The notes beneath the pieces are model-generated. The model was not told where the DNA came from. It searched no databases and saw nothing but the letters and a program-made list of their open reading frames with translations. Shown here one piece after another: positions 1-64,000 of a DNA stretch of 64,000 bases. Positions within the stretch are counted from its first letter, which is position 1. Every line of letters begins with the position of its first letter. Location of the stretch: contig NZ_CP007128.1 of the NCBI RefSeq assembly GCF_000522985.1, positions 2,340,220-2,404,219 on the forward strand, in the 5' to 3' direction. The translations under genes and the position numbers were made by a program. The DNA comes from Gemmatirosa kalamazoonensis. GTDB lineage: Bacteria; Gemmatimonadota; Gemmatimonadetes; Gemmatimonadales; Gemmatimonadaceae.

Positions 1-1
1 C

Positions 2-2317
2 GGCATGGCGAGCGCGATGGTCACCGTGTACGACGCGGTGCTGCGCCGGCCGCTCCCGGTGCGGGACCAGGACCGCCTCGTCGCGCCGCGCACGTACGAC
101 AAGGCCGGCGTCGAGCTCGCGCTGTGGCCCGAGGAGCTCGAGCAGCTCGGCCGCGACTCGCGCACCATGCGCGGCGTGGGCGGCTTCGCGCACTGGGGCT
201 CCAACGAGACGCCGCTGCGCGACGGCGACCGCGCGCTGGTGCTCAACCGCAGCGTGGTCGCCGGCCCGTTCTTCGACGTCCTCGGCGCGCGCCCCACGCT
301 CGGCCGCCTGCTGCGCCCCGAGGACCACGTGAAGGGTGCGCCGCCGGTCCTCGTGCTGAGCTACGCCGCATGGCGGCGCGATTTCGGCGGCGACCCGCGC
401 GTCGTCGGCCGCAAGCTGCGCGAGCCGTACCAGCAGACGTGGTACACGATCGTCGGTGTCGCGCCGGCGGGGCTCGACTATCCGTTAGGCACCGACTACT
501 GGATGCCGCTCGGTGGCTTCGCTCGCTCGCTGCTGAGCGTCGTCGCGCGCCTCGCGCCCGGCGCCACGCCGGCGGCGGCGCGCGCCGAGTACCTCGCGTT
601 CTCGCGCCGGGTCGACGAGAAGCATCCGGTGCGCTTCGCCCCCGTGCGCGCCGAGGCGCCGCTGCTCGTGGATGCGATCGGCGGCGACGCGCGGCCGATG
701 CTCGCGGCGCTCACCGCGGCCGTCGCGCTGCTGCTCGCGATCGCGTGCGTCAACGTCGGCAACCTGCTGCTCCTGCGCGCCACCGGCCGCGCGCGCGAGC
801 TGGCGGTGCGGCGCGCGTTGGGCGCCGGCCCGGGCGCCGTCGCGCGCATGCTCGTCGTCGAGAGCGCGCTGCTGGGCGTCGTCGGCGGCGCGCTCGGCCT
901 CGCGTGCGCCACGGTGCTCCTGCGCGCGCTCGTCGCGGTCGCGCCCGCGAAGCTGCCGCGCGTCGACGTCGTCTCGCTCGCCGGCGCGCCCGTGGCGATC
1001 GCCGCCGGCGTCACCGCGCTCGCCGTGCTGCTGTTCGGCGTCGCGCCCGCGCTCGTCGCCACGCGTGGCGCGCTCGCGGCCCTGCTCCGGCACGACGCGC
1101 GCTCGGGGCGCGAGTCGATCGGCCGGCGCCGCGTGCGACACGCGCTCGTCGCGGTACAGGTGGCGCTCGCGCTCGTCACGCTCGCCGGTGCCGGGCTCCT
1201 CGCGCGCAGCCTGCGTCGACTCGAGCGGCAGCCGTTAGGCTACACGCCCACGCACCTCGCGGTGCTCACGCTCGCCACCCCGGTGCCGCAGCCGGGGCCA
1301 CCCAAGGTCACGCCCGGCGGCACCATCGTCGACTGGGTCACGCTCGGCGAGCAGCTCCTCGCGCGCCTCGAGGCGCTGCCGGGCGTCGTCGCCGCGACGC
1401 CGGTCGTCGTACCGCCGTTCGTGGGCACGAACGTGTTCAACGTTCGCCTCGCGCCCGCCGACGCGCCCGACCCGCTCGCGGTCTCGGCGATGATGTCGTG
1501 GGAGATCGGCGGTCCGCACTACTTCGCGACGTTGGGCACCCCGCTGATCCGCGGGCGTGGCTTCAGTGCGACCGACGTCGAGAACGCGCCGCCGGTGGCC
1601 GTGGTGAGCGAGTCGCTCGCGCGCCGCTTCTGGGGCGACGGCGACCCGATCGGCCGCCGCCTGCGCGCGCCCGGCGACACGAGCGCGGTGACTATCATCG
1701 GCGTCGCCGCCGACACGCGGCTGCGCAGCCTGCGCGACCCGGCAATGGTCATCTACTACCCGTGGCGGCAGGGCTACTGGCAAGGGCTGTTCGCCATCCG
1801 CACCGACCGCGACCTCGCGCTCGTGCTGCCGTCCGTTCGCCGCCTGCTGCACGACGTCGACCCACGGATCGACCTCTGGCGCGCGCAGACGATGGACGAC
1901 TACCTCGCGGGTCCGCTGGCGCAGCCGCGTCTCAGCACGGTGCTGCTGTCCGGCTTCGGCGTCGTCGCCCTGCTGCTCGCCGCGATCGGCCTCTACGGCG
2001 TGATGGCGTCCGCGGTGCGCGAGCAGACGCGCGAGATCGGCGTGCGCATGACGCTCGGCGCCACGCCGTCGCGCGTGCGCGGCGACGTGCTGCGGCGCGC
2101 GCTCGCCGTGGCCGGCGTGGGGGCGGTCGCGGGGCTGGCCGGTGCGCTCGTCGGCACGCGGCTGCTCGCCTCGCAGCTCTACGAGGTGACCCCCACCGAC
2201 CCGCTCGCGCTGTTAGGCGCGTGTGCGCTGCTGCTCGCGGTGGCGCTCGTCGCGGCGTTCGTGCCGGCCCGGAGCGCGACACGGGTGGATCCGGCGCGGG
2301 CGCTGCGAGCGGAGTAG
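2..2317 (+). CDS. ADOP-family ABC transporter permease (5' partial)
   Basis: This MacB/FtsX-type permease runs into the window from the left; about the first 50 residues, including the first membrane helix, lie outside. What is visible begins in the loop after helix 1 (VLRRPLPVRDQDRLV) and has the duplicated permease layout. There is a periplasmic MacB_PCD-like domain (about residues 30-220), a three-helix FtsX block with ELAVRRALGAG near residue 270, a second periplasmic domain (about 400-620) and a second FtsX block with REIGVRMTLGA near residue 680. This is the pattern of the acidobacterial duplicated orphan permeases, which are usually encoded without an ATPase; none is seen here. Substrate unknown. 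The stop codon abuts the first GGGACTC array. Confidence 0.85.
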   Translation, partial: GMASAMVTVYDAVLRRPLPVRDQDRLVAPRTYDKAGVELALWPEELEQLGRDSRTMRGVGGFAHWGSNETPLRDGDRALVLNRSVVAGPFFDVLGARPTLGRLLRPEDHVKGAPPVLVLSYAAWRRDFGGDPRVVGRKLREPYQQTWYTIVGVAPAGLDYPLGTDYWMPLGGFARSLLSVVARLAPGATPAAARAEYLAFSRRVDEKHPVRFAPVRAEAPLLVDAIGGDARPMLAALTAAVALLLAIACVNVGNLLLLRATGRARELAVRRALGAGPGAVARMLVVESALLGVVGGALGLACATVLLRALVAVAPAKLPRVDVVSLAGAPVAIAAGVTALAVLLFGVAPALVATRGALAALLRHDARSGRESIGRRRVRHALVAVQVALALVTLAGAGLLARSLRRLERQPLGYTPTHLAVLTLATPVPQPGPPKVTPGGTIVDWVTLGEQLLARLEALPGVVAATPVVVPPFVGTNVFNVRLAPADAPDPLAVSAMMSWEIGGPHYFATLGTPLIRGRGFSATDVENAPPVAVVSESLARRFWGDGDPIGRRLRAPGDTSAVTIIGVAADTRLRSLRDPAMVIYYPWRQGYWQGLFAIRTDRDLALVLPSVRRLLHDVDPRIDLWRAQTMDDYLAGPLAQPRLSTVLLSGFGVVALLLAAIGLYGVMASAVREQTREIGVRMTLGATPSRVRGDVLRRALAVAGVGAVAGLAGALVGTRLLASQLYEVTPTDPLALLGACALLLAVALVAAFVPARSATRVDPARALRAE

Positions 2318-2379
2318 TCGGGACTCGGGACTCGGGACTCGGGACTCGGGACTCGGGACTCGGGACTCGGGACTCGGGA
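2318..2379 (+). repeat. Tandem array TCGGGAC x8 (left arm)
   Basis: Eight perfect 7-nt units start at 2318, 2325, 2332, 2339, 2346, 2353, 2360 and 2367, followed by a near-unit ending at the stop codon of the S23-type gene (TAA on the minus strand at 2380-2382). There is no sequence between the ADOP stop codon and the array. Confidence 0.97.
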
Positions 2380-2748
2380 TTATTCGCGACGCGGGCCGAG
2401 GCGATCGTAGAGCTTCGTCAGCATCTGCCCGACGCGCTGGTTCAACACGAGCAGCTCGCGCAGATCGCCCTCGCCCAGGTAGCCGACCGAGATCGTCGTG
2501 AGCAGGTGGCCCTGCAGCTCGCGATTGGAAGACCTGGAGGTGCCGATGTATCGCCGATAGTTGGCGCGGGTCGGCGAAGCGTAGCCCTCCACGATGTTCG
2601 CGACGACGGAATTGGCAGCGCTCCGGATCTGAGCGGCAAGGCCGTACTGCTCCTCGTGAGGGAGTCGTCGGGCGACCACGAAGCTGACACGCTGCTGCTC
2701 CATGGCTCGCTGCCATACCTCGAGGTCGCGGAAATCGCCGAAGCCCAT
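2380..2748 (-). CDS. Four-helix-bundle protein, 23S rRNA intervening-sequence (S23) type
   Basis: A protein of 122 residues with the S23/IVP signature. It has an N-terminal FRDLEVWQRAM helix, then LPHEEQYGLAAQIRSAANS, then the family hallmark NIVEGY, then a helix carrying GTSRSSNRELQ, and a C-terminal KLYDRLGPRRE. Family knowledge: these proteins form pentameric four-helix bundles, are encoded in 23S rRNA intervening sequences of Leptospira and Coxiella, and resemble the Avd accessory protein of diversity-generating retroelements. Their molecular role is unproven. The ATG at 2746-2748 matches the usual family start; a GTG ten codons upstream (2778) is an alternative. No ribosome-binding site is obvious. 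The gene is bracketed by inverted GGGACTC arrays and is opposite in strand to both neighbours. Confidence 0.9.
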   Translation of the reverse strand: MGFGDFRDLEVWQRAMEQQRVSFVVARRLPHEEQYGLAAQIRSAANSVVANIVEGYASPTRANYRRYIGTSRSSNRELQGHLLTTISVGYLGEGDLRELLVLNQRVGQMLTKLYDRLGPRRE

Positions 2749-2842
2749 GAGACGGTCGGTGCGGGACGGTACTTGCACCGCACGCTACCGGACGCGCGGA
2801 GGGTCAATGCACCGTTCCGTTGCGGGATGGTCGAATTCAACG

Positions 2843-2903
2843 CCCGAGTCCCGAGTCCCGAGTCCCGAGTCCCGAGTCCCGAGTCCCGAGTCCCGAGTCC
2901 CGA
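2843..2903 (+). repeat. Tandem array CCCGAGT x8 (right arm)
   Basis: Eight perfect units start at 2843, 2850, 2857, 2864, 2871, 2878, 2885 and 2892, followed by a partial CCCGA. It is the reverse complement of the left arm with the same copy number. It ends one base before the GTG start of the following lipoprotein gene, so that gene's normal leader and ribosome-binding site have been replaced or displaced. Confidence 0.97.
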
Positions 2904-2904
2904 A

Positions 2905-4488
2905 GTGCGTTCTCGCTCTCTTCTTCTCGTCCTCCTCGCGCTCGCCGCCTGCGCCCCCCGCGCCACGACCGCGCCCGGCGCGCCCACGTCCGGCGCCGCG
3001 ACGTCCGGCGCGCCCACACCGCCGAGCGCCGAGATGCGCGGCGTGTGGATCGCGACCGTCTCGAACATCGACTGGCCGAGCGTCGCGTCGCGCGGCGACA
3101 GCGCGCGCCAGAAGACCGAGCTGCGCACGCTGCTCGACCGCGCGGCCGCCGACGGCATGAACGCGGTCATCCTGCAGGTGCGCTCCGGCGCCGATGCGCT
3201 GTACACCTCGCGACTGGAGCCGTGGGCCGGGCTGCTCACCGGTACGCCGGGCACTGACCCAGGATGGGATCCGCTCGCGTTCGCGATCGACGAGGCGCAC
3301 GCGCGCGGCCTCGAGCTGCACGCGTGGTTCAACCCGTACCGCGCCGGCAGCGCGCGCGACTCGCTCGCGCTCCCCGCGAATCACGTCTTCCGCACGAACC
3401 GCGACCTCGTGCGGGTCTACGGCGGCGCGCTGTGGATGGATCCGGGCGACCCCGCCGTCCCCGAGCGCACGCTCGCCGCGATGACCGACGTCGTTAGGCG
3501 CTACGACGTGGACGGCGTGCACATCGACGACTTCTTCTACCCGTACCCGCAGTACGACTCGACGCGCAAGGCGATCGACTTTCCCGACAGCGCGACGTGG
3601 GCCGCGCACAACCCGCGCAACCTGTCGCGGGCCGACTGGCGCCGCGACAACGTGAACCGGTTCGTCGAGCGGATGTACGCCGAGGTGCACCGCGTGAAGC
3701 CGTGGGTGAAGGTCGGCATCTCGCCGTTCGGCATCTGGCGACCGGGCACGCCCGCGCAGATCAAGGGCCTCGACCCCGTGGAGTCGATCTACGCCGACTC
3801 ACGCGTGTGGCTGCAGCGCGGGTGGCTCGACTACTTCGTGCCGCAGCTCTACTGGGCGATCGATCCGCCGGCGCAGAGCTTCACCGCGCTGCTCGACTGG
3901 TGGACGCAGCCCGAGCAGAATCCGTTAGGCCGTCCCGTGTGGCCGGGGCTCGCGTCGTACCGCGTCGACACGACCGCGCTCCGACCCGACTCCGCGACGC
4001 TGCCGCGCATCGCCGACTCGGCTACGTTCAGCTACCGGCCCGACGAGATCCTGCGTCAGGTGCGTGAGACGCGCGCACGTGCGTCACGCCACGCGAGCGG
4101 CGTCGTGTTCTACAACGGCTCGTCGGTGCTCGTGCGCGCGGGCGGGGCGATGGGGCAGCGCGTGCGCGACTCGCTGTTCACCGCGCCCGCGCTCGTGCCG
4201 CCCATGCCGTGGCTCGGCGGCGGTGCGCCCGGCCGGCCGACGGTCGCCACGATCGCCGACACGACGGTCGACGGCGCGGCCGCGGTCGTTGCCCGCGTCG
4301 CGCCCGCCGGCGGCGAGCCGTCGCGCTGGTGGGCGGTGTCGTGGCGCGTGAACGGTGCGTGGACGCCGGCCGAGCGGGCATGGGGCGGGGCGCGGTCGCT
4401 CGTTAGGCGGGGCGGGGCCGACGGGGTCGCGGTGTGGGGTGTGTCGCGCACCGGCGTGCTCGGGGAGGCGGCGCTCGTCGGACGTTGA
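2905..4488 (+). CDS. GH10-like (GHL10/DUF187 type) glycosidase lipoprotein
   Basis: The product is a secreted lipoprotein of 527 residues. A signal peptide (RSRSLLLVLLALAAC, Cys at about 16) is followed by a low-complexity Ala/Pro/Thr linker. The catalytic-type domain starts at EMRGVWIATVSNIDWPS and includes LHAWFNPYRA and DGVHIDDFFYPYP near residues 200-215, then WVKVGISPFGIW and YFVPQLYWAI. These are hallmarks of family-10-like glycosyl hydrolases related to YngK, thought to act on peptidoglycan or other envelope glycans; the substrate is not predictable. The C-terminal 100 residues look like an Fn3-type beta domain. The GTG at 2905 is chosen because it begins the signal peptide; the open frame continues upstream only through the GAGTCCC array. 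Confidence 0.85.
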   Translation: MRSRSLLLVLLALAACAPRATTAPGAPTSGAATSGAPTPPSAEMRGVWIATVSNIDWPSVASRGDSARQKTELRTLLDRAAADGMNAVILQVRSGADALYTSRLEPWAGLLTGTPGTDPGWDPLAFAIDEAHARGLELHAWFNPYRAGSARDSLALPANHVFRTNRDLVRVYGGALWMDPGDPAVPERTLAAMTDVVRRYDVDGVHIDDFFYPYPQYDSTRKAIDFPDSATWAAHNPRNLSRADWRRDNVNRFVERMYAEVHRVKPWVKVGISPFGIWRPGTPAQIKGLDPVESIYADSRVWLQRGWLDYFVPQLYWAIDPPAQSFTALLDWWTQPEQNPLGRPVWPGLASYRVDTTALRPDSATLPRIADSATFSYRPDEILRQVRETRARASRHASGVVFYNGSSVLVRAGGAMGQRVRDSLFTAPALVPPMPWLGGGAPGRPTVATIADTTVDGAAAVVARVAPAGGEPSRWWAVSWRVNGAWTPAERAWGGARSLVRRGGADGVAVWGVSRTGVLGEAALVGR

Positions 4489-4569
4489 GCCCGCGGCGGC
4501 GGCCATGGCACGGAGCTTTCCCGTGAGACGTGGGAACCGGTCGTCGTCGCCGCAGTCGGGAGTGGAGCC

Positions 4570-5196
4570 ATGCGCCGTTCGCTGCTCGTCCTCGCCGTGA
4601 CCCTCGCGCCGTCCGTCGCCGCCGCGCAGGCGTTCGGCTTCGAGGACGACTACGGTCCCAACGGGCTCTATGCCCCGTCGCTGACGGTCACCTCGGGGGC
4701 GCAGACGCTCACCGTCACGCCGGGGGCGCCTAACGGATTGGTGAACGTCGCCTTCCCGGGCATGGCGCTTCTTGGCACGCAGGCGGTCACCGGTCTCGTC
4801 CAGGGGGTCAGGCCGGGGCTGGCCTTCGTGCCGTTGGTCTTCACGTTCCTCCGGCCCGTCGGCAGCATCACGTTCGCGTTCGGCGACGCCGGGGGCGATG
4901 ACGATACGCCGGCGCGGATCGCCGCGTTCGACCCGTCCGACGCGTCGCTCGGCGTCTGGGACACGCCGTATCCCAGGAGCTTCTGGCAGGGCAAGACGCT
5001 GTCGCTCACGTTCGCCGGCGCGGGCGCGAAGTACTTCGTCCTCTCCAGCCCGTCCCTCAACCCGAACAGCATCTACTGGGAGGTGCTCGACTCGGCGCCG
5101 GCCGTGACGACCCCCGAGCCTCCGCCGGCGGCGCTCGCCGCGGTCGGCCTGGTGGGCCTCGTCGCCGTGCGCCGAGCGCGGCGGGAGAGCCGCTAG
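4570..5196 (+). CDS. PEP-CTERM sorting-signal protein
   Basis: A secreted protein of 208 residues. There is an N-terminal signal peptide ending near AAAQAFGFEDDYG. The beta-rich body is of unknown function (residues about 22-175). The C-terminal tail has TPEPPPAALAAVGLVGLV followed by basic AVRRARRESR. The Pro-Glu-Pro motif, single hydrophobic helix and Arg-rich end are the PEP-CTERM signal, recognised and cleaved by an exosortase and linked to exopolysaccharide producers. No exosortase lies in this window, so it must be encoded elsewhere if the protein is processed. No family was recognised for the body. Confidence 0.75.
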   Translation: MRRSLLVLAVTLAPSVAAAQAFGFEDDYGPNGLYAPSLTVTSGAQTLTVTPGAPNGLVNVAFPGMALLGTQAVTGLVQGVRPGLAFVPLVFTFLRPVGSITFAFGDAGGDDDTPARIAAFDPSDASLGVWDTPYPRSFWQGKTLSLTFAGAGAKYFVLSSPSLNPNSIYWEVLDSAPAVTTPEPPPAALAAVGLVGLVAVRRARRESR

Positions 5197-5262
5197 CCCC
5201 GCCCCGCGATGGCGGGTGGCACGGTACGTGGATCTCTCGTACGCGTCCCGTCGCCGCCGCCG

Positions 5263-5919
5263 ATGTCAGAAGCCCGACCGCAGTCGCTCGCCGAAGAGGT
5301 CGCGAACAGCCTCACGCATGGCGTGGGGCTCGTCGCGAGTGTCGCCGCGTTCCCAGCGCTGCTCGTCGCCGCGTCGGCCCGCGGCGATCCGCTGCACCGG
5401 CTCAGCGCCGTCGTGTTCGGCGCGACGCTCGTCCTCTGCTACCTCGCGTCGACGCTCTACCACGCGGTCACCGTTCCGCGCCTCAAGCACGCGCTCCGGG
5501 TGCTCGACCACGCGGCGATCTTCCTGTTCATCGCCGGCACGTGGACCCCGTTCGCGCTCGGCGCCCTGCGCGGTACGGTCGGCTGGACGCTGCTCGTCGT
5601 CGTCTGGAGCATCGCGCTCGTCGGCGTCGCGATGAAGCTCTGGGTCGGCTGCCGGCCGGAGTACGAGCGCGTGTCGCTGACGCTCTACCTCGGCATGGGC
5701 TGGATCGTGGTGTTCGCCATCCGGCCGATCGTCGCGGCGATCGGCGTCGTCGGCTTCGCGTGGCTCGCCGCGGGCGGGCTCGCGTACACGCTCGGCGTCG
5801 TGTTCTACGCGCGCGACTGCCGGTGGCGCTACGGGCACGCGGTGTGGCACCTGTGCGTCGCGGCGGGGAGCGCGTGCCACTTTGTCGCCGTGCTGCGACA
5901 CGCGTGGCCGACGGGGTGA
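5263..5919 (+). CDS. Hemolysin III / YqfA-type (PAQR superfamily) membrane protein
   Basis: A protein of 218 residues with seven predicted transmembrane helices. The family motif EEVANSLTHGVG is at the N-terminus, followed by YHAVTVPRLKHALRVLDHAAIF (HlyIII signature, His and Asp in helix 2-3) and a C-terminal HAVWHLCVAAGSACHF segment. Conserved Ser/His/Asp/His residues bind zinc in the PAQR superfamily. Bacterial members are associated with membrane fluidity homeostasis; the haemolysin name is historical. ATG 5263 fits the usual N-terminus; a further ATG at 5209 would add 18 untypical residues. Confidence 0.9.
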   Translation: MSEARPQSLAEEVANSLTHGVGLVASVAAFPALLVAASARGDPLHRLSAVVFGATLVLCYLASTLYHAVTVPRLKHALRVLDHAAIFLFIAGTWTPFALGALRGTVGWTLLVVVWSIALVGVAMKLWVGCRPEYERVSLTLYLGMGWIVVFAIRPIVAAIGVVGFAWLAAGGLAYTLGVVFYARDCRWRYGHAVWHLCVAAGSACHFVAVLRHAWPTG

Positions 5920-6047
5920 ATCGGGCCGAGCGTCCCGCGGGTCGCTCGCTCTTCTGGCCTGCTTTCCGGAGACGACGTATCATCGGGTGCCCATGGCGCG
6001 CGTGTGCGCCATGGTGCGTGCGGCGCCGTCGGTCGACGGAGGACACC

Positions 6048-6581
6048 ATGAGAGCGCATCGCGGAAGCGTGCATCGCCGACTCGCTCGTGCCGTGCCCCT
6101 GCTCCTGCTCGGCGCAGCCTTCGCCTGTCGCGGGACCCGCGAGCCGCGCGAGACGCTGCAGCCGTCCGATCCGCGGGCGCAGGCCGAGCGATTCATCGCC
6201 GCCGTGAACGCGCGGGACGTCGACGCGCTGCTCCAGCTCTCGGCGGACACGCTGCTCTTTCGCGAGCAGCAGTGGCGGACGGCCAGCGACGGCGTCGGCT
6301 TCACGCTCGGCCCGCCCCTCGACACCGTGGTCGCGGGCACCGAGGCACGCCGCCGGTTCTTCACCGACCTCGCCGGTCGCGTCCACGTGCGGCAGCCCAC
6401 GGCGGTGGAGCACCCGCCGTCGAAGTCCGCGCTGTTCGCGCGCGAGCTGGCGAGCGCCGACCCCCGCTGGTCCGCGCTGACGCTCGTCGTCTTCCTGCGC
6501 GGCGAGGGCGACGTCGAGCACACGGCGATGACGGGGATGAATCCGCGAACACGCAAAGTGGCCGCGTTCTACGTCAACTGA
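6048..6581 (+). CDS. Small lipoprotein with SnoaL/NTF2-like domain
   Basis: A protein of 177 residues. A signal peptide with lipobox LLGAAFAC is followed by a region typical of NTF2-like (SnoaL/DUF4440) folds. It contains QAERFIAAVNARDVDALLQL near residue 50, aromatic/polar strands, and a C-terminal HTAMTGMNPRTRKVAAFYV strand. Members bind small hydrophobic ligands or act as accessory domains; no catalytic role can be assigned. The start is fixed by GGAGGA at 6039-6044. A TATCAT -10-like hexamer lies at 5978-5983. The next gene follows after 23 nt and may be co-transcribed. Confidence 0.75.
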   Translation: MRAHRGSVHRRLARAVPLLLLGAAFACRGTREPRETLQPSDPRAQAERFIAAVNARDVDALLQLSADTLLFREQQWRTASDGVGFTLGPPLDTVVAGTEARRRFFTDLAGRVHVRQPTAVEHPPSKSALFARELASADPRWSALTLVVFLRGEGDVEHTAMTGMNPRTRKVAAFYVN

Positions 6582-6604
6582 CAGCCATTCGTCGAGGAGG
6601 CCTC

Positions 6605-7309
6605 ATGACCGCGCCGACCACGAGTCCTACGCCGTCACTCACCCCGACCGCCGCGGCGACGCCGGCGTTCGACCCGAAGGGCAAGAGCTTTCTCGATCGA
6701 CTCGCCGCGTTCCAGGCCGACGCGCTCGCGACCTACGCCGTGACCGTGCACAAGGACTCCGGTCGCACAGCGGCGTGGCAGCAGAAGCACCACGTCGCCC
6801 ACATGTTCGCGTACAACAAGTACACGTCCACGCAGCCGGCGAACGTCGACAAGGGCGAGCGCACGATCTCGTGGACCCACCTGCAGGACGCGTCCGTCGT
6901 GTGGGAAGGTGGGGTGCTGTGGTCGGACTTCCTGCGCACGAAGTCGAACGGCACTCCGGTGCGCGATCCCAAGGGCTGGAAGGCCGGTCAGGAGCCCGAC
7001 AAGGCCAAGACGCTCGAGAACGTGAAGGCGCTGCTCGTCGCGGCGAAGATCGGCAACAGCGGCACCGCCATGGTGTCCTCCGGCATGTCGCCCTGCGGCG
7101 AGCCGTGCAAGTGTGGCGCGGGCCGCTCGAAGCACCTGGAGGAGGCCGCCGCGGATCTGAACAGCAGCGACCTCACCACGCTCACCGCCAAGCTCACGGC
7201 GGCGAAGGCCGGCGACATCGACGCCTACCTGGCGAAGTTCGGCCTGCATCGGCCGCTCGTGAACCACCCCGAGAGCCCCGAGGAGTGGCACGTCGAGGCC
7301 ACCGACTGA
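6605..7309 (+). CDS. Hypothetical protein with a CxxxCxC cluster
   Basis: A protein of 234 residues with a strong ribosome-binding site (GAGGAGG about 6 nt upstream). The N-terminus is a Pro/Thr/Ser/Ala-rich linker (residues 1-23). The rest is soluble, with a His/Lys segment QQKHHVAHMFAYNKY and one cysteine cluster, PCGEPCKCG, that could bind metal. No signal peptide or membrane helix is seen. I do not recognise the family. It converges on the M20 gene with an 18-nt gap. Confidence 0.7.
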   Translation: MTAPTTSPTPSLTPTAAATPAFDPKGKSFLDRLAAFQADALATYAVTVHKDSGRTAAWQQKHHVAHMFAYNKYTSTQPANVDKGERTISWTHLQDASVVWEGGVLWSDFLRTKSNGTPVRDPKGWKAGQEPDKAKTLENVKALLVAAKIGNSGTAMVSSGMSPCGEPCKCGAGRSKHLEEAAADLNSSDLTTLTAKLTAAKAGDIDAYLAKFGLHRPLVNHPESPEEWHVEATD

Positions 7310-7327
7310 CCGCGTCCCTCGGATGCG

Positions 7328-9004
7328 TCAGGGCACGATGGCGGCCTTCGTCGTGTCCGCGCGCACCGTGGGATACTTGATGCCTAACTGCTCCAGGTAC
7401 GTCCGGTACTTCGTCGGATCGTAGTACAGCTTCCGCATCTGATCCCGGTACCGCGCCATGACCTCGCGATTCAGCTCGATCGGCGGCTGGTCCGTGGCGC
7501 TGATGAACGGCTTGTACTTCACGTCCTTCGTCTGGACGTCCGTGAAGTAGTGCATCGCGTCGCTCACCAGCGTGCGCGACAGCAGCAGGTCGATCATCGT
7601 CATCGCCTGGACCTTCGCGCCTGCCGTCGTTCCCTTGTGCGCGATCGGCGTCGCCATCGCGATCGCGTTCGCCCAGTTGTGCCCCGGCAGCCCCGGGATG
7701 TTCGCCGGGTAGCGCAGCGTCACCGTGGGGACGTTCCACGCGACGTCGCCGATGTCGTCCGAGCCGCCGCCGGTACGCTGCCGCTCGTCGACGCCGCCGC
7801 CGAGTCCCTGCAGCCGCGTCGCGAGCCCCTCCGTGCGGACGCCGAGCTCCTTCTGGATGCCGCGGGCGAGCGCCTGGTCCTTCGCGTCCCACGTCGGCAG
7901 TCCGACCGTCGACATGTTCGACGCCATCGCCTCGGCGATCGGCTTGTTGAAGTGTCCCGACCAGCCGGAGCCGAGGATGCGGATCGTGTCGACCTTCGTG
8001 TCCGTCATGAGCGCCGCGCCCTGCGCCATCCGCTTCGCGGCCTCGAACATCTCCATCGTCGTCGGATAGTCGATGTTCCGGAAGTAGAACCAGATCGACG
8101 CCGTCGACGGGACCACGTTCGGTTGGTCGCCGCCGTCGCGGATGACGTAGTGCGACCGCTGCGCGATCCCCATGTGCTCGCGATGGAACTCCCACGCCTG
8201 CCCCATGAGCATCACCGCGTCCAGCGCGCTCCGTCCGCGCTGCGGGTTCCCCGCCGCGTGCGCGCTCGTGCCGCGGAACTTGAACTCCGCCGACAGCAGC
8301 GCGTTCTGCGCGCCCTGGCCGTACGACACGCCGAGGTTGTTGTCGACGTGCGAGAACAGCACCGCGTCGACGTCCTTGAAGATCCCGGCGCGCACGTAGA
8401 ACGCCTTGCCCGCCATGAGCTCCTCGGCCACGCCGGGGAACAGCACGATCGTGCCGGGGATGTGGTCGCGCTCCATGATCTTCTTCACCGCGAGCGCCGC
8501 GGTCACGTTCAGCGGGTTGCCGCTGTTGTGTCCCTCGCCGTGCCCCGGCGCGCCCTCGATCATCGGGTCGCGGTAGCCCACGCCCGGCTTCTGCGACGCC
8601 TGCGGGATGCCGTCGATGTCGCTGCCTAACGCGATCACCGGCTTGCCCGATCCCCACCGCGCCACCCAGCCGGTCGGCATGCCGGCGACGTTCTCCTGCA
8701 CGGTGAAGCCGTTCTTCCGCAGGATGCCGACGAGATACTTCGATGTCTCGGTCTCCTGCATCCCCAGCTCGCCGTAGCTGAAGATCTGGTCGACCATCTG
8801 CTGCGTGAACGTCGCCATCGAGTCCACGGCCTTCACCGCCTGCGCCTTCAGCGCGTCGCGGCGGGCCTGGTTCGTCGTGTCGACGCGCGTGTTCGGCACC
8901 GCGTTGCCGCGGCGGCCGCCGCCGGCGGTGGTGGAATCCTGGGCGGCGAGCGGCGTGGCGCCGACGGTGGCCGCGCCGAGTAGGGCGAGGGAGAGGCGTC
9001 GCAT
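7328..9004 (-). CDS. Secreted M20-family amidohydrolase (AbgB-like)
   Basis: A protein of 558 residues with a signal peptide (MRRLSLALLGAATVG to PLAAQ). The M20D metal-dependent core follows: IALGSDIDGIPQASQ, PGHGEGHNSG, FPGVAEELMAGK (bridging Glu-Glu), FRGTSAHAAGNPQRG and a C-terminal SDDIGDVAWNVPTV. This resembles p-aminobenzoyl-glutamate hydrolase subunit B and related aminoacylases, with a dimerisation lid inserted around residues 240-390. The longer C-terminus (about 60 residues after the usual end) is typical of the secreted AbgB-like proteins. It probably releases amino acids from N-acylated or small peptide conjugates in the periplasm. GTTAGGC occurs twice on its coding strand, each time supplying a TTA Leu codon. 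Confidence 0.85.
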   Translation of the reverse strand: MRRLSLALLGAATVGATPLAAQDSTTAGGGRRGNAVPNTRVDTTNQARRDALKAQAVKAVDSMATFTQQMVDQIFSYGELGMQETETSKYLVGILRKNGFTVQENVAGMPTGWVARWGSGKPVIALGSDIDGIPQASQKPGVGYRDPMIEGAPGHGEGHNSGNPLNVTAALAVKKIMERDHIPGTIVLFPGVAEELMAGKAFYVRAGIFKDVDAVLFSHVDNNLGVSYGQGAQNALLSAEFKFRGTSAHAAGNPQRGRSALDAVMLMGQAWEFHREHMGIAQRSHYVIRDGGDQPNVVPSTASIWFYFRNIDYPTTMEMFEAAKRMAQGAALMTDTKVDTIRILGSGWSGHFNKPIAEAMASNMSTVGLPTWDAKDQALARGIQKELGVRTEGLATRLQGLGGGVDERQRTGGGSDDIGDVAWNVPTVTLRYPANIPGLPGHNWANAIAMATPIAHKGTTAGAKVQAMTMIDLLLSRTLVSDAMHYFTDVQTKDVKYKPFISATDQPPIELNREVMARYRDQMRKLYYDPTKYRTYLEQLGIKYPTVRADTTKAAIVP

Positions 9005-9177
9005 GGGATCGGGGAAGGGGCAGGAGCCGCCGGCATCGAGGCCTGGCCGGCGGGACGGGCCGAACCGAGAACGCACGGCGGCGGCCGGGCGCTGAACGGC
9101 GGCCGCGGCATGGGGTACGCACCGGCCTCCGGTGTTGCTCCGTGGCAGCCGTCGTCCGTCGCGCTCGTTCCCCACTG

Positions 9178-10488
9178 ATGCCCCTCGCCCGCTCGGTCCT
9201 CGTCCTCGCCATCTCCGCGGCGCCGCTCGCGGCCCAGCACCCGGCGGGACACATGGGGCACGACGAGCCGGCGGCGCGCCGCGTCCATGGCGCGATCGGC
9301 GCGCAGGCCGTCGTCAGCGGCACCCGCCTCACGAACGCGCTCGACGGCCGCACACGCACCGAAGGGTACGTGTCGCAGCCCACCGTGATGGGCCACGCCG
9401 CCGTCGCCGGCGGACACGTCCAGCTCACCGGCACGCTCAACTTCGAGGGACTCACGCTCGCCCGCGGCGAGCTGCTCGGCGGTGTCTACGGCGAGGGCTA
9501 CGTCGACCGGCGCCACCCGCACACGCTCGTGCACGAGGCGATGGTCGCGGTGCGCGGATCGCGCGGCGCCGTCGCCGCCTCGCTCGCCGCGGGGAAGGGG
9601 TTCGCCCCGTTCGGCACCGACGACCCGATGGTGCGCCCGTTCGAGCGCTACCCGGTGAACCATCACCTCGCGCAGATCCTCGAGCGCGCGGTCCTCGTCG
9701 GCGCCGTGCGCATGCCGCGCACGCTCGTCGAGGTCGCGACGTTCAACGGCGACGAGCCCACCGGTCCCTACGCCGCGCCCCGGTGGCGACGCTTCGGCGA
9801 CTCGTGGTCGGCGCGCGTGTCGGTGCTGCCGTTAGGCGCCGCGGCCGCCGACGCGTGGAGCGCGACCGGGCTCGAGCTCTCGGCGAGCGCGGCGCGCGTG
9901 GCCTCGCCGGAGAACCGCGCCGGCGGCGGGCTCGATCAGCGGAAGTGGAGCGCCGCCGCGCGCTGGGCATCCGGCACGCCGTTAGGCGCCGCCGCCGTCG
10001 GCGCCGGACCGGGCACGTACGCGCTCGTCGAGTGGGCGCGCACGGACTGGATGCGCGGCGGCCGCGTGATCGACGTCGCCGGCTATCGCGACGGCAGCGT
10101 GCTCGCCGAGGCCGGTGCGCGGCGGTGGAACGTGGAGCTCGTGGCCCGCGCCGAGCGCACCGACCGCCTGGAGGAGGAGCGCAGCGTCGATCCGTTCCGC
10201 ACCGTCCGCCCGGCGCCCGACGTCGCCACGCTCGGCGTCACGCACTGGACCACGTTCACGGTGGGCGCCGCGCGGCCCCTCGGGCGTGCCGCGCTCCGTG
10301 TCGCGCCGTTCGCCGAGCTCACCGCGCTCGCGCCGAGCCGCGTGGTCGCCGGCACCGCGTTCGATCCCGCGTCGTTCTACGGCGGCCGTCGGCTGTGGGC
10401 GCTCACCGGCGGGCTGCGGCTCGGCGCCGGCACGCCGCACGCGCGCATGGGACGCTACGGCGTGTCCGCGGCGGCGTCCGCGCATTAG
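9178..10488 (+). CDS. Outer-membrane beta-barrel protein, function unknown
   Basis: A protein of 436 residues. The signal peptide is MPLARSVLVLAISAAPLAAQ, followed by a His/Met stretch HPAGHMGHDEP that could bind metal. After that come alternating amphipathic strands (for example TEGYVSQPTVMGHAAVAGG and WWSARV-type segments) as in porin-like or phosphate-selective porin-like barrels. No enzyme motif is seen. It is divergent from the M20 gene, which starts 173 nt to the left, so the two may share a promoter region. ATG 9178 is chosen because it begins the signal peptide. Confidence 0.65.
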   Translation: MPLARSVLVLAISAAPLAAQHPAGHMGHDEPAARRVHGAIGAQAVVSGTRLTNALDGRTRTEGYVSQPTVMGHAAVAGGHVQLTGTLNFEGLTLARGELLGGVYGEGYVDRRHPHTLVHEAMVAVRGSRGAVAASLAAGKGFAPFGTDDPMVRPFERYPVNHHLAQILERAVLVGAVRMPRTLVEVATFNGDEPTGPYAAPRWRRFGDSWSARVSVLPLGAAAADAWSATGLELSASAARVASPENRAGGGLDQRKWSAAARWASGTPLGAAAVGAGPGTYALVEWARTDWMRGGRVIDVAGYRDGSVLAEAGARRWNVELVARAERTDRLEEERSVDPFRTVRPAPDVATLGVTHWTTFTVGAARPLGRAALRVAPFAELTALAPSRVVAGTAFDPASFYGGRRLWALTGGLRLGAGTPHARMGRYGVSAAASAH

Positions 10489-10519
10489 ACTCGTCCCGAC
10501 CTCAACTGCACCCGTGTCG

Positions 10520-11794
10520 ATGCCCCGACGCCTCGTCGCTCCGATCGCCCTCGCGCTCCTCGCCGCCTGCGGCAAGGACGGCCCACAGGGCACCACCGAG
10601 CCCATTGTCGCCGCGAACGCGGTGCACTGCGAGCCGTCGTCGGTCGCCGGCACCGGCGGCATGAACGCGCGCCTGCTGTGCCCCGTGACGTCGCGCAACA
10701 CGGCGGAAGTGTCCCCGCTCGACGGGCCGCGCGGCAAGTTCGTCTACACGTCGTCGTGGAACCGCCGTACCGGCGCGACGTGCACCGCGAACAACTGCGG
10801 CAACGTGGTCTACGTCTGGTACCTCGGCGGCGCCACGCCGGCCATGGTCGACTCGGTCGTCGTCGAGTCGGTGGCCATGGTGAACACCACCGGCGACGTG
10901 CAGGTGAGCGACGACGGGTCGCTCCTCGTCGTCGCGACCGAGCCGTACGGCGAGATCGTCACCTACTCGCTCGCCGATCCCGCGCACCCGACGCTCCTCT
11001 CGCGCTACTCCACGCCGAACCTCGTGAACGGCGTGCACACCGCGGAGCTCGCGCGCATCAACGGCAAGAACTACGTGTACGCGTCGATCGATCCGCGCGG
11101 GGCGGCGCCCGCCCGCCTCACCATCGTCGACCTGTCCGACCCGCGAGCGCCGCGCGAGGTCTGGTCGCGTGTCATGGGCAACCCGTTCGTGCACGACGTG
11201 TGGATCTACAACGGCTACCTGCTCACCGCGCTCTGGCACGACGGCATGACCGTGTGGGACATCGGTGCGCGTGGGAAGGGAACGCCCGCCGCCCCCGACT
11301 CGGTATCGAACGTCCGCACGGTCGGCGGCTACGTGCACAACATCTGGTGGGGACGTGACGAGGGCACGGGGAGCACGCGCTACGCGTTCCTCGGCGAGGA
11401 AGGGCCGGCCGCCATCGGCGCCAGCTCGTCGGGCGACGTGCACGTCGTCGACATGAGCGACATCACGCGGCCGCGCGAGGTCGCGTACTACACGGTGATC
11501 GGCGCCGGCACGCACAACTTCTCCGTCGACACGAAGAACGGCATCCTGTACGCCGCGTACTACAACGCCGGCGTGCGCGCGCTCGACATCCGCGGCGACC
11601 TCGGGACGTGCACCGTGGCGCAGCAGGGCGGCGTCGGCCGCTGCGACCTCTCGAAGATGGGGCGCGAGATCGGGAAGGGGCTGGCCTCCGGCAGCCCGTC
11701 GGTGTTCGTGTGGGGCGTGGAGTACCTGAACGGATCGCTGTACGTCTCCGACATGCCCGGTGGACTGTGGGTGCTCAACCCGGCGACGCGGTAA
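10520..11794 (+). CDS. LVIVD-repeat beta-propeller lipoprotein
   Basis: A lipoprotein of 424 residues (lipobox ALLAACG, Cys about 14). The body contains degenerate LVIVD repeats: QVSDDGSLLVVATE, LTIVDLSDPRAPREV, VHVVDMSDITRPREV and a closing LYVSDMPGGLWVLNP. Such repeats build cell-surface beta-propellers of unknown ligand in many soil bacteria. A GTG two codons upstream (10514) is an alternative start. Its 3' end overlaps the proposed start of the next gene, so the two are probably transcribed together. Confidence 0.85.
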   Translation: MPRRLVAPIALALLAACGKDGPQGTTEPIVAANAVHCEPSSVAGTGGMNARLLCPVTSRNTAEVSPLDGPRGKFVYTSSWNRRTGATCTANNCGNVVYVWYLGGATPAMVDSVVVESVAMVNTTGDVQVSDDGSLLVVATEPYGEIVTYSLADPAHPTLLSRYSTPNLVNGVHTAELARINGKNYVYASIDPRGAAPARLTIVDLSDPRAPREVWSRVMGNPFVHDVWIYNGYLLTALWHDGMTVWDIGARGKGTPAAPDSVSNVRTVGGYVHNIWWGRDEGTGSTRYAFLGEEGPAAIGASSSGDVHVVDMSDITRPREVAYYTVIGAGTHNFSVDTKNGILYAAYYNAGVRALDIRGDLGTCTVAQQGGVGRCDLSKMGREIGKGLASGSPSVFVWGVEYLNGSLYVSDMPGGLWVLNPATR

Positions 11795-13014
11795 CTCCAT
11801 CCCTCCGCGACACGCGCGCGCTGCTCGCGCGCGGCGTCGCCGCCGGCGTCATCACGCCGGCCCAGCGCGACGCGCTGCTCGCCCTCCCCGAGCCGACGCG
11901 CGACGACGCGCGCTCCACACTCGACGGCGTCACGATCGCGTACTGGCTCGGCGCCGCGCTCGTCGTGTTCGCGCTCGGCTGGTTCCTCGCCGACCGGTGG
12001 GAGCCGCTCGGCCCGGCCGGTGTGCTCGGCGTCGCGCTCGCGTACGGTGCGCTGCTCGGCGCGGTCGCGACGCGTCTCGCGCGCGTCGGATTTCCGCTCG
12101 CGGCCGGCGTCGCCTGCGCGCTCGTGCCGCTCACCACATCGCTCGTCGCGTGGTCGCTCCTGCGCCTCACCGGCGAGTGGCCCGGCGACCGCGCGAGCGC
12201 GCTGCTGCGCTACGAGCCGTACATGATCACGCGTCGCCTCGTCGTGGAGCTCTCCGGCGCGCTCGCGGCGCTGTTGATGCTGCGTGGCCTGGCCGCCGCG
12301 CGACCCGTTAGGCGCACGCCCATCGGCGTCCCGCTCGCCGCCGCCGCGGCCGCCGTGCTCGCCGAGTGCACCACGCTCGTCGCCATCGCGGCCGCTGGCG
12401 ACGAGCGGCTCCTCTACATGCGCGGTTGGGCGTACGGCGCGGCGGGCACGGTGCTGTTCGGCATCGCCTACGCCACCGACGTGCGCCAGCGGCCGCCCGA
12501 CGACGCGGCGCGCGAGGACTTCGCCGCCTGGCTCTACCTCGCTGCGTGCATCGTGCTCGAGGCGGGGCTGCTCGACGCGTTCAGCGTCGGTCCGGCCGCG
12601 CGACACGGTCTCGTCGTCGTCGCGCTCGCGCAGCTCGGCGCCGCCGCGCGGCTCCGTCGCCGCGTGCTGCTCGTCGCCGGCATGGCGAACGCGATCTGGT
12701 ACCTCGGCTACCTCGCGTTCGACGTGTTCGAGGGCGTGGTCGGCTTCCCCCTGCTGCTCGCCGCGTTCGGCGTCGCCGTGCTCGTCGTCACGGTGCTCGT
12801 GCAGCGCCGCTTCCCGTCGCTCGTGCGGCGCGACGGCGACTGGCGCCCGCCGTCGCTCCCCGGTGGATGGCTCGCCGCGTGGGCGCCCGCCGTCGTCCTC
12901 GCCGCGCTGCTCGCCGTCGCCGTGCCGCGCGCGCGACAGCGCGCCGAGCGCGCACGTTTCGCGCGGCCGGCCTCGCCACAACCGAAACCGCCGCCGCGGC
13001 GTCCCACGTACTGA
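11767..13014 (+). CDS. Polytopic membrane protein, DUF2157-like
   Basis: A protein of about 415 residues. The soluble N-terminal segment RDTRALLARGVAAGVITPAQ is followed by about ten hydrophobic helices starting at IAYWLGAALVVFALGWFLA. It ends in a basic, Pro-rich cytoplasmic tail. The N-terminal pattern (acidic/basic helix, then YWLGAALVV) recalls the DUF2157 family of unknown function. The start is uncertain: GTG 11767 is the first plausible one and overlaps the previous gene by 28 nt in another frame. The next gene follows after 37 nt. Confidence 0.65.
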   Translation: MGAQPGDAVTPSLRDTRALLARGVAAGVITPAQRDALLALPEPTRDDARSTLDGVTIAYWLGAALVVFALGWFLADRWEPLGPAGVLGVALAYGALLGAVATRLARVGFPLAAGVACALVPLTTSLVAWSLLRLTGEWPGDRASALLRYEPYMITRRLVVELSGALAALLMLRGLAAARPVRRTPIGVPLAAAAAAVLAECTTLVAIAAAGDERLLYMRGWAYGAAGTVLFGIAYATDVRQRPPDDAAREDFAAWLYLAACIVLEAGLLDAFSVGPAARHGLVVVALAQLGAAARLRRRVLLVAGMANAIWYLGYLAFDVFEGVVGFPLLLAAFGVAVLVVTVLVQRRFPSLVRRDGDWRPPSLPGGWLAAWAPAVVLAALLAVAVPRARQRAERARFARPASPQPKPPPRRPTY

Positions 13015-13051
13015 CGTCAGTCGCTGCATCACCTCACGCGCCGAGGTCTCG

Positions 13052-15493
13052 ATGCGCTCCGTCTCCTGGCTCCGCGGCCTCGCCGCCGACCTCCGCTACG
13101 CCGCGCGCACGCTGCGCCGCGCCCCCGCGTTCACGCTCGCCGCCGTCGTGTCGCTCGCGCTGGCCATCGGTGCGAATACCGCGATCTTCGCGCTGCTCGA
13201 CGCGGTGCTGCTGCGTCCTCTGCCGATCCCGCGCGCCGGGCAGCTCGTCGCCGTCGCGCGCATCGGCGACACGTTCACCGAGACGACGTTCCGCTTCGAG
13301 AAATACGCCGCGCTCCGCGACGCCGTCCCCGCGCTCGCGCTGCAGGCTGGTGGGCAGGCGGACAACGTCGTCGCCGAGTCGCGCGATGCGCGCGACTACG
13401 TGCACGCGGACTGGCTCACGGGCGGCTACCACGCCACGCTCGGCGTCCGCCCGCTGCTCGGCCGCACGCTCGGGCCCGACGACGACCGCGAGGCGGCGGC
13501 GGTCGTCGTGCTCGGCGAGCGGACGTGGGAGCGCTTCTTCGCGCGCGACCCGGGCGTGCTCGGCAAGCCGCTGACGCTGAACGGACGGCCGTTCGTCGTC
13601 GTCGGCGTGCTGCCGGCGGCGTTCCGCGGCGTGGTGTTCAATGGACGCTTCGAGCTCGCCGTGCCGCAGCGCGCGCTCGCCACCGTGCTGCCCGTCGCCG
13701 CGCGCCGTTACGTGCACGTGATCGCGCGACGCGACGTCGCCTCGCGCGCGGCATTCTCCGCGTCGCTCGACGCGGCGTACCGTCGCTGCTGTCTCGACCC
13801 CGACGGCGACGCGCGCGCGCACGTGCAGCTCATCGACGTCAGCCGCGGCATCCCGGGCTCGAAGAACGACTTCCGCGGCGAGTACGCGCGCGTGCTCGGC
13901 CTGCTCATGGCCGGCGTGCTGATCGTGCTGCTCGTCGCCTGCTCGAACGTCGGCAACCTGCTGCTCGCCCGTGGCACGTCGCGCCGCCGCGAGCTGTCGG
14001 TGCGGCTGGCGATCGGCGCCGCGCGGTCGCGCGTCGTGCGCCAGCTCCTCGCGGAGTGCGCGCTGCTCGCGGTGGCGGGAGCGGCCGCGGGCATGCTGCT
14101 CGCCGCGTGGGCCACCGCGGCGCTCGTCACGGCGCTCCCGGCCGGCTTCGAGTCGGAGGCGTCGCTCGTGAGCTTCCGCGCCACCGCACCGGTGCTCGCG
14201 TTCACGACGGCGGTGTGCGCGCTGTGCGTCGTCGCCTGCGGCCTCGGCCCCGCGCTCCGCGCCACACGCGGCGGGCTCGCCGAACGCCTCGGCGACCGTG
14301 GCGGTTCGCGCTCGGTGACGCGCCGCGACGGCGCCGCGGCCCGCGCGCTCGTCGTCGTCCAGGTGGCGCTCACGCTGGTGCTGGTCAGCGGGGCCTCGCT
14401 GTGCGTGGCCACGCTGCGCAACCTCCGCGCGGTCGATCCGGGCTTCGCGCCCGACCACCTCATCATGTTCTCCGTGGAGACGCGCGGTACGCGGCTCGAC
14501 GAGGCCGGCATCATCCCGGTGCACGCGGACATCCTCGACCGCGTTAGGCAGGTGCCCGGCGTGCGCTCCGCCGGCATGGCGACCCGCATCCCCGCGTTCG
14601 GCGGCCGCAGCGCGAGCTTCACGGTCGAGTTGCCCGGCATGCGCGAGCGGCCCGAGGTCGACGTCACCGTCGTCACGCCCGACTACCTGCGCACCGCGCG
14701 CACGGCACTCCTCGCCGGCCGCGACTTCGACGCGCGCGATGGGCGCGCGGCCGAGCCGGTAGCGATCGTGAACGAGGCGTTCGCGCGCCGGCTGCTCGGC
14801 GGCGCCTCGCCGCTCGGCCGCACGATCCGCGTCGTCGACGACGACCACCGCACGCTCACGATCGTCGGCGTGGCGCGTGACGTCCGCTTCGGCGACCGGC
14901 GCACGCCGCAGGATCCGATGATCTACGTGCCCGCCGCGCAGGCGGGGCAGTGGCCGTTCCTCGAGGTCATGGTGCGCGCCACCGGCGACCCGCGCGCGCT
15001 CGTCGCGCCGCTGCGCGGCGCCGTGCAGTCGGTGGCGCCCGACGTGCGCGTCACCCGCTGGCAGACGATGGACGAAGCGTTCGACGAGGTGCTGCTCCGC
15101 GAGCGGCTCGTCGCCACCCTCGGTGCGGGCTTCGCGCTGCTCGCGCTCACGCTCGCGATGGTGGGGCTCGCCGGCGTCGTCGCGTACGGCGTCGCGCGCC
15201 GCGTGCGCGAGATCGGCGTGCGCATGGCGCTCGGCGCGCGTCGTCCGCGGATCGTCTGGCTCGTGCTGCGCGAGTCGCTGGCCATGGTCGGCGCGGGCGT
15301 CGTCGTCGCGTCGCCGCTCGCGCTCGTCCTCGGCCGCGCCATGGGCGCGCTGCTCTACGGCGTCGCGCCCACCGACCCGCGCGTCCTCGTCGGCTCCGCG
15401 CTCGCCCTCCTCGCCGCCGGCGCCGCTGCCGCCGCGCTCCCCGCGTGGCGCGCGTCACTCGTCCACCTGGCGACGTCGCTGCGTTCGGACTGA
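13052..15493 (+). CDS. ADOP-family ABC transporter permease
   Basis: A complete 813-residue member of the duplicated orphan permeases. The N-terminal cytoplasmic RYAARTLRRAPAFTLAAVV is followed by the hallmark SLALAIGANTAIFALLDAVL helix, a MacB_PCD periplasmic domain, FtsX block 1 with RRRELSVRLAIGAARSRVV, a second periplasmic domain with DYLRTARTALLAGRDFD, and FtsX block 2 with VREIGVRMALGARRPRIV. Known relatives are MacB-like but lack an ATPase partner; none lies nearby. It is the second ADOP copy within 13 kb and only moderately similar to the first. GAGG about 7 nt upstream supports the ATG. Confidence 0.92.
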   Translation: MRSVSWLRGLAADLRYAARTLRRAPAFTLAAVVSLALAIGANTAIFALLDAVLLRPLPIPRAGQLVAVARIGDTFTETTFRFEKYAALRDAVPALALQAGGQADNVVAESRDARDYVHADWLTGGYHATLGVRPLLGRTLGPDDDREAAAVVVLGERTWERFFARDPGVLGKPLTLNGRPFVVVGVLPAAFRGVVFNGRFELAVPQRALATVLPVAARRYVHVIARRDVASRAAFSASLDAAYRRCCLDPDGDARAHVQLIDVSRGIPGSKNDFRGEYARVLGLLMAGVLIVLLVACSNVGNLLLARGTSRRRELSVRLAIGAARSRVVRQLLAECALLAVAGAAAGMLLAAWATAALVTALPAGFESEASLVSFRATAPVLAFTTAVCALCVVACGLGPALRATRGGLAERLGDRGGSRSVTRRDGAAARALVVVQVALTLVLVSGASLCVATLRNLRAVDPGFAPDHLIMFSVETRGTRLDEAGIIPVHADILDRVRQVPGVRSAGMATRIPAFGGRSASFTVELPGMRERPEVDVTVVTPDYLRTARTALLAGRDFDARDGRAAEPVAIVNEAFARRLLGGASPLGRTIRVVDDDHRTLTIVGVARDVRFGDRRTPQDPMIYVPAAQAGQWPFLEVMVRATGDPRALVAPLRGAVQSVAPDVRVTRWQTMDEAFDEVLLRERLVATLGAGFALLALTLAMVGLAGVVAYGVARRVREIGVRMALGARRPRIVWLVLRESLAMVGAGVVVASPLALVLGRAMGALLYGVAPTDPRVLVGSALALLAAGAAAAALPAWRASLVHLATSLRSD

Positions 15494-15500
15494 GATGACA

Positions 15501-16241
15501 TCACGAACGCTCGAACAGCGCGAGGATCTCTTCCTCGCTCTGTGGATCCAGCACCGACCGCGATGCGAAGTCCTCGGCGTTCGGGTACGCCGTCGCGCGC
15601 ACGCGCGCGGCCGCCGCGTCGTAGTCGTAGTCGGTGCGCTGGTGCCGCGCGTCGTCGTCGAGCAGCAGCCAGTGGGCGCCGCGCCGGCCGTACGGCATGC
15701 CCACGCTCCCCGCGTTCAGCACGCGCACGTCGCCCACGCGGCGGTCGAACTGCATGTGCGTGTGCCCGCACACCACCACGGACTGCGTGACTCCCGCGAG
15801 CATCGGCCGCACGCGCTCGTCGGGGCTGCGCACGGTGAAGATCTCCTCGTCGTTCCGCGGCGTCGCGTGACAGAACAGCACCTCGCCGAGCCCCGGCGCC
15901 TCCGCCGTGAGCGTCGTCGGCAGCGCGGCGAGGAAGTCGCGGTGGCTGCGGTCGAGCTGCGCCGCGGTCCACTCCACCGGCCCGCGCAGCCGGGCCGGCA
16001 TCCGGTCGAGCGGCTCGCCGTCGAACGCGCTCACCACCAGCCGGTCGCAGTTGCCGCGCAGGAAGCGCGCGCGCGGGCCTAACGCCTGCAGCCGCTCCAG
16101 CGCCTCGCGCGGCATCGGGCCGAGTACGACGTCGCCGCCGACGATGATCTCGCGTGCCCCCGCCGCTTCCGCCGCCGCGAGCGCCGCATCGAGCGCGGGA
16201 AGGTTGCCGTGCACGTCGTACAGCGCGGCGATCGGTGCCAT
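15501..16241 (-). CDS. Metallophosphoesterase (calcineurin-like, YfcE type)
   Basis: A cytoplasmic protein of 246 residues with all five metal-binding blocks in order: YDVHGN (residues 8-13), GGDVVLGP, RGNCDR, CHATP and GHTHM. The closing NAGSVGMPYGRRG is typical of YfcE/MJ0936-type phosphodiesterases. The substrate cannot be told from sequence. The ATG is chosen because it puts the first metal motif at the usual distance from the N-terminus. It converges on the ADOP gene with a 7-nt gap; the 353 nt upstream hold a large palindrome. Confidence 0.88.
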   Translation of the reverse strand: MAPIAALYDVHGNLPALDAALAAAEAAGAREIIVGGDVVLGPMPREALERLQALGPRARFLRGNCDRLVVSAFDGEPLDRMPARLRGPVEWTAAQLDRSHRDFLAALPTTLTAEAPGLGEVLFCHATPRNDEEIFTVRSPDERVRPMLAGVTQSVVVCGHTHMQFDRRVGDVRVLNAGSVGMPYGRRGAHWLLLDDDARHQRTDYDYDAAAARVRATAYPNAEDFASRSVLDPQSEEEILALFERS

Positions 16242-16280
16242 GTCGCTTGCTCCGGTAAGCGTGTGCTGTCCGTGTCTCGT

Positions 16281-16545
16281 GCCGAGCCGCGCAGGACGCC
16301 GAGCCCGTTCGGGGCTGTGTGAACGAACCGCAGAGGACGCAGAGGGGCGCACAGGACTGCCTCTTCCTGCCCTTCTTGAATTCAACCACAGAAGACACGG
16401 AGGACACAGAGGAAACCAACAATTGAAGTGGTTCTCCTCCGTGTCCTCCGTGTCCTCTGTGGTTCAAATGAAAGGCTCTGCGCCCCTCTGCGTCCTCTGC
16501 GGTTCAATTCGAAGAGGCTGTCCTTCGCGTCCTCCGCGGCTCCGC
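16281..16545. repeat. Triple-nested palindrome (CAGAGGAC word family)
   Basis: It fills most of the 353-nt gap between two minus-strand genes and has three concentric stems. Layer 1: 16281-16304 with 16522-16545 (about 19 of 24 matched). Layer 2: GAACCGCAGAGGACGC at 16325-16352 with CTCTGCGTCCTCTGCGGTTC ending at 16505. Layer 3: CCACAGAAGACACGGAGGAC at 16385-16420 with the complementary arm 16430-16467. Each layer uses a different 8-10-nt word. The spacers AGGACTGCCTC and GGAAACCAAC recur in the element at 61.8-62.0 kb, which lies in the opposite orientation. The remaining ends (16242-16280, 16546-16594) show nothing recognisable. Confidence 0.9.
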
Positions 16546-16594
16546 GTGAGATTGCGGTGGTCCGCGTCCTCTATCTAGGCGCGCGTGAGTGATC

Positions 16595-17992
16595 TCAGGG
16601 TCGGAAGCCGCGCGTCCACACGATGATCGCGCCGCAGACGCTCTGGCTGTTGCGGAACTCGCTCGGCACCTCGGCCGCGCCGAGGTAGACCTCGATGCCG
16701 CGCACGTCGAGCGGGTTCACGAGGTCGTCGATCGACATGCCGTCCGTCATCGTCTGCCGCATGCGATCGATGAACACGCTCAGCACGCAGCTGTTGCCGA
16801 ACGGGCTCCGCGTCGACACCGGCACGTAGCCGATGCCGTTCTGCAACGGCTTCATGCGCAGCCCCGGGATCGTCTTCAGCACGTCGGACACGTGCTGCGC
16901 CTGCCGCTGCTCGAACTGCTCCGCCGTCACGAACTGCCCGAAGCCGGCCTGGCGTCGGAACTCGAATCCTGTGCGGTCGAGCAGCGTCGCGCGCTGCGCG
17001 TTCACGCGCACCGTGCCGAGCAGCGTCACTCGCGACCGCGCCAGCGTCACCCGCTCCGTGCGCGACGCGTCGGCCGGCAGCGTCACCGACACCGTCGCCG
17101 GCTCGTAGCCCAGCGCGCGCACCGTCGCCACTCGGCTTCCCGCGGGCACGCGCGCGAGTCGCACCGCGCCGCTGTCGTCGGCCACCGCCGTCGCGCCCTC
17201 CACGTCGGCATGCGCCGTGGACACTGGCTTCCCCTCCGCATCGCGCACCACGAGCACCAGCGTCGCCGTGCCCGCGGCTCGCGCGCCCGACTGCGCGGCG
17301 GCCCGCAGCGACGGCGCGACGGCGAGATCCTGCATCGTGACGACCTTGTCGTGCAGGTCGACCTGCACCTCGCCCTCCTCCACCGCGGCCGAGTCGGCGC
17401 TGCGGGCGAGCGCCTGCACCGTCACCACGACGTCGTTGGGCACCCCGCATGCGACGTACGCGCCGCCGTCCGTCGTGCGCACGGCGATCGTGTGCAGCCG
17501 CGTCGTCACCGACTTGCCCGCGGGCTCCCACTCCGACCACTGCACCGCCACGCGCGCCGGCACCGGCGCGCCGTCGCTCGTGCGCCGCACGCGTCCCACG
17601 AGCATGCCGGCGGTGTCCGGCTCGAGCCCCGGGCAGGCGCGCCGCGCGATCGTGCGCAGCGACGGCGTCGCGAGGTGCAGCGCGCTCGTGTCGCTCCCCA
17701 CGCGCACGCGCGCCGGCGCGACGCCGATGCCTAACGAATCGAGCGTCGGGTGCGAGAACGACAGCGCGTACTCCCCGGCCGTCACCGAGTCGAAGCGGAA
17801 GCCGCCGCTCGCGTCGGTCGTCACCGAGCGCGGCACACCGACGCCGTTCGTGGCATCGAGGGCGACCTCGGCGCCTCGCAGCGGGCCGCGCGACAGGCTG
17901 TCGTACACCGTGCCCACGATCGTGCCCTGCGCCCCCGCGGCACGCGTCGCGAGCAGGCACGCCGCGGCGGCGAGCAGTCTGCGAGAGGTCAT
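16595..17992 (-). CDS. Carboxypeptidase-regulatory-like plus TonB plug protein, no barrel
   Basis: A protein of 465 residues. It has a signal peptide (SRRLLAAAACLLATRAAGAQ) and an N-terminal CarboxypepD_reg-like domain (IVGTVYDSLSRGPLRGAEV, residues about 25-100). Further beta-sandwich repeats follow, including a second regulatory-like module near 240-330. The C-terminus is a TonB-receptor plug-like domain (VLKTIPGLRMKP, CVLSVFIDRMRQT, RGIEVYLGAAEVPSEF). It stops where a 22-stranded barrel would begin, so it cannot be a transporter by itself. Plug-only proteins of this type are common in Gemmatimonadota-like genomes, and their role is unknown. Its ATG overlaps the M1 peptidase stop (ATGA), so translation is coupled. 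Confidence 0.8.
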   Translation of the reverse strand: MTSRRLLAAAACLLATRAAGAQGTIVGTVYDSLSRGPLRGAEVALDATNGVGVPRSVTTDASGGFRFDSVTAGEYALSFSHPTLDSLGIGVAPARVRVGSDTSALHLATPSLRTIARRACPGLEPDTAGMLVGRVRRTSDGAPVPARVAVQWSEWEPAGKSVTTRLHTIAVRTTDGGAYVACGVPNDVVVTVQALARSADSAAVEEGEVQVDLHDKVVTMQDLAVAPSLRAAAQSGARAAGTATLVLVVRDAEGKPVSTAHADVEGATAVADDSGAVRLARVPAGSRVATVRALGYEPATVSVTLPADASRTERVTLARSRVTLLGTVRVNAQRATLLDRTGFEFRRQAGFGQFVTAEQFEQRQAQHVSDVLKTIPGLRMKPLQNGIGYVPVSTRSPFGNSCVLSVFIDRMRQTMTDGMSIDDLVNPLDVRGIEVYLGAAEVPSEFRNSQSVCGAIIVWTRGFRP

Positions 17993-19671
17993 GGCGCCGC
18001 TCCCGTCGTCTTCGGCGGCGCGAGCACGTCGCGTGTCAGCACGTAGAAGTTCTCGTCCACGCGGATCGTCGCCGGCGCGCCCGCCGACAGCGACGCCGTC
18101 TGCCAGCTCTCCGTGGGCTTGATCCAGCGGGCCGGCTGTCCGCCGACGCTCGCGCGCACCGGCATGTCGAACCCCGGCACCACCTCCGCCCACCGGTACG
18201 ACAGCATCGTGCCCTCGGCCTTGTACTCGAGCACCGGGATCTTCGTCGTCGTCAGGTACTGCGCGAACACCCGGCCGAGATCCACGCCGCTCTGCTCGGT
18301 CATGTAGCGCTGCACGTCGGCACCCGTCACCGTCTTGCCGCCGAACGTCGATTGCAGGCCGCGCAGCACGCGCCGCCACTTCTCGTCGTCCTGCACGAGC
18401 TGGCGGATCGTGTGCAGCATGTTGCCGCCCTTGTCGTACATGTCGCCGGATCCCTCGTCGTTCACGCCGTAGCGGCCGACGATCGGCGCGTCGTTGCGCA
18501 CGTTGCGCCGACCGCCCACCGCGTACGCGGCGCCCGCTTCCTTGCCGAAGCGGCACTCGGTGTACAGCGCCTCCGCGTAGTTCGCGAACGCCTCGTGCAC
18601 CCACATGTCGGCGATGTCCTTCGTCGTGATGGCGTTGCCCCACCACTCGTGCGCGCTCTCGTGCACGATGATGAAGTCCCACAGCACGCCGTAGCCGCTC
18701 CCCGACCGGTCGCGCCCGAGATAGCCCTGCAGGTACTTGTTGCCGTACGCCACCGCGCTCTGGTGCTCCATGCCGAGATGCGGCGCCTCCACGAGCTTGT
18801 ATCCGTCGCGGTACCACGGGTATGGCCCGAACCAGTGCTCGAAGCACGCGAGCATCGCCGGCACCTGTCGGAACTGCTGCTCCGCCGCCTCCCGGTGGAA
18901 CGCGAGCGGCCAGAAGTCGAGCGTGAGCGGGCCGCGCTCGCCGCGGAACACGCCCGAGAAGTGCTCGTACGCGCCGGCGTTCACCGCGACGTCGTAGTTG
19001 TTGATCGGGTTCGTGACGAACCACTCCCACGTCGTGGTCCCGTCGTCGTGGTGCGTCACTGTGCGCAGCCGCCCGTTCGACACGTCCACCATCGGGTCGG
19101 GCACCGTGATCGCGACGCGCTGCGAGTCCGGCTCGTCGGCCTGCGTGTCCTTGTTCGGCCACCACACGCTCGCGCCGAGCCCCTGGTTCGCCGTCGCGAC
19201 CCACGCGTTCCCGAGCGAGTCGCGCTGCCACGCGTACCCGCCGTCCCACGGTGGGCGGCGCGCGACGCGCGGCCTGCCGTGGTAGTAGACGGTGACGGTG
19301 CGCCGTTCCCCGGTGCGCTGCCGCGCCGCGAGCGTGGCGAAGAACGCGTTGGAGTCGCGCCGGAACGTCAGCCGCCGGCCGTCCTGCACCATGCTGTCGA
19401 CCACGAGCGGCGTCATGAGGTCGATCTGCATCTCGCGCGCGGGCTGCAGCACCCGGTACGTGATCCCGTTCGAGCCGCGGATCGAGCTGTCCGCTGGCGA
19501 GACGGACACTCGCAGGTCGTAGAACTCGACGTCCCACCAGGACCGTCCCGGTCCGTTCCCGCCGCGCAGCGAGTCCGCGCGCGTGAACCGCGTCGTGTCC
19601 TGCGCGGCGGCCGAGCCGCCCGCCGTGGCGCCGAGCGTGACGAGCAGCACCAGCGTCGCCGATTTCATCAT
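17989..19671 (-). CDS. Secreted M1-family zinc aminopeptidase
   Basis: A protein of 560 residues. It has a signal peptide (MKSATLVLLVTLGATAG) and a leukotriene A4 hydrolase-like N-terminal beta-domain. The catalytic domain carries EAPHLGMEHQSAVAYG (GxMEN-type exopeptidase motif, here GMEHQ) and HESAHEWWG (HExxH, about residues 337-341), with the third zinc ligand in MWVHEAFANYAEA. The Tyr region is GDMYDKGGNMLHTI. It cleaves N-terminal residues from peptides in the periplasm. GMEHQ replaces the usual GAMEN, as in several bacterial secreted M1 proteins. An AAGG ribosome-binding site lies about 8 nt before the double ATG. Its stop overlaps the start of the plug-domain gene. Confidence 0.9.
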   Translation of the reverse strand: MMKSATLVLLVTLGATAGGSAAAQDTTRFTRADSLRGGNGPGRSWWDVEFYDLRVSVSPADSSIRGSNGITYRVLQPAREMQIDLMTPLVVDSMVQDGRRLTFRRDSNAFFATLAARQRTGERRTVTVYYHGRPRVARRPPWDGGYAWQRDSLGNAWVATANQGLGASVWWPNKDTQADEPDSQRVAITVPDPMVDVSNGRLRTVTHHDDGTTTWEWFVTNPINNYDVAVNAGAYEHFSGVFRGERGPLTLDFWPLAFHREAAEQQFRQVPAMLACFEHWFGPYPWYRDGYKLVEAPHLGMEHQSAVAYGNKYLQGYLGRDRSGSGYGVLWDFIIVHESAHEWWGNAITTKDIADMWVHEAFANYAEALYTECRFGKEAGAAYAVGGRRNVRNDAPIVGRYGVNDEGSGDMYDKGGNMLHTIRQLVQDDEKWRRVLRGLQSTFGGKTVTGADVQRYMTEQSGVDLGRVFAQYLTTTKIPVLEYKAEGTMLSYRWAEVVPGFDMPVRASVGGQPARWIKPTESWQTASLSAGAPATIRVDENFYVLTRDVLAPPKTTGAAP

Positions 19672-19802
19672 CGCCTTGGTCACGGTCGCCGTCGCATCGG
19701 GGTATACCAGGGAGGGGAGAGGGCCCACGGCCGGGGCCGATGGCGAACGATGAGCGTCCGCCGCACCGCGCGCCACCGGCCACACTTTGACAAGGTGCCG
19801 CG

Positions 19803-20372
19803 ATGCTGGACGCGATGACGGGCAACTGGTGGGCGACCGCGCTCCGGGGTGGGGCCACCGTGCTGTTCGGGCTCCTGGCGCTGGTGACCCCCGGACTGAC
19901 GCTCGACGGCCTGGTCTCGCTGTTCGGCGCCTACGCGCTCCTCGACGGAACGGTCGCCCTGTTCCTCGGCTGGCGCGCCCGCGCGGCGGGTGCGGACGCG
20001 CGCGAGCTGCTCGTCGGCGCGGTGACGAGCGTCGCCATCGGGCTCGTGACGCTGCTCTGGGCCGACGTCAACGCGTTCGAGCTGCTCTTGCTCGTCGGCG
20101 TGCGCGCGCTCGTCGCCGGGCTGGCCGAGGGGATCGCCGCGCTCCGCGGGCGCCGCGAGGGGCCGGCCGATCGTTTGACGGTCGTCGTCCCCGCCGTCGC
20201 CGCGGCGTTCGGGCTGCTGTTCCTCGTGATTCCGGCGACCGGCGCCGACACGGTGCTCTGGTGGATCGCGCTGTACGGGTTCGCGGTCGGCGCGCTGCAT
20301 CTCGCCCTCGGCCTCCGGCTGCGCGGGGCCGCGCACGGCGACTCCGACGCGCGCGGCCTGAGCGCCGCGTAG
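19803..20372 (+). CDS. HdeD-family (DUF308) membrane protein
   Basis: A protein of 189 residues with six hydrophobic helices in pairs, the first being LRGGATVLFGLLALVTPGLT and a later one IALYGFAVGALHLALGLRLR. This is the DUF308/HdeD pattern: short inner-membrane proteins, with E. coli HdeD involved in acid resistance at high density. It is divergent from the M1 gene, whose start lies 132 nt to the left. The role here is not established. Confidence 0.85.
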   Translation: MLDAMTGNWWATALRGGATVLFGLLALVTPGLTLDGLVSLFGAYALLDGTVALFLGWRARAAGADARELLVGAVTSVAIGLVTLLWADVNAFELLLLVGVRALVAGLAEGIAALRGRREGPADRLTVVVPAVAAAFGLLFLVIPATGADTVLWWIALYGFAVGALHLALGLRLRGAAHGDSDARGLSAA

Positions 20373-20446
20373 CGGCGCGTCGCCGGGTCGGCGGGGAAAC
20401 TCGCGTCCTCCGGGGTACGTAGAGGCCCCGACCCCTCCCCCCTCCC

Positions 20447-23227
20447 ATGTCGTCAGCCGCCTCGATCCTGCTCGCGCTCGTGGCGGGCACCGCGCAGCCC
20501 CCCGCTTCCAGCCAGGCGAGCGCGCAGCCCACTCCGACCGCCACCCGCCCCGCGTCGTCCTCCCGTCCCGACTCGGTCCGACGACGCGAGCGTGACACCC
20601 CGCGGCACGTCGCGCTCACGCCGGAGCTCGAGCGCTCCGCGTTCAGCGACGCCACGTCGCGCACGCTGCTCGCCCGGGCCCGCGTCGCGCGGCTGTCGCA
20701 GGACTCGGCGCTCCGCGCCTACGACGCGAAGACCTACCAGCGGCTCTCCGTCGGCATGGGCTTCCGCCGCATCGGGCGCGACCGGCTGCTGATGCGCCTC
20801 GAGAACGCGTCCCGGGTGCACTGGGATCGTCAGCGCGGCGTCACCGTGGAGCCCACGGGACGCCGCGCGGTGTTTCCGATGGTGAAGGACGCCGACGGCG
20901 ACGCGGACATCGACGACATCTCGCCGATCCCGTACTTCCCCGGGCGCGAGACGCTCTGGTTCCCGTCGTCCGACTTCGGCATCGCGAAGGCGGAGGTCGA
21001 CGACCGCGCGTTCGTGCATCCGCTCGCGATCGGCGCCGAGGCGTACTACCGCTACGCCGCCGGCGACTCGCAGAGCGTTAGGCTCCCCGACGGCAGCACG
21101 GTGCGGCTGCGCGAGCTGCGCATCACCGCGCGCCGCCCCGACTGGCACCTGTTCGTCGGCTCGTTCTGGTTCGACGCCGACCGCGGACAGCTCGTGCGCG
21201 CCGCGTATCGCATGGCCGTCGAGATGGACATCTGGCAGGTGGCGGACGAGGAGACGAAGCGCGAGCTGACCGAGGCGCTCGAGCGCGCGAAGAACGACAC
21301 GAGCGCCGAGGCGCGCGCCGCCGTGCGCGCCGCCGAGCACGAGGTCGGCGACGCGCCGCCCGGGTGGGTGAAGGGGCTCATCACCCCCATGCGGGCGACG
21401 ATCTCCTCCATCACCGTGGAGTACGGGCTGTACGAGGGCCGCTTCTGGCTCCCGCGGCGCAACGTCGCCGAGGCGGAGGGGCAGGCGGGCTTCTTCCGCG
21501 TGCCCGTGAAGATCGAGGAGAGCTTCAAGTACGACCGTGTCGCGGCGACGCCCGCGGCGCTCGCCGGCCGCCCGGTGCCTAACGTGCCCGAGACCGCGGA
21601 GTCGCCCGACGCCGCGACGCCGCGTCCCGCGCTCGCCGCCGCGCGCACCGCGCTCGACTCCGCGCTCGCCCGCGCGCCCGGCGACTCCGGCTCGACGCAG
21701 GTCACCATCACGATCGGCTCCGGCCCGAACGGGCAGCACACGCGCACCGTGAAGATCGACGGCGAGCCCGCGACGCTCGACCGCACGCAGCGCGTCGACT
21801 CCACGCTGCGCGCGATCATGCGCCGCGCCGACTCGCTGAACCTGCGCGCCGATTCGCTGCAGGCCGCCGGCGACACGGCGAAGGCGCGCAACGCGCGCGC
21901 GCTCGCGCGCGGCCGCCTGCGTCGCGCGGCCGCGATCGCGCGGCGCGAGGTGCAGTGCTCCGCCGACAGCTCGTACGACGCGGGCACGCGTCGCCGCTTC
22001 GACGGCGCGCTCGCGGTGCACGTGCGCATGCCGTGCGACACCATGCGCCTCGCGAACTCCGCCGACCTCCCGAAGTCGCCGTACGAGGCGGGGGAGGAGG
22101 TGTTCAGCGCCGCCGACCGCGACGCGCTCGTGAAGGCGCTCGACCTCGGCCTGCAGCCCGGGTGGGCGCCGCAGCCGGTGCGCGTGCACTCCGGTCTGGA
22201 CCTCATGCGCTACAACCGCGTCGAGGGGCTCTCCGTCGGCGCGTCGGCGACGTCGGTGCTCGGCATGGGCTACACGGCGCAGGGACTGCTGCGCCTCGGC
22301 GTGGCCGACCTCGTGCCTAACGCGGAGCTGTCCATCGCGCGCAGCGACGGCCGTCGCACCGTCCGACTCGGCGCGTTCCACCGGCTCGGCGTGGCGAACG
22401 ACGACTGGGGCTCGCCGCTGAACTTCGGCGCGTCGCTCTCCGCGCTGCTCTACGGACGCGACGAGGGCTTCTACTACCGCACGTTCGGCGCGGAGCTCGG
22501 CGGCACGCGCGAGGCGCCGTTCGGCGCCACGGTCGACTGGCGGCTGTTCGCCGAGCGGCAGCGCTCCACCGGCGCCGAGCCGAACACGCAGATCTCGCTC
22601 GGCCGCGCGATCGGCGGCGCGCGCTTCATCGACAACATCGACGCGCAGCAGGCGACGGTGGCCGGTGCCGCGGCCGATCTGTCGCGCACGTTCGGCGAGG
22701 ATCCGACCGGGCTGCGGCTGCTCGCGCGCACGCGCGTCGAGGGCGCCGCGGTGCGCGGCGCGACCATCGCGCACGGCGCCACCACCGGCTACGGCCGCCT
22801 CATGACCGACGCCACGCTGTCGCGCGCCATCGGCTCCGTGTCGCTCGCGCTCACCGGCGCGGCGGGCGGGATCGCCGGCGAGGCGCCGGTGCAGCGGCAG
22901 TTCTTCATGGGCGGCGTCCAGACGGTGCGCGGCCAGTTCGCGCGGCCGACGAACGAGGCCGGCGGCGTCGAGAGCGGCTACCAGGGCGACGCGTTCTGGC
23001 TCGGGCGCGCCGAGCTCGGGACGAACAGCGTCGCCGCGCGGCCGGTGCTGTTCTTCGACGCCGGCTGGGCGGGCCCGCGGGAGCAGTGGAACCATCCCGG
23101 CCGCCCGCTCACCGGCGCCGGCGTGGGGCTCTCGTTCATGGATGGCCTGATCCGCACCGACCTCTCGCGCGGCATCTACCCGCAGAAGCGGATGCGCTTC
23201 GACCTGTACGTGGAGGCGCGGTTCTGA
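20447..23227 (+). CDS. Omp85/BamA-like surface-antigen outer-membrane protein
   Basis: A protein of 926 residues with a signal peptide. The N-terminal half (residues about 40-360) is a soluble domain with an outer-membrane lipoprotein-sorting-like fold of strands (RLSVGMGFRRIGRDRLLMRL, DWHLFVGSFWFDADRGQLVR). A low-complexity Ala/Arg/Asp coiled region follows (about 390-500). The C-terminal half is a beta-barrel with VQTVRGQF, ALFFDAGW-like VLFFDAGWAG, and a final strand RMRFDLYVEARF ending in Phe, the BAM recognition signal. The barrel matches bacterial surface antigen (Omp85) proteins. It has no clear POTRA domains, so it is not BamA itself. Three GTTAGGC heptamers lie in it. Confidence 0.82.
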   Translation: MSSAASILLALVAGTAQPPASSQASAQPTPTATRPASSSRPDSVRRRERDTPRHVALTPELERSAFSDATSRTLLARARVARLSQDSALRAYDAKTYQRLSVGMGFRRIGRDRLLMRLENASRVHWDRQRGVTVEPTGRRAVFPMVKDADGDADIDDISPIPYFPGRETLWFPSSDFGIAKAEVDDRAFVHPLAIGAEAYYRYAAGDSQSVRLPDGSTVRLRELRITARRPDWHLFVGSFWFDADRGQLVRAAYRMAVEMDIWQVADEETKRELTEALERAKNDTSAEARAAVRAAEHEVGDAPPGWVKGLITPMRATISSITVEYGLYEGRFWLPRRNVAEAEGQAGFFRVPVKIEESFKYDRVAATPAALAGRPVPNVPETAESPDAATPRPALAAARTALDSALARAPGDSGSTQVTITIGSGPNGQHTRTVKIDGEPATLDRTQRVDSTLRAIMRRADSLNLRADSLQAAGDTAKARNARALARGRLRRAAAIARREVQCSADSSYDAGTRRRFDGALAVHVRMPCDTMRLANSADLPKSPYEAGEEVFSAADRDALVKALDLGLQPGWAPQPVRVHSGLDLMRYNRVEGLSVGASATSVLGMGYTAQGLLRLGVADLVPNAELSIARSDGRRTVRLGAFHRLGVANDDWGSPLNFGASLSALLYGRDEGFYYRTFGAELGGTREAPFGATVDWRLFAERQRSTGAEPNTQISLGRAIGGARFIDNIDAQQATVAGAAADLSRTFGEDPTGLRLLARTRVEGAAVRGATIAHGATTGYGRLMTDATLSRAIGSVSLALTGAAGGIAGEAPVQRQFFMGGVQTVRGQFARPTNEAGGVESGYQGDAFWLGRAELGTNSVAARPVLFFDAGWAGPREQWNHPGRPLTGAGVGLSFMDGLIRTDLSRGIYPQKRMRFDLYVEARF

Positions 23228-23257
23228 CGATGTGATGATCGGGGCGCTGGGGTGCGG

Positions 23258-23285
23258 TTCAGCTTGACTTCGGTATTTTTAGATT
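23258..23285 (+). promoter_or_regulatory. AT-rich promoter region upstream of ATP-grasp gene
   Basis: The 97-nt gap before the ATP-grasp gene contains an AT-rich island (23260-23302), exceptional in this window. A candidate pair is TTCAGC at 23258-23263 and TAGATT at 23280-23285 (16-nt spacing). A TTGACT at 23264-23269 lacks a well-spaced partner. Confidence 0.35.
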
Positions 23286-23324
23286 TCAAGTTCTGAGATA
23301 AATCGCCCGCACCTGAGAGCCCTG

Positions 23325-24356
23325 ATGATCGGCATCTATCACGAGCACCCCGACTGGTTCCGCCCCCTGTTCGCGGAGCTGGAGCGGCGCGGTCTGCCCT
23401 ACGAGCGGATCGACGCGGCGAACCACCTGTACGATCCGACCGAGACATCGGTCCCCTGGTCGCTGGTGTTCAACCGCGCGTCGCCGTCGGCATACCTGCG
23501 CGATGCCCGCCAGACCACGTTCCACACGCTGCACTGGGTCCGGCACCTCGAGCGCCTCGGCGTCCCCGTCGTGAACGGGTCGTCGGCGTACGCGCAGGAG
23601 CTCTCCAAGGCGACGCAGATCGACATCCTGCAGGAGCTCGGGATCCCGCACCCGCGGACGCGCGTCATCAACAGCGCGGCGCGCGCGGTCGAGGCGGCGC
23701 GCGGCCTTCGCTATCCGGTGCTCGTGAAGGCGAACGTCGGCGGCAGCGGCGCCGGCATCGTGCGCTACGACAACGAGGAGCATCTCGCCACCGCCGCGCA
23801 GGCGGGTCTCCTCGACCTCGGCGTCGACGGCACCGCGCTCGTGCAGGAGTACGCGCCGCTGCGCGACGGCCGCATCACGCGCGTCGAGACGTTGGGCGGC
23901 GACTTCCTGTACGCCATCAACGTCTACCCGGCCGACACGGGCTTCAACCTCTGCCCGGCCGACGCGTGCATCACCGGCGAGGGCGTGGAGCTGTCGCGCG
24001 CAGCGTGCGCGCTCGACGCGCCGAAGAACGGGCTCCGCGTGGAGCGCGCCGACCCGCCCGCGGAGATCATCGACGCGATCGAGCGCATCGCGCGCCGCAC
24101 GCAGCTCGACGTCGGCGGCATCGAGTACCTCGTCGACGACCGCGACGGGCAGTGGTACGTCTACGACATCAACGCGCTGTCGAACTTCGTCGCCGACGCG
24201 CCGAACGTGATCGGCTTCGACCCGTTCGTGAACCTCGTCGACTACCTCGAGGCCCGGCTGAGCTCCGCGACGCTCCACGGTCCACGCTCGCCGCTCGCCG
24301 CGAGCGGCGCCGGAGCGAGCGCGGAGCGTGGAGCGTGGAGTGTGGAGGGAGTCTGA
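23325..24356 (+). CDS. ATP-grasp ligase (RimK-like)
   Basis: A protein of 343 residues with ATP-grasp order. There is a pre-ATP-grasp N-domain (IGIYHEHPDWFRPLF, NRASPSAYLRDARQ), the lysine strand YPVLVKANVGGSGAGIVRY with its glycine-rich loop, the adenine-linker region ALVQEYAPL, and the metal-binding end YVYDINALSNFV (Asp and Asn ligands). Such enzymes join a carboxylate to an amine or thiol through an acyl phosphate; substrates here are unknown. It overlaps the next gene by one base (TGATG), so the two form an operon. The last 31 residues (after DYLEARL) are encoded by a GAGCGTGG-type palindrome and are probably not native. Confidence 0.85.
   Translation: MIGIYHEHPDWFRPLFAELERRGLPYERIDAANHLYDPTETSVPWSLVFNRASPSAYLRDARQTTFHTLHWVRHLERLGVPVVNGSSAYAQELSKATQIDILQELGIPHPRTRVINSAARAVEAARGLRYPVLVKANVGGSGAGIVRYDNEEHLATAAQAGLLDLGVDGTALVQEYAPLRDGRITRVETLGGDFLYAINVYPADTGFNLCPADACITGEGVELSRAACALDAPKNGLRVERADPPAEIIDAIERIARRTQLDVGGIEYLVDDRDGQWYVYDINALSNFVADAPNVIGFDPFVNLVDYLEARLSSATLHGPRSPLAASGAGASAERGAWSVEGV
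24261..24348. repeat. Palindrome of GAGCGTGG words inside a gene's 3' end
   Basis: The left arm runs CGCTCCACGGTCCACGCTCG (24271-24290), the centre is GCCGCTCG...CGAGCGGC (24290-24308), and the right arm repeats GGAGCGTGGAGCGTGGAG (about 24322-24339). It shares its word with the hairpin at 56.76-56.83 kb. It lies within the reading frame of the ATP-grasp gene, just before its stop, and directly precedes the monooxygenase start. Confidence 0.85.
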
Positions 24357-25417
24357 TGCGGTATGGTTATTGGATGCCCGTCTTCGGCGGCTGGCTGCGC
24401 AACGTCGACGACGAGGGCATGGCGGCGAGCTGGGAGTACGTCCGCCGGCTCGCCCGCCGCTCGGAGCAGATCGGCTACGACCTGTCGCTCGTGGCGGAGC
24501 TGTTCCTGAACGACATCAAGGGGATCGAGGCCGACTCGCTCGAAGCGTGGACCGCCGCGTCGGCGCTCGCTGCGGTCACCGAGCGGCTGGAGCTCATGGT
24601 CGCCGTCAGGCCGACGTTCCACCCGCCGGCGATCCTCGCGAAGCAGGCCGCGACGCTCGACCAGATCAGCGGCGGGCGGCTGTCGCTGAACGTCGTCAGC
24701 TCGTGGTGGAAGGACGAGGCGCGCCGCTACGGCGTGCAGTTCGACGAGCACGACGACCGCTATGCCCGCACGAGCGAGTGGCTCGACGTGCTCGACGGCG
24801 CGTGGCGCGAGAACGGCTTCACGTTCACCGGGAAGTACTACCGGGCCGAGGAGACCGTGCTGTCGCCGAAGCCGCTCCGGCTCGCGGGTCGTCCGCGCCC
24901 GACGATCTACGCCGGCGGCGAGAGCGAGGCGGCGAAGTCGCTCATCGCGTCGAAGTGCGACGCGTACGTCATGCACGGTGATCCCGTCGACGTCATCGCC
25001 GGCCGTGTGTCCGACATGCGCGCGCGCCGCGAGGCGTTAGGCCTGCCGCCGCTGCGATTCGGCATGGCCGCCTACGCGATCGTGCGCACCACCGAGGCGG
25101 AGGCGAGGCGCGAGCTCGCGCGCATCACGACGGTGAAGCCCGACTCGCCGGGGTTCGCGAACTTCGGCGACTGGACGACGAACACGCAGCTCGAGCGCCC
25201 GCTGGCGCTGCAGGATTACTCGGTCTCGAACCGCGGGCTGCGCGCGGGGTTCGTCGGCACGGCGGAGCAGGTCGCCGAGCGCGTACGCGCCTATGCCGAC
25301 GTGGGCGTCGATCTCCTGCTGCTGCAGAGCAGCCCGCAGCTCGAGGAGATGGAGCGCTTCGCGGCGGAGGTGATGCCGCTCGTGCCGGAGGGCGCCCGCG
25401 CGGAGGCGGCCGCCTGA
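24356..25417 (+). CDS. LLM-class flavin-dependent monooxygenase (SsuD-like)
   Basis: A TIM-barrel enzyme of 353 residues from the luciferase-like monooxygenase class. It starts RYGYWMPVFGGWLRNV, then has LELMVAVRPTFHPPAILAKQ, the flavin-site segment SGGRLSLNVVSSWWKDE, the RTSEWLDVLDGAW helix, RPTIYAGGESEAAK and a closing VDLLLLQSSPQLEEMERF. This is closest to alkanesulfonate monooxygenase SsuD and related FMNH2-dependent enzymes. No flavin reductase or sulfonate transporter is nearby; the only partner is the ATP-grasp gene overlapping it by one base. That suggests a two-enzyme modification step of unknown substrate. Confidence 0.88.
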   Translation: MRYGYWMPVFGGWLRNVDDEGMAASWEYVRRLARRSEQIGYDLSLVAELFLNDIKGIEADSLEAWTAASALAAVTERLELMVAVRPTFHPPAILAKQAATLDQISGGRLSLNVVSSWWKDEARRYGVQFDEHDDRYARTSEWLDVLDGAWRENGFTFTGKYYRAEETVLSPKPLRLAGRPRPTIYAGGESEAAKSLIASKCDAYVMHGDPVDVIAGRVSDMRARREALGLPPLRFGMAAYAIVRTTEAEARRELARITTVKPDSPGFANFGDWTTNTQLERPLALQDYSVSNRGLRAGFVGTAEQVAERVRAYADVGVDLLLLQSSPQLEEMERFAAEVMPLVPEGARAEAAA

Positions 25418-25428
25418 GGGACAATGCG

Positions 25429-25490
25429 CCGCTGCGTCGCTGCGTGACGGCGTCTTGTTGAGGGGACGCAGTCACGCAGCGACGCAGCGG
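25429..25490. terminator. Near-perfect 26-bp hairpin between convergent genes
   Basis: The arms 25429-25454 (CCGCTGCGTCGCTGCGTGAC...) and 25465-25490 are complementary with one mismatch across a 10-nt loop. The arm contains the word GCTGCGT twice. It is followed by TTTT on the plus strand, so it can act as a terminator for the monooxygenase operon. It is also one of the tandem-word palindromes of this window. Confidence 0.85.
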
Positions 25491-25493
25491 TTT

Positions 25494-25961
25494 TCAGTCT
25501 TCGAGCATCGTCTTGCAGCGTTCGGCGAGCGCCTCCGTGTCGAGCACGGTGCCGTCCTCGCCGCGCCAGCCCCACGCCTCGCCGGCGGTGAGCGCAGGCT
25601 CCAGCACCGCCTGCTTCAGCGCGACCGCGCCGCCCCGCTCCCGGTTCGCCGAGCCGGGCACGGAGACCGTGCCCTGCCAGACCACCACCTGCAGCTCGCC
25701 GAGCGAGGCCTGCACGCTCGTCGAGGGGAACCACGACACGGTCACCGCGCGGGTGGCCGTCTGCAGGATGCAGCCGCGGGGCGTGCGCACGCGGCGGAGG
25801 GAAGGCGCCCGCGGCTCGGCGCCGCGCGCCGGGGGCCGCTCGGGGGCGAGGGCGTCGAGCAGATGCCCGACCGCCTGCTGGACGCCGTTGCGCTGCTTCA
25901 CGGTCGGCCAGTCTCCCAGCCCCGATGGGCCGGAGTCGATGCCGTCGATCTCGTCGTGCAT
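25494..25961 (-). CDS. Hypothetical protein
   Basis: A soluble protein of 155 residues, no signal peptide. The N-terminus is acidic (MHDEIDGIDSG). The middle has a strand-rich core with VTVSWFPSTSVQASLGELQV and VVVWQGTVSVPG, suggesting a small beta-sandwich, and the C-terminus is helical (DTEALAERCKTMLE). I do not recognise the family. It is transcribed toward the 26-bp hairpin. Confidence 0.65.
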   Translation of the reverse strand: MHDEIDGIDSGPSGLGDWPTVKQRNGVQQAVGHLLDALAPERPPARGAEPRAPSLRRVRTPRGCILQTATRAVTVSWFPSTSVQASLGELQVVVWQGTVSVPGSANRERGGAVALKQAVLEPALTAGEAWGWRGEDGTVLDTEALAERCKTMLED

Positions 25962-26085
25962 GTCCGATCCTCACATCTGGTCCCACCGCGCGCGCCCCAA
26001 GAGCGGGGTGCCCGCGTCCGTGCCACACGTGCCGAAACGCGATGCGGCCGCGAGACGCGCGGCCGCACGACTCACCGGTGCGCGA

Positions 26086-26283
26086 TCAGCCCCGGTTCTT
26101 GTTGCGCGCCGCGCGGGCGCGACGCTGGGCGGCCTCGCTCTTGAGCTGGCGCGCCTCGCTCGGCTTCACGTAGTGGCGGCGGCGGCGCACCTCGGCGAGC
26201 ACGCCCGCGCGCTGGACCATCCGCTTGAACGACTTCAGCGCCCAGTCGATGCGGTCGCCCTCTTCCAGCTGGATCTCGATCAT
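26086..26283 (-). CDS. rpsU: 30S ribosomal protein bS21
   Basis: A basic protein of 65 residues, the full family length: MIEIQLEEGDRIDWALKSFK with the family core ALKSFKRMVQRAGVLAEVRR and YVKPSEARQLKS, and an Arg/Lys-rich C-terminus. bS21 sits near the anti-Shine-Dalgarno end of 16S rRNA and affects initiation. A GAGGTG site lies just upstream of the ATG. The gene has a long leader with a good promoter and an intrinsic-terminator-like hairpin. It stands alone, without the dnaG-rpoD linkage seen in proteobacteria. Confidence 0.95.
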   Translation of the reverse strand: MIEIQLEEGDRIDWALKSFKRMVQRAGVLAEVRRRRHYVKPSEARQLKSEAAQRRARAARNKNRG

Positions 26284-26348
26284 GACACCTCGTGCGTGGT
26301 GCGTCTTTTGTGGTTGGGTGTGCGGCCGCCGTCGACCGCGCTCGCGCC

Positions 26349-26377
26349 AAAAAAGGCCCTCGCGAGTGCGAGGGCCC
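26349..26377 (-). terminator. Intrinsic terminator-like attenuator in the rpsU leader
   Basis: Read on the minus strand, a 9-bp GC-rich stem (GGCCCTCGC with its complement, 4-nt loop, 26355-26376) is followed at once by six T (26349-26354). It lies between the rpsU promoter (26418-26446) and the rpsU start (26283). No other minus-strand gene lies upstream, so it can only act on rpsU transcripts. Confidence 0.75.
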
Positions 26378-26417
26378 AACTCGTCCGCAGTACGCGGGGC
26401 ACATGTGTCGCTCTCGG

Positions 26418-26446
26418 ATACTAATCGGCCTGGCGTCGGGTGACAA
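26418..26446 (-). promoter_or_regulatory. Sigma70-type promoter of rpsU
   Basis: On the minus strand TTGTCA (26441-26446) is separated by exactly 17 nt from TAGTAT (26418-26423). Transcription would start near 26410, giving a leader of about 128 nt that includes the terminator-like hairpin. Confidence 0.7.
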
Positions 26447-26496
26447 GCCGGCCCAAGCCTTGCGCGCATCACCGCCCACCACTCCTGGAGGGGATC

Positions 26497-26853
26497 ATGG
26501 CGGAACGGGACGACAGCATGGCGCGCGACGCGCGCAACGCCCAGAGCGGCGCGAACACGCCGCAGGGCGGGCAGCAGGCCGCGCCGCAGGGCAACCAGGG
26601 CAACCAGGGCAACCAGGGTAATCAGGGCGGCGACGACCGCCAGGCGCTCGACGAGGCGCTGCAGCGCCGTAACGAGGACCTCGCCGGCGACATCGAGACG
26701 AACCGCAACCTCACCGGCTCCACGACCTACGAGACGCTGAGCGAGCAGGGCGACCTCGACGTTGCCAGCGGGCGCGGCGACCAGGGCAATGCCGGTGGGT
26801 CGCGCTCGGGCGGCTCCGGCGACCAGGGCGGATCGTCCGGCGGCATGCGCTGA
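26497..26853 (+). CDS. Disordered, Gly/Gln/Asp-rich small protein
   Basis: A hydrophilic protein of 118 residues with no predicted fold. GNQ is repeated four times (QGNQGNQGNQGNQGG, from a 9-nt DNA repeat). A charged helix-prone stretch ALDEALQRRNEDLAGDIETN follows, and the Gly/Ser tail ends GGSSGGMR. A strong GGAGGGG ribosome-binding site sits 5 nt before the ATG, so it is probably well expressed. Two other small hydrophilic proteins in the window (40591-40857, 52364-52714) have the same style. The family is not recognised; a desiccation or general-stress role is a guess. Confidence 0.6.
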   Translation: MAERDDSMARDARNAQSGANTPQGGQQAAPQGNQGNQGNQGNQGGDDRQALDEALQRRNEDLAGDIETNRNLTGSTTYETLSEQGDLDVASGRGDQGNAGGSRSGGSGDQGGSSGGMR

Positions 26854-27019
26854 CCGGCGATCGACCTCCACGACGACGGCCCGGCGGACTCGCTCCCCGG
26901 GCCGTCGTCGTTCCGCCGCGCGCCCGGCACACCCTCGGCGGGCTCAGCGACGCAACACCGCACCGGAGGCATCAGAGCCGCGGCGACCGACGCGACCGCG
27001 AGCAGGACAACCGGCCCCG

Positions 27020-27364
27020 CTAGCGTCTCTTCGCCCTCACGCGCGGCCGCCAGCCGAACTCCTCGAAGTTCACCCGCCCGCGCGCGTCGAACCGCACGCC
27101 TTCCTGCTCCAGCCGGAGCCGCTGGAGCACGGTGCCGCCGGGGCCGTCGCGGCGGGTGCTCACGCGCCCCGCGGCGTTGATGACGCGCTGCCAGGGGAGC
27201 GGGCTGCCGTCGGGCAGTCCGGCGAGCGCGTAGCCGACGAGGCGCGCGTGTCCCGGCAGCCCGGCGAGCGTCGCGACCTGGCCGTACGTCGCGACGCGCC
27301 CCGCAGGGATGCGCGCCACGACCCGATAGATGCGGCTCCAGCTCCCGGACGGATCGCGTCGCAC
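27020..27364 (-). CDS. Alkyltransferase-like (ATL) DNA-damage-sensing protein
   Basis: A protein of 114 residues with the MGMT/Ogt DNA-binding domain: RIYRVVARIPAGRVATYGQV (residues 11-30), the Arg finger in ARLVGYAL, and PWQRVINAAGRVS at 57-69. The active-site PCHRV of O6-methylguanine methyltransferase is PWQRV here, with Trp for the alkyl-accepting Cys and Gln for His. It therefore cannot repair by transfer. ATL proteins instead bind O6-alkylguanine, flip the base and hand the lesion to nucleotide excision repair. GTG 27364 follows the SDR stop by one base, so the pair is an operon. Confidence 0.85.
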   Translation of the reverse strand: MRRDPSGSWSRIYRVVARIPAGRVATYGQVATLAGLPGHARLVGYALAGLPDGSPLPWQRVINAAGRVSTRRDGPGGTVLQRLRLEQEGVRFDARGRVNFEEFGWRPRVRAKRR

Positions 27365-27365
27365 G

Positions 27366-28187
27366 TCAGCGCGCCAGCCGCAGCACGAGCCGCTCCTCGC
27401 GCGCGATGCGCTCCGCGTCGGCGACGAGCGCATCGAGGTCGTCGGCGCGGCTCACGAGCCGGCCCGCGAGCGGGTCGGCGTCGCCCGCGGCGAGGCGCAC
27501 GACGAGCCGCGCGGCATCGTCCGGCGACGCGTCGCGCCCCTCGTCGAACGTGGCGCGGTACCACGGCAGCCACGCGCGTCCGGCGTCGGACGACATCAGC
27601 TCCTCGGTCATCGCCGTGCGCACGGTCCCCGGCTCGATGGCGAACACGAACACGCCGTACGGCCGGGCCTCGGCCGCCGCGACTTCCGTTAGGCGGGTGA
27701 GCGCGGTCTTGCTCGTGACGTACGCCGACGCGAACGGGATCGCCGCGTTGCCGGCGCGGCTCGACACGTTCACCACGCGCCCGCGGCCGCGCGGCACCAT
27801 GCGCGACAGCGCGGCCCGCAGGCCGAGCAGCGCGCCGCGCACGTTCACCTCCTGCGTGCGCCACCAGTCGTCCGGATCGCACGCCCACACGGGACCTGGA
27901 ATACCGCCGTGTCCCGCGTTGTTCACCACGACGTCGAGCGGACCGAGCGCGCGCTCCGCGTCGGCGAACGCGCGCTCGATCGCCGCGGCGTCGGTGACGT
28001 CGGCCACGCAGGGAAGCGCGCGCCCGCCCGCGCGCTCGACGAGCGACGCGGTCTCACCCACGTCGTCGGCGGAGCGGGCGAGCACGGCGACGCGCGCGCC
28101 GGCCGCGGCGAGATGCAGCGCCATCGCGCGTCCGAGCCCACGTCCGGCACCCGTGACGAGTGCGACGCGGTCGGTGAGGTCGGGCAT
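27366..28187 (-). CDS. Short-chain dehydrogenase/reductase
   Basis: A classical SDR of 273 residues. It has the cofactor motif TGAGRGLG (12-19), NNAG near 89-92, the catalytic Ser in VVNVSSRAGN (142/143), Tyr156 and Lys160 (YVTSK), and EPGTVRTAM after strand 6. Asp/Arg preference at the end of strand 2 (LARSADD) suggests NADP(H). The substrate is unknown. It lies one base upstream of the ATL gene and divergent from the TonB-like gene. The second Met is chosen as start because it gives the usual SDR N-terminus. Confidence 0.88.
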   Translation of the reverse strand: MPDLTDRVALVTGAGRGLGRAMALHLAAAGARVAVLARSADDVGETASLVERAGGRALPCVADVTDAAAIERAFADAERALGPLDVVVNNAGHGGIPGPVWACDPDDWWRTQEVNVRGALLGLRAALSRMVPRGRGRVVNVSSRAGNAAIPFASAYVTSKTALTRLTEVAAAEARPYGVFVFAIEPGTVRTAMTEELMSSDAGRAWLPWYRATFDEGRDASPDDAARLVVRLAAGDADPLAGRLVSRADDLDALVADAERIAREERLVLRLAR

Positions 28188-28263
28188 CGGGGGAAGAGGA
28201 GGGTCGGTCGAGCCGTCCACAAGCTCGTCGCGGGACGCGCGGGCGGAAGTGCCGCGGCGCTAC

Positions 28264-28292
28264 TTGTGCAGTCGATCGCTGCGTCGTAGGCT
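28264..28292 (+). promoter_or_regulatory. Promoter of the TonB-like gene
   Basis: TTGTGC at 28264-28269 and TAGGCT at 28287-28292 are exactly 17 nt apart. The predicted transcript starts about 20 nt before the GTG, leaving room for the GGAG ribosome-binding site at 28310-28313. Confidence 0.6.
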
Positions 28293-28318
28293 CGCGCAAT
28301 CGAGAGAGCGGAGTCCAC

Positions 28319-29017
28319 GTGCTCTTCCATCTCATCGAGACCGGGCGCCACCGGATGTGGCATCCCGGATCCACGTTCTGGAGCACGGGCGCACACGCTG
28401 CGCTCGTCGCCTCCGTCGTGGCCGGCTCCATGCCGGCGCACCAGCAGTCCGAGCGCGTGGAGCGCGAGGTCGTGTACCTGCTCCCCACGCTGCCGTCGGC
28501 GCCGCGCATGCCGTCCGACGCGCGTGTCCGCTACCAGAGCGGCGACCTGGGCGTGCGCCCCCGTGCCGCCGCGGGATGGATGGCCGCGCAGCGCGGTCGC
28601 CGGGCGCTGCGGCCCGCCGAGCTGCCGTCGCCGTCGCCCATCGTGCCGGTGGTGTTCGACAGCGTGGCGCACGCGGGGAGCCCGGTGTTCGTCGCCGCGG
28701 AGCTCGACCGCGTGGTGGAGCGCGACCCGCTGAGCGCCGCGCCGGCGTACCCGCCGGACCTGGAGGCGCAGCAGGTGGAGGGCGCCGTGCGCGCGGAGTG
28801 GGTCGTGGACTCGACCGGCTACGCGGACACCACGACGTTCCGCATCATCTCCGCGACGCATCCGGGGTTCGCCGAGGCGGTGCGCGTGGCGCTGCCGCTC
28901 ATGCGATTCCATCCCGCGGAGCTCTCGGGCCGCGCGGTCGCGCAGATGGTGCGTCAGGAGTTCACGTTCCGCATCCGCCTGCCGGAGCCCGAGTCGCCGC
29001 GCGTACCGCGTCCGTAG
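28319..29017 (+). CDS. TonB C-terminal domain protein (energy-transducer-like)
   Basis: A protein of 232 residues with a weak N-terminal hydrophobic helix (GAHAALVASVVAGSMP) and a Pro-rich middle. The C-terminal TonB-like domain is PAYPPDLEAQQVEGAVRAEW, VDSTGYADTTTFRIISA and MRFHPAELSGRAVAQMV with a final strand EFTFRIRLP. Such proteins couple inner-membrane proton motive force to outer-membrane receptors, or are stand-alone TonB-domain lipid/periplasmic proteins. No ExbB/ExbD genes are nearby. GTG 28319 has GGAG 5 nt upstream. Confidence 0.75.
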   Translation: MLFHLIETGRHRMWHPGSTFWSTGAHAALVASVVAGSMPAHQQSERVEREVVYLLPTLPSAPRMPSDARVRYQSGDLGVRPRAAAGWMAAQRGRRALRPAELPSPSPIVPVVFDSVAHAGSPVFVAAELDRVVERDPLSAAPAYPPDLEAQQVEGAVRAEWVVDSTGYADTTTFRIISATHPGFAEAVRVALPLMRFHPAELSGRAVAQMVRQEFTFRIRLPEPESPRVPRP

Positions 29018-29044
29018 CCCGGCCGACGCGCGTCGCCTGCCGCG

Positions 29045-29389
29045 CTACCAGTCCTGCTGCTCGCGGTAGGTGCGGCGGCGCATCTCCCACTCCACACGCG
29101 CGCCGACGTACGCCAGCGCCACCGTGCCGACGAGCGCCGCGGCGGCCATCGCGAACGCGTCCCCTCGATCGCGCCGACGCGGGCGCCACGCTCGGCGCCA
29201 GCCGCGCCAGTCGCGTCGCTCTTCCACCGCGCGCGAGTAGACCAGGGCGGCGACGCCGAGCGCGATCGGCACGCCGATCGGCAGCACGCGGGCATCGCGC
29301 ACGAACGTCGCGCGGCCGAGCGAGATGCGCGCCGCCTGGCGGGCGCGCGTGAGCAACTCGGATTTCGAGGCGGGCGGTTGCACGGGCAC
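29045..29389 (-). CDS. Small two-helix membrane protein
   Basis: A protein of 114 residues beginning at one of two GTG codons (29389 or 29383). It has a basic N-terminal helix, a hydrophobic segment RVLPIGVPIALGVAALVYS, an Arg-rich loop (WRGWRRAWRPRRRDRGD), a second hydrophobic segment AMAAAALVGTVALAYVGARV and a charged tail. It lies 40 nt downstream of the LysE gene and is probably co-transcribed. Family not recognised. Confidence 0.55.
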   Translation of the reverse strand: MPVQPPASKSELLTRARQAARISLGRATFVRDARVLPIGVPIALGVAALVYSRAVEERRDWRGWRRAWRPRRRDRGDAFAMAAAALVGTVALAYVGARVEWEMRRRTYREQQDW

Positions 29390-29429
29390 GTGAGCGAGTT
29401 GGGTGCGGCGCGCGAACGGCGAGCGGATG

Positions 29430-30065
29430 TCAGCGCACGCGGCGGGTCTCCAGCGCAAGCCGCGCGCCGAGCAGCAGGAACACGCCGCCGGTGACGCGGT
29501 GCAGCACGCGCGCCGCGCGACCCCGTCGCAGCGCCCCACCGGCACGGCTCGCGGCGAGCGCCACGAGCACGTTCACGATCGTCCCCGAGGTGTCGAACAG
29601 CAACCCGAGCGCCACGATCTGCGCCGCCGCGCTGCCGCGCGCGGGGTCGACGAACTGCGGCAGGAACGCGAGGAAGAACAGCGCCACCTTCGGGTTCAGC
29701 ACGTTCGTCACGACGCCCTGCCGGAAGATCGCGCCGAGCGAGGCGGGCGGTGGGGGCTCGTCCTCCGCGTCCGTCGGCGCGGGGCGGAGCAGGGCGCGGA
29801 TGCCGAGCCACGCGAGGTACGCCGCGCCGGCCAGCCGCACCGCGTCGTAGAGCGGCGGCACGGCGGCGAGCAGCGCCGAGAGCCCGAGCGCGAGCGCCGC
29901 GATGTGCACGAACGTGCCCGCGCCGATGCCGAGCGCCGAGACGATTCCCGCGCGCCGCCCCTCGCTCGTGCTGCGTGCGGCGACGTAGAGCATGTCCGGG
30001 CCCGGCGTGAGGTTCAACGCCAGGCCGGCGGTCATGAACAAGGCGAGCGTGTGGAGATCGAACAT
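29430..30065 (-). CDS. LysE/RhtB-family amino-acid exporter
   Basis: An inner-membrane protein of 211 residues with six helices. The family signature FMTAGLALNLTPGPDMLYV is at the N-terminus, followed by SALGIGAGTFVHIAALALG and TNVLNPKVALFFLAFLPQF. It exports amino acids such as lysine, threonine or homoserine lactone by proton exchange; the exact substrate is not predictable. It lies next to a secreted M20 peptidase on the same strand, consistent with peptide and amino-acid turnover. Confidence 0.92.
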   Translation of the reverse strand: MFDLHTLALFMTAGLALNLTPGPDMLYVAARSTSEGRRAGIVSALGIGAGTFVHIAALALGLSALLAAVPPLYDAVRLAGAAYLAWLGIRALLRPAPTDAEDEPPPPASLGAIFRQGVVTNVLNPKVALFFLAFLPQFVDPARGSAAAQIVALGLLFDTSGTIVNVLVALAASRAGGALRRGRAARVLHRVTGGVFLLLGARLALETRRVR

Positions 30066-30090
30066 GCGTGGCGCTCGGTGCGAGCTGGGG

Positions 30091-31422
30091 TCAGAACGTC
30101 GCCGTCTCCTTCCGCACGGGCATCTGCCGCGACAGCCGCTGGATGAGCAGCGCCGCGCGCTCGGTCTGGATCGCGAGCCACGGGATCGACACCGTCTCGC
30201 GCGGCGTGTGCGCGCCGTTGCCTAACGCGCCGAGTCCGTCCATCGCGTCCACGACCGGCGCGACGAACGATGCGTCGCCGGCGCCGCGGCGGCCGGGGTC
30301 GAGCGCCTCCACCGCGCCGTAGCCCAACGCGCGGCTCGCGCTGTCGTACGCCGCGAGCAGCCGCTGGTTGCCCGCGCTCGGCGCCTGCGCCGGATACTCG
30401 TCCTCGTACACGAACTCCGCCGACGTGCCGGGGAGGTTGTCCGTCGTCGCGATCGCCTTCATGCGCTCGCGCGCCTTCGCCTTCTGCTCCTCGGTGAGGA
30501 AACGCAGGTCGCCGATCACGGTGACGTTCGGCGCGACGATGTTCGTCTTCGTGCCCGCGGTGCCGCTCACGTGCATCGTGTCGATGGTGACGTCGGTGCC
30601 GCCGACGATGAGCGCCGGGTTGAACGTGAGATACTGCTCGCCCGCGAGCTCGCGGCGGAACGCGTCGAGGATGCGCGCCGCCTCGAACACCGCGCCGTAG
30701 CCCGCGCCCTGCCCGAAGATGCCCGCCGAGTGCGACTGGCGGCCGTGCACCGTGAGCATCCACGTGCTCGCGCCGCGCCGCGCGACCGTCGCGTAGCGCT
30801 CGTTGCCCCCCTCGAACGCGAGCGCGACGTCGCTGCGCTTCGCCGCGTCGATGAGATCGCGCCGCGAGATCGCCAGCGGGCTGCCCGCGCTCTCCTCGTC
30901 GCCGGTCATCACGACGGTGACGTTCGCGTCCTTCAGCGTGCCGGCGCGCTTCATCGCCTTCAGCGCGTAGAGCAGGATGACGTCGCCCCCCTTCATGTCG
31001 CCGACGCCGGCCCCGCGGCCGACGGTGTCCGCGCGCGACCAGTGCAGGCTGTCGCCCTCGACGACGGTGTCGAGGTGGCCGATGAGCAGGATGCGCGCGG
31101 CGCCCGGCTTGCCCTTGTGCTCCGCGACGAGGTGGCCGGCACGCTTCGTCTCGCTCATGTCGATCCAGCGCGTCGTGAAGCCGAGCGAGTCGAGCGCGGC
31201 GCGGAACAGCGCGCCGACGCGCCGCACGCCGTCGAAGTTCATCGTCGCACTCTGGATGTCGGTCGCCTTCGCGAGAAACGCGATCTGGTCGGCGGTGTCG
31301 GCGCGCACGGCGGCGCGCAGCGCACGTTCGGCGGACGAGAGGGCGGCGCCCTGCGCATGCGCGGGGCGGGCGAGGAGGAGCGCCAGCGCGGCGCTCGCGA
31401 TGGTGATCGGAGAAGGTCGCAT
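30091..31422 (-). CDS. Secreted M20-family carboxypeptidase (CPG2-like)
   Basis: A protein of 443 residues with signal peptide (TIASAALALLLARPAHAQ). The metal and catalytic sites are in order: ILLIGHLDTVVEGDS, GRGAGVGDMKGGDVI (bridging Asp), VMTGDEESAGS (catalytic Glu-Glu), ALAFEGGN, GRQSHSAGIFGQGAGYGAVF in the lid domain, and GNGAHTPRETVSI at the end. Closest to glutamate carboxypeptidase CPG2/ArgE-type M20A enzymes, which remove C-terminal residues from peptides or conjugates. It is divergent from an M28 peptidase starting 58 nt away. Confidence 0.9.
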   Translation of the reverse strand: MRPSPITIASAALALLLARPAHAQGAALSSAERALRAAVRADTADQIAFLAKATDIQSATMNFDGVRRVGALFRAALDSLGFTTRWIDMSETKRAGHLVAEHKGKPGAARILLIGHLDTVVEGDSLHWSRADTVGRGAGVGDMKGGDVILLYALKAMKRAGTLKDANVTVVMTGDEESAGSPLAISRRDLIDAAKRSDVALAFEGGNERYATVARRGASTWMLTVHGRQSHSAGIFGQGAGYGAVFEAARILDAFRRELAGEQYLTFNPALIVGGTDVTIDTMHVSGTAGTKTNIVAPNVTVIGDLRFLTEEQKAKARERMKAIATTDNLPGTSAEFVYEDEYPAQAPSAGNQRLLAAYDSASRALGYGAVEALDPGRRGAGDASFVAPVVDAMDGLGALGNGAHTPRETVSIPWLAIQTERAALLIQRLSRQMPVRKETATF

Positions 31423-31479
31423 CCGTGGATGTTGGGCGGGTGCTAGATTCCGCGCCACCCTCGCCCGGAGCATCGCCGC

Positions 31480-32586
31480 ATGCGTCGTCGTCGTCCGCTC
31501 GTGCCACTCTGCGTCGCGCTCACCGCGGCCGCCGCCTGCGCGTCCGGTGGCGCGCGGCCCGCCGCGACCGGCGCGGCCGGCGCCGACGCGACGATACGCG
31601 CGGCCGACGTGCGCGTCGTGGAGTTCGCGCTCGCCGATGACTCCATGGAAGGGCGGAACACGGGACGACCGGGCTCGATGAAGGCGGCGCGCTACATCGC
31701 CGCGGAGTTCGCGCGCGCGGGCCTCCAGCCGGCGGGCGACAGCGGCTACTTCCAGCGCGTGCCGATGAAGGACGGTGGACGCACGCCGACCGGGCGGCTG
31801 CGCGCGACCGGCGTGCCGGACGCCGGGGCGCTCGACACCGTGCCCGTGGACCGTCGGCTGTACGGCGGCAACGTCGTCGGCGTGCTGCCGGGCAGCGACG
31901 CCACGCTGCGCGACGAGGTGGTACTCGTCGACGCGCACTACGACCACCTCGGCGTCGTTCCGTCGACGCCGACGCAACGCGACACGGTCTTCAACGGCGC
32001 CGACGACGACGCATCCGGGACGACGGCGGTGATCATGATCGCGCGCGCGCTCGCCGCGGGGCCGCGCCCGAAGCGCACCGTCGTGTTCCTCGCGACGACG
32101 GGCGAGGAGACGGGACTCGTCGGCACGCGGTGGTACATCGCGCATCCCGTTAGGCCGCTCGAGAAGACGGTCGCGAACCTCGAGATCGAGATGATCGGCC
32201 GCCCCGACTCGCTCGCCGGCGGCGCGGGGCGCGCGTGGCTCACCGGCTTCGAGCGGTCGACGATGGGCGACCGGCTGCGCGAGAACGGCATCCCCATCGT
32301 CGCCGATCCGCGGCCCACGCAGTGCTTCTTCGAGCGCAGCGACAACATCGCGTTCGCGTACCTGGGCATCCCCGCGCACACGCTGTCGACGTTCAACCTG
32401 CACACGGACTACCACCAGCCGAGCGACGAGGCGGACCGGCTGGACTACGAGCACATGGCGCGCGTGATCGAGAGCGGCGCGCGCGCGGTGCGGCTGCTCG
32501 CCGACGGCCCGACGCCGGCGTGGAAGCCTAACGCCCGCCCGGTGCCGCCCGCGGCGGGGCAGCGGAGCCGCTGTCGTGGAGGCTGA
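31480..32586 (+). CDS. M28-family aminopeptidase lipoprotein
   Basis: A protein of 368 residues with a lipobox at Cys20 (TAAAAC). The metal ligands of M28 are visible in order: VDAHYDHLG, GADDDASGT, TTGEETGL (catalytic and bridging Glu), EIEMIGRPD and LHTDYHQPSDEAD. It is therefore a di-zinc exopeptidase anchored to a membrane. A TAGATT hexamer at 31444-31449 may be its -10 element. The M20 gene starts 58 nt away in the other direction, so both secreted peptidases share one intergenic region. Confidence 0.92.
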   Translation: MRRRRPLVPLCVALTAAAACASGGARPAATGAAGADATIRAADVRVVEFALADDSMEGRNTGRPGSMKAARYIAAEFARAGLQPAGDSGYFQRVPMKDGGRTPTGRLRATGVPDAGALDTVPVDRRLYGGNVVGVLPGSDATLRDEVVLVDAHYDHLGVVPSTPTQRDTVFNGADDDASGTTAVIMIARALAAGPRPKRTVVFLATTGEETGLVGTRWYIAHPVRPLEKTVANLEIEMIGRPDSLAGGAGRAWLTGFERSTMGDRLRENGIPIVADPRPTQCFFERSDNIAFAYLGIPAHTLSTFNLHTDYHQPSDEADRLDYEHMARVIESGARAVRLLADGPTPAWKPNARPVPPAAGQRSRCRGG

Positions 32587-33127
32587 GGTCCGCGAGCCGG
32601 GCGACGCGCTCGCCGCGCCGGCGGGCTGGCGTCCGCTCGCCACGCATCCCGTGGGCGCGATCATCGCCCACTACGCCGAGCGCTCGTTCGTCGCCGGCGA
32701 CCCCACGGGGCAGGGGATCCGCGTGCGCTACGCGTGGCGCGCGATGTCGCCCGACGAGGCATGCGTCGTCACCGCGGCCGAGCCGGCGGCGCTCGCGGCG
32801 CGGGCGTGGTTCGGCGCGCGCGCCGAGGGGCCGCCGGGGCACGCGCACGGCGGGAGCATGGCCGCGGTGCTGGACGAGGCGATGGGGCTCGCCGTGTGGC
32901 TCGCCCACCGCGCCGCCGTCGCCGCACACCTGGAGACCGACTTCCGCCGGCCGATCCCGTTGGGCACGACGGTGACCGCGGAGACGACGGTGGGCCCCGC
33001 CGAGGGGACCGGCAAGGCGCGCGCGACCGCGCGCCTCGTGGGCGACGACGGGACGGTCTTCGCCGAGGGGAGCGCGCTGTTCGTGCTGCTCGGCCCGCGG
33101 CACACGTTCGCGGGCGGCGGCGCCTAA
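32576..33127 (+). CDS. PaaI-type hot-dog thioesterase
   Basis: A protein of 183 residues with the hot-dog signature GHAHGGSMAAVLDEAMGLAV (His-Gly-Gly and acidic residue on the long helix). A second block, HLETDFRRPIPLGTTVTAET, lines the acyl-CoA tunnel, and the closing strand is FAEGSALFVLL. Acts on acyl-CoA thioesters of unknown chain. GTG 32576 overlaps the M28 gene by 11 nt. Its TAA stop lies within a GTTAGGC motif (reverse orientation). Confidence 0.85.
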   Translation: MEAEVREPGDALAAPAGWRPLATHPVGAIIAHYAERSFVAGDPTGQGIRVRYAWRAMSPDEACVVTAAEPAALAARAWFGARAEGPPGHAHGGSMAAVLDEAMGLAVWLAHRAAVAAHLETDFRRPIPLGTTVTAETTVGPAEGTGKARATARLVGDDGTVFAEGSALFVLLGPRHTFAGGGA

Positions 33128-33211
33128 CGGAGAGGGCAGGAGGGCAGGAGGGCAGGAGGGCACGAGAGGTGATGGCTCCTGCCCTCCTGCCCTCCTGCCC
33201 TCCTGCCCTCT
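33128..33211. repeat. Palindrome of GGGCAGGA words between convergent genes
   Basis: Four GGCAGGAG-type units (33132-33167) and four complementary CTCCTGCC units (33176-33211) with a short loop. It begins at the base after the thioesterase stop and ends at the base before the PhzF stop, so it is the whole intergenic interval. It would form a hairpin of over 30 bp in transcripts from either side. The same word occurs at 44.0 and 45.8 kb. Confidence 0.95.
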
Positions 33212-34123
33212 TCAGTGCAGCCGCATCTCGCCCGTGCTCACGAGCACCGACGCGCCGCCGACGCGCACGCCGGTGATCTCGCCGGCGCGCTTGTCGGCCT
33301 CCAGCTCGAGGCGACTGGGGCGACCCATCTCCACGCCCTGCTCGACGACCCAGCGCAGCGTGCCGTCGAGCCGCGGCGTGCGCTTCGCGAGGTAGCCGGC
33401 GAGCGCCGCGTTCGCCGAGCCGGTCGCGGGATCCTCCGGGACGTTCAGCATGGGGACGAACACGCGCGCGCGCGCGTCGGCGCGCTCGCCCGCCATCGCG
33501 ACGACCATGATCTCGCGCGTCCACGAGCCGGCGGGCAGCGCGCGCTCGAGCGCGTCCACGTTCACCCGCGCGCGTGAGACGGCGTCCCGCGTGCGGAGCG
33601 GCGCGATGACGAACGGGAGCCCGCAGCTCGCCGCGCGCGGCGCCCAGTCGCCGCCGACGAAGTCGGACGCGTCGAGGTTGAGCAATGCGGCGAGCGCGTC
33701 GACGTCGGGCGCGTCGCGCTCCTCGGGGAGCTGCGCGACGGAGAGCTGCGCGAACGACGGCTCCGCCGCGCCCTCGTGGCGCCGCACCCGCACCGGCACG
33801 TCGCCGACGTTCTCCTCGAGCACCACGGTCGGCTCGGCGCCTTCCGCACGCACGCGGCCGAGCGCGACGAGCACGTGCGCCGTGCCGACCGTCGGGTGGC
33901 CGGCGAACGGCACCTCGCCGCCGGGCGTGAAGATGCGCACGCGGCACGCGCCGCCGCGTTCGGCGGGGAGCACGAACGTCGTCTCCGAGTAGTTGAACTC
34001 GCGCGTGATGGCGAGCATCTCGTCGCTCGACAGGCCGCGCGCGTCGAGCACCACGGCGAGCGGGTTGCCGCCGAACTGGCGGTCGGTGAAGACGTCGGCG
34101 GTGGCGAACTGGTAGGTGCGCAT
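33212..34123 (-). CDS. PhzF-family isomerase-like protein
   Basis: A protein of 303 residues with the diaminopimelate-epimerase-like fold of PhzF: TADVFTDRQFGGNPLAVVLD, FNYSETTFVLP (catalytic Glu47), IFTPGGEVPFAGHPTVGTAH, and the second half's PEDPATGSANAALAGYL. PhzF itself isomerises dihydro-hydroxyanthranilate in phenazine synthesis. Most homologues outside phenazine clusters, such as this one (no phz genes here), have unknown substrates. Confidence 0.9.
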   Translation of the reverse strand: MRTYQFATADVFTDRQFGGNPLAVVLDARGLSSDEMLAITREFNYSETTFVLPAERGGACRVRIFTPGGEVPFAGHPTVGTAHVLVALGRVRAEGAEPTVVLEENVGDVPVRVRRHEGAAEPSFAQLSVAQLPEERDAPDVDALAALLNLDASDFVGGDWAPRAASCGLPFVIAPLRTRDAVSRARVNVDALERALPAGSWTREIMVVAMAGERADARARVFVPMLNVPEDPATGSANAALAGYLAKRTPRLDGTLRWVVEQGVEMGRPSRLELEADKRAGEITGVRVGGASVLVSTGEMRLH

Positions 34124-34172
34124 TGGGATGAACCGGGTGACGCGTTGGGCGGCTGTCGGGGTACACACGGGT

Positions 34173-34523
34173 ATGACCCGACGCTTCCTGCTCTGTGCGC
34201 TGTTGGGGCTCGCCGGCTGCCGCGCGCCCACCGGCCCCGGCTCGTTCTATGGCCGGTGGGACAAGCTCGACGACGCGCTGCCGCCCGTCTCGCTCGAGCT
34301 GCGACACGGCGCGAACGGCGACGAGGGGCAGGTGTGGCTGAGCGGTCGAACGTTCACGCTGCCGGCCACGTTCCGCGGCGACAGCGTGACGCTGAACGAC
34401 CCGCTGGCGTTCGCCACGCCGCCGCTCGTCGGCGAGCTGCAGCGCGACGGCACGATGCGCGTGCGCCTGAGCGGAAATCCGCCCCACGAGACGCGGCTCG
34501 TGAGGCGGAGCATGCGCGACTGA
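34173..34523 (+). CDS. Small lipoprotein
   Basis: A protein of 116 residues. The lipobox ALLGLAGC is followed by a small beta-rich domain (GSFYGRWDKLDD, VSLELRHGANGDEGQVWLSG, GTMRVRLSG) resembling lipocalin-like or copper-resistance-like sheets, without a recognised family. It is divergent from PhzF, whose start lies 49 nt to the left. Confidence 0.65.
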   Translation: MTRRFLLCALLGLAGCRAPTGPGSFYGRWDKLDDALPPVSLELRHGANGDEGQVWLSGRTFTLPATFRGDSVTLNDPLAFATPPLVGELQRDGTMRVRLSGNPPHETRLVRRSMRD

Positions 34524-34525
34524 GC

Positions 34526-34558
34526 GCCGCGACGCTGTCGAATTCCGGCGGCTTTTTT
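34526..34558 (+). terminator. Possible intrinsic terminator
   Basis: GCCGC and GCGGC can pair across a long loop, followed by six T at 34553-34558. It sits directly after the small lipoprotein. The stem is short, so this is tentative. Confidence 0.35.
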
Positions 34559-36274
34559 ACTTCGCGCCCATGAACGGGTACTCGTAGCTCGTCGGCGGCG
34601 CGAACGTCTCCTTGATCGCGCGCGGGCTCACCCATCGCACGAGATTGAGCTTCGAGCCCGCCTTGTCGTTCGTCCCCGACGCGCGCGCGCGCCGCCGAAC
34701 GGCTGCTGCCCAACGACCGCGCCCGTCGGCTTGTCGTTCACGTAGAAGTTCCCCGCCGCGTTGCGCAGCACGAACATCGCCTGCGTGACGACCGCACGGT
34801 CGCGCGCGAATACCGCCCCGGTGAGCGCGTACGGCGACGTGCGGTCGACGAGCGAGAGCGTCTGCTCCCACTTCGCGTCGTCGTACACGCTCACCGTGAC
34901 GACGGGACCGAAGATCTCCTCGCACAGCAGCCGGTACTCCGGATGCCGACTCTCGACGAGCGTCGGGTGCACGAAGTAGCCGGTCTTGTCGTCCGCCGTG
35001 CCGCCGTGGACGATCGTCGCGTTGTCGCGCGCGTCGGCGAGGTAGCCGCTGATCTTGTCGAACGCCTTCCGGTCGATCACCGCGCCCATGAAGTTCCGGA
35101 AGTCGCGCACGTCGCCGACCTTGATCGCCTTCATCATCTCGACGCACCGCTCCTTCACCTCGGGCCACAGCGACTTCGGCACGTACACGCGGCTCGCTGC
35201 CGAGCACTTCTGCCCCTGGTACTCGAAGCCGCCGCGCACGATGCCGACCGACAGCGCCGCAGGATCCGCCGACGGATGCGCGAGGATGAAGTCCTTGCCG
35301 CCCGTCTCGCCGACGATGCGCGGATAGCCGCGGTAGCGCCCCATGTTGCGCCCGATCGTCTCCCACATGCTGTTGAACACCGCCGTGCTGCCCGTGAAGT
35401 GCACGCCCGCGAGATCCTCGTGCGACAGCAGCGCGTTGGAGATCGTGACCGGGTCGCCGGGGAGGAAGTTGATGACGCCCGGCGGCAGGCCGGCCTCGGT
35501 GAGGAGCTTCATGACATAATGCGCCGAAAGCATCGCCGTCGCGGCGGGCTTCCAGATCACCGTGTTGCCCATGAGCGCCGGCGACGTCGGCAGGTTCCCC
35601 GCGATGGCCGTGAAGTTGAACGGCGTGATCGCGTAGACGAACCCTTCGAGCGGCCGGTAGTCGAGCTGGTTCCACATCGTGTGATCGCTCTTCGGCTGCT
35701 CGGCCAGCAGCTCCTGGGCGAAGTGCACGTTGAAGCGCAGGAAGTCGATCAGCTCGCACGCGGCGTCGATCTCCGCCTGGTGCGCGGTCTTCGACTGGCC
35801 TAACATCGTCGCCGCGTTCAGCGTCTGCCGCCACGTCGTCGACAGCAGCTCGGCGGCGCGCAGGAACACCGCGGCGCGGTCCTCGAAGCTCCAGTTCCCC
35901 CACTCGCGGCGGGCGTCGCGCGCGGCGCGGATCGCGCGCTCCACGTCCTCGGCGCGCGCGCGGTGGTAGTCGGCGAGCACGTGACGGTGGTCGTGCGGCA
36001 TCACGGCCTGCGCGAGGTCGCCGGTGCGGATCTCCTCGCCGCCGACGACGAGCGGGATGTCGGCGCGCTCGTCGGCCATCTCGTCCAGACGCTTCTTCAG
36101 CGCCGCACGCTCCGGCGAGTCGGGGGCATACGTGCGCACCGGCTCGTTCACCGGCGGCGGCACCTGGCGCGTGCCCGCGAAGCCCGGCATCCCTCCGTGG
36201 TGATGGAGGACGGGCTGCGGCTGGCTGGTCGCCGTGGCCTGAGCGGCGTGCTGCGGAGCGAGAGTCGCGGACAT
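34557..36274 (-). CDS. 1-pyrroline-5-carboxylate dehydrogenase, frameshifted near the 3' end
   Basis: An aldehyde dehydrogenase of about 570 residues that oxidises glutamate semialdehyde to glutamate in proline catabolism. Visible: the NAD-binding ITPFNFTAIAGNLPTSPAL, VHFTGSTAVFNSMWE, the catalytic Glu in VGETGGKDFI, the nucleophile Cys in FEYQGQKCSAASRVYVP and CEEIFGPVVTV. The frame is open to QQPFGGARA, then breaks. The true C-terminus (SGTNDKAGSKLNLVRWV to YPFMGAK) is in another frame, after a CG run at 34680-34692 that looks one CG unit too long. This may be a real slippage mutation or a sequencing error. No proline dehydrogenase is next to it. Confidence 0.85.
34680..34692. repeat. CG dinucleotide run at the frameshift
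   Basis: Six consecutive CG units plus one C lie exactly where the P5C dehydrogenase frame shifts. Removing one CG unit restores the family's normal C-terminal reading (GGARASGTNDKAG). Confidence 0.8.
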
Positions 36275-36341
36275 GGTCTCGGGTGATGGCGGGTGGAGGC
36301 TGACCCTCGGAATCTAGCGTCCGGCGACCGGCGCCGGCCGG

Positions 36342-36371
36342 TTCACGCCGAGCCCCGGCCCCGGCTATTCT
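36342..36371 (+). promoter_or_regulatory. Promoter with -10 next to the start codon
   Basis: TTCACG at 36342-36347 and TATTCT at 36366-36371 are 18 nt apart. The ATG follows only 5 nt after the -10, so the transcript would be leaderless or nearly so. Confidence 0.55.
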
Positions 36372-36376
36372 CCGGC

Positions 36377-37276
36377 ATGTCGAAGCTGGTCGTCCGCTCG
36401 GTCCCACTCGTCCTCGCGCTGGTCGCCTGCGACCGCGAGCCCGTCATCTGGAACGACGCCGCGGAGCAGCACGCGCTCGTCCCCGCCGACTCCACGGCAG
36501 CCGTCACGCCCGACGTTCGCGCCGACTCCGTGCTGCGCGCGATGCTGCGTCGCACCGCGCGCGGCGTCGCCGACACCGCGCCGCCCGCACCCCCGCCGTC
36601 GATTCCCGGCGCGGTGCTGAACGGCGGCGGCACCGGATGCGTCACGACCGTGCGCGTGGCCGCGGGTCGCGGCGGCGAGCGCGCGGCGGCATGGTGGGCG
36701 GCGCGGCCCAACGGCTCCGCGGTGCTGCTCGCGAGCCGCTCCGGCGATGGCGGCGCGACGTGGGACGCACCGGCGCGCGTCGACACGTTGGACGTCGGCG
36801 CGGCGGGGTGCGAGCGCCCCGCGCCGTCGGTCGCGGTGGACTCGGCGAACGGCTACGTCCACGTCGCGTACGCGATCGAGGCGCCGGAGGGGACGGGGGT
36901 GTTCTACGCGCACCGCATGGGTCCCACGCTGCCGTTCGAGCGGCCGCAGGTCATCGTGTACGGCGATCACGTCACGCGCGCGAGCGTGGCGTCGGCGGGC
37001 GATCTCGTCGCCGTCGCGTACGAGGACCCGAACACCGGCGGGCGCCCGTGCGTGTCGCTCGCGCTGTCGCGCACCGCCGGGCACTCGTGGGCCGAACGCT
37101 TCGTCGTGTCGAGCGACGCGGAGACGGCGGAGCGCCCCGCCGTGGCGCTGCGCGGCCGCGAGGTCGCCGTGGGGTGGATGGTGCCCAACGCGCCGGTCGC
37201 ACGGGCCGAGGAGCCCGGGCCGCCGACCGCGGCGCGCGGCGGCATGGTGGTGGTGCGCGTTGGCCGGGTGCGATAG
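36377..37276 (+). CDS. BNR/sialidase-like repeat lipoprotein
   Basis: A protein of 299 residues. The signal peptide has lipobox LALVACD, followed by an Ala/Pro linker to about residue 80. The remaining beta-propeller-like domain has Asp-box-type repeats (SRSGDGGATWDAP, LSRTAGHSWAERFVV) and PSVAVDSANGYVHVAYA. Asp-box propellers occur in sialidases and in non-enzymatic exo-alpha-sialidase-like surface proteins. With only about two clear repeats here, catalytic activity is unlikely. No ribosome-binding site is seen, consistent with the close -10 element. Confidence 0.7.
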   Translation: MSKLVVRSVPLVLALVACDREPVIWNDAAEQHALVPADSTAAVTPDVRADSVLRAMLRRTARGVADTAPPAPPPSIPGAVLNGGGTGCVTTVRVAAGRGGERAAAWWAARPNGSAVLLASRSGDGGATWDAPARVDTLDVGAAGCERPAPSVAVDSANGYVHVAYAIEAPEGTGVFYAHRMGPTLPFERPQVIVYGDHVTRASVASAGDLVAVAYEDPNTGGRPCVSLALSRTAGHSWAERFVVSSDAETAERPAVALRGREVAVGWMVPNAPVARAEEPGPPTAARGGMVVVRVGRVR

Positions 37277-37287
37277 CGTTGCGCCAC

Positions 37288-37953
37288 ATGCGCGCCCTCC
37301 TCGCCGCCGCCGACGCCCTGAAGCGCGACACGATGCGCGACGCGTTCGCCTCGGTCGGCTGCGAGGTGCGCATCGTCGACGGGGTCGACGCGGTGCTCGA
37401 CGCGATCGCGCGCGAGTCGCCGGACCTCGTCGTGTTCGACGAGCACCCCGACGTGTCGATGGTGGATCTCTGTCGACGCGTCCGCGCGCTCCCCGACGGT
37501 GGGCCGTTCGTGCTCGCGCTCACGCGCGACGTGGACGACGAGCGGCTCGCCCTCCTGCTCGATGCGGGCGCGGACGACTACCTGCTCGTCGCGCCCGGCG
37601 ATCCGGTGCTCGAGGGGCGGGCGCGGGCGCGCGCGCGCGTCGTCACGCGGCGCGTCGACGAGCGGCTCGCGCGCCGCCGCGCCGAGGGGACGCTGGAGCG
37701 CACGGAGCGGCTGCTCGGCGTCGGCGACGCCGTGTCGGCGGGGCTGCAGCACGAGATCAACAACCCGCTCGCCGCGCTGCTCGCCCATGCCTCGCTGCTC
37801 GAGCAGGGGCTGCACGAGCCCGGGGAGGAGCGCGAGCTGCTCGGCGTGATCGTCGAGCAGGCGCACCGCATCGCCGACGTCGTGCGCCGCATCGCCGCGC
37901 TCCGCTACCCCGAGGACTCCGAGTTCGTCCCCGACGACTTCGCGGACCGCTGA
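37288..37953 (+). CDS. Receiver plus HisKA protein without an ATPase domain
   Basis: A cytoplasmic protein of 221 residues. An N-terminal receiver-like domain (residues 1-115) has Asp51 in LVVFDEHPDVSM as the possible phosphoacceptor and LLDAGADDYLL later on. A helical linker leads to a HisKA dimerisation domain with the phosphorylatable His155 in LQHEINNPLAALLAHASLL and a second helix VEQAHRIADVVRRIAALR. It ends there: the HATPase_c domain that should follow is absent, and the downstream gene is nfo. It may be a phosphotransfer (Hpt-like) protein or need a partner kinase. Confidence 0.8.
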   Translation: MRALLAAADALKRDTMRDAFASVGCEVRIVDGVDAVLDAIARESPDLVVFDEHPDVSMVDLCRRVRALPDGGPFVLALTRDVDDERLALLLDAGADDYLLVAPGDPVLEGRARARARVVTRRVDERLARRRAEGTLERTERLLGVGDAVSAGLQHEINNPLAALLAHASLLEQGLHEPGEERELLGVIVEQAHRIADVVRRIAALRYPEDSEFVPDDFADR

Positions 37954-37969
37954 CCCGCACCCCACCCGA

Positions 37970-38869
37970 ATGCCGACCCCAAAGCACCTCTTCGGCGCGC
38001 ACACTCCCGACAGCGGCGGCATCGCGATGGCCGCGCGCCGCGCCGGCAACGCGGGCATGCGCGCGCTGCAGCTCTTCACCGCGATCCCGAAGTACTACAA
38101 CGAGAAGGTCGGCGTGCGCCCCGAGCGCGTGGAGCGGTTCCGCGACGCGCTCGCGGAGACGTCCATCGCGCCGGAGCACGTCATGGCGCACGCCGCGTAC
38201 GTGCTGAACGTCGCGACGCCGGACACCGAGAAGTGGGAGCGCGCGAGCGCGGGGCTCACGAAGGAGCTGGAACGGTCGGCGGCGCTCGGGCTGGGGATGG
38301 TGTGCTTCCATCCCGGCGCGGCGACCGACGGCGACCGCGACGCGGCGGTGAAGCGCGTGGCGACGGCGATGGCGCGCGCGATCGAGACGGTCGATGGCGA
38401 CACGCGGCTGCTCGTCGAGAACACCGCGGGGGCGGGCACGACGATCGCGCGCACGGCGGAGGAGATCGCGGGGATCCTCGGTGAGCTGCCGCGGGCGGCG
38501 CGCGCACGCGCGGGCTACGGGTTGGACACGTGCCACCTGTTCGCGTCGGGCTACGACATCGCCGCCGACCCGATGGCGTTCACCACGGTGCTCGACACGT
38601 TCGAGCGTGCGATCGGCGAGCCGCCGCGCTTCTTCCACCTCAATGACAGCGAGGGCGCGCTCGGCTCGAACAAGGATCGCCACACGCTGCTCGGCGACGG
38701 TGCGATCGGACAGGAGCCGTTCGGGTGGCTGCTCGGCGACCCACGCAGCCGCGGCGTGCCGCTGATCCTCGAGACGCCGCAGGACGCGGCGCCGGCCGAC
38801 GACGATGCGACGCCGGATCCTAACGACGTGCGCATGATCCGCCTGCTCGAGCGCCTCGCCGGTGCCTGA
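37970..38869 (+). CDS. nfo: Endonuclease IV (AP endonuclease)
   Basis: A TIM-barrel enzyme of 299 residues that cuts 5' of abasic sites using three zinc ions. Family blocks in order: HLFGAHTPDSGGIAMAARR, MRALQLFTAIPKYY, VMAHAAYVLNVATPD, LGMVCFHPGAA, RLLVENTAGAGTTI, GYGLDTCHLFASGYD, RFFHLNDSEGALGSNKDRH and PLILETPQ. Zinc ligands (His, Glu, Asp, His) are all present. It follows the HisKA protein by 16 nt. Confidence 0.92.
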   Translation: MPTPKHLFGAHTPDSGGIAMAARRAGNAGMRALQLFTAIPKYYNEKVGVRPERVERFRDALAETSIAPEHVMAHAAYVLNVATPDTEKWERASAGLTKELERSAALGLGMVCFHPGAATDGDRDAAVKRVATAMARAIETVDGDTRLLVENTAGAGTTIARTAEEIAGILGELPRAARARAGYGLDTCHLFASGYDIAADPMAFTTVLDTFERAIGEPPRFFHLNDSEGALGSNKDRHTLLGDGAIGQEPFGWLLGDPRSRGVPLILETPQDAAPADDDATPDPNDVRMIRLLERLAGA

Positions 38870-38932
38870 GAGGCGCATTCCTCTGGCGCGCCCCTCTACG
38901 CTCGAGAGAAAACGTTACCGAGTGCATAGCTA

Positions 38933-38960
38933 TTGCGTCTGCGCAGTGCCTACTTAGGTT
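38933..38960 (+). promoter_or_regulatory. Candidate promoter of the SWIB gene
   Basis: TTGCGT at 38933-38938 and TAGGTT at 38955-38960 are 16 nt apart. They lie in the only AT-rich stretch of the 148-nt gap between nfo and the SWIB gene. Confidence 0.45.
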
Positions 38961-39017
38961 TGGGCGCGAAAGCCCCCTAATTCATTCACCGCGCTCGATC
39001 CCTCACCAGGAGACGCG

Positions 39018-39530
39018 ATGCCCACTGCGAAGAAGTCGTCTGGCGCCAAGAAGGGAGCTGCGAAGAAGTCCTCGGCGAAGTCCGCGTCGAAGTCCACCGC
39101 CAAGAAGGGTGGCGCCGCGAAGAAGGGCGGCGCGTCGAAGGGTGGTGCGGCGAAGAAGGCGGGCGCCGCCAAGAAGGGCGGTGCTTCCAAGAGTGGCGCG
39201 GCGAAGAAGTCCGCCTCGAAGGGCGGCGCGAAGAAGGCCACCGGCGCCGCGAAGAAGGGCGGCGGCACGAAGCGCGCGCTCAACCCGGCACTCTCCGCTC
39301 CGATGACCTCCAGCGCGCAGCTCCAGGCCATCGTCGGCGATCAGCCGATCCCGCGCAGCGAGATCACGAAGCGCATCTGGGATTACATCAAGCGCAACGG
39401 GCTGCAGGACCAGCAGAACCGCCGCGCGATCAACGCCGACGACAAGCTCCGCCCCATCTTCGGTGGCAAGAACCAGGTCTCGATGTTCGAGATGACGGCG
39501 CTCGTGAACAAGCACATGAAGCCCGCCTGA
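39018..39530 (+). CDS. Histone H1-like Lys/Ala tail plus SWIB/MDM2 domain protein
   Basis: A protein of 170 residues. Residues 1-85 are almost only Lys, Ala, Gly and Ser in KK-type repeats (AAKKGGASKGGAAKKAG), resembling the histone H1 C-terminal tail and bacterial Hc1/AlgP-like DNA-binding tails. Residues 90-170 form a SWIB domain: MTSSAQLQAIVGDQPIPRSE, ITKRIWDYIKRNGLQD, NADDKLRPIFGGKNQVSMFE. SWIB domains are typical of eukaryotic chromatin remodellers and also occur in chlamydiae and some other bacteria. Probably a nucleoid-associated protein. An AGGAG site precedes the ATG. Confidence 0.88.
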   Translation: MPTAKKSSGAKKGAAKKSSAKSASKSTAKKGGAAKKGGASKGGAAKKAGAAKKGGASKSGAAKKSASKGGAKKATGAAKKGGGTKRALNPALSAPMTSSAQLQAIVGDQPIPRSEITKRIWDYIKRNGLQDQQNRRAINADDKLRPIFGGKNQVSMFEMTALVNKHMKPA

Positions 39531-39621
39531 TCGACCCGATCGACCCTGCTCGACCGCTCGTCTCGCACGACGACTGGGGGTGCGCCGGAAACGGTGCACC
39601 CCCTCGGCGCGTACATGGGGT

Positions 39622-40527
39622 ATGACCGCGGCGCCCTTGGCGAAGCCCCCGCGTCGCGCCAGCTTTCGACGGACCCCCTCCTCATCGCTCGTCCCCACCC
39701 ACGCCGTGGCCGCTCCTCGCACCCGCTCCGAAGCCAACCTCCTCGCCGCCGCCCGCAGCGGGAAGTCGTCGTCCCGCCCCGCGAAGCGATCGTCGCGGTC
39801 GAACCAGGGGGGAAGCTGGTGGGAGAGCCTGCGCGCCTTCCTCGGCACGGTGCTCGTGTTCCTCGTGATCCGCGCCTTCCTCGTCGAGGCGTTCCGGATC
39901 CCCTCGGGGAGCATGATCCCCACGCTGCTGGTGGGCGACTGGCTGTTCGTGAACAAGCTGGTGTACGGGCCGCACGTGCCGTTCACGAGCGTGAACCTCC
40001 CCGGCTATGCGGACCCGCGGCGCGGCGACGTCGTGGTGTTCGTCTCGCCGTACCAGGCCGACGAGGCCGCGCGCGGCAACGACGCGACGCCGACGCTCGT
40101 GAAGCGGCTGTGGGGCACGCCCGGCGACACGCTCTACATGCGTGAGGGGCTGCTCTACATCAACGGCATCCCGCAGCCGCAGGGCTACCTCGCGGCGCAG
40201 AACCCGAAAGGGGATCCCAACGAGGTGAGCGAGCTCTTCGCGTGGCAGCGGCAGTACGCGCTCACCGGCTCACGCTTCGGTGCCGCGCCGCTGCAGCCGA
40301 CCCACGACAGCTGGGGCCCGCTCGTCGTGCCGCCGAAGCACTACTTCATGCTCGGCGACAACCGCTACAACTCGAAGGACTCGCGCTACTGGGGCGTCGT
40401 GCCGCGCGAGAACCTCCGCGGTCGGCCACTGTTCGTGTACTACTCGTACAACGCCGACGACAGCGACCGCGCGCTGCCGTTCCTCACCGACATCCGCTGG
40501 GGACGGATCGGGCACACCATCAAGTGA
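39622..40527 (+). CDS. lepB: Signal peptidase I
   Basis: A membrane serine peptidase of 301 residues that removes signal peptides from the many exported proteins. A long basic cytoplasmic N-terminus (to about 66) precedes one transmembrane helix (LRAFLGTVLVFLVIRAFLV). The catalytic Ser97 is in IPSGSMIPTLLVGDWLFVN and the Lys base in TLVKRLWGTPGD (Lys161). Box E follows as GDNRYNSKDSRYWGVVP. ATG 39622 was chosen; an in-frame GTG further down (about 30 codons) could also serve. Confidence 0.92.
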   Translation: MTAAPLAKPPRRASFRRTPSSSLVPTHAVAAPRTRSEANLLAAARSGKSSSRPAKRSSRSNQGGSWWESLRAFLGTVLVFLVIRAFLVEAFRIPSGSMIPTLLVGDWLFVNKLVYGPHVPFTSVNLPGYADPRRGDVVVFVSPYQADEAARGNDATPTLVKRLWGTPGDTLYMREGLLYINGIPQPQGYLAAQNPKGDPNEVSELFAWQRQYALTGSRFGAAPLQPTHDSWGPLVVPPKHYFMLGDNRYNSKDSRYWGVVPRENLRGRPLFVYYSYNADDSDRALPFLTDIRWGRIGHTIK

Positions 40528-40530
40528 GCG

Positions 40531-40590
40531 ACGCGTGACGCGTGACGCGCATCACCAACGGGGCGCGCGTCACGTGTCACGCGTCACGCG
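40531..40590. repeat. Palindrome of GACGCGT words between convergent genes
   Basis: ACGCGTGACGCGTGACGCGC (40531-40550) pairs with GCGCGTCACGTGTCACGCG onward (40564-40590) around a 13-nt loop. The interval runs from the signal peptidase stop to the stop codon of the convergent gene and has no other content. Confidence 0.9.
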
Positions 40591-40857
40591 TTAGTCGAGA
40601 TCGTCCTCCGGCGTCATGCCGCCGAGTGGGTCGCCGTTGCCGTCGCGCTCCAGATTCCGCGTGTCGACGTCCCCATCGTCGCTCCGGTTCGCGGAGCTCC
40701 CGGCGCCCAGTCCCGCGCCGCGCTCGCGCGCCTGACGGCGCTGGTCGGCGGCGAAGTTCTCACCGGCGAAGCTCCGGCGGCCGAGGTCCTCCTCGCGGGG
40801 CTCGTCCTGCCCGGGAGGTGTGCCGGCCCCGCGGCCGCGTTGCGTGTCGTCTGCCAT
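40591..40857 (-). CDS. Small disordered acidic protein
   Basis: A hydrophilic protein of 88 residues, rich in Arg, Asp, Gly and Glu (QDEPREEDLGRRSFAGENFA, tail PLGGMTPEDDLD). No signal peptide or fold is apparent. CAGGAG 5 nt upstream of the ATG favours this start over an ATG 20 codons earlier. Similar in style to the proteins at 26497 and 52364; the family is not recognised. Confidence 0.6.
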   Translation of the reverse strand: MADDTQRGRGAGTPPGQDEPREEDLGRRSFAGENFAADQRRQARERGAGLGAGSSANRSDDGDVDTRNLERDGNGDPLGGMTPEDDLD

Positions 40858-41031
40858 GTCGTCGCTCCTGTAGAGGCCCGAGTGAGGCGGTCGCCGGCAC
40901 GATCGGGCAACATGCACGCCGCGGTCGGGCCGCGCGGCGAGGCGCCCGCCCGGTGACCCGGGCCAACGCTCTCGTGGTCCGCCGTGTCACACCCCATAGG
41001 TGAGGCCGCATCCCCCCGCATGGAGGCAGGT

Positions 41032-41544
41032 GTGAGTCCGTCGTTCTTCCCGCGCGAGACCCACGTCTTCCACTCGTTCGAGCTGTCCGGGTGGCGGACG
41101 ATGTCGCTCCGCGTCGTCGAGATGGCGGCGCTCACGGGGGTGCTGCTGCGCGCGCTCCGCGCGCTCACGCTCGCGCGTTCGCCGAGCACCGCGGCCACGG
41201 CGATCGCGTTCGTGCTCGGCGCGAGCGTGCTGCTCGGGATGCTCACGCTGCATCTCGCGAACTTTCCCGTGCGCCGGTGGCCGTGGCGCGTGCTCGCGTT
41301 CGCGATGGTGGAGACGACGGCGGAGATGATCGTGAGCGCGGTGCTCGTGGCGCTGCACCGCGAGCCGTTGGGCACCACGGGGCGCGCCGCGTGGAGCGAC
41401 CTGCCGTCGATGGCGCTCACGACGCTCGAGTGGCGCGTGGTGTCGCTCGCCTTGTTCGCGCTCGTGCTCGCGGTCATCGTGCAGCTCGTGCGGCGGCTGC
41501 TGCCGCGCCACGTTCCACACCACTCCCCGCCCACCATCCCGTGA
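41032..41544 (+). CDS. Four-helix membrane protein
   Basis: A protein of 170 residues with hydrophobic segments near MAALTGVLLRALRAL, AIAFVLGASVLLGMLTLHL, VLAFAMVETTAEMIVSAVLV and LALFALVLAVIVQLVRRLL. GTG 41032 is preferred because GGAGG lies 5 nt before it; that GGAGG is itself part of an in-frame ATG at 41020. Family not recognised. Its stop overlaps the next gene's start (GTGA), so the two are coupled. Confidence 0.6.
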   Translation: MSPSFFPRETHVFHSFELSGWRTMSLRVVEMAALTGVLLRALRALTLARSPSTAATAIAFVLGASVLLGMLTLHLANFPVRRWPWRVLAFAMVETTAEMIVSAVLVALHREPLGTTGRAAWSDLPSMALTTLEWRVVSLALFALVLAVIVQLVRRLLPRHVPHHSPPTIP

Positions 41545-43016
41545 CGAGGCCCTCGCGCGTACCGCCGGTGTTCGTCGCACTCGCATCGCTGGTACTCGCG
41601 ACCGCCGCACCCGCGGCCCGGGCGCAGGACGCCGTGCCGGCCGACACGCAGCCCGCCGGCCGGTCGCTCGCCGAGCTGGGACTCACCGCGACGCCGACCC
41701 ACCCGTTCGGAACGCTGCGCGAGCAGGCCGCCGCGCAGCAGCGATGGCTCGCCGAGCGCATGCGCGCCGTGCTCCCCGCGCTGCTCCGCAAGTACGACGT
41801 CGACGCGTGGGTAGTGCCGATGCGCGAGTACAACGAGGACCCGGTGTTCTCGTCGCTCGTGTCGCCGGAGACGTTCGCCGCGCGCCGGCGCACGATCTAC
41901 GCGTTCTTCGCGCCGTGCGACACGTGCCGCGTGGAGCGGCTCGCGTTCGGCGGCACGTCGCAGGGCGGCGTGTACGAGGCCGTGCGTGCGACGAAGGCGG
42001 TGCCGACCGCGCCCGGGCTCACCGTCGCGGCGGGGAGCGGCGCACGCGCGCCGACCGCGGAGCTGTGGGGCGACGAGCAGTGGCAGGTGCTGAAGCGCGC
42101 GCTCGAGACGCGGCGCCCGCGCCGCATCGCGGTGGACGTGTCGCGCACGTTCGCGTTCGCCGACGGTCTCTCCGCCGGAGAGCTCGAAGGGATGCATGCC
42201 GCCCTCGGCACCGCGTGGACGTCGCGCTTCGTGCACGTCGACGGGCTCCCGCTCGACCTCATCGCGACGCGCTCGGCGGAGGAGGACGCGCTGTTCCGCG
42301 AGATGAACCGCCTCGTGTGGGACATCGTCGGCGAGGCGTTCTCGAACCGCGTCGTCACGCCGGGGACGACGCGCACGAGCGACGTCGTGTGGTGGATGCG
42401 GCAGCGCGTGAACGACCTCGGGTTAGGCACCTGGTTCCACCCGTCGGTGGAGGTGCAGCGCCGCGGCTGGACGGCCGAGCGGCTCGGCGACGATCCGGTG
42501 ATCGAGCGCGGCGACGTGCTGCACTGCGACTTCGGCATCACCGCGCTGCGGCTCAACACGGACACGCAGCACATGGGCTACGTGCTGCGCGACGGCGAGA
42601 CGGAGCCGCCGGCGGGGCTGCGCGCGGCGCTCGGCGTCTCGAACCGACTGCAGGACATCCTCGTCGCGGAGCTGCGTCCCGGGCGAACCGGGAACGAGAT
42701 CCTACGTGCGGCGCAGGCGCGCATGCGCTCGGCGGGGATCGACGGCACGATCTACACGCACCCCATCGGCATGCACGGCCACGGCGCGGGGCCGCTCATC
42801 GGGCTGTGGGACTACCAGGACGGGGTGCCTGGCCGCGGGGACGCGCGCGTCATCCCGCGCTCGTGGTACTCGATCGAGCTGCAGGCCACGACGCCGGTGC
42901 CGGAGTGGGATGGCCAGCCCGTGCGCTCGGCGCAGGAGGAGGACCTCGTGATCGGCGCCGACGGGATCGGTCGCTGGGCGTATCGCCGCCAGACAGCGTT
43001 CCACCTCGTGCGCTAG
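41541..43016 (+). CDS. Secreted M24-family metallopeptidase (Xaa-Pro peptidase-like)
   Basis: A protein of 491 residues with signal peptide (FVALASLVLATAAPAARAQ). The N-terminal creatinase-like domain includes VDAWVVPMREYNEDPVFSSL. The C-terminal pita-bread domain has the five metal ligands: HCDFGITALRLNTDTQHMGY (Asp about 330 and 341), YTHPIGMHGHGAGPL (His), SIELQATT (Glu) and QEEDLVIGADG (Glu). It should cleave X-Pro bonds in the periplasm. It joins the M1, M20 and M28 enzymes of this window in peptide breakdown. Confidence 0.88.
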   Translation: MTRPSRVPPVFVALASLVLATAAPAARAQDAVPADTQPAGRSLAELGLTATPTHPFGTLREQAAAQQRWLAERMRAVLPALLRKYDVDAWVVPMREYNEDPVFSSLVSPETFAARRRTIYAFFAPCDTCRVERLAFGGTSQGGVYEAVRATKAVPTAPGLTVAAGSGARAPTAELWGDEQWQVLKRALETRRPRRIAVDVSRTFAFADGLSAGELEGMHAALGTAWTSRFVHVDGLPLDLIATRSAEEDALFREMNRLVWDIVGEAFSNRVVTPGTTRTSDVVWWMRQRVNDLGLGTWFHPSVEVQRRGWTAERLGDDPVIERGDVLHCDFGITALRLNTDTQHMGYVLRDGETEPPAGLRAALGVSNRLQDILVAELRPGRTGNEILRAAQARMRSAGIDGTIYTHPIGMHGHGAGPLIGLWDYQDGVPGRGDARVIPRSWYSIELQATTPVPEWDGQPVRSAQEEDLVIGADGIGRWAYRRQTAFHLVR

Positions 43017-43063
43017 CGCCGCGCCACCGAACGACGGCGCATCCGCAAATCTCTCAGCGCCGT

Positions 43064-43069
43064 TATATT
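43064..43069 (+). promoter_or_regulatory. -10 element TATATT close to the GroES-like start
   Basis: TATATT lies 6 nt before the ATG of the GroES-like gene. No ribosome-binding site can be seen between them and no good -35 hexamer is seen upstream. This suggests a leaderless transcript. Confidence 0.5.
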
Positions 43070-43075
43070 TCCCCC

Positions 43076-43471
43076 ATGCTCCGCAACAACAAGCAGCTGC
43101 TCGTCGTCGGGGATCGCGTGCTGATCCAGCCCGAGGACGGCGACGAGCGCACGAAGGTCGGCCTCTATCTCCCGCCGACCGCGGTCGACAACCAGGCCGT
43201 GCAAGGCGGGCGCATCGTCGCCACCGGCCCCGGTCTGCCGATGCCCGACCTGTCGGGCGACGCGTCGGACGAGCCGTGGCGGATCGGCAGCGGGTCGCGC
43301 GAGACGCGCTACGTGCCGATGCAGGCCCGCGCGGGCGACTTCGCGCTGTTTTTCCGCAAGGCCGCCGTGGAGATCACGTTCGAGGCGGAGCGCTATCTCG
43401 TCGTGCCGCAGGCGGCGATCCTCGCCCTCGTGCGCGATACCGACGCCGACGACGAGCCGCGGTTCGACTGA
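43076..43471 (+). CDS. GroES-like co-chaperonin family protein
   Basis: A protein of 131 residues, longer than GroES (about 95). The chaperonin-10 fold is recognisable from LLVVGDRVLIQPEDGDERTK, GLYLPPTA, GGRIVATGPG and the closing ITFEAERYLVVPQAAILALV. A 35-residue insertion (DLSGDASDEPWRIGSGSRE) sits between the roof region and the last strands. No groEL lies nearby, so it is probably a paralogue, not the main GroES. Confidence 0.78.
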   Translation: MLRNNKQLLVVGDRVLIQPEDGDERTKVGLYLPPTAVDNQAVQGGRIVATGPGLPMPDLSGDASDEPWRIGSGSRETRYVPMQARAGDFALFFRKAAVEITFEAERYLVVPQAAILALVRDTDADDEPRFD

Positions 43472-43508
43472 CCGCGACTCCGCACACCCCAGCGAATCGA
43501 GGCAGGAC

Positions 43509-43997
43509 ATGTATCCCGAAATGCTCGTCGCCCCCATGCGTCAGGAGCTCACCCGGCTCGGCGTCACGGAACTGCGCACGCCGGAGGCGGTGGATGCCGC
43601 GCTCCGCGACGCTCAGGGCACGACGCTCGTCGTCGTGAACTCCGTGTGCGGCTGCGGTGCGCGCGCGGCGCGTCCGGCGGTCGCGATGGCGCTGCAGCAC
43701 GAGGTGAAGCCGGACCAGCTCACGACCGTGTTCGCGGGCCAGGACGTCGCCGCAACGGAGCGCGCGCGCTCGTACTTTGTCGGCTATCCGCCGTCGTCGC
43801 CGTCGATCGCGCTGCTGAAGGACGGCCAGCTCGTGCACATGATCGAGCGGTGGCAGATCGAGGGGCGCCCCGCGCAGGCGATCGCGCAGGACCTCGTCGC
43901 CGCGTTCGAGCGCCACTGCGGTGGCGCGGAGACGCCCGAGCCGCCGGTCGCCGGCAGCGGCGCCGCGACGCACCGAGGCGGCCTGCCGATCGTGTGA
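43509..43997 (+). CDS. Bacilliredoxin (BrxA/BrxB, YphP/YqiW family)
   Basis: A thioredoxin-fold protein of 162 residues with the family start MYPEMLVAPMRQELT and the CGC active site in VVVNSVCGCGARAARPA (Cys47, Cys49). Further blocks are TTVFAGQDVAATERAR and PPSSPSIALLKDGQLV. In Firmicutes, bacilliredoxins remove bacillithiol from oxidised proteins; whether this organism makes bacillithiol cannot be told here. It has an extra C-terminal Pro/Gly tail of about 20 residues. An AGGCAGG site precedes the ATG. Confidence 0.9.
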   Translation: MYPEMLVAPMRQELTRLGVTELRTPEAVDAALRDAQGTTLVVVNSVCGCGARAARPAVAMALQHEVKPDQLTTVFAGQDVAATERARSYFVGYPPSSPSIALLKDGQLVHMIERWQIEGRPAQAIAQDLVAAFERHCGGAETPEPPVAGSGAATHRGGLPIV

Positions 43998-43998
43998 C

Positions 43999-44097
43999 CA
44001 GGGCAGGAGGGCAGGAGGGCAGGAGGGCAAGAGAGGGGCGCTGAGACTTCGGTCACAGCGCCCCTCTTGCTCTCGTGCCCTCTCGCCCTCCTGCCCT
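43999..44097. repeat. Palindrome of GGGCAGGA words
   Basis: The left arm has three GGGCAGGA units then GGGCAAGAGAGGGGCGCTG (to 44043). The right arm starts CAGCGCCCCTCTTGC (44056) and continues with CCCTC-rich units to 44097. The inner 15 bp pair perfectly, while the outer part is imperfect. It lies between two plus-strand genes. Confidence 0.9.
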
Positions 44098-44175
44098 CGC
44101 TGTCCGGCACATCGTCTGCAATTCCTGCGACTGCTCCGATCCAACTTTTCGGCGGCTCACAACGAGGACGCAGTC

Positions 44176-44814
44176 ATGGAACGCAATCCCACGGACAACC
44201 TGGGCACGTCTGGCACGGGCGCGAGCAACCTCGGCACCGGCAGCGGCTCCAGCGATCTCGGCACGAACGACAGCCTCGCCAGCGGCGGCTCGGACCTCGG
44301 CGGCTACGGTGAGTCGAGCGGCTTCGCGGGCACGTCGAGCGACGTGAACACGGGCCTGAACTCGGGGCTCAACTCGGGTGGCTCCGGCGCGGCGACGGGC
44401 GTCGCGGACCGCGTCGACCAGGCGCGCAGCACGGCGACGAACGCGCTGAACAACGCGCGCGAGATGGCCGGCGAGCGGCTCGGCCAGGCGAAGGAGAAGG
44501 CGACGCAGCTCAAGGCGACGCTCGCCGACAAGCTCGAGGCGGGCGCCAGCTCCCTCCGCCAGCAGGCGCAGGGCGGCGGGCAGCAGTTCGCCGCGGCGGG
44601 CGCGAACGGCGGCACGGCGTCGGGCCTCATGAGCAACGACCAGATCCAGCGGCTCGCCGGCCCCGCGGCCGACGCCATGGAGCGGACCGCCGACTTCCTG
44701 CGCAACGGCGACCTGAAGGAGACGCTCGAGGAGCAGGTGCGCACGAACCCGGCGCGCACGCTGCTCATCGCGCTCGGCGTCGGCTATCTGCTCGGCAAGG
44801 CGATCCGCCGCTGA
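44176..44814 (+). CDS. ElaB/YqjD/DUF883-like membrane-anchored protein
   Basis: A protein of 212 residues. A Gly/Ser/Thr/Asn-rich disordered N-terminus (1-75) is followed by an amphipathic coiled region (RVDQARSTATNALNNAREMA and further KEKATQLKATLADKL). The end is the typical EEQVRTNPARTLLIALGVGYLLGKAIRR, where a single helix anchors it in the membrane. In E. coli YqjD binds ribosomes at the membrane in stationary phase. It begins a three-gene group with a YqjE-like and a DUF3618 protein, the same order as yqjD-yqjE-yqjK. Confidence 0.75.
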   Translation: MERNPTDNLGTSGTGASNLGTGSGSSDLGTNDSLASGGSDLGGYGESSGFAGTSSDVNTGLNSGLNSGGSGAATGVADRVDQARSTATNALNNAREMAGERLGQAKEKATQLKATLADKLEAGASSLRQQAQGGGQQFAAAGANGGTASGLMSNDQIQRLAGPAADAMERTADFLRNGDLKETLEEQVRTNPARTLLIALGVGYLLGKAIRR

Positions 44815-44860
44815 GGCGTCGCCACCGGGTACGACACCCGCGAACCGCAGGGAGGGGGAG

Positions 44861-45268
44861 ATGGCCGACGACCGACGAGATGGAGCGCCCGGCATCGGGA
44901 CGCTGCTCAGGGATCTGGCCGAAGGGAGCGGGGAGCTCGTGCGCCACGAGGTGCGGCTCGCGCGCATCGAGGCGATGGAGCTCGTGCGCGGGATCGGCGT
45001 CGGCACGGCGTCGGTCGCGGCGGGCGGCGTGCTCGGGCTCCTCGGCGCGCTGTCGCTGCTCGCCGGGGTGATCCTGCTCATCGGCGACCAGTGGCTGCAC
45101 GACGACTACTGGCTCGCCGCGCTGATCGTGACGCTGATCGCCGGCGGCGTCGCCGCATTCTACGCCTGGCGCGGGAAGCAACGCCTGTCGCCGGCGCAAC
45201 TGGTTCCGAATCAGACGGTGGAGACGCTCAAGGAGGACGTGGAATGGCTGAGACGACAGCGGACGTGA
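44861..45268 (+). CDS. YqjE-like / phage-holin superfamily III-like membrane protein
   Basis: A protein of 135 residues with a charged N-terminus, the family helix LLRDLAEGSGELVRHEVRLA and two transmembrane helices (VAAGGVLGLLGALSLLAGVI and WLAALIVTLIAGGVAAFYAW). The family is annotated as Hol-X superfamily III, but chromosomal members next to YqjD-like genes are not lysis proteins. GGAGGGGG precedes the ATG. It overlaps the next gene by 25 nt. Confidence 0.82.
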   Translation: MADDRRDGAPGIGTLLRDLAEGSGELVRHEVRLARIEAMELVRGIGVGTASVAAGGVLGLLGALSLLAGVILLIGDQWLHDDYWLAALIVTLIAGGVAAFYAWRGKQRLSPAQLVPNQTVETLKEDVEWLRRQRT

Positions 45269-45753
45269 GGCGCGACATCGAGCTGACGCGGGAGCGGATG
45301 TCGTCGACGCTCGCGCAGCTCGAGCGCAAGCTGAACCTCGGAGAGATGGTGAAGGAACACCCGTGGCCGGCGTTAGGCCTCGCGTTCGGCGCCGGGCTGC
45401 TGCTCAGCGGCTCGAAGGCCGACGTGAAGGCCGCGGCGGCGACGGCGGTCGCGACGAAGGGCGCGAGCTCGAAGCTCGGCACGGCGCTCGACGACATCGT
45501 GTCGAACCTGATGCACGCCGTCGGCGACGCGCTGCAGGGACACGTGGACGGCATGCTCGGCGAGGTGAAGCAGGCGCTCGGCGTGCCGAAGGACGGCAAC
45601 GGCCAGCGCTCCGGCTTCGCGAGCTACGGCACGTCGCGCGAGTCCGTGCCGGCGCTCGCCGACACCGACACGCACCCGTCGAGCGTCTCCTCCGTCGGCG
45701 CCGACGGCTCGAGCTGGGCGCCGCAGGGCGCATCGGTCGGGCGCGCGGACTGA
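45244..45753 (+). CDS. DUF3618-like protein
   Basis: A protein of 169 residues beginning with the DUF3618 motif ETTADVRRDIELTRERMSST and LAQLERKLNLGEMVKEHPW. A short hydrophobic segment follows (PALGLAFGAGLLLSG), then amphipathic helices and a Ser-rich tail. It is the third gene of the YqjD-like operon; function unknown. A GTTAGGC supplies its only TTA codon (45372-45378). Confidence 0.8.
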   Translation: MAETTADVRRDIELTRERMSSTLAQLERKLNLGEMVKEHPWPALGLAFGAGLLLSGSKADVKAAAATAVATKGASSKLGTALDDIVSNLMHAVGDALQGHVDGMLGEVKQALGVPKDGNGQRSGFASYGTSRESVPALADTDTHPSSVSSVGADGSSWAPQGASVGRAD

Positions 45754-45761
45754 AGGACGCC

Positions 45762-45845
45762 AGGGCACGAGGGCAGGAGCGCAGGAGGGCAGGAGAGCCT
45801 AACGGTTCTCCTGCCCTCCTGCGCTCCTGCCCTCCTGCCCTCGTC
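45762..45845. repeat. Palindrome of GGGCAGGA words with mirrored variant unit
   Basis: The left arm (45762-45796) and right arm (45807-45845) lie around a loop holding GCCTAAC. Both arms carry the same off-consensus unit, GCGCAGGA on the left and TCCTGCGC on the right, in mirrored position. 28 nt pair perfectly. It fills the gap between the DUF3618 gene and the convergent exporter gene. Confidence 0.95.
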
Positions 45846-45847
45846 CG

Positions 45848-47224
45848 TCAGGCTGCCTGTCGAATCCAGCGCACGAGCTCCGGCACCGTCGGGCGCTTGC
45901 CGTACATCAGCAGGCCGACGCGGTAGATGCGCGCGGCGAGCCAGATGACGATCGCCACGGTCACGAGCGTGACCGCGATCGAGCCGACGACCTCCCACCA
46001 CGGCACCTGGATCATCGTCATGCGCAGCGGCATGATGACCGGCGCCGTGAACGGGATCCACGAGAACACCTGCGCCATGCCGCTCGCCGGGTTCAGCGCG
46101 ATCGGCTGCACCATGATGACCGACGGCACGAGCAGGAACGCGATCGGCGTCGCTGCCTGCTGCGCGTCCTGCTCCGAGCTCACCGTCGCGCCGGCCGCCG
46201 CGTAGAGCGACGAGAAGAGCAGGAAGCCTAACAGGAAGAACGCGGCGATCGCGGCGATCGTCCCGACCGAGAAGTCGGGGAGCGGCAGGCCGGCGGTCTG
46301 CTGCGCGGCCGCGGCGCCCGGGCTCGCGCTCGCGGCGGCCGCCGTCGCGGCGCCCCGGCCCATCTTCGCGATCCACGGCTGCAGGAAGCCGAACAGGTAG
46401 ATCGTGCCGCCGATCCACAGCGCCTGCTGCGTGAACCCGACGCCCGCGATGCCGAGCACCTTGCCCGCCATCAGCGTCTCCGGCTTCACGCTCGACACCA
46501 CGACCTCGGCGACGCGCGTCGTCTTCTCCTCCATCACGCCGCGCAGCACCATCTGGCCGTAGATCGCGAGCGACATGTACAGGACGAACGCGATCACGAG
46601 CCCCACGATGTAGCTCTTCATGCCGCCGCCGCCGCCCTTGCCCTTGTCGTCGATGCGCTCGGCGGGGAGCTGCAGCTTCACCGACGTCAGCGAGTCGACG
46701 CGGCTGCCCTGCAGGCCGGCGGTCTCGAGCCGCTGGGCGACGACGCTCTGCCTAACGGCGGTGCGCAGCCGCTCGAGGTCGGGCACGCTCGACGCGTTGC
46801 GCCCGGCGTAGCGCGCGGAGTCGCCGCGCACCGTCGCCGCGTCGAGCACGAGATAGCCGGGGATGCGCTTCTGCATCACCTCGCGCGTGGCGCGCGACTC
46901 CGCCTGCGCGATCTCGGCGGGCGCCGTCGCGCGCACTTCGGGAGCGCCGCCGTTCGCCGCGCCGCCGCTCGACGCGCGGGCCGAGTCGCCGGCGAGCACG
47001 CGCGCGACGCGCTGGCCGAGGTCCGTGCCCGTGGCGTCGATGATCGCGATGCGGCTCACGTTGTTCGACGCGGTCGTCTTCACCGCGAGCCACACCGGCA
47101 GCACACCCGTCGCCGTGAGCAGCAGCGGGATGAGCAGCGTCGAGATGATGAACCACTTGGTGCGCACGCGCTCCACGTACTCGCGCTTGATCACCGCCCA
47201 GAGCTTCGCGTAGCTGTCAACCAT
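45848..47224 (-). CDS. NatB-like ABC-2 exporter permease
   Basis: A membrane protein of 458 residues. Helix 1 is FIISTLLIPLLLTATGVLPV, followed by a large extracytoplasmic domain (residues about 50-195). Five more helices follow, including IVGLVIAFVLYMSLAIYGQMV, with the conserved cytoplasmic RGVMEEKTTRVAEVVVSSVKPETLMAGK. That pattern is typical of NatB/CcmB-like ABC-2 permeases for sodium or drug export. It overlaps the ATPase gene by 8 nt. Confidence 0.88.
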   Translation of the reverse strand: MVDSYAKLWAVIKREYVERVRTKWFIISTLLIPLLLTATGVLPVWLAVKTTASNNVSRIAIIDATGTDLGQRVARVLAGDSARASSGGAANGGAPEVRATAPAEIAQAESRATREVMQKRIPGYLVLDAATVRGDSARYAGRNASSVPDLERLRTAVRQSVVAQRLETAGLQGSRVDSLTSVKLQLPAERIDDKGKGGGGGMKSYIVGLVIAFVLYMSLAIYGQMVLRGVMEEKTTRVAEVVVSSVKPETLMAGKVLGIAGVGFTQQALWIGGTIYLFGFLQPWIAKMGRGAATAAAASASPGAAAAQQTAGLPLPDFSVGTIAAIAAFFLLGFLLFSSLYAAAGATVSSEQDAQQAATPIAFLLVPSVIMVQPIALNPASGMAQVFSWIPFTAPVIMPLRMTMIQVPWWEVVGSIAVTLVTVAIVIWLAARIYRVGLLMYGKRPTVPELVRWIRQAA

Positions 47225-48194
47225 GGCCGGACATCCCCTCCTCGACGCCCGTGGCGCCGACCTTCTGCAGGAAGATCTGGTGCAGCGACGGCTGCACGAG
47301 CTCGAACCGGGTGATCGCCGCGCCGCTCGCCACGAGCCGCTGCAGCAGCGTCTGCGGGCTCGCCCCCTCGGCGAGCTCGATCTCGACGAAGCGGTTCTGA
47401 TCGTCGGAGCGGCGAACGAGCGTGCGGTCGGCGAGGACCGCGGCCACGTCGGCGCTCGCGCCGTTCATGGACGCGCGGTCGAGGCCCAACGCGACGTGCC
47501 GCCCGCCGTGCGCGGCCTTCACCTCCGTCACGCCGCCGTCGAGCACCTTCTCGCCGCGGGCGATGATGCACACCGCGTCACACAGCCGCTCGGCGTTGTC
47601 CATCAGGTGCGTCGAGAAGATCACCGTCTTGCCGCGGCGGCGCAGCTCCACGACGGTGTCCTTCAACGCCTGCGCGTTGATGGGATCGAGGCCGCTGAAC
47701 GGCTCGTCGAGGATCACGAGGTCGGGGTCGTGCAGCAGGGTGCCGATGAACTGCACCTTCTGCTGCATGCCGCGCGACAGCTCGTTCACCTTCGACTGGC
47801 TCCAGTCCTTCTCCGGCGTGCGCAGCGCGAGCCGCTCGAGCCATTCGTCGATGCGGTGATCGGCGTCCTTCGCCTTCACCCCCTTCAACTCGGCGAGGAA
47901 ACGCAGCACGCGGCGCACCTGCATCTTCGGATACAGACCGCGCTCCTCCGGCAGGTAGCCGAGCTTGTTCATCACCTCCGCGTCGCCGTTCGGCCGACCC
48001 AGGATCTGGATCGACCCCTCGTCGGGGGCGATGATGTTGAGGAGCATGCGGATCGTCGTCGTCTTGCCGGCGCCGTTCGGGCCGAGCAGCCCGTAGACGA
48101 CGCCGCGCGGGACCGACAGCGAGAGGTCGCGCACGGCGGTGTGCTCCGCGTAGCGCTTGACGACGTGCCTGACGTCGATCGCCAGATCAGTCAT
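47217..48194 (-). CDS. NatA-like ABC transporter ATPase
   Basis: A protein of 325 residues with Walker A GPNGAGKT (38-45), Q-loop GYLPEERGLYPKM, signature LSRGMQQ (139-145), Walker B LVILDEPFSGLD (159-170) and the H-loop in FSTHLMDN. The YLPEERGLYPKM Q-loop and the C-terminal 100-residue extension are typical of NatA/YhaQ-type exporters. The start was taken at the second Met, just before the first conserved strand. It pairs with the overlapping NatB-like gene. The gene upstream, on the other strand, starts 51 nt away. Confidence 0.92.
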   Translation of the reverse strand: MTDLAIDVRHVVKRYAEHTAVRDLSLSVPRGVVYGLLGPNGAGKTTTIRMLLNIIAPDEGSIQILGRPNGDAEVMNKLGYLPEERGLYPKMQVRRVLRFLAELKGVKAKDADHRIDEWLERLALRTPEKDWSQSKVNELSRGMQQKVQFIGTLLHDPDLVILDEPFSGLDPINAQALKDTVVELRRRGKTVIFSTHLMDNAERLCDAVCIIARGEKVLDGGVTEVKAAHGGRHVALGLDRASMNGASADVAAVLADRTLVRRSDDQNRFVEIELAEGASPQTLLQRLVASGAAITRFELVQPSLHQIFLQKVGATGVEEGMSGHG

Positions 48195-48244
48195 TTCACG
48201 GCGGTGAGGGGGCGAGAAGGGCAACCGTTCGCCCGAAGGAAGGG

Positions 48245-49135
48245 ATGCCGAATATACGACCGAACTACGACCTCGATACGCGCGGCGTGTCGCCGAACCG
48301 GGTGGGAGCTGGTAAGGAAATCGTACGGAACACTCCGCGCCGCGCGGTCGTCGCCGGCGCGGCGGGCGGCGCGCTCGCCGGGCTGTTGCTGCTCTTTCTC
48401 ATCGTGCCCGTCGCCGGCGTCGTCGGCGTCGATGGGGCCGCGGGGGCGCGGCTGCTCGTCACAGACGCGGAGCTGCGTGACGCGATCGCCCGCACCGCGG
48501 TCACCGCGACGACGGCCACGCTGGTCGCCGCGCTGACGGGGATCCCGCTCGCGTGGCTGCTCGCGCACCGCGCGTTCCGCGGGCGTCACGTCGTGGAGCT
48601 GCTGCTCGACCTGCCGCTCGTGCTGCCGCACCCGGTCGCGGGGATCGCGCTCCTGCTCGCGTTCGGGCGCACGAGCGCGGTCGGCGCGCGGCTGGCCGAG
48701 GCGGGGCTGCAGGTCGTCGGCACGCCGGTAGGCACCGTGTGCGCGATGCTGTTCGTGAGCGCGCCGCTGTTCGTGAGCGCGGCGCGCGAGAGCTTCGCCC
48801 GCATCGACCCGAGCCTGGAGCTCGTGGCGCGCACGCTCGGCGAGGACGCGTGGGGCGCGTTCCGGCGCGTCACGCTGCCGCTGGCGCGCCGGGGGCTGCT
48901 CGCCGGCGCGGTGGTGACCTGGGCGCGCGCGGTGAGCGAGTTCGGCGCCGTGGTGGTGCTCGCCTACAACCCGAAGGTGGTGAGCGTGTTGAGCTACGAG
49001 CGGCTCACCGGCTTCGGCCTGCGCGAGGCGCTGCCGGTCGCTGCCGCGCTGCTGCTCGTGTCGCTCGTGCCGCTGGCCGCGCTGCGGGCGCTCCGCACGC
49101 CGCGCCGTGGCTGGGACGCTGTGGCGATTCGATAG
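48245..49135 (+). CDS. Molybdate/tungstate-type ABC importer permease, orphan
   Basis: A protein of 296 residues with six helices. The BPD_transp_1 pattern is present: TAVTATTATLVAALTGIPLA, LLLDLPLVLPHPVAGIALLL, and the EAA loop ELVARTLGEDAWGAFRRVTL (Glu-Ala-Ala-like, Gly at the turn). VSEFGAVVVLAYNP is close to ModB/WtpB/CysT permeases. No ATPase or binding protein gene is nearby. A soluble N-terminal extension of about 30 residues before helix 1 makes the start uncertain. Confidence 0.8.
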   Translation: MPNIRPNYDLDTRGVSPNRVGAGKEIVRNTPRRAVVAGAAGGALAGLLLLFLIVPVAGVVGVDGAAGARLLVTDAELRDAIARTAVTATTATLVAALTGIPLAWLLAHRAFRGRHVVELLLDLPLVLPHPVAGIALLLAFGRTSAVGARLAEAGLQVVGTPVGTVCAMLFVSAPLFVSAARESFARIDPSLELVARTLGEDAWGAFRRVTLPLARRGLLAGAVVTWARAVSEFGAVVVLAYNPKVVSVLSYERLTGFGLREALPVAAALLLVSLVPLAALRALRTPRRGWDAVAIR

Positions 49136-49278
49136 CGTCACTTCCGCGACGACCCGGACGGCGCTCTTTCGGGAACTGTGGCGCACGTGCAACATGGGGC
49201 GCCCCTTTCGTCGCCCGGCGGTGCCACCCCTCAGGTGCCACCGTGCGATCCCGTCGCGCCAAGCGTCAGAGGTCCCCC

Positions 49279-50745
49279 ATGCGCCTGCCCAGGTCGACGC
49301 CCGCCGTCACGGCCGCCGTTCTCGCCCTTCTGTCCGCGTGCACGGATGCGCCGAGCTCTCCCGAGGCGCCGAGGATCGCGGCGCGCGCACCATCGCGCGA
49401 CGTCACGGCCGCCGCCGTGACGTTCACCCGGATCGAGGACCTGCCGAACGCGTGGGTCGAGACGTTCAACGTCAACAATCCGGACCCGCTCACGTGGACC
49501 GTCCCGCCGAAGTACTGGCTTCCGACGGACGAGCTCACGATGAGCCTCATCGCGTTCAACATCGCGCCGGCGACGTCGATCAGCTCGGAGACGGCGGCGC
49601 CGAACTCGCTCGCGAACTGGGCGATCGTGAAGCAGACCCGCGACCGCAGCTCCTGGAACGCACCGGAGACGATGACGGCGTGGCACGACGGCGCCACCTG
49701 CAACGCGCCCCCGGCCTCGCACCCCGTCGGGGGCTACGACCAGGCGCCGTTCCTGTGCCGCAACCACATGATGACGGCGACGAACGCGGGGACGGCGACA
49801 CAGGACTCCTACGCGGTCACGTATCTCACGCCCGACCGATTGATCGACTTCTCCAGCGGCAACGTCGTCGTGCGGTTCGACGTCGCGACGCTGCGCAGCT
49901 CGGGTCGCGACTGGATCGATCTCTGGATCACGCCGTACGGCGAGAACCTGGTCGTGCCGCTCGACGACAGCCTGCCGGACGCGCAGGGCTACCCGCGCGA
50001 CGGCTTTCACCTGCGCATGACGTCCGGCGACGTGAACGTCTCGCGGTTCGAGGCGAGCGTCATCTACAATTACCGGCCGTACCGGATCGCGCCGACGAGC
50101 GTGCAGACCTACGAGGATGCGTTCCGCGCGGCGATTCCGAAGCCTGCGGACCCGGGGGCATTCTGGCCCACGAGCCCCACCCGCCGCGACACGTTCGAGC
50201 TGACGATCGGCAACGGTCGGCTCCGATTCGGCATGCCGCGCTACAACCTGTGGTGGTACGACACGCCGATCTCGGTGCCGAACATGGGTCCGCAGCTGCT
50301 CGGCGTGCTGCAGATCGGACACCACTCGTTCCACCCGAGCTCGGACGGCGCGCCTAACACCTGGCACTGGGACAACATCGGCATCGCGCCCGCGCGCCAG
50401 TTCTCGATCATCAACGGCGACCGCCGCTACGTGGACGGCACGACGACCGCGACGGTCAACTTCAATCGCGCTGCGCCGTGGGACGCGAACCTGCGCTTCG
50501 CGGGCTACGGGTCCAAGTTCGAGGTGCGCGCCTTCAACGAGTTCGGCGTTCCGCTCGCGAGCTGGCAGAAGGCGAAGCTCCAGGACGAGGAGCTCGACGT
50601 GAAGGGGCGCTTCCACAGCTACTGGACGCCGGTGCCGCCCGGCACCGCGCGTGTCGACTTCCGCGCGGAGAACGATCCGGCGACCAAGCTGAAGCCCGAC
50701 CTGTGGGTGGCCCGCGACGCGACGATCTGGAGCCTGAACCCCTAG
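49279..50745 (+). CDS. Large secreted lipoprotein, function unknown
   Basis: A protein of 488 residues. The lipobox ALLSACTDAPSS is followed by a mostly beta-rich extracellular protein with many Trp, Asn and Pro (DPLTWTVPPKYW, FHLRMTSGDVNVSRFEASVI, GAPNTWHWDNIGIAP). The repeated WHWDNIG-like and DWIDLWITPYGEN segments suggest a concanavalin-like carbohydrate-binding fold. Two cysteines (in TCNAPP and PFLCRN) could form a disulfide. I do not recognise a family. The 143 nt upstream show no clear promoter. Confidence 0.6.
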   Translation: MRLPRSTPAVTAAVLALLSACTDAPSSPEAPRIAARAPSRDVTAAAVTFTRIEDLPNAWVETFNVNNPDPLTWTVPPKYWLPTDELTMSLIAFNIAPATSISSETAAPNSLANWAIVKQTRDRSSWNAPETMTAWHDGATCNAPPASHPVGGYDQAPFLCRNHMMTATNAGTATQDSYAVTYLTPDRLIDFSSGNVVVRFDVATLRSSGRDWIDLWITPYGENLVVPLDDSLPDAQGYPRDGFHLRMTSGDVNVSRFEASVIYNYRPYRIAPTSVQTYEDAFRAAIPKPADPGAFWPTSPTRRDTFELTIGNGRLRFGMPRYNLWWYDTPISVPNMGPQLLGVLQIGHHSFHPSSDGAPNTWHWDNIGIAPARQFSIINGDRRYVDGTTTATVNFNRAAPWDANLRFAGYGSKFEVRAFNEFGVPLASWQKAKLQDEELDVKGRFHSYWTPVPPGTARVDFRAENDPATKLKPDLWVARDATIWSLNP

Positions 50746-50782
50746 CGCCCGACGGCACGCGACGCGCGAGGAGCCGGGCGGC

Positions 50783-51256
50783 ATGTCCGCGCTCCTCGCC
50801 GTCGACCTCGGCGTCCGTACCGGGCTCGCCGCGTTCGGCGACGACGGCAGGCTGCGGTGGTACCGGTCGCAGAACTACGGCTCCGCCGCGCGGCTGCGGC
50901 GCGCGGTGCCGGCGCTGCTCGCCGCGGAGGCGGACACGACGCGCCTCGTGGTGGAGGGCGGCGGGTCGCTGGAGCGCATCTGGCGCGCGGAGGCGGAGGC
51001 GCGCGGGATCACGATGCAGCAGGTGAGCGCCGAGGAGTGGCGCGCGCTGTTCCTGCTGCCGCGCGAGCAGCGCTCGGGCGTCGAGGCGAAGCGCACGGCC
51101 GCGCAGCTCGCGCGTCGCGTGATCGAATGGTCGGGCGCGCGCCGCCCGACCTCGCTGCGGCACGACGCGGCGGAGGCGATCCTCGTCGGGCTGTGGGGCG
51201 TGCTCAGCGCGGGCTGGCTTCGCGCGCTGCCGCCGGACATCCTTCGCTCCGCATGA
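50783..51256 (+). CDS. RuvC-like RNase H-fold nuclease
   Basis: A protein of 157 residues. Acidic residues are spaced as in RuvC: Asp8 in LLAVDLGVRTGLAAF, Glu58 in RLVVEGGGS, and Asp128 and Glu131 in LRHDAAEAILVGLWG. The fold is therefore a small Holliday-junction-resolvase-like or crossover-junction-type nuclease. Canonical ruvC neighbours (ruvA, ruvB, yebC) are absent, so it is a paralogue. Its stop overlaps the start of the next gene (ATGA). GAGGAG lies upstream of the ATG. Confidence 0.7.
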   Translation: MSALLAVDLGVRTGLAAFGDDGRLRWYRSQNYGSAARLRRAVPALLAAEADTTRLVVEGGGSLERIWRAEAEARGITMQQVSAEEWRALFLLPREQRSGVEAKRTAAQLARRVIEWSGARRPTSLRHDAAEAILVGLWGVLSAGWLRALPPDILRSA

Positions 51257-51729
51257 GCTCACCACATTCCTCGACCGCTCGCCCGCTCGAGCGCGTGTGG
51301 CCCTGGATCGCGGCCGCGGCGGCGGTCGCGTGGGGCGCCGCGCTGGGCATGTGGGGCGTGCTCCGGAGCCCGGGCGGTGCCGCGCCCCCGGACCCGGGTG
51401 CAGCGGCGACGTGGTGGCGTGTGGCGCAGGTGGGCGCCGTGATGGCCGCGCTGTTGTGGGCCGGCCTGCTGGCCTGGCGCCGCTACGGTCCGGCGCCGGG
51501 GAGCGACCGCCCGCCGCTGGAGAACGGCCTCGTGGCGTTCGGCGTTCCGTTCGGGTGCGTGATGGGGATCCACCAGGCCTTTCTGCACGTCGGCGGCTTC
51601 GCGCTCGACGTGTTCGGGCGCGAGGCGTTCTGGTGGGGGCTCGCGTCGGGGCTGACGATCAGCGTGCCGATCGCGCTGTGGGCGGGCGCGGTGTTCGGCC
51701 GGTTCCTGAAACGCGGCGACCGCCGTTAG
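51253..51729 (+). CDS. Three-helix membrane protein
   Basis: A protein of 158 residues with hydrophobic segments at VWPWIAAAAAVAWGAALGMW, WRVAQVGAVMAALLWAGLLAW and a C-terminal pair (FGVPFGCVMGIHQAFLHVGG, LASGLTISVPIALWAGAVFG). Translationally coupled to the RuvC-like gene. Its TAG stop lies within a GTTAGGC motif. Family not recognised. Confidence 0.6.
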   Translation: MSSPHSSTARPLERVWPWIAAAAAVAWGAALGMWGVLRSPGGAAPPDPGAAATWWRVAQVGAVMAALLWAGLLAWRRYGPAPGSDRPPLENGLVAFGVPFGCVMGIHQAFLHVGGFALDVFGREAFWWGLASGLTISVPIALWAGAVFGRFLKRGDRR

Positions 51730-51732
51730 GCG

Positions 51733-52347
51733 TCAGGCGACGGTCTCGATCGACCGTCCCAGCTTGCGCTCCAGGCGGGCGACGAGGCGATCGCCGGCGA
51801 AGCGCACGACGAGGCCCAGCACGCCGAACCGTCCCACGCGCCCGAGCGTGAGGGCCGCGAGGTACGCGGGGAACGGCACGCCGAACGCCCCGGCGCCGAT
51901 GCAGATCAGCTTCGTCGACAGCGGCGAGACGGTGCTGAGCAGCACGAGCATGGCGCCGCGCCGATGGAACAGCCCCTCGAGCGAGTGCCATCGCGCGGGG
52001 CCGATGCCGAACAGCGAGACCAGTGGGCGGCCGACGGCATCGAACGCGTAGCGCCCGATGCCGTAGGCGATCAGCCCACCGACGACCGCGCCGAGCGCCG
52101 CCCAGGCGGCCAGCCGCAGCGCGCGGCGCGGGTCCGAGAGACCGAGCGGAAGGAACAGCGCCTCGCTCGGCCCTGGGACCACGGAGCCCTGCAGGCAGCT
52201 CCACGTGCACACCGCGCTCCCCGCCGAGCCCGACTCCGCCCATCGGTGCAGCCGCGCGATGAGCGCCACGAGCGCGCGCCGGACGCGGTTACCCGGGCGG
52301 GCGTCGCGGTGCTCGGTGCTCGCGGGCAGGAGCCGGGGCGCGGACAC
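51733..52347 (-). CDS. VTT/DedA-like (SNARE-associated) membrane protein
   Basis: A protein of 204 residues. The re-entrant motif VVPGPSEALFLPLGLSDP and the second helix region AAWAALGAVVGGLIAYGIG, then LVLLSTVSPLSTKLICIGAG and FPAYLAALTLGRVGRFGVLG, fit the YqaA branch of the DedA/VTT family. Members are proposed to scramble or flip lipids, including undecaprenyl phosphate. GTG start. Confidence 0.82.
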   Translation of the reverse strand: MSAPRLLPASTEHRDARPGNRVRRALVALIARLHRWAESGSAGSAVCTWSCLQGSVVPGPSEALFLPLGLSDPRRALRLAAWAALGAVVGGLIAYGIGRYAFDAVGRPLVSLFGIGPARWHSLEGLFHRRGAMLVLLSTVSPLSTKLICIGAGAFGVPFPAYLAALTLGRVGRFGVLGLVVRFAGDRLVARLERKLGRSIETVA

Positions 52348-52363
52348 GGTTCGTCCGGCAGCG

Positions 52364-52714
52364 TCAGGCGTGCCGGCGGTCGTCGCCCGTCTCCGGGTCG
52401 GGTGAGCGCCGATCGACCACCGAGCCGCCGACCTGCTCGCTCCCCCAACCGGCGCCGCCCATGTGGCCAGCCGCGTTCTCGCGGAAACGGTTCGGGTCCG
52501 GGGCCTGGTCGCCGCCGCCGCCCGCGCGCCGGAGCTGCGCGTCGTCGCCGCTGTCGGTCGCCTGCTCGTCGTCGGCGCGCTGCTCGTCCATGAACCCCTG
52601 GCCGTGGGCGCCGTGGGCGCGCTCCTCGGCGCTCAGCAGCGAGTGGCGCGGGTCGTTCACGTCGTCCTTCGCGTCGCCGGCCTGCCGCGTCTCGATCTTT
52701 CGCTCGTTCGCCAT
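52364..52714 (-). CDS. Small disordered acidic protein
   Basis: A hydrophilic protein of 116 residues with many Asp, Arg, Gly and Gln (MANERKIETRQAGDAKDD, FMDEQRADDEQATDSGDD). A His/Gly tail region GHMGGAGWGSEQVGG follows. A GGAGGATCC ribosome-binding site precedes the ATG. It may belong with the proteins at 26497 and 40591. It ends 17 nt from the VTT gene start and could share its transcript. Confidence 0.6.
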   Translation of the reverse strand: MANERKIETRQAGDAKDDVNDPRHSLLSAEERAHGAHGQGFMDEQRADDEQATDSGDDAQLRRAGGGGDQAPDPNRFRENAAGHMGGAGWGSEQVGGSVVDRRSPDPETGDDRRHA

Positions 52715-52787
52715 CGTCGGATCCTCCGGGTTCGATTGCGGACGAGCAGGAGTCACGACGCGTGCCGCGTGCATCGTGTGACGTCGG

Positions 52788-52817
52788 TGTGACGGTCCGT
52801 GCCGACAGTGGTAGTAT
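52788..52817 (+). promoter_or_regulatory. Candidate promoter of the Uma2 gene
   Basis: TGTGAC at 52788-52793 and TAGTAT at 52812-52817, 18 nt apart. The -10 is identical to that of rpsU. The ATG follows 24 nt after, with GGAGAG before it. Confidence 0.45.
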
Positions 52818-52841
52818 GAGAAACGCCGACCCGGAGAGTCC

Positions 52842-53429
52842 ATGGCTGAGGTGAACTCGCGCGCCGCGCTCATGACCGCCGAGGATCTCTACGCGATCCC
52901 CGACGACGACAAGCACTACGAGCTCGTGAACGGCGAGCTGCGCGTCAGCGAGCCGCCCGGGTTCTGGCACGGCGCGCTGCAGACCCAGATCGCCGCGGCA
53001 CTTCACACGCACGTGGCAACCCACGGGCTCGGCGTCGTTGTCACTGAGTCCGGATTCGTCCTGCGACGCGGCCCGGACATCGTGCGGGGGCCAGACATCG
53101 CGTTCATCCGGACCGACCGCGTGCCGCCGCCCGACCGCATGGAGCGCTTCATCGAAGGGGCGCCGGATTTCGTCGCCGAGATCGTCTCCCCTGGCGATGC
53201 CGCATGGGAGATCGCCGAGAAGGTCGACGGGTACCTCGCGCATGGCGTGCGGCTCGTATGGATGGTCTACCCGCGCCTGCGGCAGGTCGTCGTGCACACG
53301 CCCGACCGCCTCTCGCGCGTGCTCCGCGGCAACGAGACGCTGGAGGGTGGCGAGGTGGTGCCCGGCTTCATACTCTCGGTCGGGGATCTGTTCGGCGACC
53401 TGCCTAACGCCGCGGCGCCGCGCGCGTGA
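52842..53429 (+). CDS. Uma2-family (DUF820) putative endonuclease
   Basis: A protein of 195 residues with the Uma2 pattern: MTAEDLYAIPDDDKHYELVNGEL (Glu and active-site region), VRGPDIAFIRTDR (Asp of the PD-(D/E)xK core), PDFVAEIVSPGDAAWEIAEK (E-x-V) and YLAHGVRLVWMVYPRLRQVV. The family is abundant in cyanobacteria and soil bacteria and is related to restriction-type nucleases; no partner methylase is nearby. Its 3' end overlaps the convergent DUF2490 gene by 26 nt. Confidence 0.88.
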   Translation: MAEVNSRAALMTAEDLYAIPDDDKHYELVNGELRVSEPPGFWHGALQTQIAAALHTHVATHGLGVVVTESGFVLRRGPDIVRGPDIAFIRTDRVPPPDRMERFIEGAPDFVAEIVSPGDAAWEIAEKVDGYLAHGVRLVWMVYPRLRQVVVHTPDRLSRVLRGNETLEGGEVVPGFILSVGDLFGDLPNAAAPRA

Positions 53430-54180
53430 ACCCGAGCGTCAACACCAGCGTGTGGTTCTGCTCGACCTGGCGCCCATCGGCGCGCAGGATGACCTGGTTC
53501 ATGTAGCCCAGCTCCGAGCGCACCGCGGGCGACCAGCGCACGCCGAGGCCTAACGTGAGGCGGTTCTGGTCGAGGAGGTTGAGCGGTGTGTGCGGCCCGA
53601 GGCCGAGGAACACCTCCTCGGACCCCGACGCGTAGAGCGACTGGGCGCGCGCGGCGGGCGTGATCGGCACGGTGCCCTTCAGCTGATACCGAGCGCGCAT
53701 GGTGTAGCTCGCGTCGTGGCCGATGCTCTGCCCCGTCGCGCCGAGCACGGGCCGCTCGATCCACCGCTGCTCGAGTCGGTAGCGGTGCGACAGCGACACC
53801 ACGCCGACGCGCTGGTCCACCGTCGCCTGCTCCCACGCGCGGTACTCGTCGAACGCGACGCGGGCCGGGAACGGCCCGTAGGGGGAGTTGTGCACGTACG
53901 TGCCGCCGAACGCGAGGCGCGCCCCGCCGTGCAGCATGCGCTGCACGCCGAGCCGGTACTCGATCTGCTGCGGCGCGGCGCCGAAGTCGGAGCGCTCGTA
54001 CATGAGCTCCGTCTGCAGGCCCCACTCGGGCGTGGCCCACAGGTCGGCGCTGGCGACGAGCCACGCGTTCGCCTGCGAGCGGACGACGCGGTCGGTGGTC
54101 TGGGCGTGGGCGAGCGGCGCGAGCGCGAGCGGCGCGAGTGCCATCAGCGGCACGAGCGCGCGGAGAGCGTGTCGGGTCAC
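53404..54180 (-). CDS. DUF2490 outer-membrane protein
   Basis: A protein of 258 residues with signal peptide (RALVPLMALAPLALAPLAHA). The strands fit DUF2490: NAWLVASADLWATPEWGLQT, IEYRLGVQRMLHGGARLAFG, LSHRYRLEQRWIERP, YTMRARYQLKGTVPI, and a final QNHTLVLTLGFTRAA. It is an outer-membrane barrel of unknown function. GTG start at 54180. It converges with and overlaps the Uma2 gene. Confidence 0.78.
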   Translation of the reverse strand: MTRHALRALVPLMALAPLALAPLAHAQTTDRVVRSQANAWLVASADLWATPEWGLQTELMYERSDFGAAPQQIEYRLGVQRMLHGGARLAFGGTYVHNSPYGPFPARVAFDEYRAWEQATVDQRVGVVSLSHRYRLEQRWIERPVLGATGQSIGHDASYTMRARYQLKGTVPITPAARAQSLYASGSEEVFLGLGPHTPLNLLDQNRLTLGLGVRWSPAVRSELGYMNQVILRADGRQVEQNHTLVLTLGFTRAAPRR

Positions 54181-54231
54181 GTGAATCGTGCGAGAGAGCG
54201 GGAGGGAATCGTGACGGTGCAGGAGCGCGCG

Positions 54232-54681
54232 TCACAGCAGCTCGGCGAGCGCGCTCCACGGCAGCGTCGCGCACTGCACGCGCGACGGGAAGCGTGCCAC
54301 GCCGCTCAGCGCGCGCAGCTCGCCGAGCGACTCGTCGGCCGCCGCGTCGGCGTCGCCCTGCATGAGGGCCCGGAAGCGTGCGAGGAGCGCCTCGACCTCG
54401 GCGCGCGTCTTCCCGCGCACGGCTTCGGTGAGCATCGATGCCGACGCCTGCGAGATGGAGCATCCCTGGCCGATGAAGCGCGCCTCGCGCACGCGGCCGT
54501 CCGCGTCGAACGCGAGGGCGAGCGTGAGCTCGTCGCCGCACAGCGGATTCTTGCGCCGTGCGGTGCGCGCGTCGGGCGCATCGAGCGGGCCGCGGTTGCG
54601 CGGCCGGCGGTAGTGGTCGAGGATCAGCTCCTGATAGATCGCGGCGAGCTGCGCCTCGTCGGGCGCCGAGCGCGTGCTCAC
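54232..54681 (-). CDS. sufU: SufU/NifU-type Fe-S scaffold or SufS-activator protein, copy 1
   Basis: A protein of 149 residues. The metal-binding residues are Cys48-x-Asp50 in NPLCGDELT, Cys74 in GQGCSISQAS and Cys137 in RVQCATLPW. LDHYRRPRNRGPLDAPD is at the N-terminus. In Firmicutes SufU is a zinc protein that takes sulfur from SufS. It is the last gene of the SUF operon, 4 nt after sufS. It differs clearly from copy 2 in the same operon; identity appears moderate by eye. Confidence 0.9.
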   Translation of the reverse strand: MSTRSAPDEAQLAAIYQELILDHYRRPRNRGPLDAPDARTARRKNPLCGDELTLALAFDADGRVREARFIGQGCSISQASASMLTEAVRGKTRAEVEALLARFRALMQGDADAAADESLGELRALSGVARFPSRVQCATLPWSALAELL

Positions 54682-54685
54682 GCCG

Positions 54686-55933
54686 TCAGACCGCGCCGGC
54701 GAAGAGGCGCCGCGCCGCTTGCACGCCCTCGACGAGCGCGTCGACGTCGGACGCGTCGCTGTAGACGTAGAACGACGCGCGCGTCGTGGCCGGCACGCCG
54801 AGGCGCCGCATGAGCGGCTGCGCGCAGTGATGGCCGGCGCGCACGCACACGTCGCGCTCGTCGAGGATCGTCGCGAGGTCGTGCGGGTGCACGTCGGCGA
54901 GCGAGAAGCTCACGACGCCGCTGCGCTGCTCCGGCGCCGGACCGTGCACGGTGACGCCCTCGACGTCGGCGAGCCGCGCGGTGGCGAGCCTCACGAGCGC
55001 GCGCTCGTGGCCGAGCACGCGGTCTATGCCGATGCAGTCGAGGTACTCCACCGCCGCGGCGAGCCCCACCGCGCCGGCGACGTTCGGCGTCCCCGCCTCG
55101 AACTTGTGCGGCAGCACGTTCCACGTGCTCCGCTCGTCGTGCACCCACTCGATCATGTCGCCGCCGAACTGGTACGGCGACATCGCCTCGAGCAGCGCGC
55201 GCCGCCCCACGAGCGCGCCGATGCCCATCGGGCCCAACAGCTTGTGGCCGCTGAACGCGTAGAAGTCGACGCCGAGCCGGTCGAAGTCCACGGGGAGGTG
55301 GGGCGCGCCCTGCGCGCCGTCGCACACCACGATCGCGTCGCTGCGCTCGCGGACGAGCGCGGCGAGCTCGCGCACCGGGTTCACCGTGCCGAGCGCGTTG
55401 GAGACGTGCGGGATCGCCACGACCTTCGTGCGCGGGCCGAGCATCGACGCGAGGTGGTCGACGTCGACGCGGCCGTCGGGCGTCAGCTCCACGATGCGGA
55501 AGCGCGCGCCCTTCTCGAGCGCGAGCTGCTGCCACGGGATGAAGTCGGCGTGGTGCCCCATCGCCGTGACGACGATCTCGTCGCCCGCGCCGACGTGCGC
55601 GCGCCCCCACGACGACGCGACGAGGTTGAGCCCCTCGGTGGTGCCACGGGTGAAGATCAGCGCGTCCGCGTCGCGCAGCCCGAGGAAGCGCGCGACGCGC
55701 GCACGCGACTCGCGATAGCGGTCCGTGGCGGCGACGCTCAGCCGATACGCGCCGCGGTGCGGGTTCGCGTTGTCGTTGCGGTAGTAGTGATCCATCGCGT
55801 CGAGCACCGCCTGCGGCTTCTGCGACGTCGCGGCGGAGTCGAGGTAGTGCAGCTCGGGGTGCGCGGCGAGCAGCGGGAAGTCGCCGCGCGGCGCGGCCGT
55901 CGCGAGGTCAGGACCGGAGTCGAACGTAGACAT
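54686..55933 (-). CDS. sufS: Cysteine desulfurase SufS (group II)
   Basis: A PLP enzyme of 415 residues. It has YLDSAATSQKPQAVLDAM, RGTTEGLNLVASSWG, the PLP lysine in FYAFSGHKLLGPMGIG (about Lys231) and the mobile active-site Cys in VCVRAGHHCAQPLMRRLG (about Cys370). It removes sulfur from cysteine for cluster assembly, handing it to a SufU or SufBCD. ATG 55933 was chosen; GTG 55942 is possible. It overlaps the Rieske gene. Confidence 0.95.
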   Translation of the reverse strand: MSTFDSGPDLATAAPRGDFPLLAAHPELHYLDSAATSQKPQAVLDAMDHYYRNDNANPHRGAYRLSVAATDRYRESRARVARFLGLRDADALIFTRGTTEGLNLVASSWGRAHVGAGDEIVVTAMGHHADFIPWQQLALEKGARFRIVELTPDGRVDVDHLASMLGPRTKVVAIPHVSNALGTVNPVRELAALVRERSDAIVVCDGAQGAPHLPVDFDRLGVDFYAFSGHKLLGPMGIGALVGRRALLEAMSPYQFGGDMIEWVHDERSTWNVLPHKFEAGTPNVAGAVGLAAAVEYLDCIGIDRVLGHERALVRLATARLADVEGVTVHGPAPEQRSGVVSFSLADVHPHDLATILDERDVCVRAGHHCAQPLMRRLGVPATTRASFYVYSDASDVDALVEGVQAARRLFAGAV

Positions 55934-56273
55934 CGCCGTCACGGATTAGGACGTCGTACTGCTGGAGATCGATGGACGCCGGGCCGCGGCAGACGGCGCC
56001 GGTGCGACAGTCGAACGTCGCGCCGTGCCATCCGCAGACGAGCGTGCCGTCGGCGCGCAGCTCGCCGCGCGACATCGGATAGAGCGCGTGCGAGCAGCGG
56101 TCCTCGAACGCGTAGACCTCGTCGCCGAGGCGCGCGATGCACACGCGGTCGCGCGGCATCTCGACGCCGAGCAGGCCGGTCGCCGGAACGTCGTCGAGGC
56201 GCGCGGCGCGCTCGAAGCCTGGCGGGACATCGGTCGCGTCGGTCGCGTCGGCGGGGCGGGCGACGTCGGTCAT
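55908..56273 (-). CDS. Rieske-type [2Fe-2S] ferredoxin
   Basis: A protein of 121 residues with both Rieske ligand pairs, EDRCSHALYPM and VCGWHGATFDCRTGAV, spaced as in ferredoxins of aromatic dioxygenases (NirD-like). The N-terminus lacks a signal peptide. In SUF operons such a ferredoxin may supply electrons for cluster assembly or be an early client. It overlaps sufU2 (ATGA) and sufS, so it is an integral part of the operon. Confidence 0.9.
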   Translation of the reverse strand: MTDVARPADATDATDVPPGFERAARLDDVPATGLLGVEMPRDRVCIARLGDEVYAFEDRCSHALYPMSRGELRADGTLVCGWHGATFDCRTGAVCRGPASIDLQQYDVLIRDGDVYVRLRS

Positions 56274-56731
56274 TCGGTGCTCACCGACGGCGACGCGGCG
56301 CCCGGCTCGAGCGCGGCCTTCATGGTGTGCCAGGCGAGGCTCGCGCACTTCACGCGCACGGGAAACCGTGACACGCCGCCGAGCGCGGCGAGCGAGCCGA
56401 GCGGACCGTTAGGCCCCGTCGGCGCGGGCGTCCTGCCGAGCACCATCTCGTGCACGCGCTCGAACAGCTCGAGCGCCTCGGCGCGCGTCTTTCCCTTCAC
56501 GGCCTGCGTCATGAGCGACGCCGACGCCTGCGAGATCGCGCACCCCTGACCGACGAACCGCACGTCGGCCACCACGTCGCCGTCGAGCTTGAGCCACACC
56601 GTGATCTGGTCGCCGCAGAGCGGGTTCCTGCCGTCCGCGCGCGCGTCGGCGTCCTCCATCGCCCCCTTGTTGCGGGGGCGACGGTTGTGGTCGAGAATGA
56701 CCGCCTGGTACAGGTCCGTGAGTTCTGACAT
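56270..56731 (-). CDS. sufU: SufU/NifU-type protein, copy 2
   Basis: A protein of 153 residues with Cys39-x-Asp41 in NPLCGDQIT, Cys64 in GQGCAISQASASLM and Cys129 in RVKCASLAW, plus LDHNRRPRNKGAMEDADA. Having two SufU-type genes in one operon is unusual. One may act as sulfur acceptor of SufS and the other as scaffold or carrier. It follows the perfect 27-bp hairpin 25 nt downstream of the palindrome. Its stop overlaps the Rieske start. Confidence 0.92.
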   Translation of the reverse strand: MSELTDLYQAVILDHNRRPRNKGAMEDADARADGRNPLCGDQITVWLKLDGDVVADVRFVGQGCAISQASASLMTQAVKGKTRAEALELFERVHEMVLGRTPAPTGPNGPLGSLAALGGVSRFPVRVKCASLAWHTMKAALEPGAASPSVSTE

Positions 56732-56759
56732 CCGAGTCGGGCCACGAGGACCGCAACCC

Positions 56760-56826
56760 GAGCGTGGAGCGTGGAGCGTGGAGCGAAGAGTGAACAGAGT
56801 CGCTCCACGCTCCACGCTCCACGCTC
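56760..56826. repeat. Perfect 27-bp palindrome of GAGCGTG words inside the SUF operon
   Basis: GAGCGTGGAGCGTGGAGCGT and continuing (56760-56786) is an exact reverse complement of 56800-56826; the loop is 13 nt. The unit is GAGCGTG repeated three times. It lies between sufD and sufU2, which are on the same strand. It could therefore lower or separate expression of the distal genes, or serve as an RNase III site. No T run follows. Confidence 0.95.
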
Positions 56827-56831
56827 GACGC

Positions 56832-58219
56832 TCAGCCTGCGTAACGCTGCAGCGTGAGAGCTTCGAGGGCGTCGCGCACGGCGGGAAGCTCGATGGTTTC
56901 GAGCACGTCGGCGGCGAACGCGTAGGTGAGCAGCTTGCGCGCGGTCTCGGCCGAGATGCCGCGGCTCTTCATGTAGAACAGCGCGGTCTCGTCGAGCCGC
57001 CCCACCGTCGCGCCGTGCGTGCACTTCACGTCGTCGGCGAAGATCTCGAGCTGCGGCTTGGTGTCGATGCGCGCCTGGTCGGAGAGGAGCAGCGTGTTGT
57101 TCGTCTGCTTGCCGTCCGTCTTCTGCGCGATCGGATGCACGTACACCTTGCCGTTGAACACGCCGTGCGCGCGGTCGTCGAGGATCCCCTTGTAGACCTC
57201 GCGGCTGTACGTGTTCGGCCGCGCGTGCTCGATGCGCGTCTGGTTGTCGCAGTGCTGCTCGCCGTCGAGCATGTACAGCCCGTTCAGCGTCGCGCCGCAT
57301 CCCTCGCCGTCGAGCGCGGTGAGGATGTTCGCGCGCGAGAGCTTCGCGCCCGCGGCGAACGAGAACTGCACGAGGTGGCTGTCGCGCCCCTGCCGCACCT
57401 CGACGTGCCCGACGTGGAACGCGCGGCCGCTCTCGCGCTGCGCGCGCACGTGCGTCACGGTCGCGCCGTCGGCGAGCTCGATCTCGGTCACCGCGTTCGT
57501 GAAGTACGTCGCGTCGCCGAGGCCGACGAAGCTCTCGAGCACCGTGAGCTTGGAGTGGCGCTCGGCGACGATGAGCGTGCGCGGGTGCGTCGTGCCGCGG
57601 GCGGCGTTCGCGTCGCACGCCCACACGACGTGCACCGGCAGCTCGGCCTCCATCTCCTTGCCGACGACGATCACGACGCCGTCGCGGAACAGCGCCGTGT
57701 TCAGCGCGGCGAACGGCTGGTCGGCGACGCCGGCGATGCGGCCGAGATGACGCTCGAGCAGCTCCGGCCGCTCGGCCAGCGCCCGCGCGAGCGGCAGCAC
57801 GCGCACGCCCTCGGGCAGCGTGCCGAGCGACGAGCGCTCGGCGTCGAAGCGGCCGTTCACGAACACCAGCGTCGGGAAGTCGCCGAACACGAACGGCGCC
57901 AGCTCCTCGGGCGTCACCGTGACCGACGCGTCGAGCAGCGTGGGGAACGCCGCCTCGGCGATCGGTGCGGTGGACGTGTAGTGCCAGTCCTCGTGCTTCG
58001 GCGTCGGGAAGCCGCTCGCGGCGAAGCGCTGGGCGGCGTCGCGGCGACGCGCGACGAGCCACGCCGGCTCCGAGACCTCCGACGCGCCCAAGGCGTCGCC
58101 GATCTCGTCGAGCAGCGCCCGCGGCGGGGCGAGGAACTGGCCCGGGGCGACCGTCGCGTCGCGCTGCGCCTCGGCAGCGACCGCCTGGGCGACGCTCTGC
58201 GCGTCGGGATGGATCGCGG

Positions 58220-58223
<4 letters not shown>
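56832..58223 (-). CDS. sufD: Fe-S assembly protein SufD
   Basis: A protein of 463 residues with a right-handed beta-helix. Features are GFPTPKHEDWHYTSTAPI near the N-terminus, ALNTALFRDGVVIVV, a long beta-helix with GATLNGLYMLDGEQHCDNQT, KTDGKQTNNTLLLSD and the C-terminal HGATVGRLDETALFYMKSRG. SufD forms the SufBC2D scaffold and supports iron acquisition. GTG start overlapping the sufC stop (GTGA). The stop codon lies only 5 nt from the right arm of the perfect palindrome. Confidence 0.95.
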
Positions 58224-58972
<749 letters not shown>

Positions 58973-58991
58973 GTGTCTTCTCTCAGTTGGA

Positions 58992-60428
58992 TTAGCCGAC
59001 CGACCCTTCGAGCGTGATCCCGAGCAGCTGCTGCGCCTCGAGCGCGAACTCCATCGGCAGCTCCTGGAACACTTCCTTGCAGAAGCCGCTCACGATCATG
59101 CTCACCGCCTGCTCGGCGCTGAGCCCGCGCTGCTTCAGGTAGAAGATCTGGTCCTCGCCGATCTTCGACGTCGACGCCTCGTGCTCCACCATCGCGGTGT
59201 TGTTCTGCACCTCGATGTACGGGAACGTGTGCGCGCCGCACGCGTTGCCGACGAGCATGGAGTCGCACTGCGTGTAGTTGCGCGCCCCCGCCGCCTTCGG
59301 CAGCACGCGCACCGCGCCGCGGTACGAGTTGTTGCCGTGCCCGGCGGAGATGCCCTTGCTGACGATCGTCGACTTCGTGTTGCGGCCGATGTGGATCATC
59401 TTCGTGCCCGTGTCCGCCTGCTGGCGGCCGTTCACCACGGCGACCGAGTAGAACTCGCCCGTGGAGTCGTCGCCCTGCAGGATGACGCTCGGGTACTTCC
59501 ACGTGATCGCGGAGCCCGTCTCGACCTGCGTCCACGAGATCTTCGACCGCGCGCCGCGGCACGCGCCGCGCTTGGTCACGAAGTTGTAGACTCCGCCCAC
59601 GCCCTCCGCGTCGCCCGCGTACCAGTTCTGCACGGTGCTGTACTTCACCGTCGCGTCGTCCAGCGCGACGATCTCGACGACCGCGGCGTGGAGCTGGTTC
59701 TCGTCGCGCTTCGGCGCCGTGCATCCCTCGAGGTAGCTCACGTACGCGCCCTCGTCGGCGACGATGAGCGTGCGCTCGAACTGGCCGGTGCCGCTCGCGT
59801 TGATGCGGAAGTACGTCGACAGCTCCATCGGGCAGCGCACGCCCTTCGGCACGTACACGAACGAGCCGTCGGAGAACACCGCCGAGTTGAGCGCGGCGAA
59901 GAAGTTGTCGCTGTACGGCACGACGGAGCCGAGGTACTTCTGCACCAGCTCGGGGTGCTCGCGCACCGCCTCGCCGAACGAGCAGAAGATGATGCCCAGC
60001 TTGCCGAGCTCCTCGCGGTACGTCGTCGCCACGGACACGGAATCGAACACCGCATCGACGGCGACGCCCTCCAGGCGCTTCTGCTCGTTCAGCGAGATGC
60101 CGAGCTTCTTGTACGTCTCGAGGATCGCCGGGTCCACCTCGTCGAGCGACGTCTTGGACGTCGGGGACTTCGGCGCGGAGTAGTAGCTGATCGCCTGGTA
60201 GTCGATCGCCGGGTACTTCACGTTCGGCCAGTGCGGCTCCGCCATCTGCTGCCAGCGGCGGAACGCCTTCAGCCGCCAGTCGAGCAGCCAGGCGGGCTCG
60301 TTCTTCTTCGCGGAGATGGCGCGGACGACGTCCTCGTTCAGCCCCGGGGGCAGCTGGTCGGCCTCGACGTCGGTGACGAAGCCGTGCTGATACTCGCGGT
60401 TGACGAGAGTCTCGATGGTGGCGCTCAT
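58992..60428 (-). CDS. sufB: Fe-S assembly scaffold SufB
   Basis: A protein of 478 residues with the characteristic N-terminus ([20 protein letters not shown]) and the beta-helix core with [20 protein letters not shown] (Cys implicated in sulfur transfer). [10 protein letters not shown]-type [18 protein letters not shown] and C-terminal [20 protein letters not shown] complete it. The central cluster-assembly scaffold of the operon. ATG overlaps the sufR stop (ATGA). Confidence 0.97.
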
Positions 60429-61117
60429 GCCTGCTCCTGATCGGACGGCGTGTCGCCGCCCGGGTTGATCGTGTCGTTAGGCGTGGTCGAGTACTCGCAG
60501 CAGGAGCAGCCGTCGAGGATGTGCGCCGTGCGCGTCACCGGCACAGCGAGCATCCGCTCCACGAACTCCTGCTCGGCGACGCAGATCTCCGGAAAGCGCG
60601 CGGCGACGTCCTTGATGGCGCAGTGGTGCTCGCGCAGCACCACGGTGCCGCCCGCATCATTCGCCTCCGCCATGAAGCCCTGCGAGGAGCGCAGCTCGGC
60701 GAGCAGCTGCGCGCGCTCGTGCAGCGGCAGCTCGGCGAGCCGCGGCGACGCTTCCTCGATGAGGTTGCGCCACTGCCGCCGAGCGAGCGCGATGACGCCG
60801 TCGGGTCCGGAGACCTCGCGCACCGACTCGAGCACCGCGGCGAGCACCGCGGCGTGCCCCTGCGGGAAGAGCGACTCGCCGAGCGCGGTGAGGGAGTACG
60901 CGTGCACCGGCGCGCCGACGCCGCGCACCTCGCGCTGGTAGCGCACGAGATCCTCCGACTCGAGCGAGTCGAGATGGCGGCGCAGCGCGTTCGGCGTGAC
61001 GCCGAACTGCTCGGCGAGCTCCTTCGCGGTGAGGGGGTGCGGGGCCTTCTTCAGCGCCACGAGCAGCTCGGCGCGGAGGCCACGGAACCCACTGAGCGAG
61101 GGCGGAACCTGTTGCAT
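60425..61117 (-). CDS. sufR: SufR-type Fe-S-sensing transcriptional regulator
   Basis: A protein of 230 residues. The winged helix (residues about 14-72) has [20 protein letters not shown]. The C-terminal half has cysteines that can hold a [4Fe-4S] cluster: Cys166 (HHCAIKD), Cys179 (EICVAEQ) and Cys204/206/207 (GCSCCEY). Known SufR proteins repress the suf operon when their cluster is present. It is the first gene of the operon, so autoregulation is likely. A good promoter ends 6 nt before its ATG. Confidence 0.9.
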
Positions 61118-61123
61118 GGCTGA

Positions 61124-61152
61124 AACTTAGCCGGCCCTTCTCCATTCGTCAA
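61124..61152 (-). promoter_or_regulatory. Promoter of the SUF operon, leaderless
   Basis: On the minus strand TTGACG (61147-61152) and TAAGTT (61124-61129) are exactly 17 nt apart. The sufR ATG starts 6 nt after the -10, so the mRNA should begin at or next to the start codon. A SufR operator would be expected to overlap it, but no convincing inverted repeat was seen by eye. Confidence 0.7.
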
Positions 61153-61332
61153 CGAAACCGTGTGCGAATTCCGGGCGGCGGGTTCGGCGGGGAAGGGTGA
61201 CCTGCGCCACACGGCGGGCGAGCGCGGGACGAGTGGCCGCTTCACTCCTCGTCCGGCCGGCCGATACTCGCCCACAGAGGCTCGCAGTCCCCCCCTTTGG
61301 GTCTCCCCCCGCCCGACGTCGAGGATCTTCCG

Positions 61333-61764
61333 GTGCTCCAGATCGCCATCGTGACGGCCCTGCTGCTCACCGCCGTACTCTTCGCGCTCGTCAGCTCGCG
61401 GGCGATCGACAGCGCCGACTCGCGCGACGAGGTCGCGCGTCACCTCTTCCTCGCCAGCTTCGACGGGAGCGGCGTCGCGCCCTCGCTGCTGCTCGAGGTG
61501 TTCGAGGCGCTACGGCGGCGGGTGCCGCAGGGCGTGGACGTGATGCGCCCGGCCGACCAGCTCGCGGCGACGTACGGCTTCACGCAGGAGGACGCCGAGG
61601 ACGTCGTGCTCCTCGTCGCGGCCCGCTCCGAAGGCCACCTGCCGACGCCGTCCGATCTCGACCGCCTCGGCCAGCAGGTGCGCACCGTGGCCGACCTGGT
61701 GCGGTTCCTGGTGCCGTTCTGCATGCCCGAGCCGCAGCCGCGGATCCTCGCCCAGGCGAGCTGA
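61333..61764 (+). CDS. Membrane-anchored protein, possibly acyl-carrier-like
   Basis: A protein of 143 residues. The N-terminal hydrophobic helix is VLQIAIVTALLLTAVLFALV. A helical domain follows (SLLLEVFEALRRRVPQGVDV, FTQEDAEDVVLLVAARSEG, TVADLVRFLVPF). The end of the domain loosely recalls acyl carrier proteins or the ACP-like DUF1493, but the serine attachment motif is not evident. GAGGA 8 nt before GTG 61333 supports this start. Confidence 0.5.
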   Translation: MLQIAIVTALLLTAVLFALVSSRAIDSADSRDEVARHLFLASFDGSGVAPSLLLEVFEALRRRVPQGVDVMRPADQLAATYGFTQEDAEDVVLLVAARSEGHLPTPSDLDRLGQQVRTVADLVRFLVPFCMPEPQPRILAQAS

Positions 61765-61814
61765 CGGGCTCGGCGGAGGTCACGCGGAGACGCGGGGGAC
61801 TGCCTTCGGTTCAA

Positions 61815-61993
61815 TTGAACCGCAGAGGGCCGCAGAGGGCCGCAGAGAACGGCAACCGCTTCAACTGCTTTTTTCACCACAGAGGACACAGAGAAAAACC
61901 ACTTTGTTGGTTTCCTCCGTGTCCTCCGTGTCCTCTGTGGTTCAAGACAACGAGGCAGTCCTCTGCGGCCCTCTGCGGCCCTCTGCGGTTCAA
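61815..61993. repeat. Double-nested palindrome, homologue of the 16.3-kb element
   Basis: The outer arms are TTGAACCGCAGAGGGCCGCA onward (61815-61848) and CTCTGCGGCCCTCTGCGG to 61993. The inner arms are CCACAGAGGACACAGAG (61877-61893) and CTCCGTGTCCTCTGTGG (to 61940). Read on the minus strand it shares the layout and spacers AGGACTGCCTC and GGAAACCAAC with the element at 16.28-16.55 kb. It lies between two plus-strand genes. A TTTTTT run (61869-61874) lies before the inner stem. Confidence 0.92.
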
Positions 61994-62020
61994 ATGCAGG
62001 CCCGCAGTTCTCCATCTGAG

Positions 62021-62049
62021 ATGACTCCGCCCGAGCAGCCCGTTAGTCT
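62021..62049 (+). promoter_or_regulatory. Promoter with -10 five bases before the Wzi-like start
   Basis: ATGACT at 62021-62026 and TAGTCT at 62044-62049 are 17 nt apart. The GTG start is 5 nt after the -10, and no ribosome-binding site fits between. Confidence 0.5.
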
Positions 62050-62054
62050 GCGGC

Positions 62055-63659
62055 GTGCTCGCTCTGCGCCGACTCGCTGCTCTCTGCATCCTCGTGCCGG
62101 CGCTCGCCGCCGGGCAGCCCGCCGCCACCGTCTCCATCGACGACCCGATCTACGGCCTCGTCGATCGCCTGCTGGCCCGGGTGCCGGTGCCGGGTGCCGT
62201 CGTCGGCCAGCGGCCGTACTCGCGGCGGGAACTCGCGCGGATCGCGCGCGCCGTCGCGGCGACCGCTCCCTCCGACGCGCCGACGGCGCGGCTGCTCGCG
62301 ACGCTCGTCGCCGCGATCGGCGACACGGCGCCCGGCGCGTCGCGCGCGATCCGCCTGAGGGCGCTGGAGAGTGCCGCGCTCTCCGCCGCGGCGAGCGACG
62401 TCGCGCCGCGCGCGATTCCCGGCAATGGGCTGGGGAGCATCGACGCCCGCACCGCGCCGCCGCTCGACGCGCGCGGCGGCCGACCGGCGGTGCACGGCGT
62501 CGCGACCACGCTCGAGACGTCGCACGTGCTGGGCATCGGTGGCGGGCTCGCGCTCGTCGCGCAGCCGAGGCTCGATCTGCTCACGCCGACCGCGGGGGAC
62601 GCGCGGGGGCGCGTCGTGCCGCAGCGGCTCGTCGCCCGCGGCGTGTGGCACAATGCCGCGCTGCAGACCGGCGTCGATGCGGTGATCTGGGGGCAGCAGG
62701 GCGCGCGCAGCCTGCAGCTCTCGGCGAACGCGCCGCCGCTCCGCGCGGTGACGTTAGGCACCGACACCGCCGTGACGCTGCCGTGGGTGCTGCGCGTGCT
62801 CGGCCGCGTGCGCGCGCAGGCGATCGTCGCCGATCTCGGGCGCGGGCAGAACTTCCCGCACGCGAAGCTCGCCGGCTACAAGGTCACGCTCATGCCGTCG
62901 CCGCGGCTCGAGATCGGGTCGGGGCTGCTGAGCCAGTACGGCGGCCACGGCGCGCCGCCGCTCAACCTCGAGCAGCGGTTCGTCGACCTGTTCCCATACT
63001 TGACCTGGATCCATCCCGGCTCGTCGCGGTCGCGCGACAAGCTCGCGTCGAACAAGATCGCGGGCGTCGACGCGCGGCTGCGCGTGCCGGAGCTCGCGGG
63101 GCTCTCGGTGGCGTGGGACGGCGAGATCGACGACTTCGAGCCGTCGCGCCTCCCGAAGCTGCTCTGGGAGGACGGCGCCCACGTGCTCGGCGTGCGGTTC
63201 GACGCGCTGCGCCCCGACGGGTCGCTCGCCCTCGACCTGCGGCTGCACCACACGGGGCTGCGGCTGTTCGAGCACGCGCAGTTCACGTCGGGCGTGACGT
63301 ACCAGGACGCGGTGCTCGGCGACCCGCTCGGGCCGCACGCGGGCGCGGGGTACGCGACGCTCGAGTGGCGGCCGTCGCCGCTCGCGCTGCTCACGTTCGG
63401 CGGCGCGCTGGAGCGGCGCGACCCGAGCCTGTACTCGTCGACCACGGACCCCGACGGCAGCCACTTCCGCCTCGTCCGCGTGCGGTCGCTGCCGGTGGAG
63501 CAACGCGCGCGCCTCGAGGTCGGGGCGCGCCGCGACGCGTTAGGCGCGCTCGGCGCGTCGCTCCGCGTCGGCGTCGACCGGGTGACGAACGAGGACTTCG
63601 CGGCGCGCGCGGCGCGGTGGCGGCCGTTCGCCGAGGCGGGACTGCGGCTCCGCCGCTGA
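62055..63659 (+). CDS. Wzi-like capsule-assembly outer-membrane protein
   Basis: A protein of 534 residues with a signal peptide (LALRRLAALCILVPALAAGQ). A helical N-terminal segment is followed by IYGLVDRLLARVPVPGAVVG and GQRPYSRRELARIARAV, the start typical of Wzi-type barrels. The barrel has VARGVWHNAALQTGVDAVIW, KLAGYKVTLMPSPRLEIGSG, RFVDLFPYLTWIHPG and a final Phe/Arg-ended strand. Wzi binds capsular polysaccharide at the surface; no capsule genes are nearby. GTG start. Confidence 0.8.
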   Translation: MLALRRLAALCILVPALAAGQPAATVSIDDPIYGLVDRLLARVPVPGAVVGQRPYSRRELARIARAVAATAPSDAPTARLLATLVAAIGDTAPGASRAIRLRALESAALSAAASDVAPRAIPGNGLGSIDARTAPPLDARGGRPAVHGVATTLETSHVLGIGGGLALVAQPRLDLLTPTAGDARGRVVPQRLVARGVWHNAALQTGVDAVIWGQQGARSLQLSANAPPLRAVTLGTDTAVTLPWVLRVLGRVRAQAIVADLGRGQNFPHAKLAGYKVTLMPSPRLEIGSGLLSQYGGHGAPPLNLEQRFVDLFPYLTWIHPGSSRSRDKLASNKIAGVDARLRVPELAGLSVAWDGEIDDFEPSRLPKLLWEDGAHVLGVRFDALRPDGSLALDLRLHHTGLRLFEHAQFTSGVTYQDAVLGDPLGPHAGAGYATLEWRPSPLALLTFGGALERRDPSLYSSTTDPDGSHFRLVRVRSLPVEQRARLEVGARRDALGALGASLRVGVDRVTNEDFAARAARWRPFAEAGLRLRR

Positions 63660-63779
63660 CGCGTCCGACGCCGAGGGGCGCCGTTCACCCCGCCGTACCG
63701 CGATTCGCCCCACGCGCGTGGTCGCGCGCGCGCGACGCCCGTTAGGCTGCGTCCAGGTCCCCTCACCACGGACGCGCCC

Positions 63780-63986
63780 ATGACCACCGAACTCCGTCGC
63801 GACCTCCGCGCCGCCCTCGTCGTGCTCGGCCTCGGCTTCGCCATGCTCGCCGCCGCGGCGGCGCTCCACTCGCAACCGGGAGCCGCCGCGACGACCACGC
63901 GCGGCGAGCCGCATTCGCGGTGCCCGCAGCGTGACGCCCTCGACGCGCGCGCGCTGCTCGCCGCGGCGACCGACGCCGTGCGCTGA
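63780..63986 (+). CDS. Small single-helix membrane protein
   Basis: A protein of 68 residues with one transmembrane helix (RAALVVLGLGFAMLAAAAAL) and a short Ala/Thr/Arg tail with one Cys. It could be a signal anchor. A GTTAGGC with TAGGCT at 63743-63748 lies 31 nt upstream. Family not recognised; weak coding support. Confidence 0.45.
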   Translation: MTTELRRDLRAALVVLGLGFAMLAAAAALHSQPGAAATTTRGEPHSRCPQRDALDARALLAAATDAVR

Positions 63987-64000
63987 GCGTCGCCTCACGA

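Follow-up and report, generated by a model that had tools for sequence, protein, structure and literature searches.

Why does an S23-family gene occupy the loop of a long inverted repeat between two protein-coding genes? The question arises from one locus in a window of 64,000 nucleotides of the Gemmatirosa kalamazoonensis genome, which is the whole stretch of DNA analysed here. The left arm of this block (2318..2379, forward strand) is a tandem array of TCGGGAC in 8.9 copies, with the G-rich strand reading inward, and the right arm (2843..2903, forward strand) is its complement, an array of CCCGAGT in 8.7 copies; Tandem Repeats Finder reports 100% matches for both. The inverted-repeat comparison pairs the arms over 61 bp with no mismatch, around a loop of 464 nt, and the copy number of ~8.8 per arm is practically equal. 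The loop carries a gene for a 132-residue protein on the reverse strand (2380..2778, GTG at 2778), assigned by profile matches to PF05635 “23S_rRNA_IVP” (E = 1e-24) and to TIGR02436 “four helix bundle protein” (E = 1e-20), and this is the sole gene within the element. Its stop codon directly adjoins the left arm, and the spacer between its start and the right arm (2779..2842 in the sequence) is probably the leader of the S23 gene.

The block occupies the whole gap between its neighbours, an upstream gene for a MacB/FtsX permease (5-2317, stop at 2317) and a downstream gene for a GHL10 lipoprotein, whose GTG start at 2905 lies one base past the right array, and the S23 gene is antisense to both. 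The sequence-only reading of this locus, which described an S23 gene between inverted word arrays of equal copy number that fill the space from one gene's stop to the next gene's start, was therefore correct. PF05635 genes are also found in the loops of inverted-repeat stems in the 23S rRNA intervening sequences (IVSs) of Coxiella, Leptospira, and Brucella, whereas the present block lies between the permease and GHL10 genes, outside rRNA. Known RNA families in Rfam have no match within the window.

Is this arrangement peculiar to one locus? For each S23 gene, we compared the 400 bp on its left with the 400 bp on its right and took the score of their best inverted repeat. In the Gemmatimonadota, 79 of 97 S23 loci have arms with a score of at least 18, as compared to 1 of 386 swapped flanks and 1 of 117 sham intervals taken from those stretches. 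Sham intervals in the source genome reach this score in 2 of 540 cases, both of which are probably S23 elements of that stretch. Loci from other phyla (Pseudomonadota, Planctomycetota, Desulfobacterota, Acidobacteriota, Bacteroidota, Verrucomicrobiota, and others) reach it in 49 of 78 cases, in a cross-phylum sample that came from a three-protein S23 profile and is biased to consensus-like S23 proteins, while none of 136 sham intervals does. The swapped flanks of this set match in 15 of 459 cases, above the sham level, most likely because the Xanthomonadales loci have one word in common. Armed S23 genes with their own words thus span at least six bacterial phyla, and the S23-gene-in-arms design outside rRNA, which had been read from a single locus, is general.

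The elements share a common build. The period is 7 in 46 of the 57 other-phyla loci scoring at least 16, a G-rich 5′ arm is present in 138 of 145, and the numbers of left and right units are within one of each other in 73% of the regular cases. The median element length is 534 nt, which leaves little room for a second gene. Arms are missing from about 10–20% of the S23 genes, for example L008 and L011. When 168 small ORF-genes of two genomes were scanned blind, just three had spanning arms (score of at least 16), and these are at the positions of the S23 genes L006, L009, and L012; in that set, inverted short-word arrays flank S23 genes more often than random genes.

Next, we investigated the source genome (G000; 7.48 Mb in four contigs, with a main contig of 5,311,527 bases), in which genome-wide counts were obtained from pattern searches and sampled stretches. 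It has nine S23 genes, and eight of them lie between inverted arms. The word or sequence of the arms changes from gene to gene: we found TCGGGAC, GAGCGTG, GAGGGCAG, TGCGTGGC, long words of 14–15 nt, and, for one arm pair, an irregular 71-bp perfect repeat. A weak S23 gene at C2:1503900 (L008) has no spanning arms, and lies between two unrelated arrays, of ACGCGGAG upstream and of GAGGGCAG downstream; it is possibly a decayed element. Inverted repeats with a score of at least 18 number 60 in 400 kb of the chromosome—a density of ~15 per 100 kb—as compared to 2 in a first-order Markov control of 400 kb, which excludes chance. We compared 66 gene-less hairpins from 464 kb with the arms of S23 elements: 36 match those of S23 genes in this genome (score of at least 16), none matches the 78 S23 elements of other genomes, and each of the eight armed S23 genes has gene-less kin within these 464 kb. 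In a smaller replicate with G005, 5 of 10 hairpins matched the genome's own elements, against one foreign match (score 18). For the window word, 19 of 20 further sites that we read consist of a G-array followed by a C-array, typically with four units per array and a loop of 8–25 nt. The loops GCGCTGCGGAC and GTGGGGGAGCAGT each recur among gene-less copies in both orientations, indicating that such miniatures were copied, while other gene-less loops are unique, so that not every copy traces to one progenitor.

The window itself contains nine gene-less inverted repeats with word-like arms, in agreement with the earlier count of about nine; a tenth pair at 48934/49611 is weak and not word-like. 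Two of the nine are longer inverted elements, with the words CCGCAGAGG (16325..16505) and CCGCAGAGGG (61815..61993), both common to an element (L173) that carries a GxxExxY gene (PF13366, PDDEXK_3), and their loops hold a second hairpin with the word ACACGGAGG and a hairpin of the CACAGAGGA type, respectively. The word GAGCGTG, as in the S23 element L002, forms the hairpins at 24273..24340, where the polarity is opposite and the 5′ arm is C-rich, and at 56759..56827. The hairpin at 33131..33211, with a 9-nt loop, has the word GAGGGCAG of the S23 element L001, and the one at 25429..25490 has a degenerate word related to that of the S23 element L009 (score 15.5, with a cut-off of 16). The inverted-repeat and tandem-repeat searches revealed two hairpins with the word AGGGCAGG (44000..44097 and 45762..45841), and the inverted-repeat comparison revealed one with GACGCGT (40530..40585), for which no master was found among the S23 and GxxExxY arms of the source genome that were compared.

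By their words, these nine hairpins are part of other families, whose gene-bearing representatives appear to lie elsewhere in the genome, and the word of the window's own S23 element occurs in none of the nine. The proposal that the gene-less elements are derivative forms consequently stands in part: as the 36 matches among 66 hairpins show, they are kin of S23 elements, word by word, but they are not kin of the element beside which they were noticed. Elements are also nested in one another's loops. Nested hairpins with differing words are seen within the window elements 16325-16505 and 61815-61993 and at C2 345907 of the source genome, and their insert-free paralogs act as empty sites.

Do the words of a genome follow its S23 genes? 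We counted the window-word pattern CGGGACTCGGGACTCGGG (the CGGGACT word) in 30 genomes, with overlapping matches. Eight genomes whose S23 carries exactly this word contain 24–485 matches, the source genome contains 470, and G049, whose S23 has a degenerate form, contains 25; the remaining 20 of the 30 contain 0–1. The sister word GGGACC has 14–70 matches in the four genomes whose S23 has GGGACC and 0–5 matches elsewhere (0–1 in most sister genomes), with the exception of a Xanthomonas genome (G042), which has 216. On these counts, a difference of word between orthologous S23 genes goes with the same difference among the copies across each genome. S23 genes reach up to 12 copies per genome, with differing words, and the high-count genomes G040, G041, and G042 have one each. 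Tandem-word hairpins were absent from 788 kb of two S23-free Gemmatimonadota genomes.

Several genomes add observations of their own. G042 (Xanthomonas sp. AmX2) combines 389 CGGGACT matches with its 216 GGGACC matches, yet has one S23 gene, and this two-word state may record a recent word switch. In Microbulbifer, the stretch G040:C1:200001-300000 contains CGGGACT arrays with no inverted partner, one of them with ~17 units, in contrast to the paired hairpins of the source genome; as these 100 kb hold no paired word hairpin, many copies there are solitary arrays. The S23-free genome G003 (stretches L361-L380) has inverted repeats with GGTGACAGTGCACT- and CACGGAGG-type words, which are other hairpin families. 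In Granulicella (G055), the reversed control pattern GGGCTCAGGGCTCAGGGC matches 13 times, probably because of another heptamer array family.

How are the gene and its word inherited? Among S23 pairs that share a word across genera, 110 of 113 are syntenic orthologs, indicating that the S23 gene itself moves rarely and that the gene and its repeats are co-inherited, with words shifting jointly; word conservation is thereby ruled out as a proof of gene mobility. RAYT genes and REPINs are likewise inherited together (PMC8049555). The dN/dS of S23 is about 0.03–0.11 in most pairs, the mark of a protein under purifying selection, in contrast to the Coxiella ORF, which has been described as decaying. 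The arms of L203 and L217 are identical although synonymous sites are saturated. In comparisons between genera, pairs with more than 70% protein identity have the same word in 93 of 115 cases, and pairs with less than 60% in 69 of 10,317, figures that include shared ancestry. The window word is also found on S23 proteins only 34–41% identical to the window protein, so that the word is not set by protein similarity alone.

These properties suit a domesticated regulator, a vertically inherited S23 protein that binds dispersed arrays for termination, mRNA stability, or nucleoid structure and is immobile today. Syntenic orthologs with conserved words across genera, strong purifying selection, the strict G-rich polarity, and the ratio of one S23 gene to hundreds of sites are all as expected of such a regulator, as is the finding that, for 90% of the Xanthomonas heptamer repeats, two species have the same ORFs on either side (PMC4692102). 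An immobile regulator is nevertheless hard to reconcile with as many as 12 S23 copies of differing words in one genome, with miniatures that have common loops in both orientations, with elements nested in loops, and with whole elements missing at orthologous sites. We therefore regard it as unlikely, although it survives best among the alternatives.

The missing elements came to light in two genomes of one genus (G024 and G039). In G039, the flanks of L079 and of L084 are joined without the element, giving two orthologous empty sites, which could be deletions, as the comparison has no outgroup. The G039 ortholog of L010 retains the arm pair while much of the S23 gene is deleted, and three further elements are filled in both genomes. 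At the window locus, the orthologous site was not recovered, since the matches to the flanking genes did not occur together among the relatives listed; the empty sites anticipated for this kind of element come from the same-genus pair. Neither a target-site duplication nor a fixed target is evident among the gene-less copies and the two empty sites, whose boundaries are blurred by the arrays. The S23 gene and its word form one cognate unit, the copies of which are dispersed, and the elements come and go at orthologous sites.

S23 is not alone in this association. The arm words of GxxExxY genes account for most of the hairpins in the source genome that the S23 elements leave unexplained. Besides the loci of that genome (L169-L177), we inspected those of other Gemmatimonadota genomes (L292-L320 in G005-G022), in which 10 of 29 GxxExxY loci have spanning arms, as compared to 0 of 138 swapped controls, and another 10 of 29 have a separate hairpin alongside. 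Judging from these flanks, GxxExxY genes are a second gene class tied to word hairpins.

Could the hairpins have formed with no help from any protein, by slippage and arm-to-arm copying, and the S23 and GxxExxY genes be passengers that insert into the loops as safe sites? Elements do nest in hairpin loops, many gene-less loops are unique, and slippage of 7 nt was once proposed for such repeats, according to the statement quoted in PMC4679880, which concerns the TAACTGA repeats of Beggiatoaceae. However, a genome's words are those of its own S23 and GxxExxY elements, none of the 168 small genes other than S23 sits in such a loop, and the two S23-free genomes lack tandem-word hairpins in their 788 kb. 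Passenger genes are thus an improbable account of the correspondence between gene and word.

The likeness to rRNA IVSs raises another possibility, namely that the element acts at the RNA level: the stem in the transcript would be cut by RNase III, excision from the mRNA would render the insert harmless, and S23 would act on the excised RNA. The Coxiella IVS, an inverted-repeat stem-loop of about 430 nt with an S23 ORF, is excised by RNase III and has tandem repeats of the heptamer GACAGAT at the 5′ end (PMC4990558), so that the same protein family occurs there in the loop of a long stem. A preference for G-U over A-C mismatches on the S23-sense strand of the arms would betray selection on RNA, and a modest excess exists in the Gemmatimonadota (119:81, p = 0.009), but the other phyla do not have it (27:36) and all loci together give 146:117 (p = 0.08). 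This signal of RNA-strand selection is weak and inconsistent. Moreover, the window S23 gene is antisense to both of its neighbours, and spread through RNA requires a reverse transcriptase, while RVT_1 is missing in 10 of the 12 genomes tested, the source genome included. The blocks also differ from 23S rRNA IVSs in lying between protein genes, in having many copies with different words per genome, and in having cognate gene-less hairpins. The RNase III reading, with which the sequence-only reading had compared the block, remains an analogy, and as an explanation of these elements it is doubtful.

What kind of protein does the S23 gene encode? The AlphaFold model of the window protein is a four-helix bundle (pLDDT 92.7). 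Its best Foldseek match is 2GSC (XCC0516 of Xanthomonas campestris), followed by 2RLD and by Avd, the accessory protein of diversity-generating retroelements, whose structures 8UB7, 8UB8, and 4DWL give TM scores by target of 0.83–0.86. Despite this common fold, the S23 elements have neither a reverse transcriptase nor a template repeat, and the absence of RVT_1 from 10 of 12 element-bearing genomes makes an Avd-like role with a reverse transcriptase unlikely and rules out reverse transcription in trans. PADLOC gave no match to anti-phage defence systems, and PHROG gave none to phage families. An ordinary REP or REPIN family, mobilised by a RAYT (HUH Y1) transposase encoded elsewhere in the genome, would resemble these hairpins in form, polarity, copy number, and intergenic sites, but it is a very remote prospect and is ruled out for the source genome, where the loop gene is S23 and PF01797 has no match in a search that was positive in five control genomes.

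We therefore favour, as on balance the probable explanation, that the block is the gene-bearing master of a dispersed word-hairpin family, organised like REPINs and RAYTs but with S23 as the master gene; its movement and the recognition of the word by S23 are the conjectural parts. Counting against it are the many unique gene-less loops, the rare movement of the S23 gene itself, the two abundant words beside one S23 gene in G042, the solitary arrays of Microbulbifer, the S23 genes that have no arms, the use of the window word by dissimilar S23 proteins, and the empty sites that could be deletions. RAYT genes are flanked by their own REPs. In REPIN-RAYT systems, a single-copy cognate gene that is inherited vertically accompanies inverted hairpin repeats scattered over the genome (PMC8049555), and the S23 system likewise pairs dispersed inverted hairpins with a cognate gene that has their repeat on both sides. 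The differences are that the partner is a non-catalytic four-helix bundle and not a Y1 HUH transposase (PF01797), that the arms are tandem arrays of 7–15-nt words, and that the gene lies within the loop. The gene-less copies are also comparable to MITEs, being short, non-autonomous versions, with inverted repeats, of an element that carries a gene; unlike MITEs and their DNA transposons, however, the S23 elements have no transposase gene, and their terminal repeats vary between elements.

On this explanation of a gene-bearing master, we propose that the S23 four-helix bundle binds its cognate word in the folded arm, and that the bound form would most likely be single-stranded DNA, extruded as a hairpin during replication. 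S23 would then assist in copying the word to further intergenic sites, as its own unit and also, in trans, as gene-less miniatures, thereby playing for these hairpins the role that the RAYT transposase plays for REPINs. We know of no catalytic site in S23, and the cutting and joining would for this reason fall to the replication and repair enzymes of the host. Arm-to-arm copying may maintain the equality of the arms. The same class could include the rRNA IVSs of Coxiella, Leptospira, and others, as members that landed in an rRNA gene.

The family may already have been seen from the side of its repeats. In Xanthomonas and Nostoc, G-rich heptamer arrays (GGGAATC and GGGGA(C/T)T, respectively) are intergenic and dispersed with a preference for four units, and those of X. 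campestris include 70 convergent pairs (PMC4692102). The publication treats them solely as G-quadruplex simple repeats, assigns no gene to them, and describes them as untied to mobile elements (PMC4692102). In Xanthomonas nasturtii, GGGATTC forms the arms of the second S23 gene, and of five proteins compared with XCC0516, the one encoded by this gene is the nearest (71% over 84 residues); together, these findings suggest that the orphan heptamer repeat of Xanthomonas is probably the word of an S23 element. Our search of the openly licensed literature found no paper that links S23 to dispersed repeats. Within that literature, the S23-word-hairpin system is unnamed and can be rated a new category, because it is neither an rRNA IVS, not being in rRNA, nor a REPIN-RAYT system, having no RAYT.

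These results join three old puzzles: the function of the S23/IVP protein, whose structure was released in 2006, the origin of the rRNA IVSs, and the dispersed heptamer arrays that have had no owner. More broadly, and with somewhat less confidence than we place in the master-element explanation, we suggest that S23 and the GxxExxY PD-(D/E)XK proteins may be word-specific mobility factors of widespread hairpin repeats, which would explain the Xanthomonas heptamers, possibly those of Nostoc, and the origin of the rRNA IVSs. The word match between gene and repeat turns these puzzles into one testable system, in which a non-transposase protein would stand in the place of the transposase. It leads to predictions of the word bound by each S23 protein, and to the expectation that XCC0516, the protein of structure 2GSC, would be encoded between arrays of the GGGAATC type.

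Follow-up and report, generated by a model that had tools for sequence, protein, structure and literature searches.

Inverted tandem-unit hairpins just past stop codons in Gemmatirosa kalamazoonensis: candidate bidirectional 3' ends whose arms probably spread together

A palindrome near 45.8 kb of a 64-kb stretch of the Gemmatirosa kalamazoonensis KBS708 chromosome (contig C2, NZ_CP007128.1, positions 2340220-2404219; the window hereafter) carries the same off-consensus repeat unit in both of its arms, raising the question of whether one arm was copied from the other at this locus or whether the pair was inherited as such. Tandem GGGCAGGA arrays form an inverted pair at 45762-45841 of the window and fold into a hairpin with exactly 28 contiguous pairs, 45769-45796 pairing perfectly with 45807-45834. 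The left arm (45762-45796) contains four units at 45763-45794, in the order GGGCACGA, GGGCAGGA, GCGCAGGA, GGGCAGGA, followed by GA. The cap (45797-45806) reads GCC-TAAC-GGT, and the right arm (45807-45841) consists of TC, four units at 45809-45840 (TCCTGCCC, TCCTGCGC, TCCTGCCC, TCCTGCCC) and a final T. The variant unit GCGCAGGA at 45779-45786 is paired with TCCTGCGC, which is the same variant on the opposite strand, at 45817-45824. A sequence-only reading of the window had placed the variant at matching positions of the two arms within 28 paired bases, and this was verified to the base. Absent from that reading was the outer left unit, GGGCACGA (45763-45770), which is unmirrored in the 28-bp register: its C at 45768 faces a C at 45835 and is unpaired, and the unit matches the right end of the hairpin (GCCCTCGT) only when one arm is shifted by one unit.

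RNA folding of positions 45754-45850 gave -95.7 kcal/mol (z = -14.3), and 313 hairpins of score at least 14 were found in the 1.66 Mb around the window compared with 14 in Markov-4 sequence, indicating that the focal feature is not due to chance. It is one among several hundred tandem-unit hairpins that lie just past stop codons in this genome. The focal hairpin is placed between convergent genes. A plus-strand gene (45265-45753) with a weak DUF3618 match, under the Pfam cut-off, stops 8 nt to the left of the hairpin, and a minus-strand gene for an ABC-2 type permease (PF12698; 45848-47224) converges on it, with its stop codon 6 nt to the right. Further GGGCAGGA hairpins occur in the window at 33131-33211, with convergent genes on either side, and at 44000-44097, where a hairpin with a GC-rich inner stem begins 3 nt past the stop codon of a co-directional gene. 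Hairpins built from other units lie between convergent genes at 25429-25490 (8-nt units of the GCTGCGTC type) and 40530-40585 (the 7-nt unit GACGCGT), and between co-directional genes at 16384-16464 (9-nt units of the CACAGAGGA type). A hairpin of the 7-nt unit GAGCGTG (56759-56827) lies 4 nt after the stop of a minus-strand SufBD-family gene (56832-58223) and before a NifU-like gene; the sequence-only reading had described it as perfect over 27 bp, and its arms (56759-56786 and 56800-56827) are indeed perfect, at a length of 28 bp. An Rfam scan of the 64-kb window matched no family, and a scan for promoters and U-tract terminators gave no terminator-like site at the tandem-unit hairpins.

The KBS708 genome comprises 7,479,215 bases in four contigs, of which C2 accounts for 5,311,527; replicons of 5,312, 1,106, 1,041 and 21 kb with 72.6% G+C were reported for this soil bacterium (PMC3974934), and the first 1.66 Mb sampled here had 72.8% G+C. 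Our counts refer to this one strain and cover 2.46 Mb, or roughly 46% of the chromosome, together with an additional 30 loci. Genes were called with a codon-usage finder written for this analysis, and array detection tolerated up to 2 mismatches per window. About a dozen unit families were found. They include 7-nt units (GAGCGTG and CGGGACT), 8-nt units (GGGCAGGA and GCTGCGTG), 9-nt units (CACAGAGGA/CGCAGAGGA/CGCGGAGAA, and CAGGATGGA), the 11-nt unit GGACTGAAGRA and a 14-nt class, CGGCGCTGAT. In the 1.66 Mb, all 37 plus-oriented GGGCAGGA arrays had a minus-oriented partner array, and the G-rich arm was 5' in every case; about 80% of hairpins have a purine-rich 5' arm. Tetraloop-like caps among the hairpins include CTTCGG, GCGAAAGC and TAAC.

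Arms of one hairpin are frequently unequal, differing in length by at least one unit at 37 of 71 loci. In two GGGCAGGA hairpins (C2 2276209 and 2949207) the right arm has grown to 222 and 250 bp, with about 3 units in the other arm. Mini-hairpins with GNRA-like loops (CGCGCGAAACGCGCG, CGAAACG or CGAAGCG) are inserted in one or both arms of GGGCAGGA hairpins, at C2 1571868, 2037724, 2248976, 2276152, 3426374 and elsewhere, and give rise to branched structures.

To the sequence-only reading, independent tandem expansion would not produce the same variant twice, and the palindromes were thought to arise by inverted copying, or to be corrected by it. The genome-wide alignment of arms that it had proposed was performed here, with right arms swapped among the loci of one family as the null (2000 permutations for the unit-level test). 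At 50 simple GGGCAGGA loci, variant units were mirrored at 19 positions, confined to one arm at 42 and different in the two arms at 6. Since only 4.5 (sd 1.8) mirrored units were obtained by permutation, and none of the 2000 permutations gave a value as high as 19, the arms of one locus share ancestry. The excess was still present among loci without the GCGC unit GCGCAGGA (7 compared with 2.06, P=0.001). At the level of single bases, mirrored deviations exceeded those under arm swap for GGGCAGGA (42 compared with 26.4, sd 3.9) and for GAGCGTG (26 compared with 14.5); for CGGGACT and GGACTGAAGAA there was no mirrored excess. Thus, the two arms of a locus resemble each other more closely than do arms taken from different loci of one family, and the claim that the same variant did not arise twice by independent events is supported. 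Most variants are nevertheless one-sided or differ: 48 of the 67 variant unit positions at the simple GGGCAGGA loci (72%) and 221 of 289 variant bases across 276 loci and 11 unit families (76%) are unpaired between arms, the outcome that had been named as refuting inverted copying.

The variant seen at the focal hairpin is not peculiar to it. Of the 50 simple GGGCAGGA loci, 14 carry GCGCAGGA in one arm or both, and 7 of these have it in both; it nearly always occupies the second position from the loop, two plain units then following on the outside, and the loci that share this slot differ in their loops and flanks. Since GCGCAGGA recurs in one slot at many loci, a subfamily can pass on the mirrored state to its members. 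A variant confined to a single locus, on the other hand, must have arisen there, and such private variants were counted separately after trimming of array edges. Shared variants were mirrored 66 times compared with 37 under arm swap, an excess amounting to 14% of shared variants, so that about 10 of the 73 private variants would be expected to be mirrored at the same rate. Only 2 of the 73 were (10.2 expected, P=0.0014). Considering GGGCAGGA units alone, 1 of 13 private and 19 of 62 shared variants were mirrored, which is the same direction and not significant (P = 0.16). Mirrored variants are therefore best explained by the spread of subfamilies as whole hairpins, combined with decay and slippage of single arms, and the mirrored unit at the focal hairpin is mainly an inherited subfamily pattern and not a local copying event. 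Because coupling within loci remains when the GCGCAGGA loci are set aside, one has to suppose either finer subfamilies or a share of local copying, and local inverted copying makes at most a minor contribution.

We consider it unlikely that local inverted copying, in which a template switch at the hairpin, or fold-back synthesis there, would carry a variant from one arm to the other or erase it, is the main source of the coupling. Such a mechanism is documented for RNA genes (PMC8794818) and would account here, as there, for identical changes in two arms and for perfect stems; it is in keeping with the excess of mirrored variants within loci, with a few little-shared variants that are mirrored (GGGCGCGA in both arms at one locus, GCGCACGA at 1626400, among others) and with the same CGAAGCG insert in each arm at L016. 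However, template-switch correction predicts that new, private variants become mirrored, and at KBS708 hairpins they almost never are. The unpaired 76% of variant bases, the unequal arms at more than half of the 71 loci and inserts of the CGAAACG/CGCGCGAAACGCGCG kind, for which a count by eye gave about 12 loci with a single affected arm and about 4 with two, likewise argue against it. At the 45.8-kb palindrome itself, copying or correction on the spot is left unsupported, given that most variants are unpaired, that GCGCAGGA is not private, that private variants are rarely mirrored and that tandem gain is often one-sided. A further explanation, that arms mutate independently and selection for RNA pairing then fixes the matching change opposite, appears very unlikely to us. 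Although it would suit the location at 3' ends and the stable RNA folds, and G-U mismatches slightly outnumber A-C mismatches in co-directional stems (118 and 90), this preference is weak and not significant (P=0.06), mirrored variants are outnumbered threefold by unpaired ones, and single mismatches in stems of about 30 pairs would be expected to be nearly neutral. As a clean natural data set on the co-evolution of palindrome arms, this genome lends itself to the comparison of private with shared variants, which separates inherited mirrored arms from local correction and is applicable to REPINs, terminators and other palindromes.

With moderate confidence, we regard the focal hairpin as a candidate bidirectional 3' end belonging to a family that is specific to this genome, has inverted tandem arms and spread as whole hairpins whose arms then changed singly. 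Each family was likely founded by an inverted duplication, since point mutation is not expected to give near-perfect inverted arrays. Whole hairpins would then have spread or been exchanged between loci, with variants such as GCGCAGGA travelling in both arms, and after arrival the arms would change mostly singly, through point mutation and unit slippage. The paired GGGCAGGA pattern was found in 1 of 200 genomes of the phylum, namely this one, and was absent from the other 199; the CACAGAGGA pair occurs 97 times in this genome compared with once in 58 relatives. At least these two families have therefore multiplied in this lineage. The flanks are unrelated at most hairpin loci. A paralogous flank was present at 43 of 323 hairpins, mostly with about 75-85% identity, and a search of these 43 for empty sites by which insertions might be dated revealed none.

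These properties invite comparison with REP sequences and REPINs (PMC3116915; PMC3733652), which likewise consist of hundreds of dispersed extragenic palindromes located downstream of genes or between convergent or unidirectional genes, are often species-specific and have paired inverted arms as their unit of spread, as in the 37 of 37 GGGCAGGA arrays. Unlike REP/REPIN elements, KBS708 hairpins have arms composed of 7-14 nt units in tandem, which vary in copy number and sometimes expand on one side only, many unrelated unit families exist side by side, and there is no RAYT/Y1 transposase: PF01797 (Y1_Tnp) had no match in the genome, with controls positive in 5 of 14 genomes. A RAYT or IS200-type transposase was accordingly rejected as the spreading agent. 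By eye, no common tag (GTAG or CGTC) adjoining the palindrome was evident. We find it doubtful that the hairpins represent miniature mobile elements of the REP/REPIN kind, mobilised by a transposase and devoid of host function, whose placement merely marks harmless insertion sites. Their many copies, the near confinement of the tested families to this genome and a unit of spread comprising both arms, as proposed for REPINs (PMC3116915), are compatible with such elements. The missing transposase is not, and neither are the variable unit copy number, the lack of fixed ends or target duplications by eye, a density per kb that is ten times lower in divergent than in convergent regions, and a distance from the stop codon shorter than would be expected if hairpins only avoided coding DNA. 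The TAACTGA repeats of Beggiatoaceae (PMC4679880) are also dispersed intergenic arrays of 7-nt units, but those are direct repeats, mostly upstream of starts and with one inverted case, whereas the KBS708 arrays are inverted pairs after stops. We file the KBS708 hairpins with repetitive palindromes of gene 3' ends, the new element being arms made of tandem units.

Beyond this genome, few hairpins were found in twenty random stretches of relatives (20 kb or shorter). In a SufD scan, relatives showed at most 66% protein identity and were too distant for intergenic alignment. Sporadic hairpins built from different tandem units turned up in 1.2 Mb surrounding SufD homologues of many phyla, so that other organisms have this architecture as well; the groups concerned include Gemmatimonadota, a planctomycete, a KSB1 MAG and a betaproteobacterial MAG. 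A broader idea is that transposase-independent copying, for example self-primed fold-back synthesis followed by capture at gene ends, founds and spreads genome-specific tandem-unit hairpins, and that bacteria furnish their transcript ends with unit families of their own; we offer it as speculation with little likelihood at present. A full-text literature search for the unit sequences returned only an unrelated paper on vertebrate eye development. MAGs of other phyla contain tandem arrays of different units in inverted pairs, at L254 11255, L201 8890, L188 9072 and 13392, L190 5343, L202 7686 and L212 13334; among them is a CACAGAGG-type hairpin in a Burkholderiales MAG, much like the KBS708 9-nt family.

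Intergenic regions of 60 bp or more in the 2.46 Mb differed in how often they contained a hairpin of score at least 18: 58% did when the flanking genes converged (3.06 hairpins per kb), 23% when the genes were co-directional (1.28 per kb) and 7% when they diverged (0.29 per kb). The median distance of these hairpins to the nearest stop codon is 7 nt, and RNA fold z-scores range from -9 to -14. The position right behind stops from either side, a structure symmetrical in both directions, tetraloop-like caps and very high fold stability suggest that the tandem-unit hairpins are most likely candidate bidirectional terminator-like or mRNA-protecting 3' ends. RNA transcribed from either side would fold into a very stable hairpin and could act as a 3'-end structure that stops transcription or shields the mRNA end from exonucleases. 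Intrinsic terminators share with these hairpins a stable GC-rich stem directly after the stop codon and bidirectionality between convergent genes, but the KBS708 stems of about 30 pairs are made of tandem units and are not followed by a U-tract: T makes up 21-23% of the next 8 nt compared with 15% in the background, and TTTT occurs in 1-3%. Classical intrinsic termination is therefore not supported. Hairpins that mark 3' ends near stop codons with no poly-U are documented, and in E. coli such ends have been interpreted as products of Rho-dependent termination, trimmed as far as a stabilising hairpin that may be a REP element (PMC8355165; PMC13289151). Those published ends were shown by RNA-seq or 3'-end mapping; the KBS708 hairpins, as predicted from sequence, have longer, repetitive stems. 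Co-directional genes flank 157 of the 323 hairpins, and half of these lie within 45 nt of the next start codon, a setting in which a full stop would be odd and shielding of the upstream transcript more plausible. If the 3'-end role is true, a few multiplying families of tandem-unit hairpins, and not classical terminators, form the ends of most convergent gene pairs in this genome, and the spread of repeats is tied to the wiring of gene ends.

A second repeated word is found in the loops of some hairpins. The first eight bases of the focal cap (45797-45804) are the over-represented octamer GCCTAACG, which is also found in the window at 4728, 8624, 16077 and 33122, among other positions, and the loop of the focal hairpin is formed by one copy of the motif YGTTAGGCR. 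This motif has 3,985 copies in the genome compared with 94 for the reversed control. Its form CGTTAGGC (for example at 483, 1233, 45371, 56407 and 63740 of the window) is about 40-fold over-represented and occurs on both strands about every 1.8 kb, mostly within genes and with a strong frame preference. In the family, 4 of 23 other genomes have about 700-3,500 copies, and the rest 45 or fewer. Judged from density and distribution, the motif appears to resemble DNA uptake signal sequences. Uptake sequences that serve in terminators (PMC1852404) are likewise genome-specific repeated words reused in hairpins; there, however, an inverted pair forms the stem, whereas GCCTAACG sits in the loop of some KBS708 hairpins. 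The presence of GCCTAAC in loops and flanks had prompted us to consider integron attC sites. This identity was rejected, the motif being evenly spread and mostly in coding DNA, and pairs with attC spacing are rare (GTTAGGC within 150 nt downstream of GCCTAAC at only about 10 of 723 sites). In another genome of the same order (G002), GTTAGGC alternates in strand over many kb of contigs C80 and C95 with spacings that are often 83-125 bp, and this array looks like a real integron attC array.
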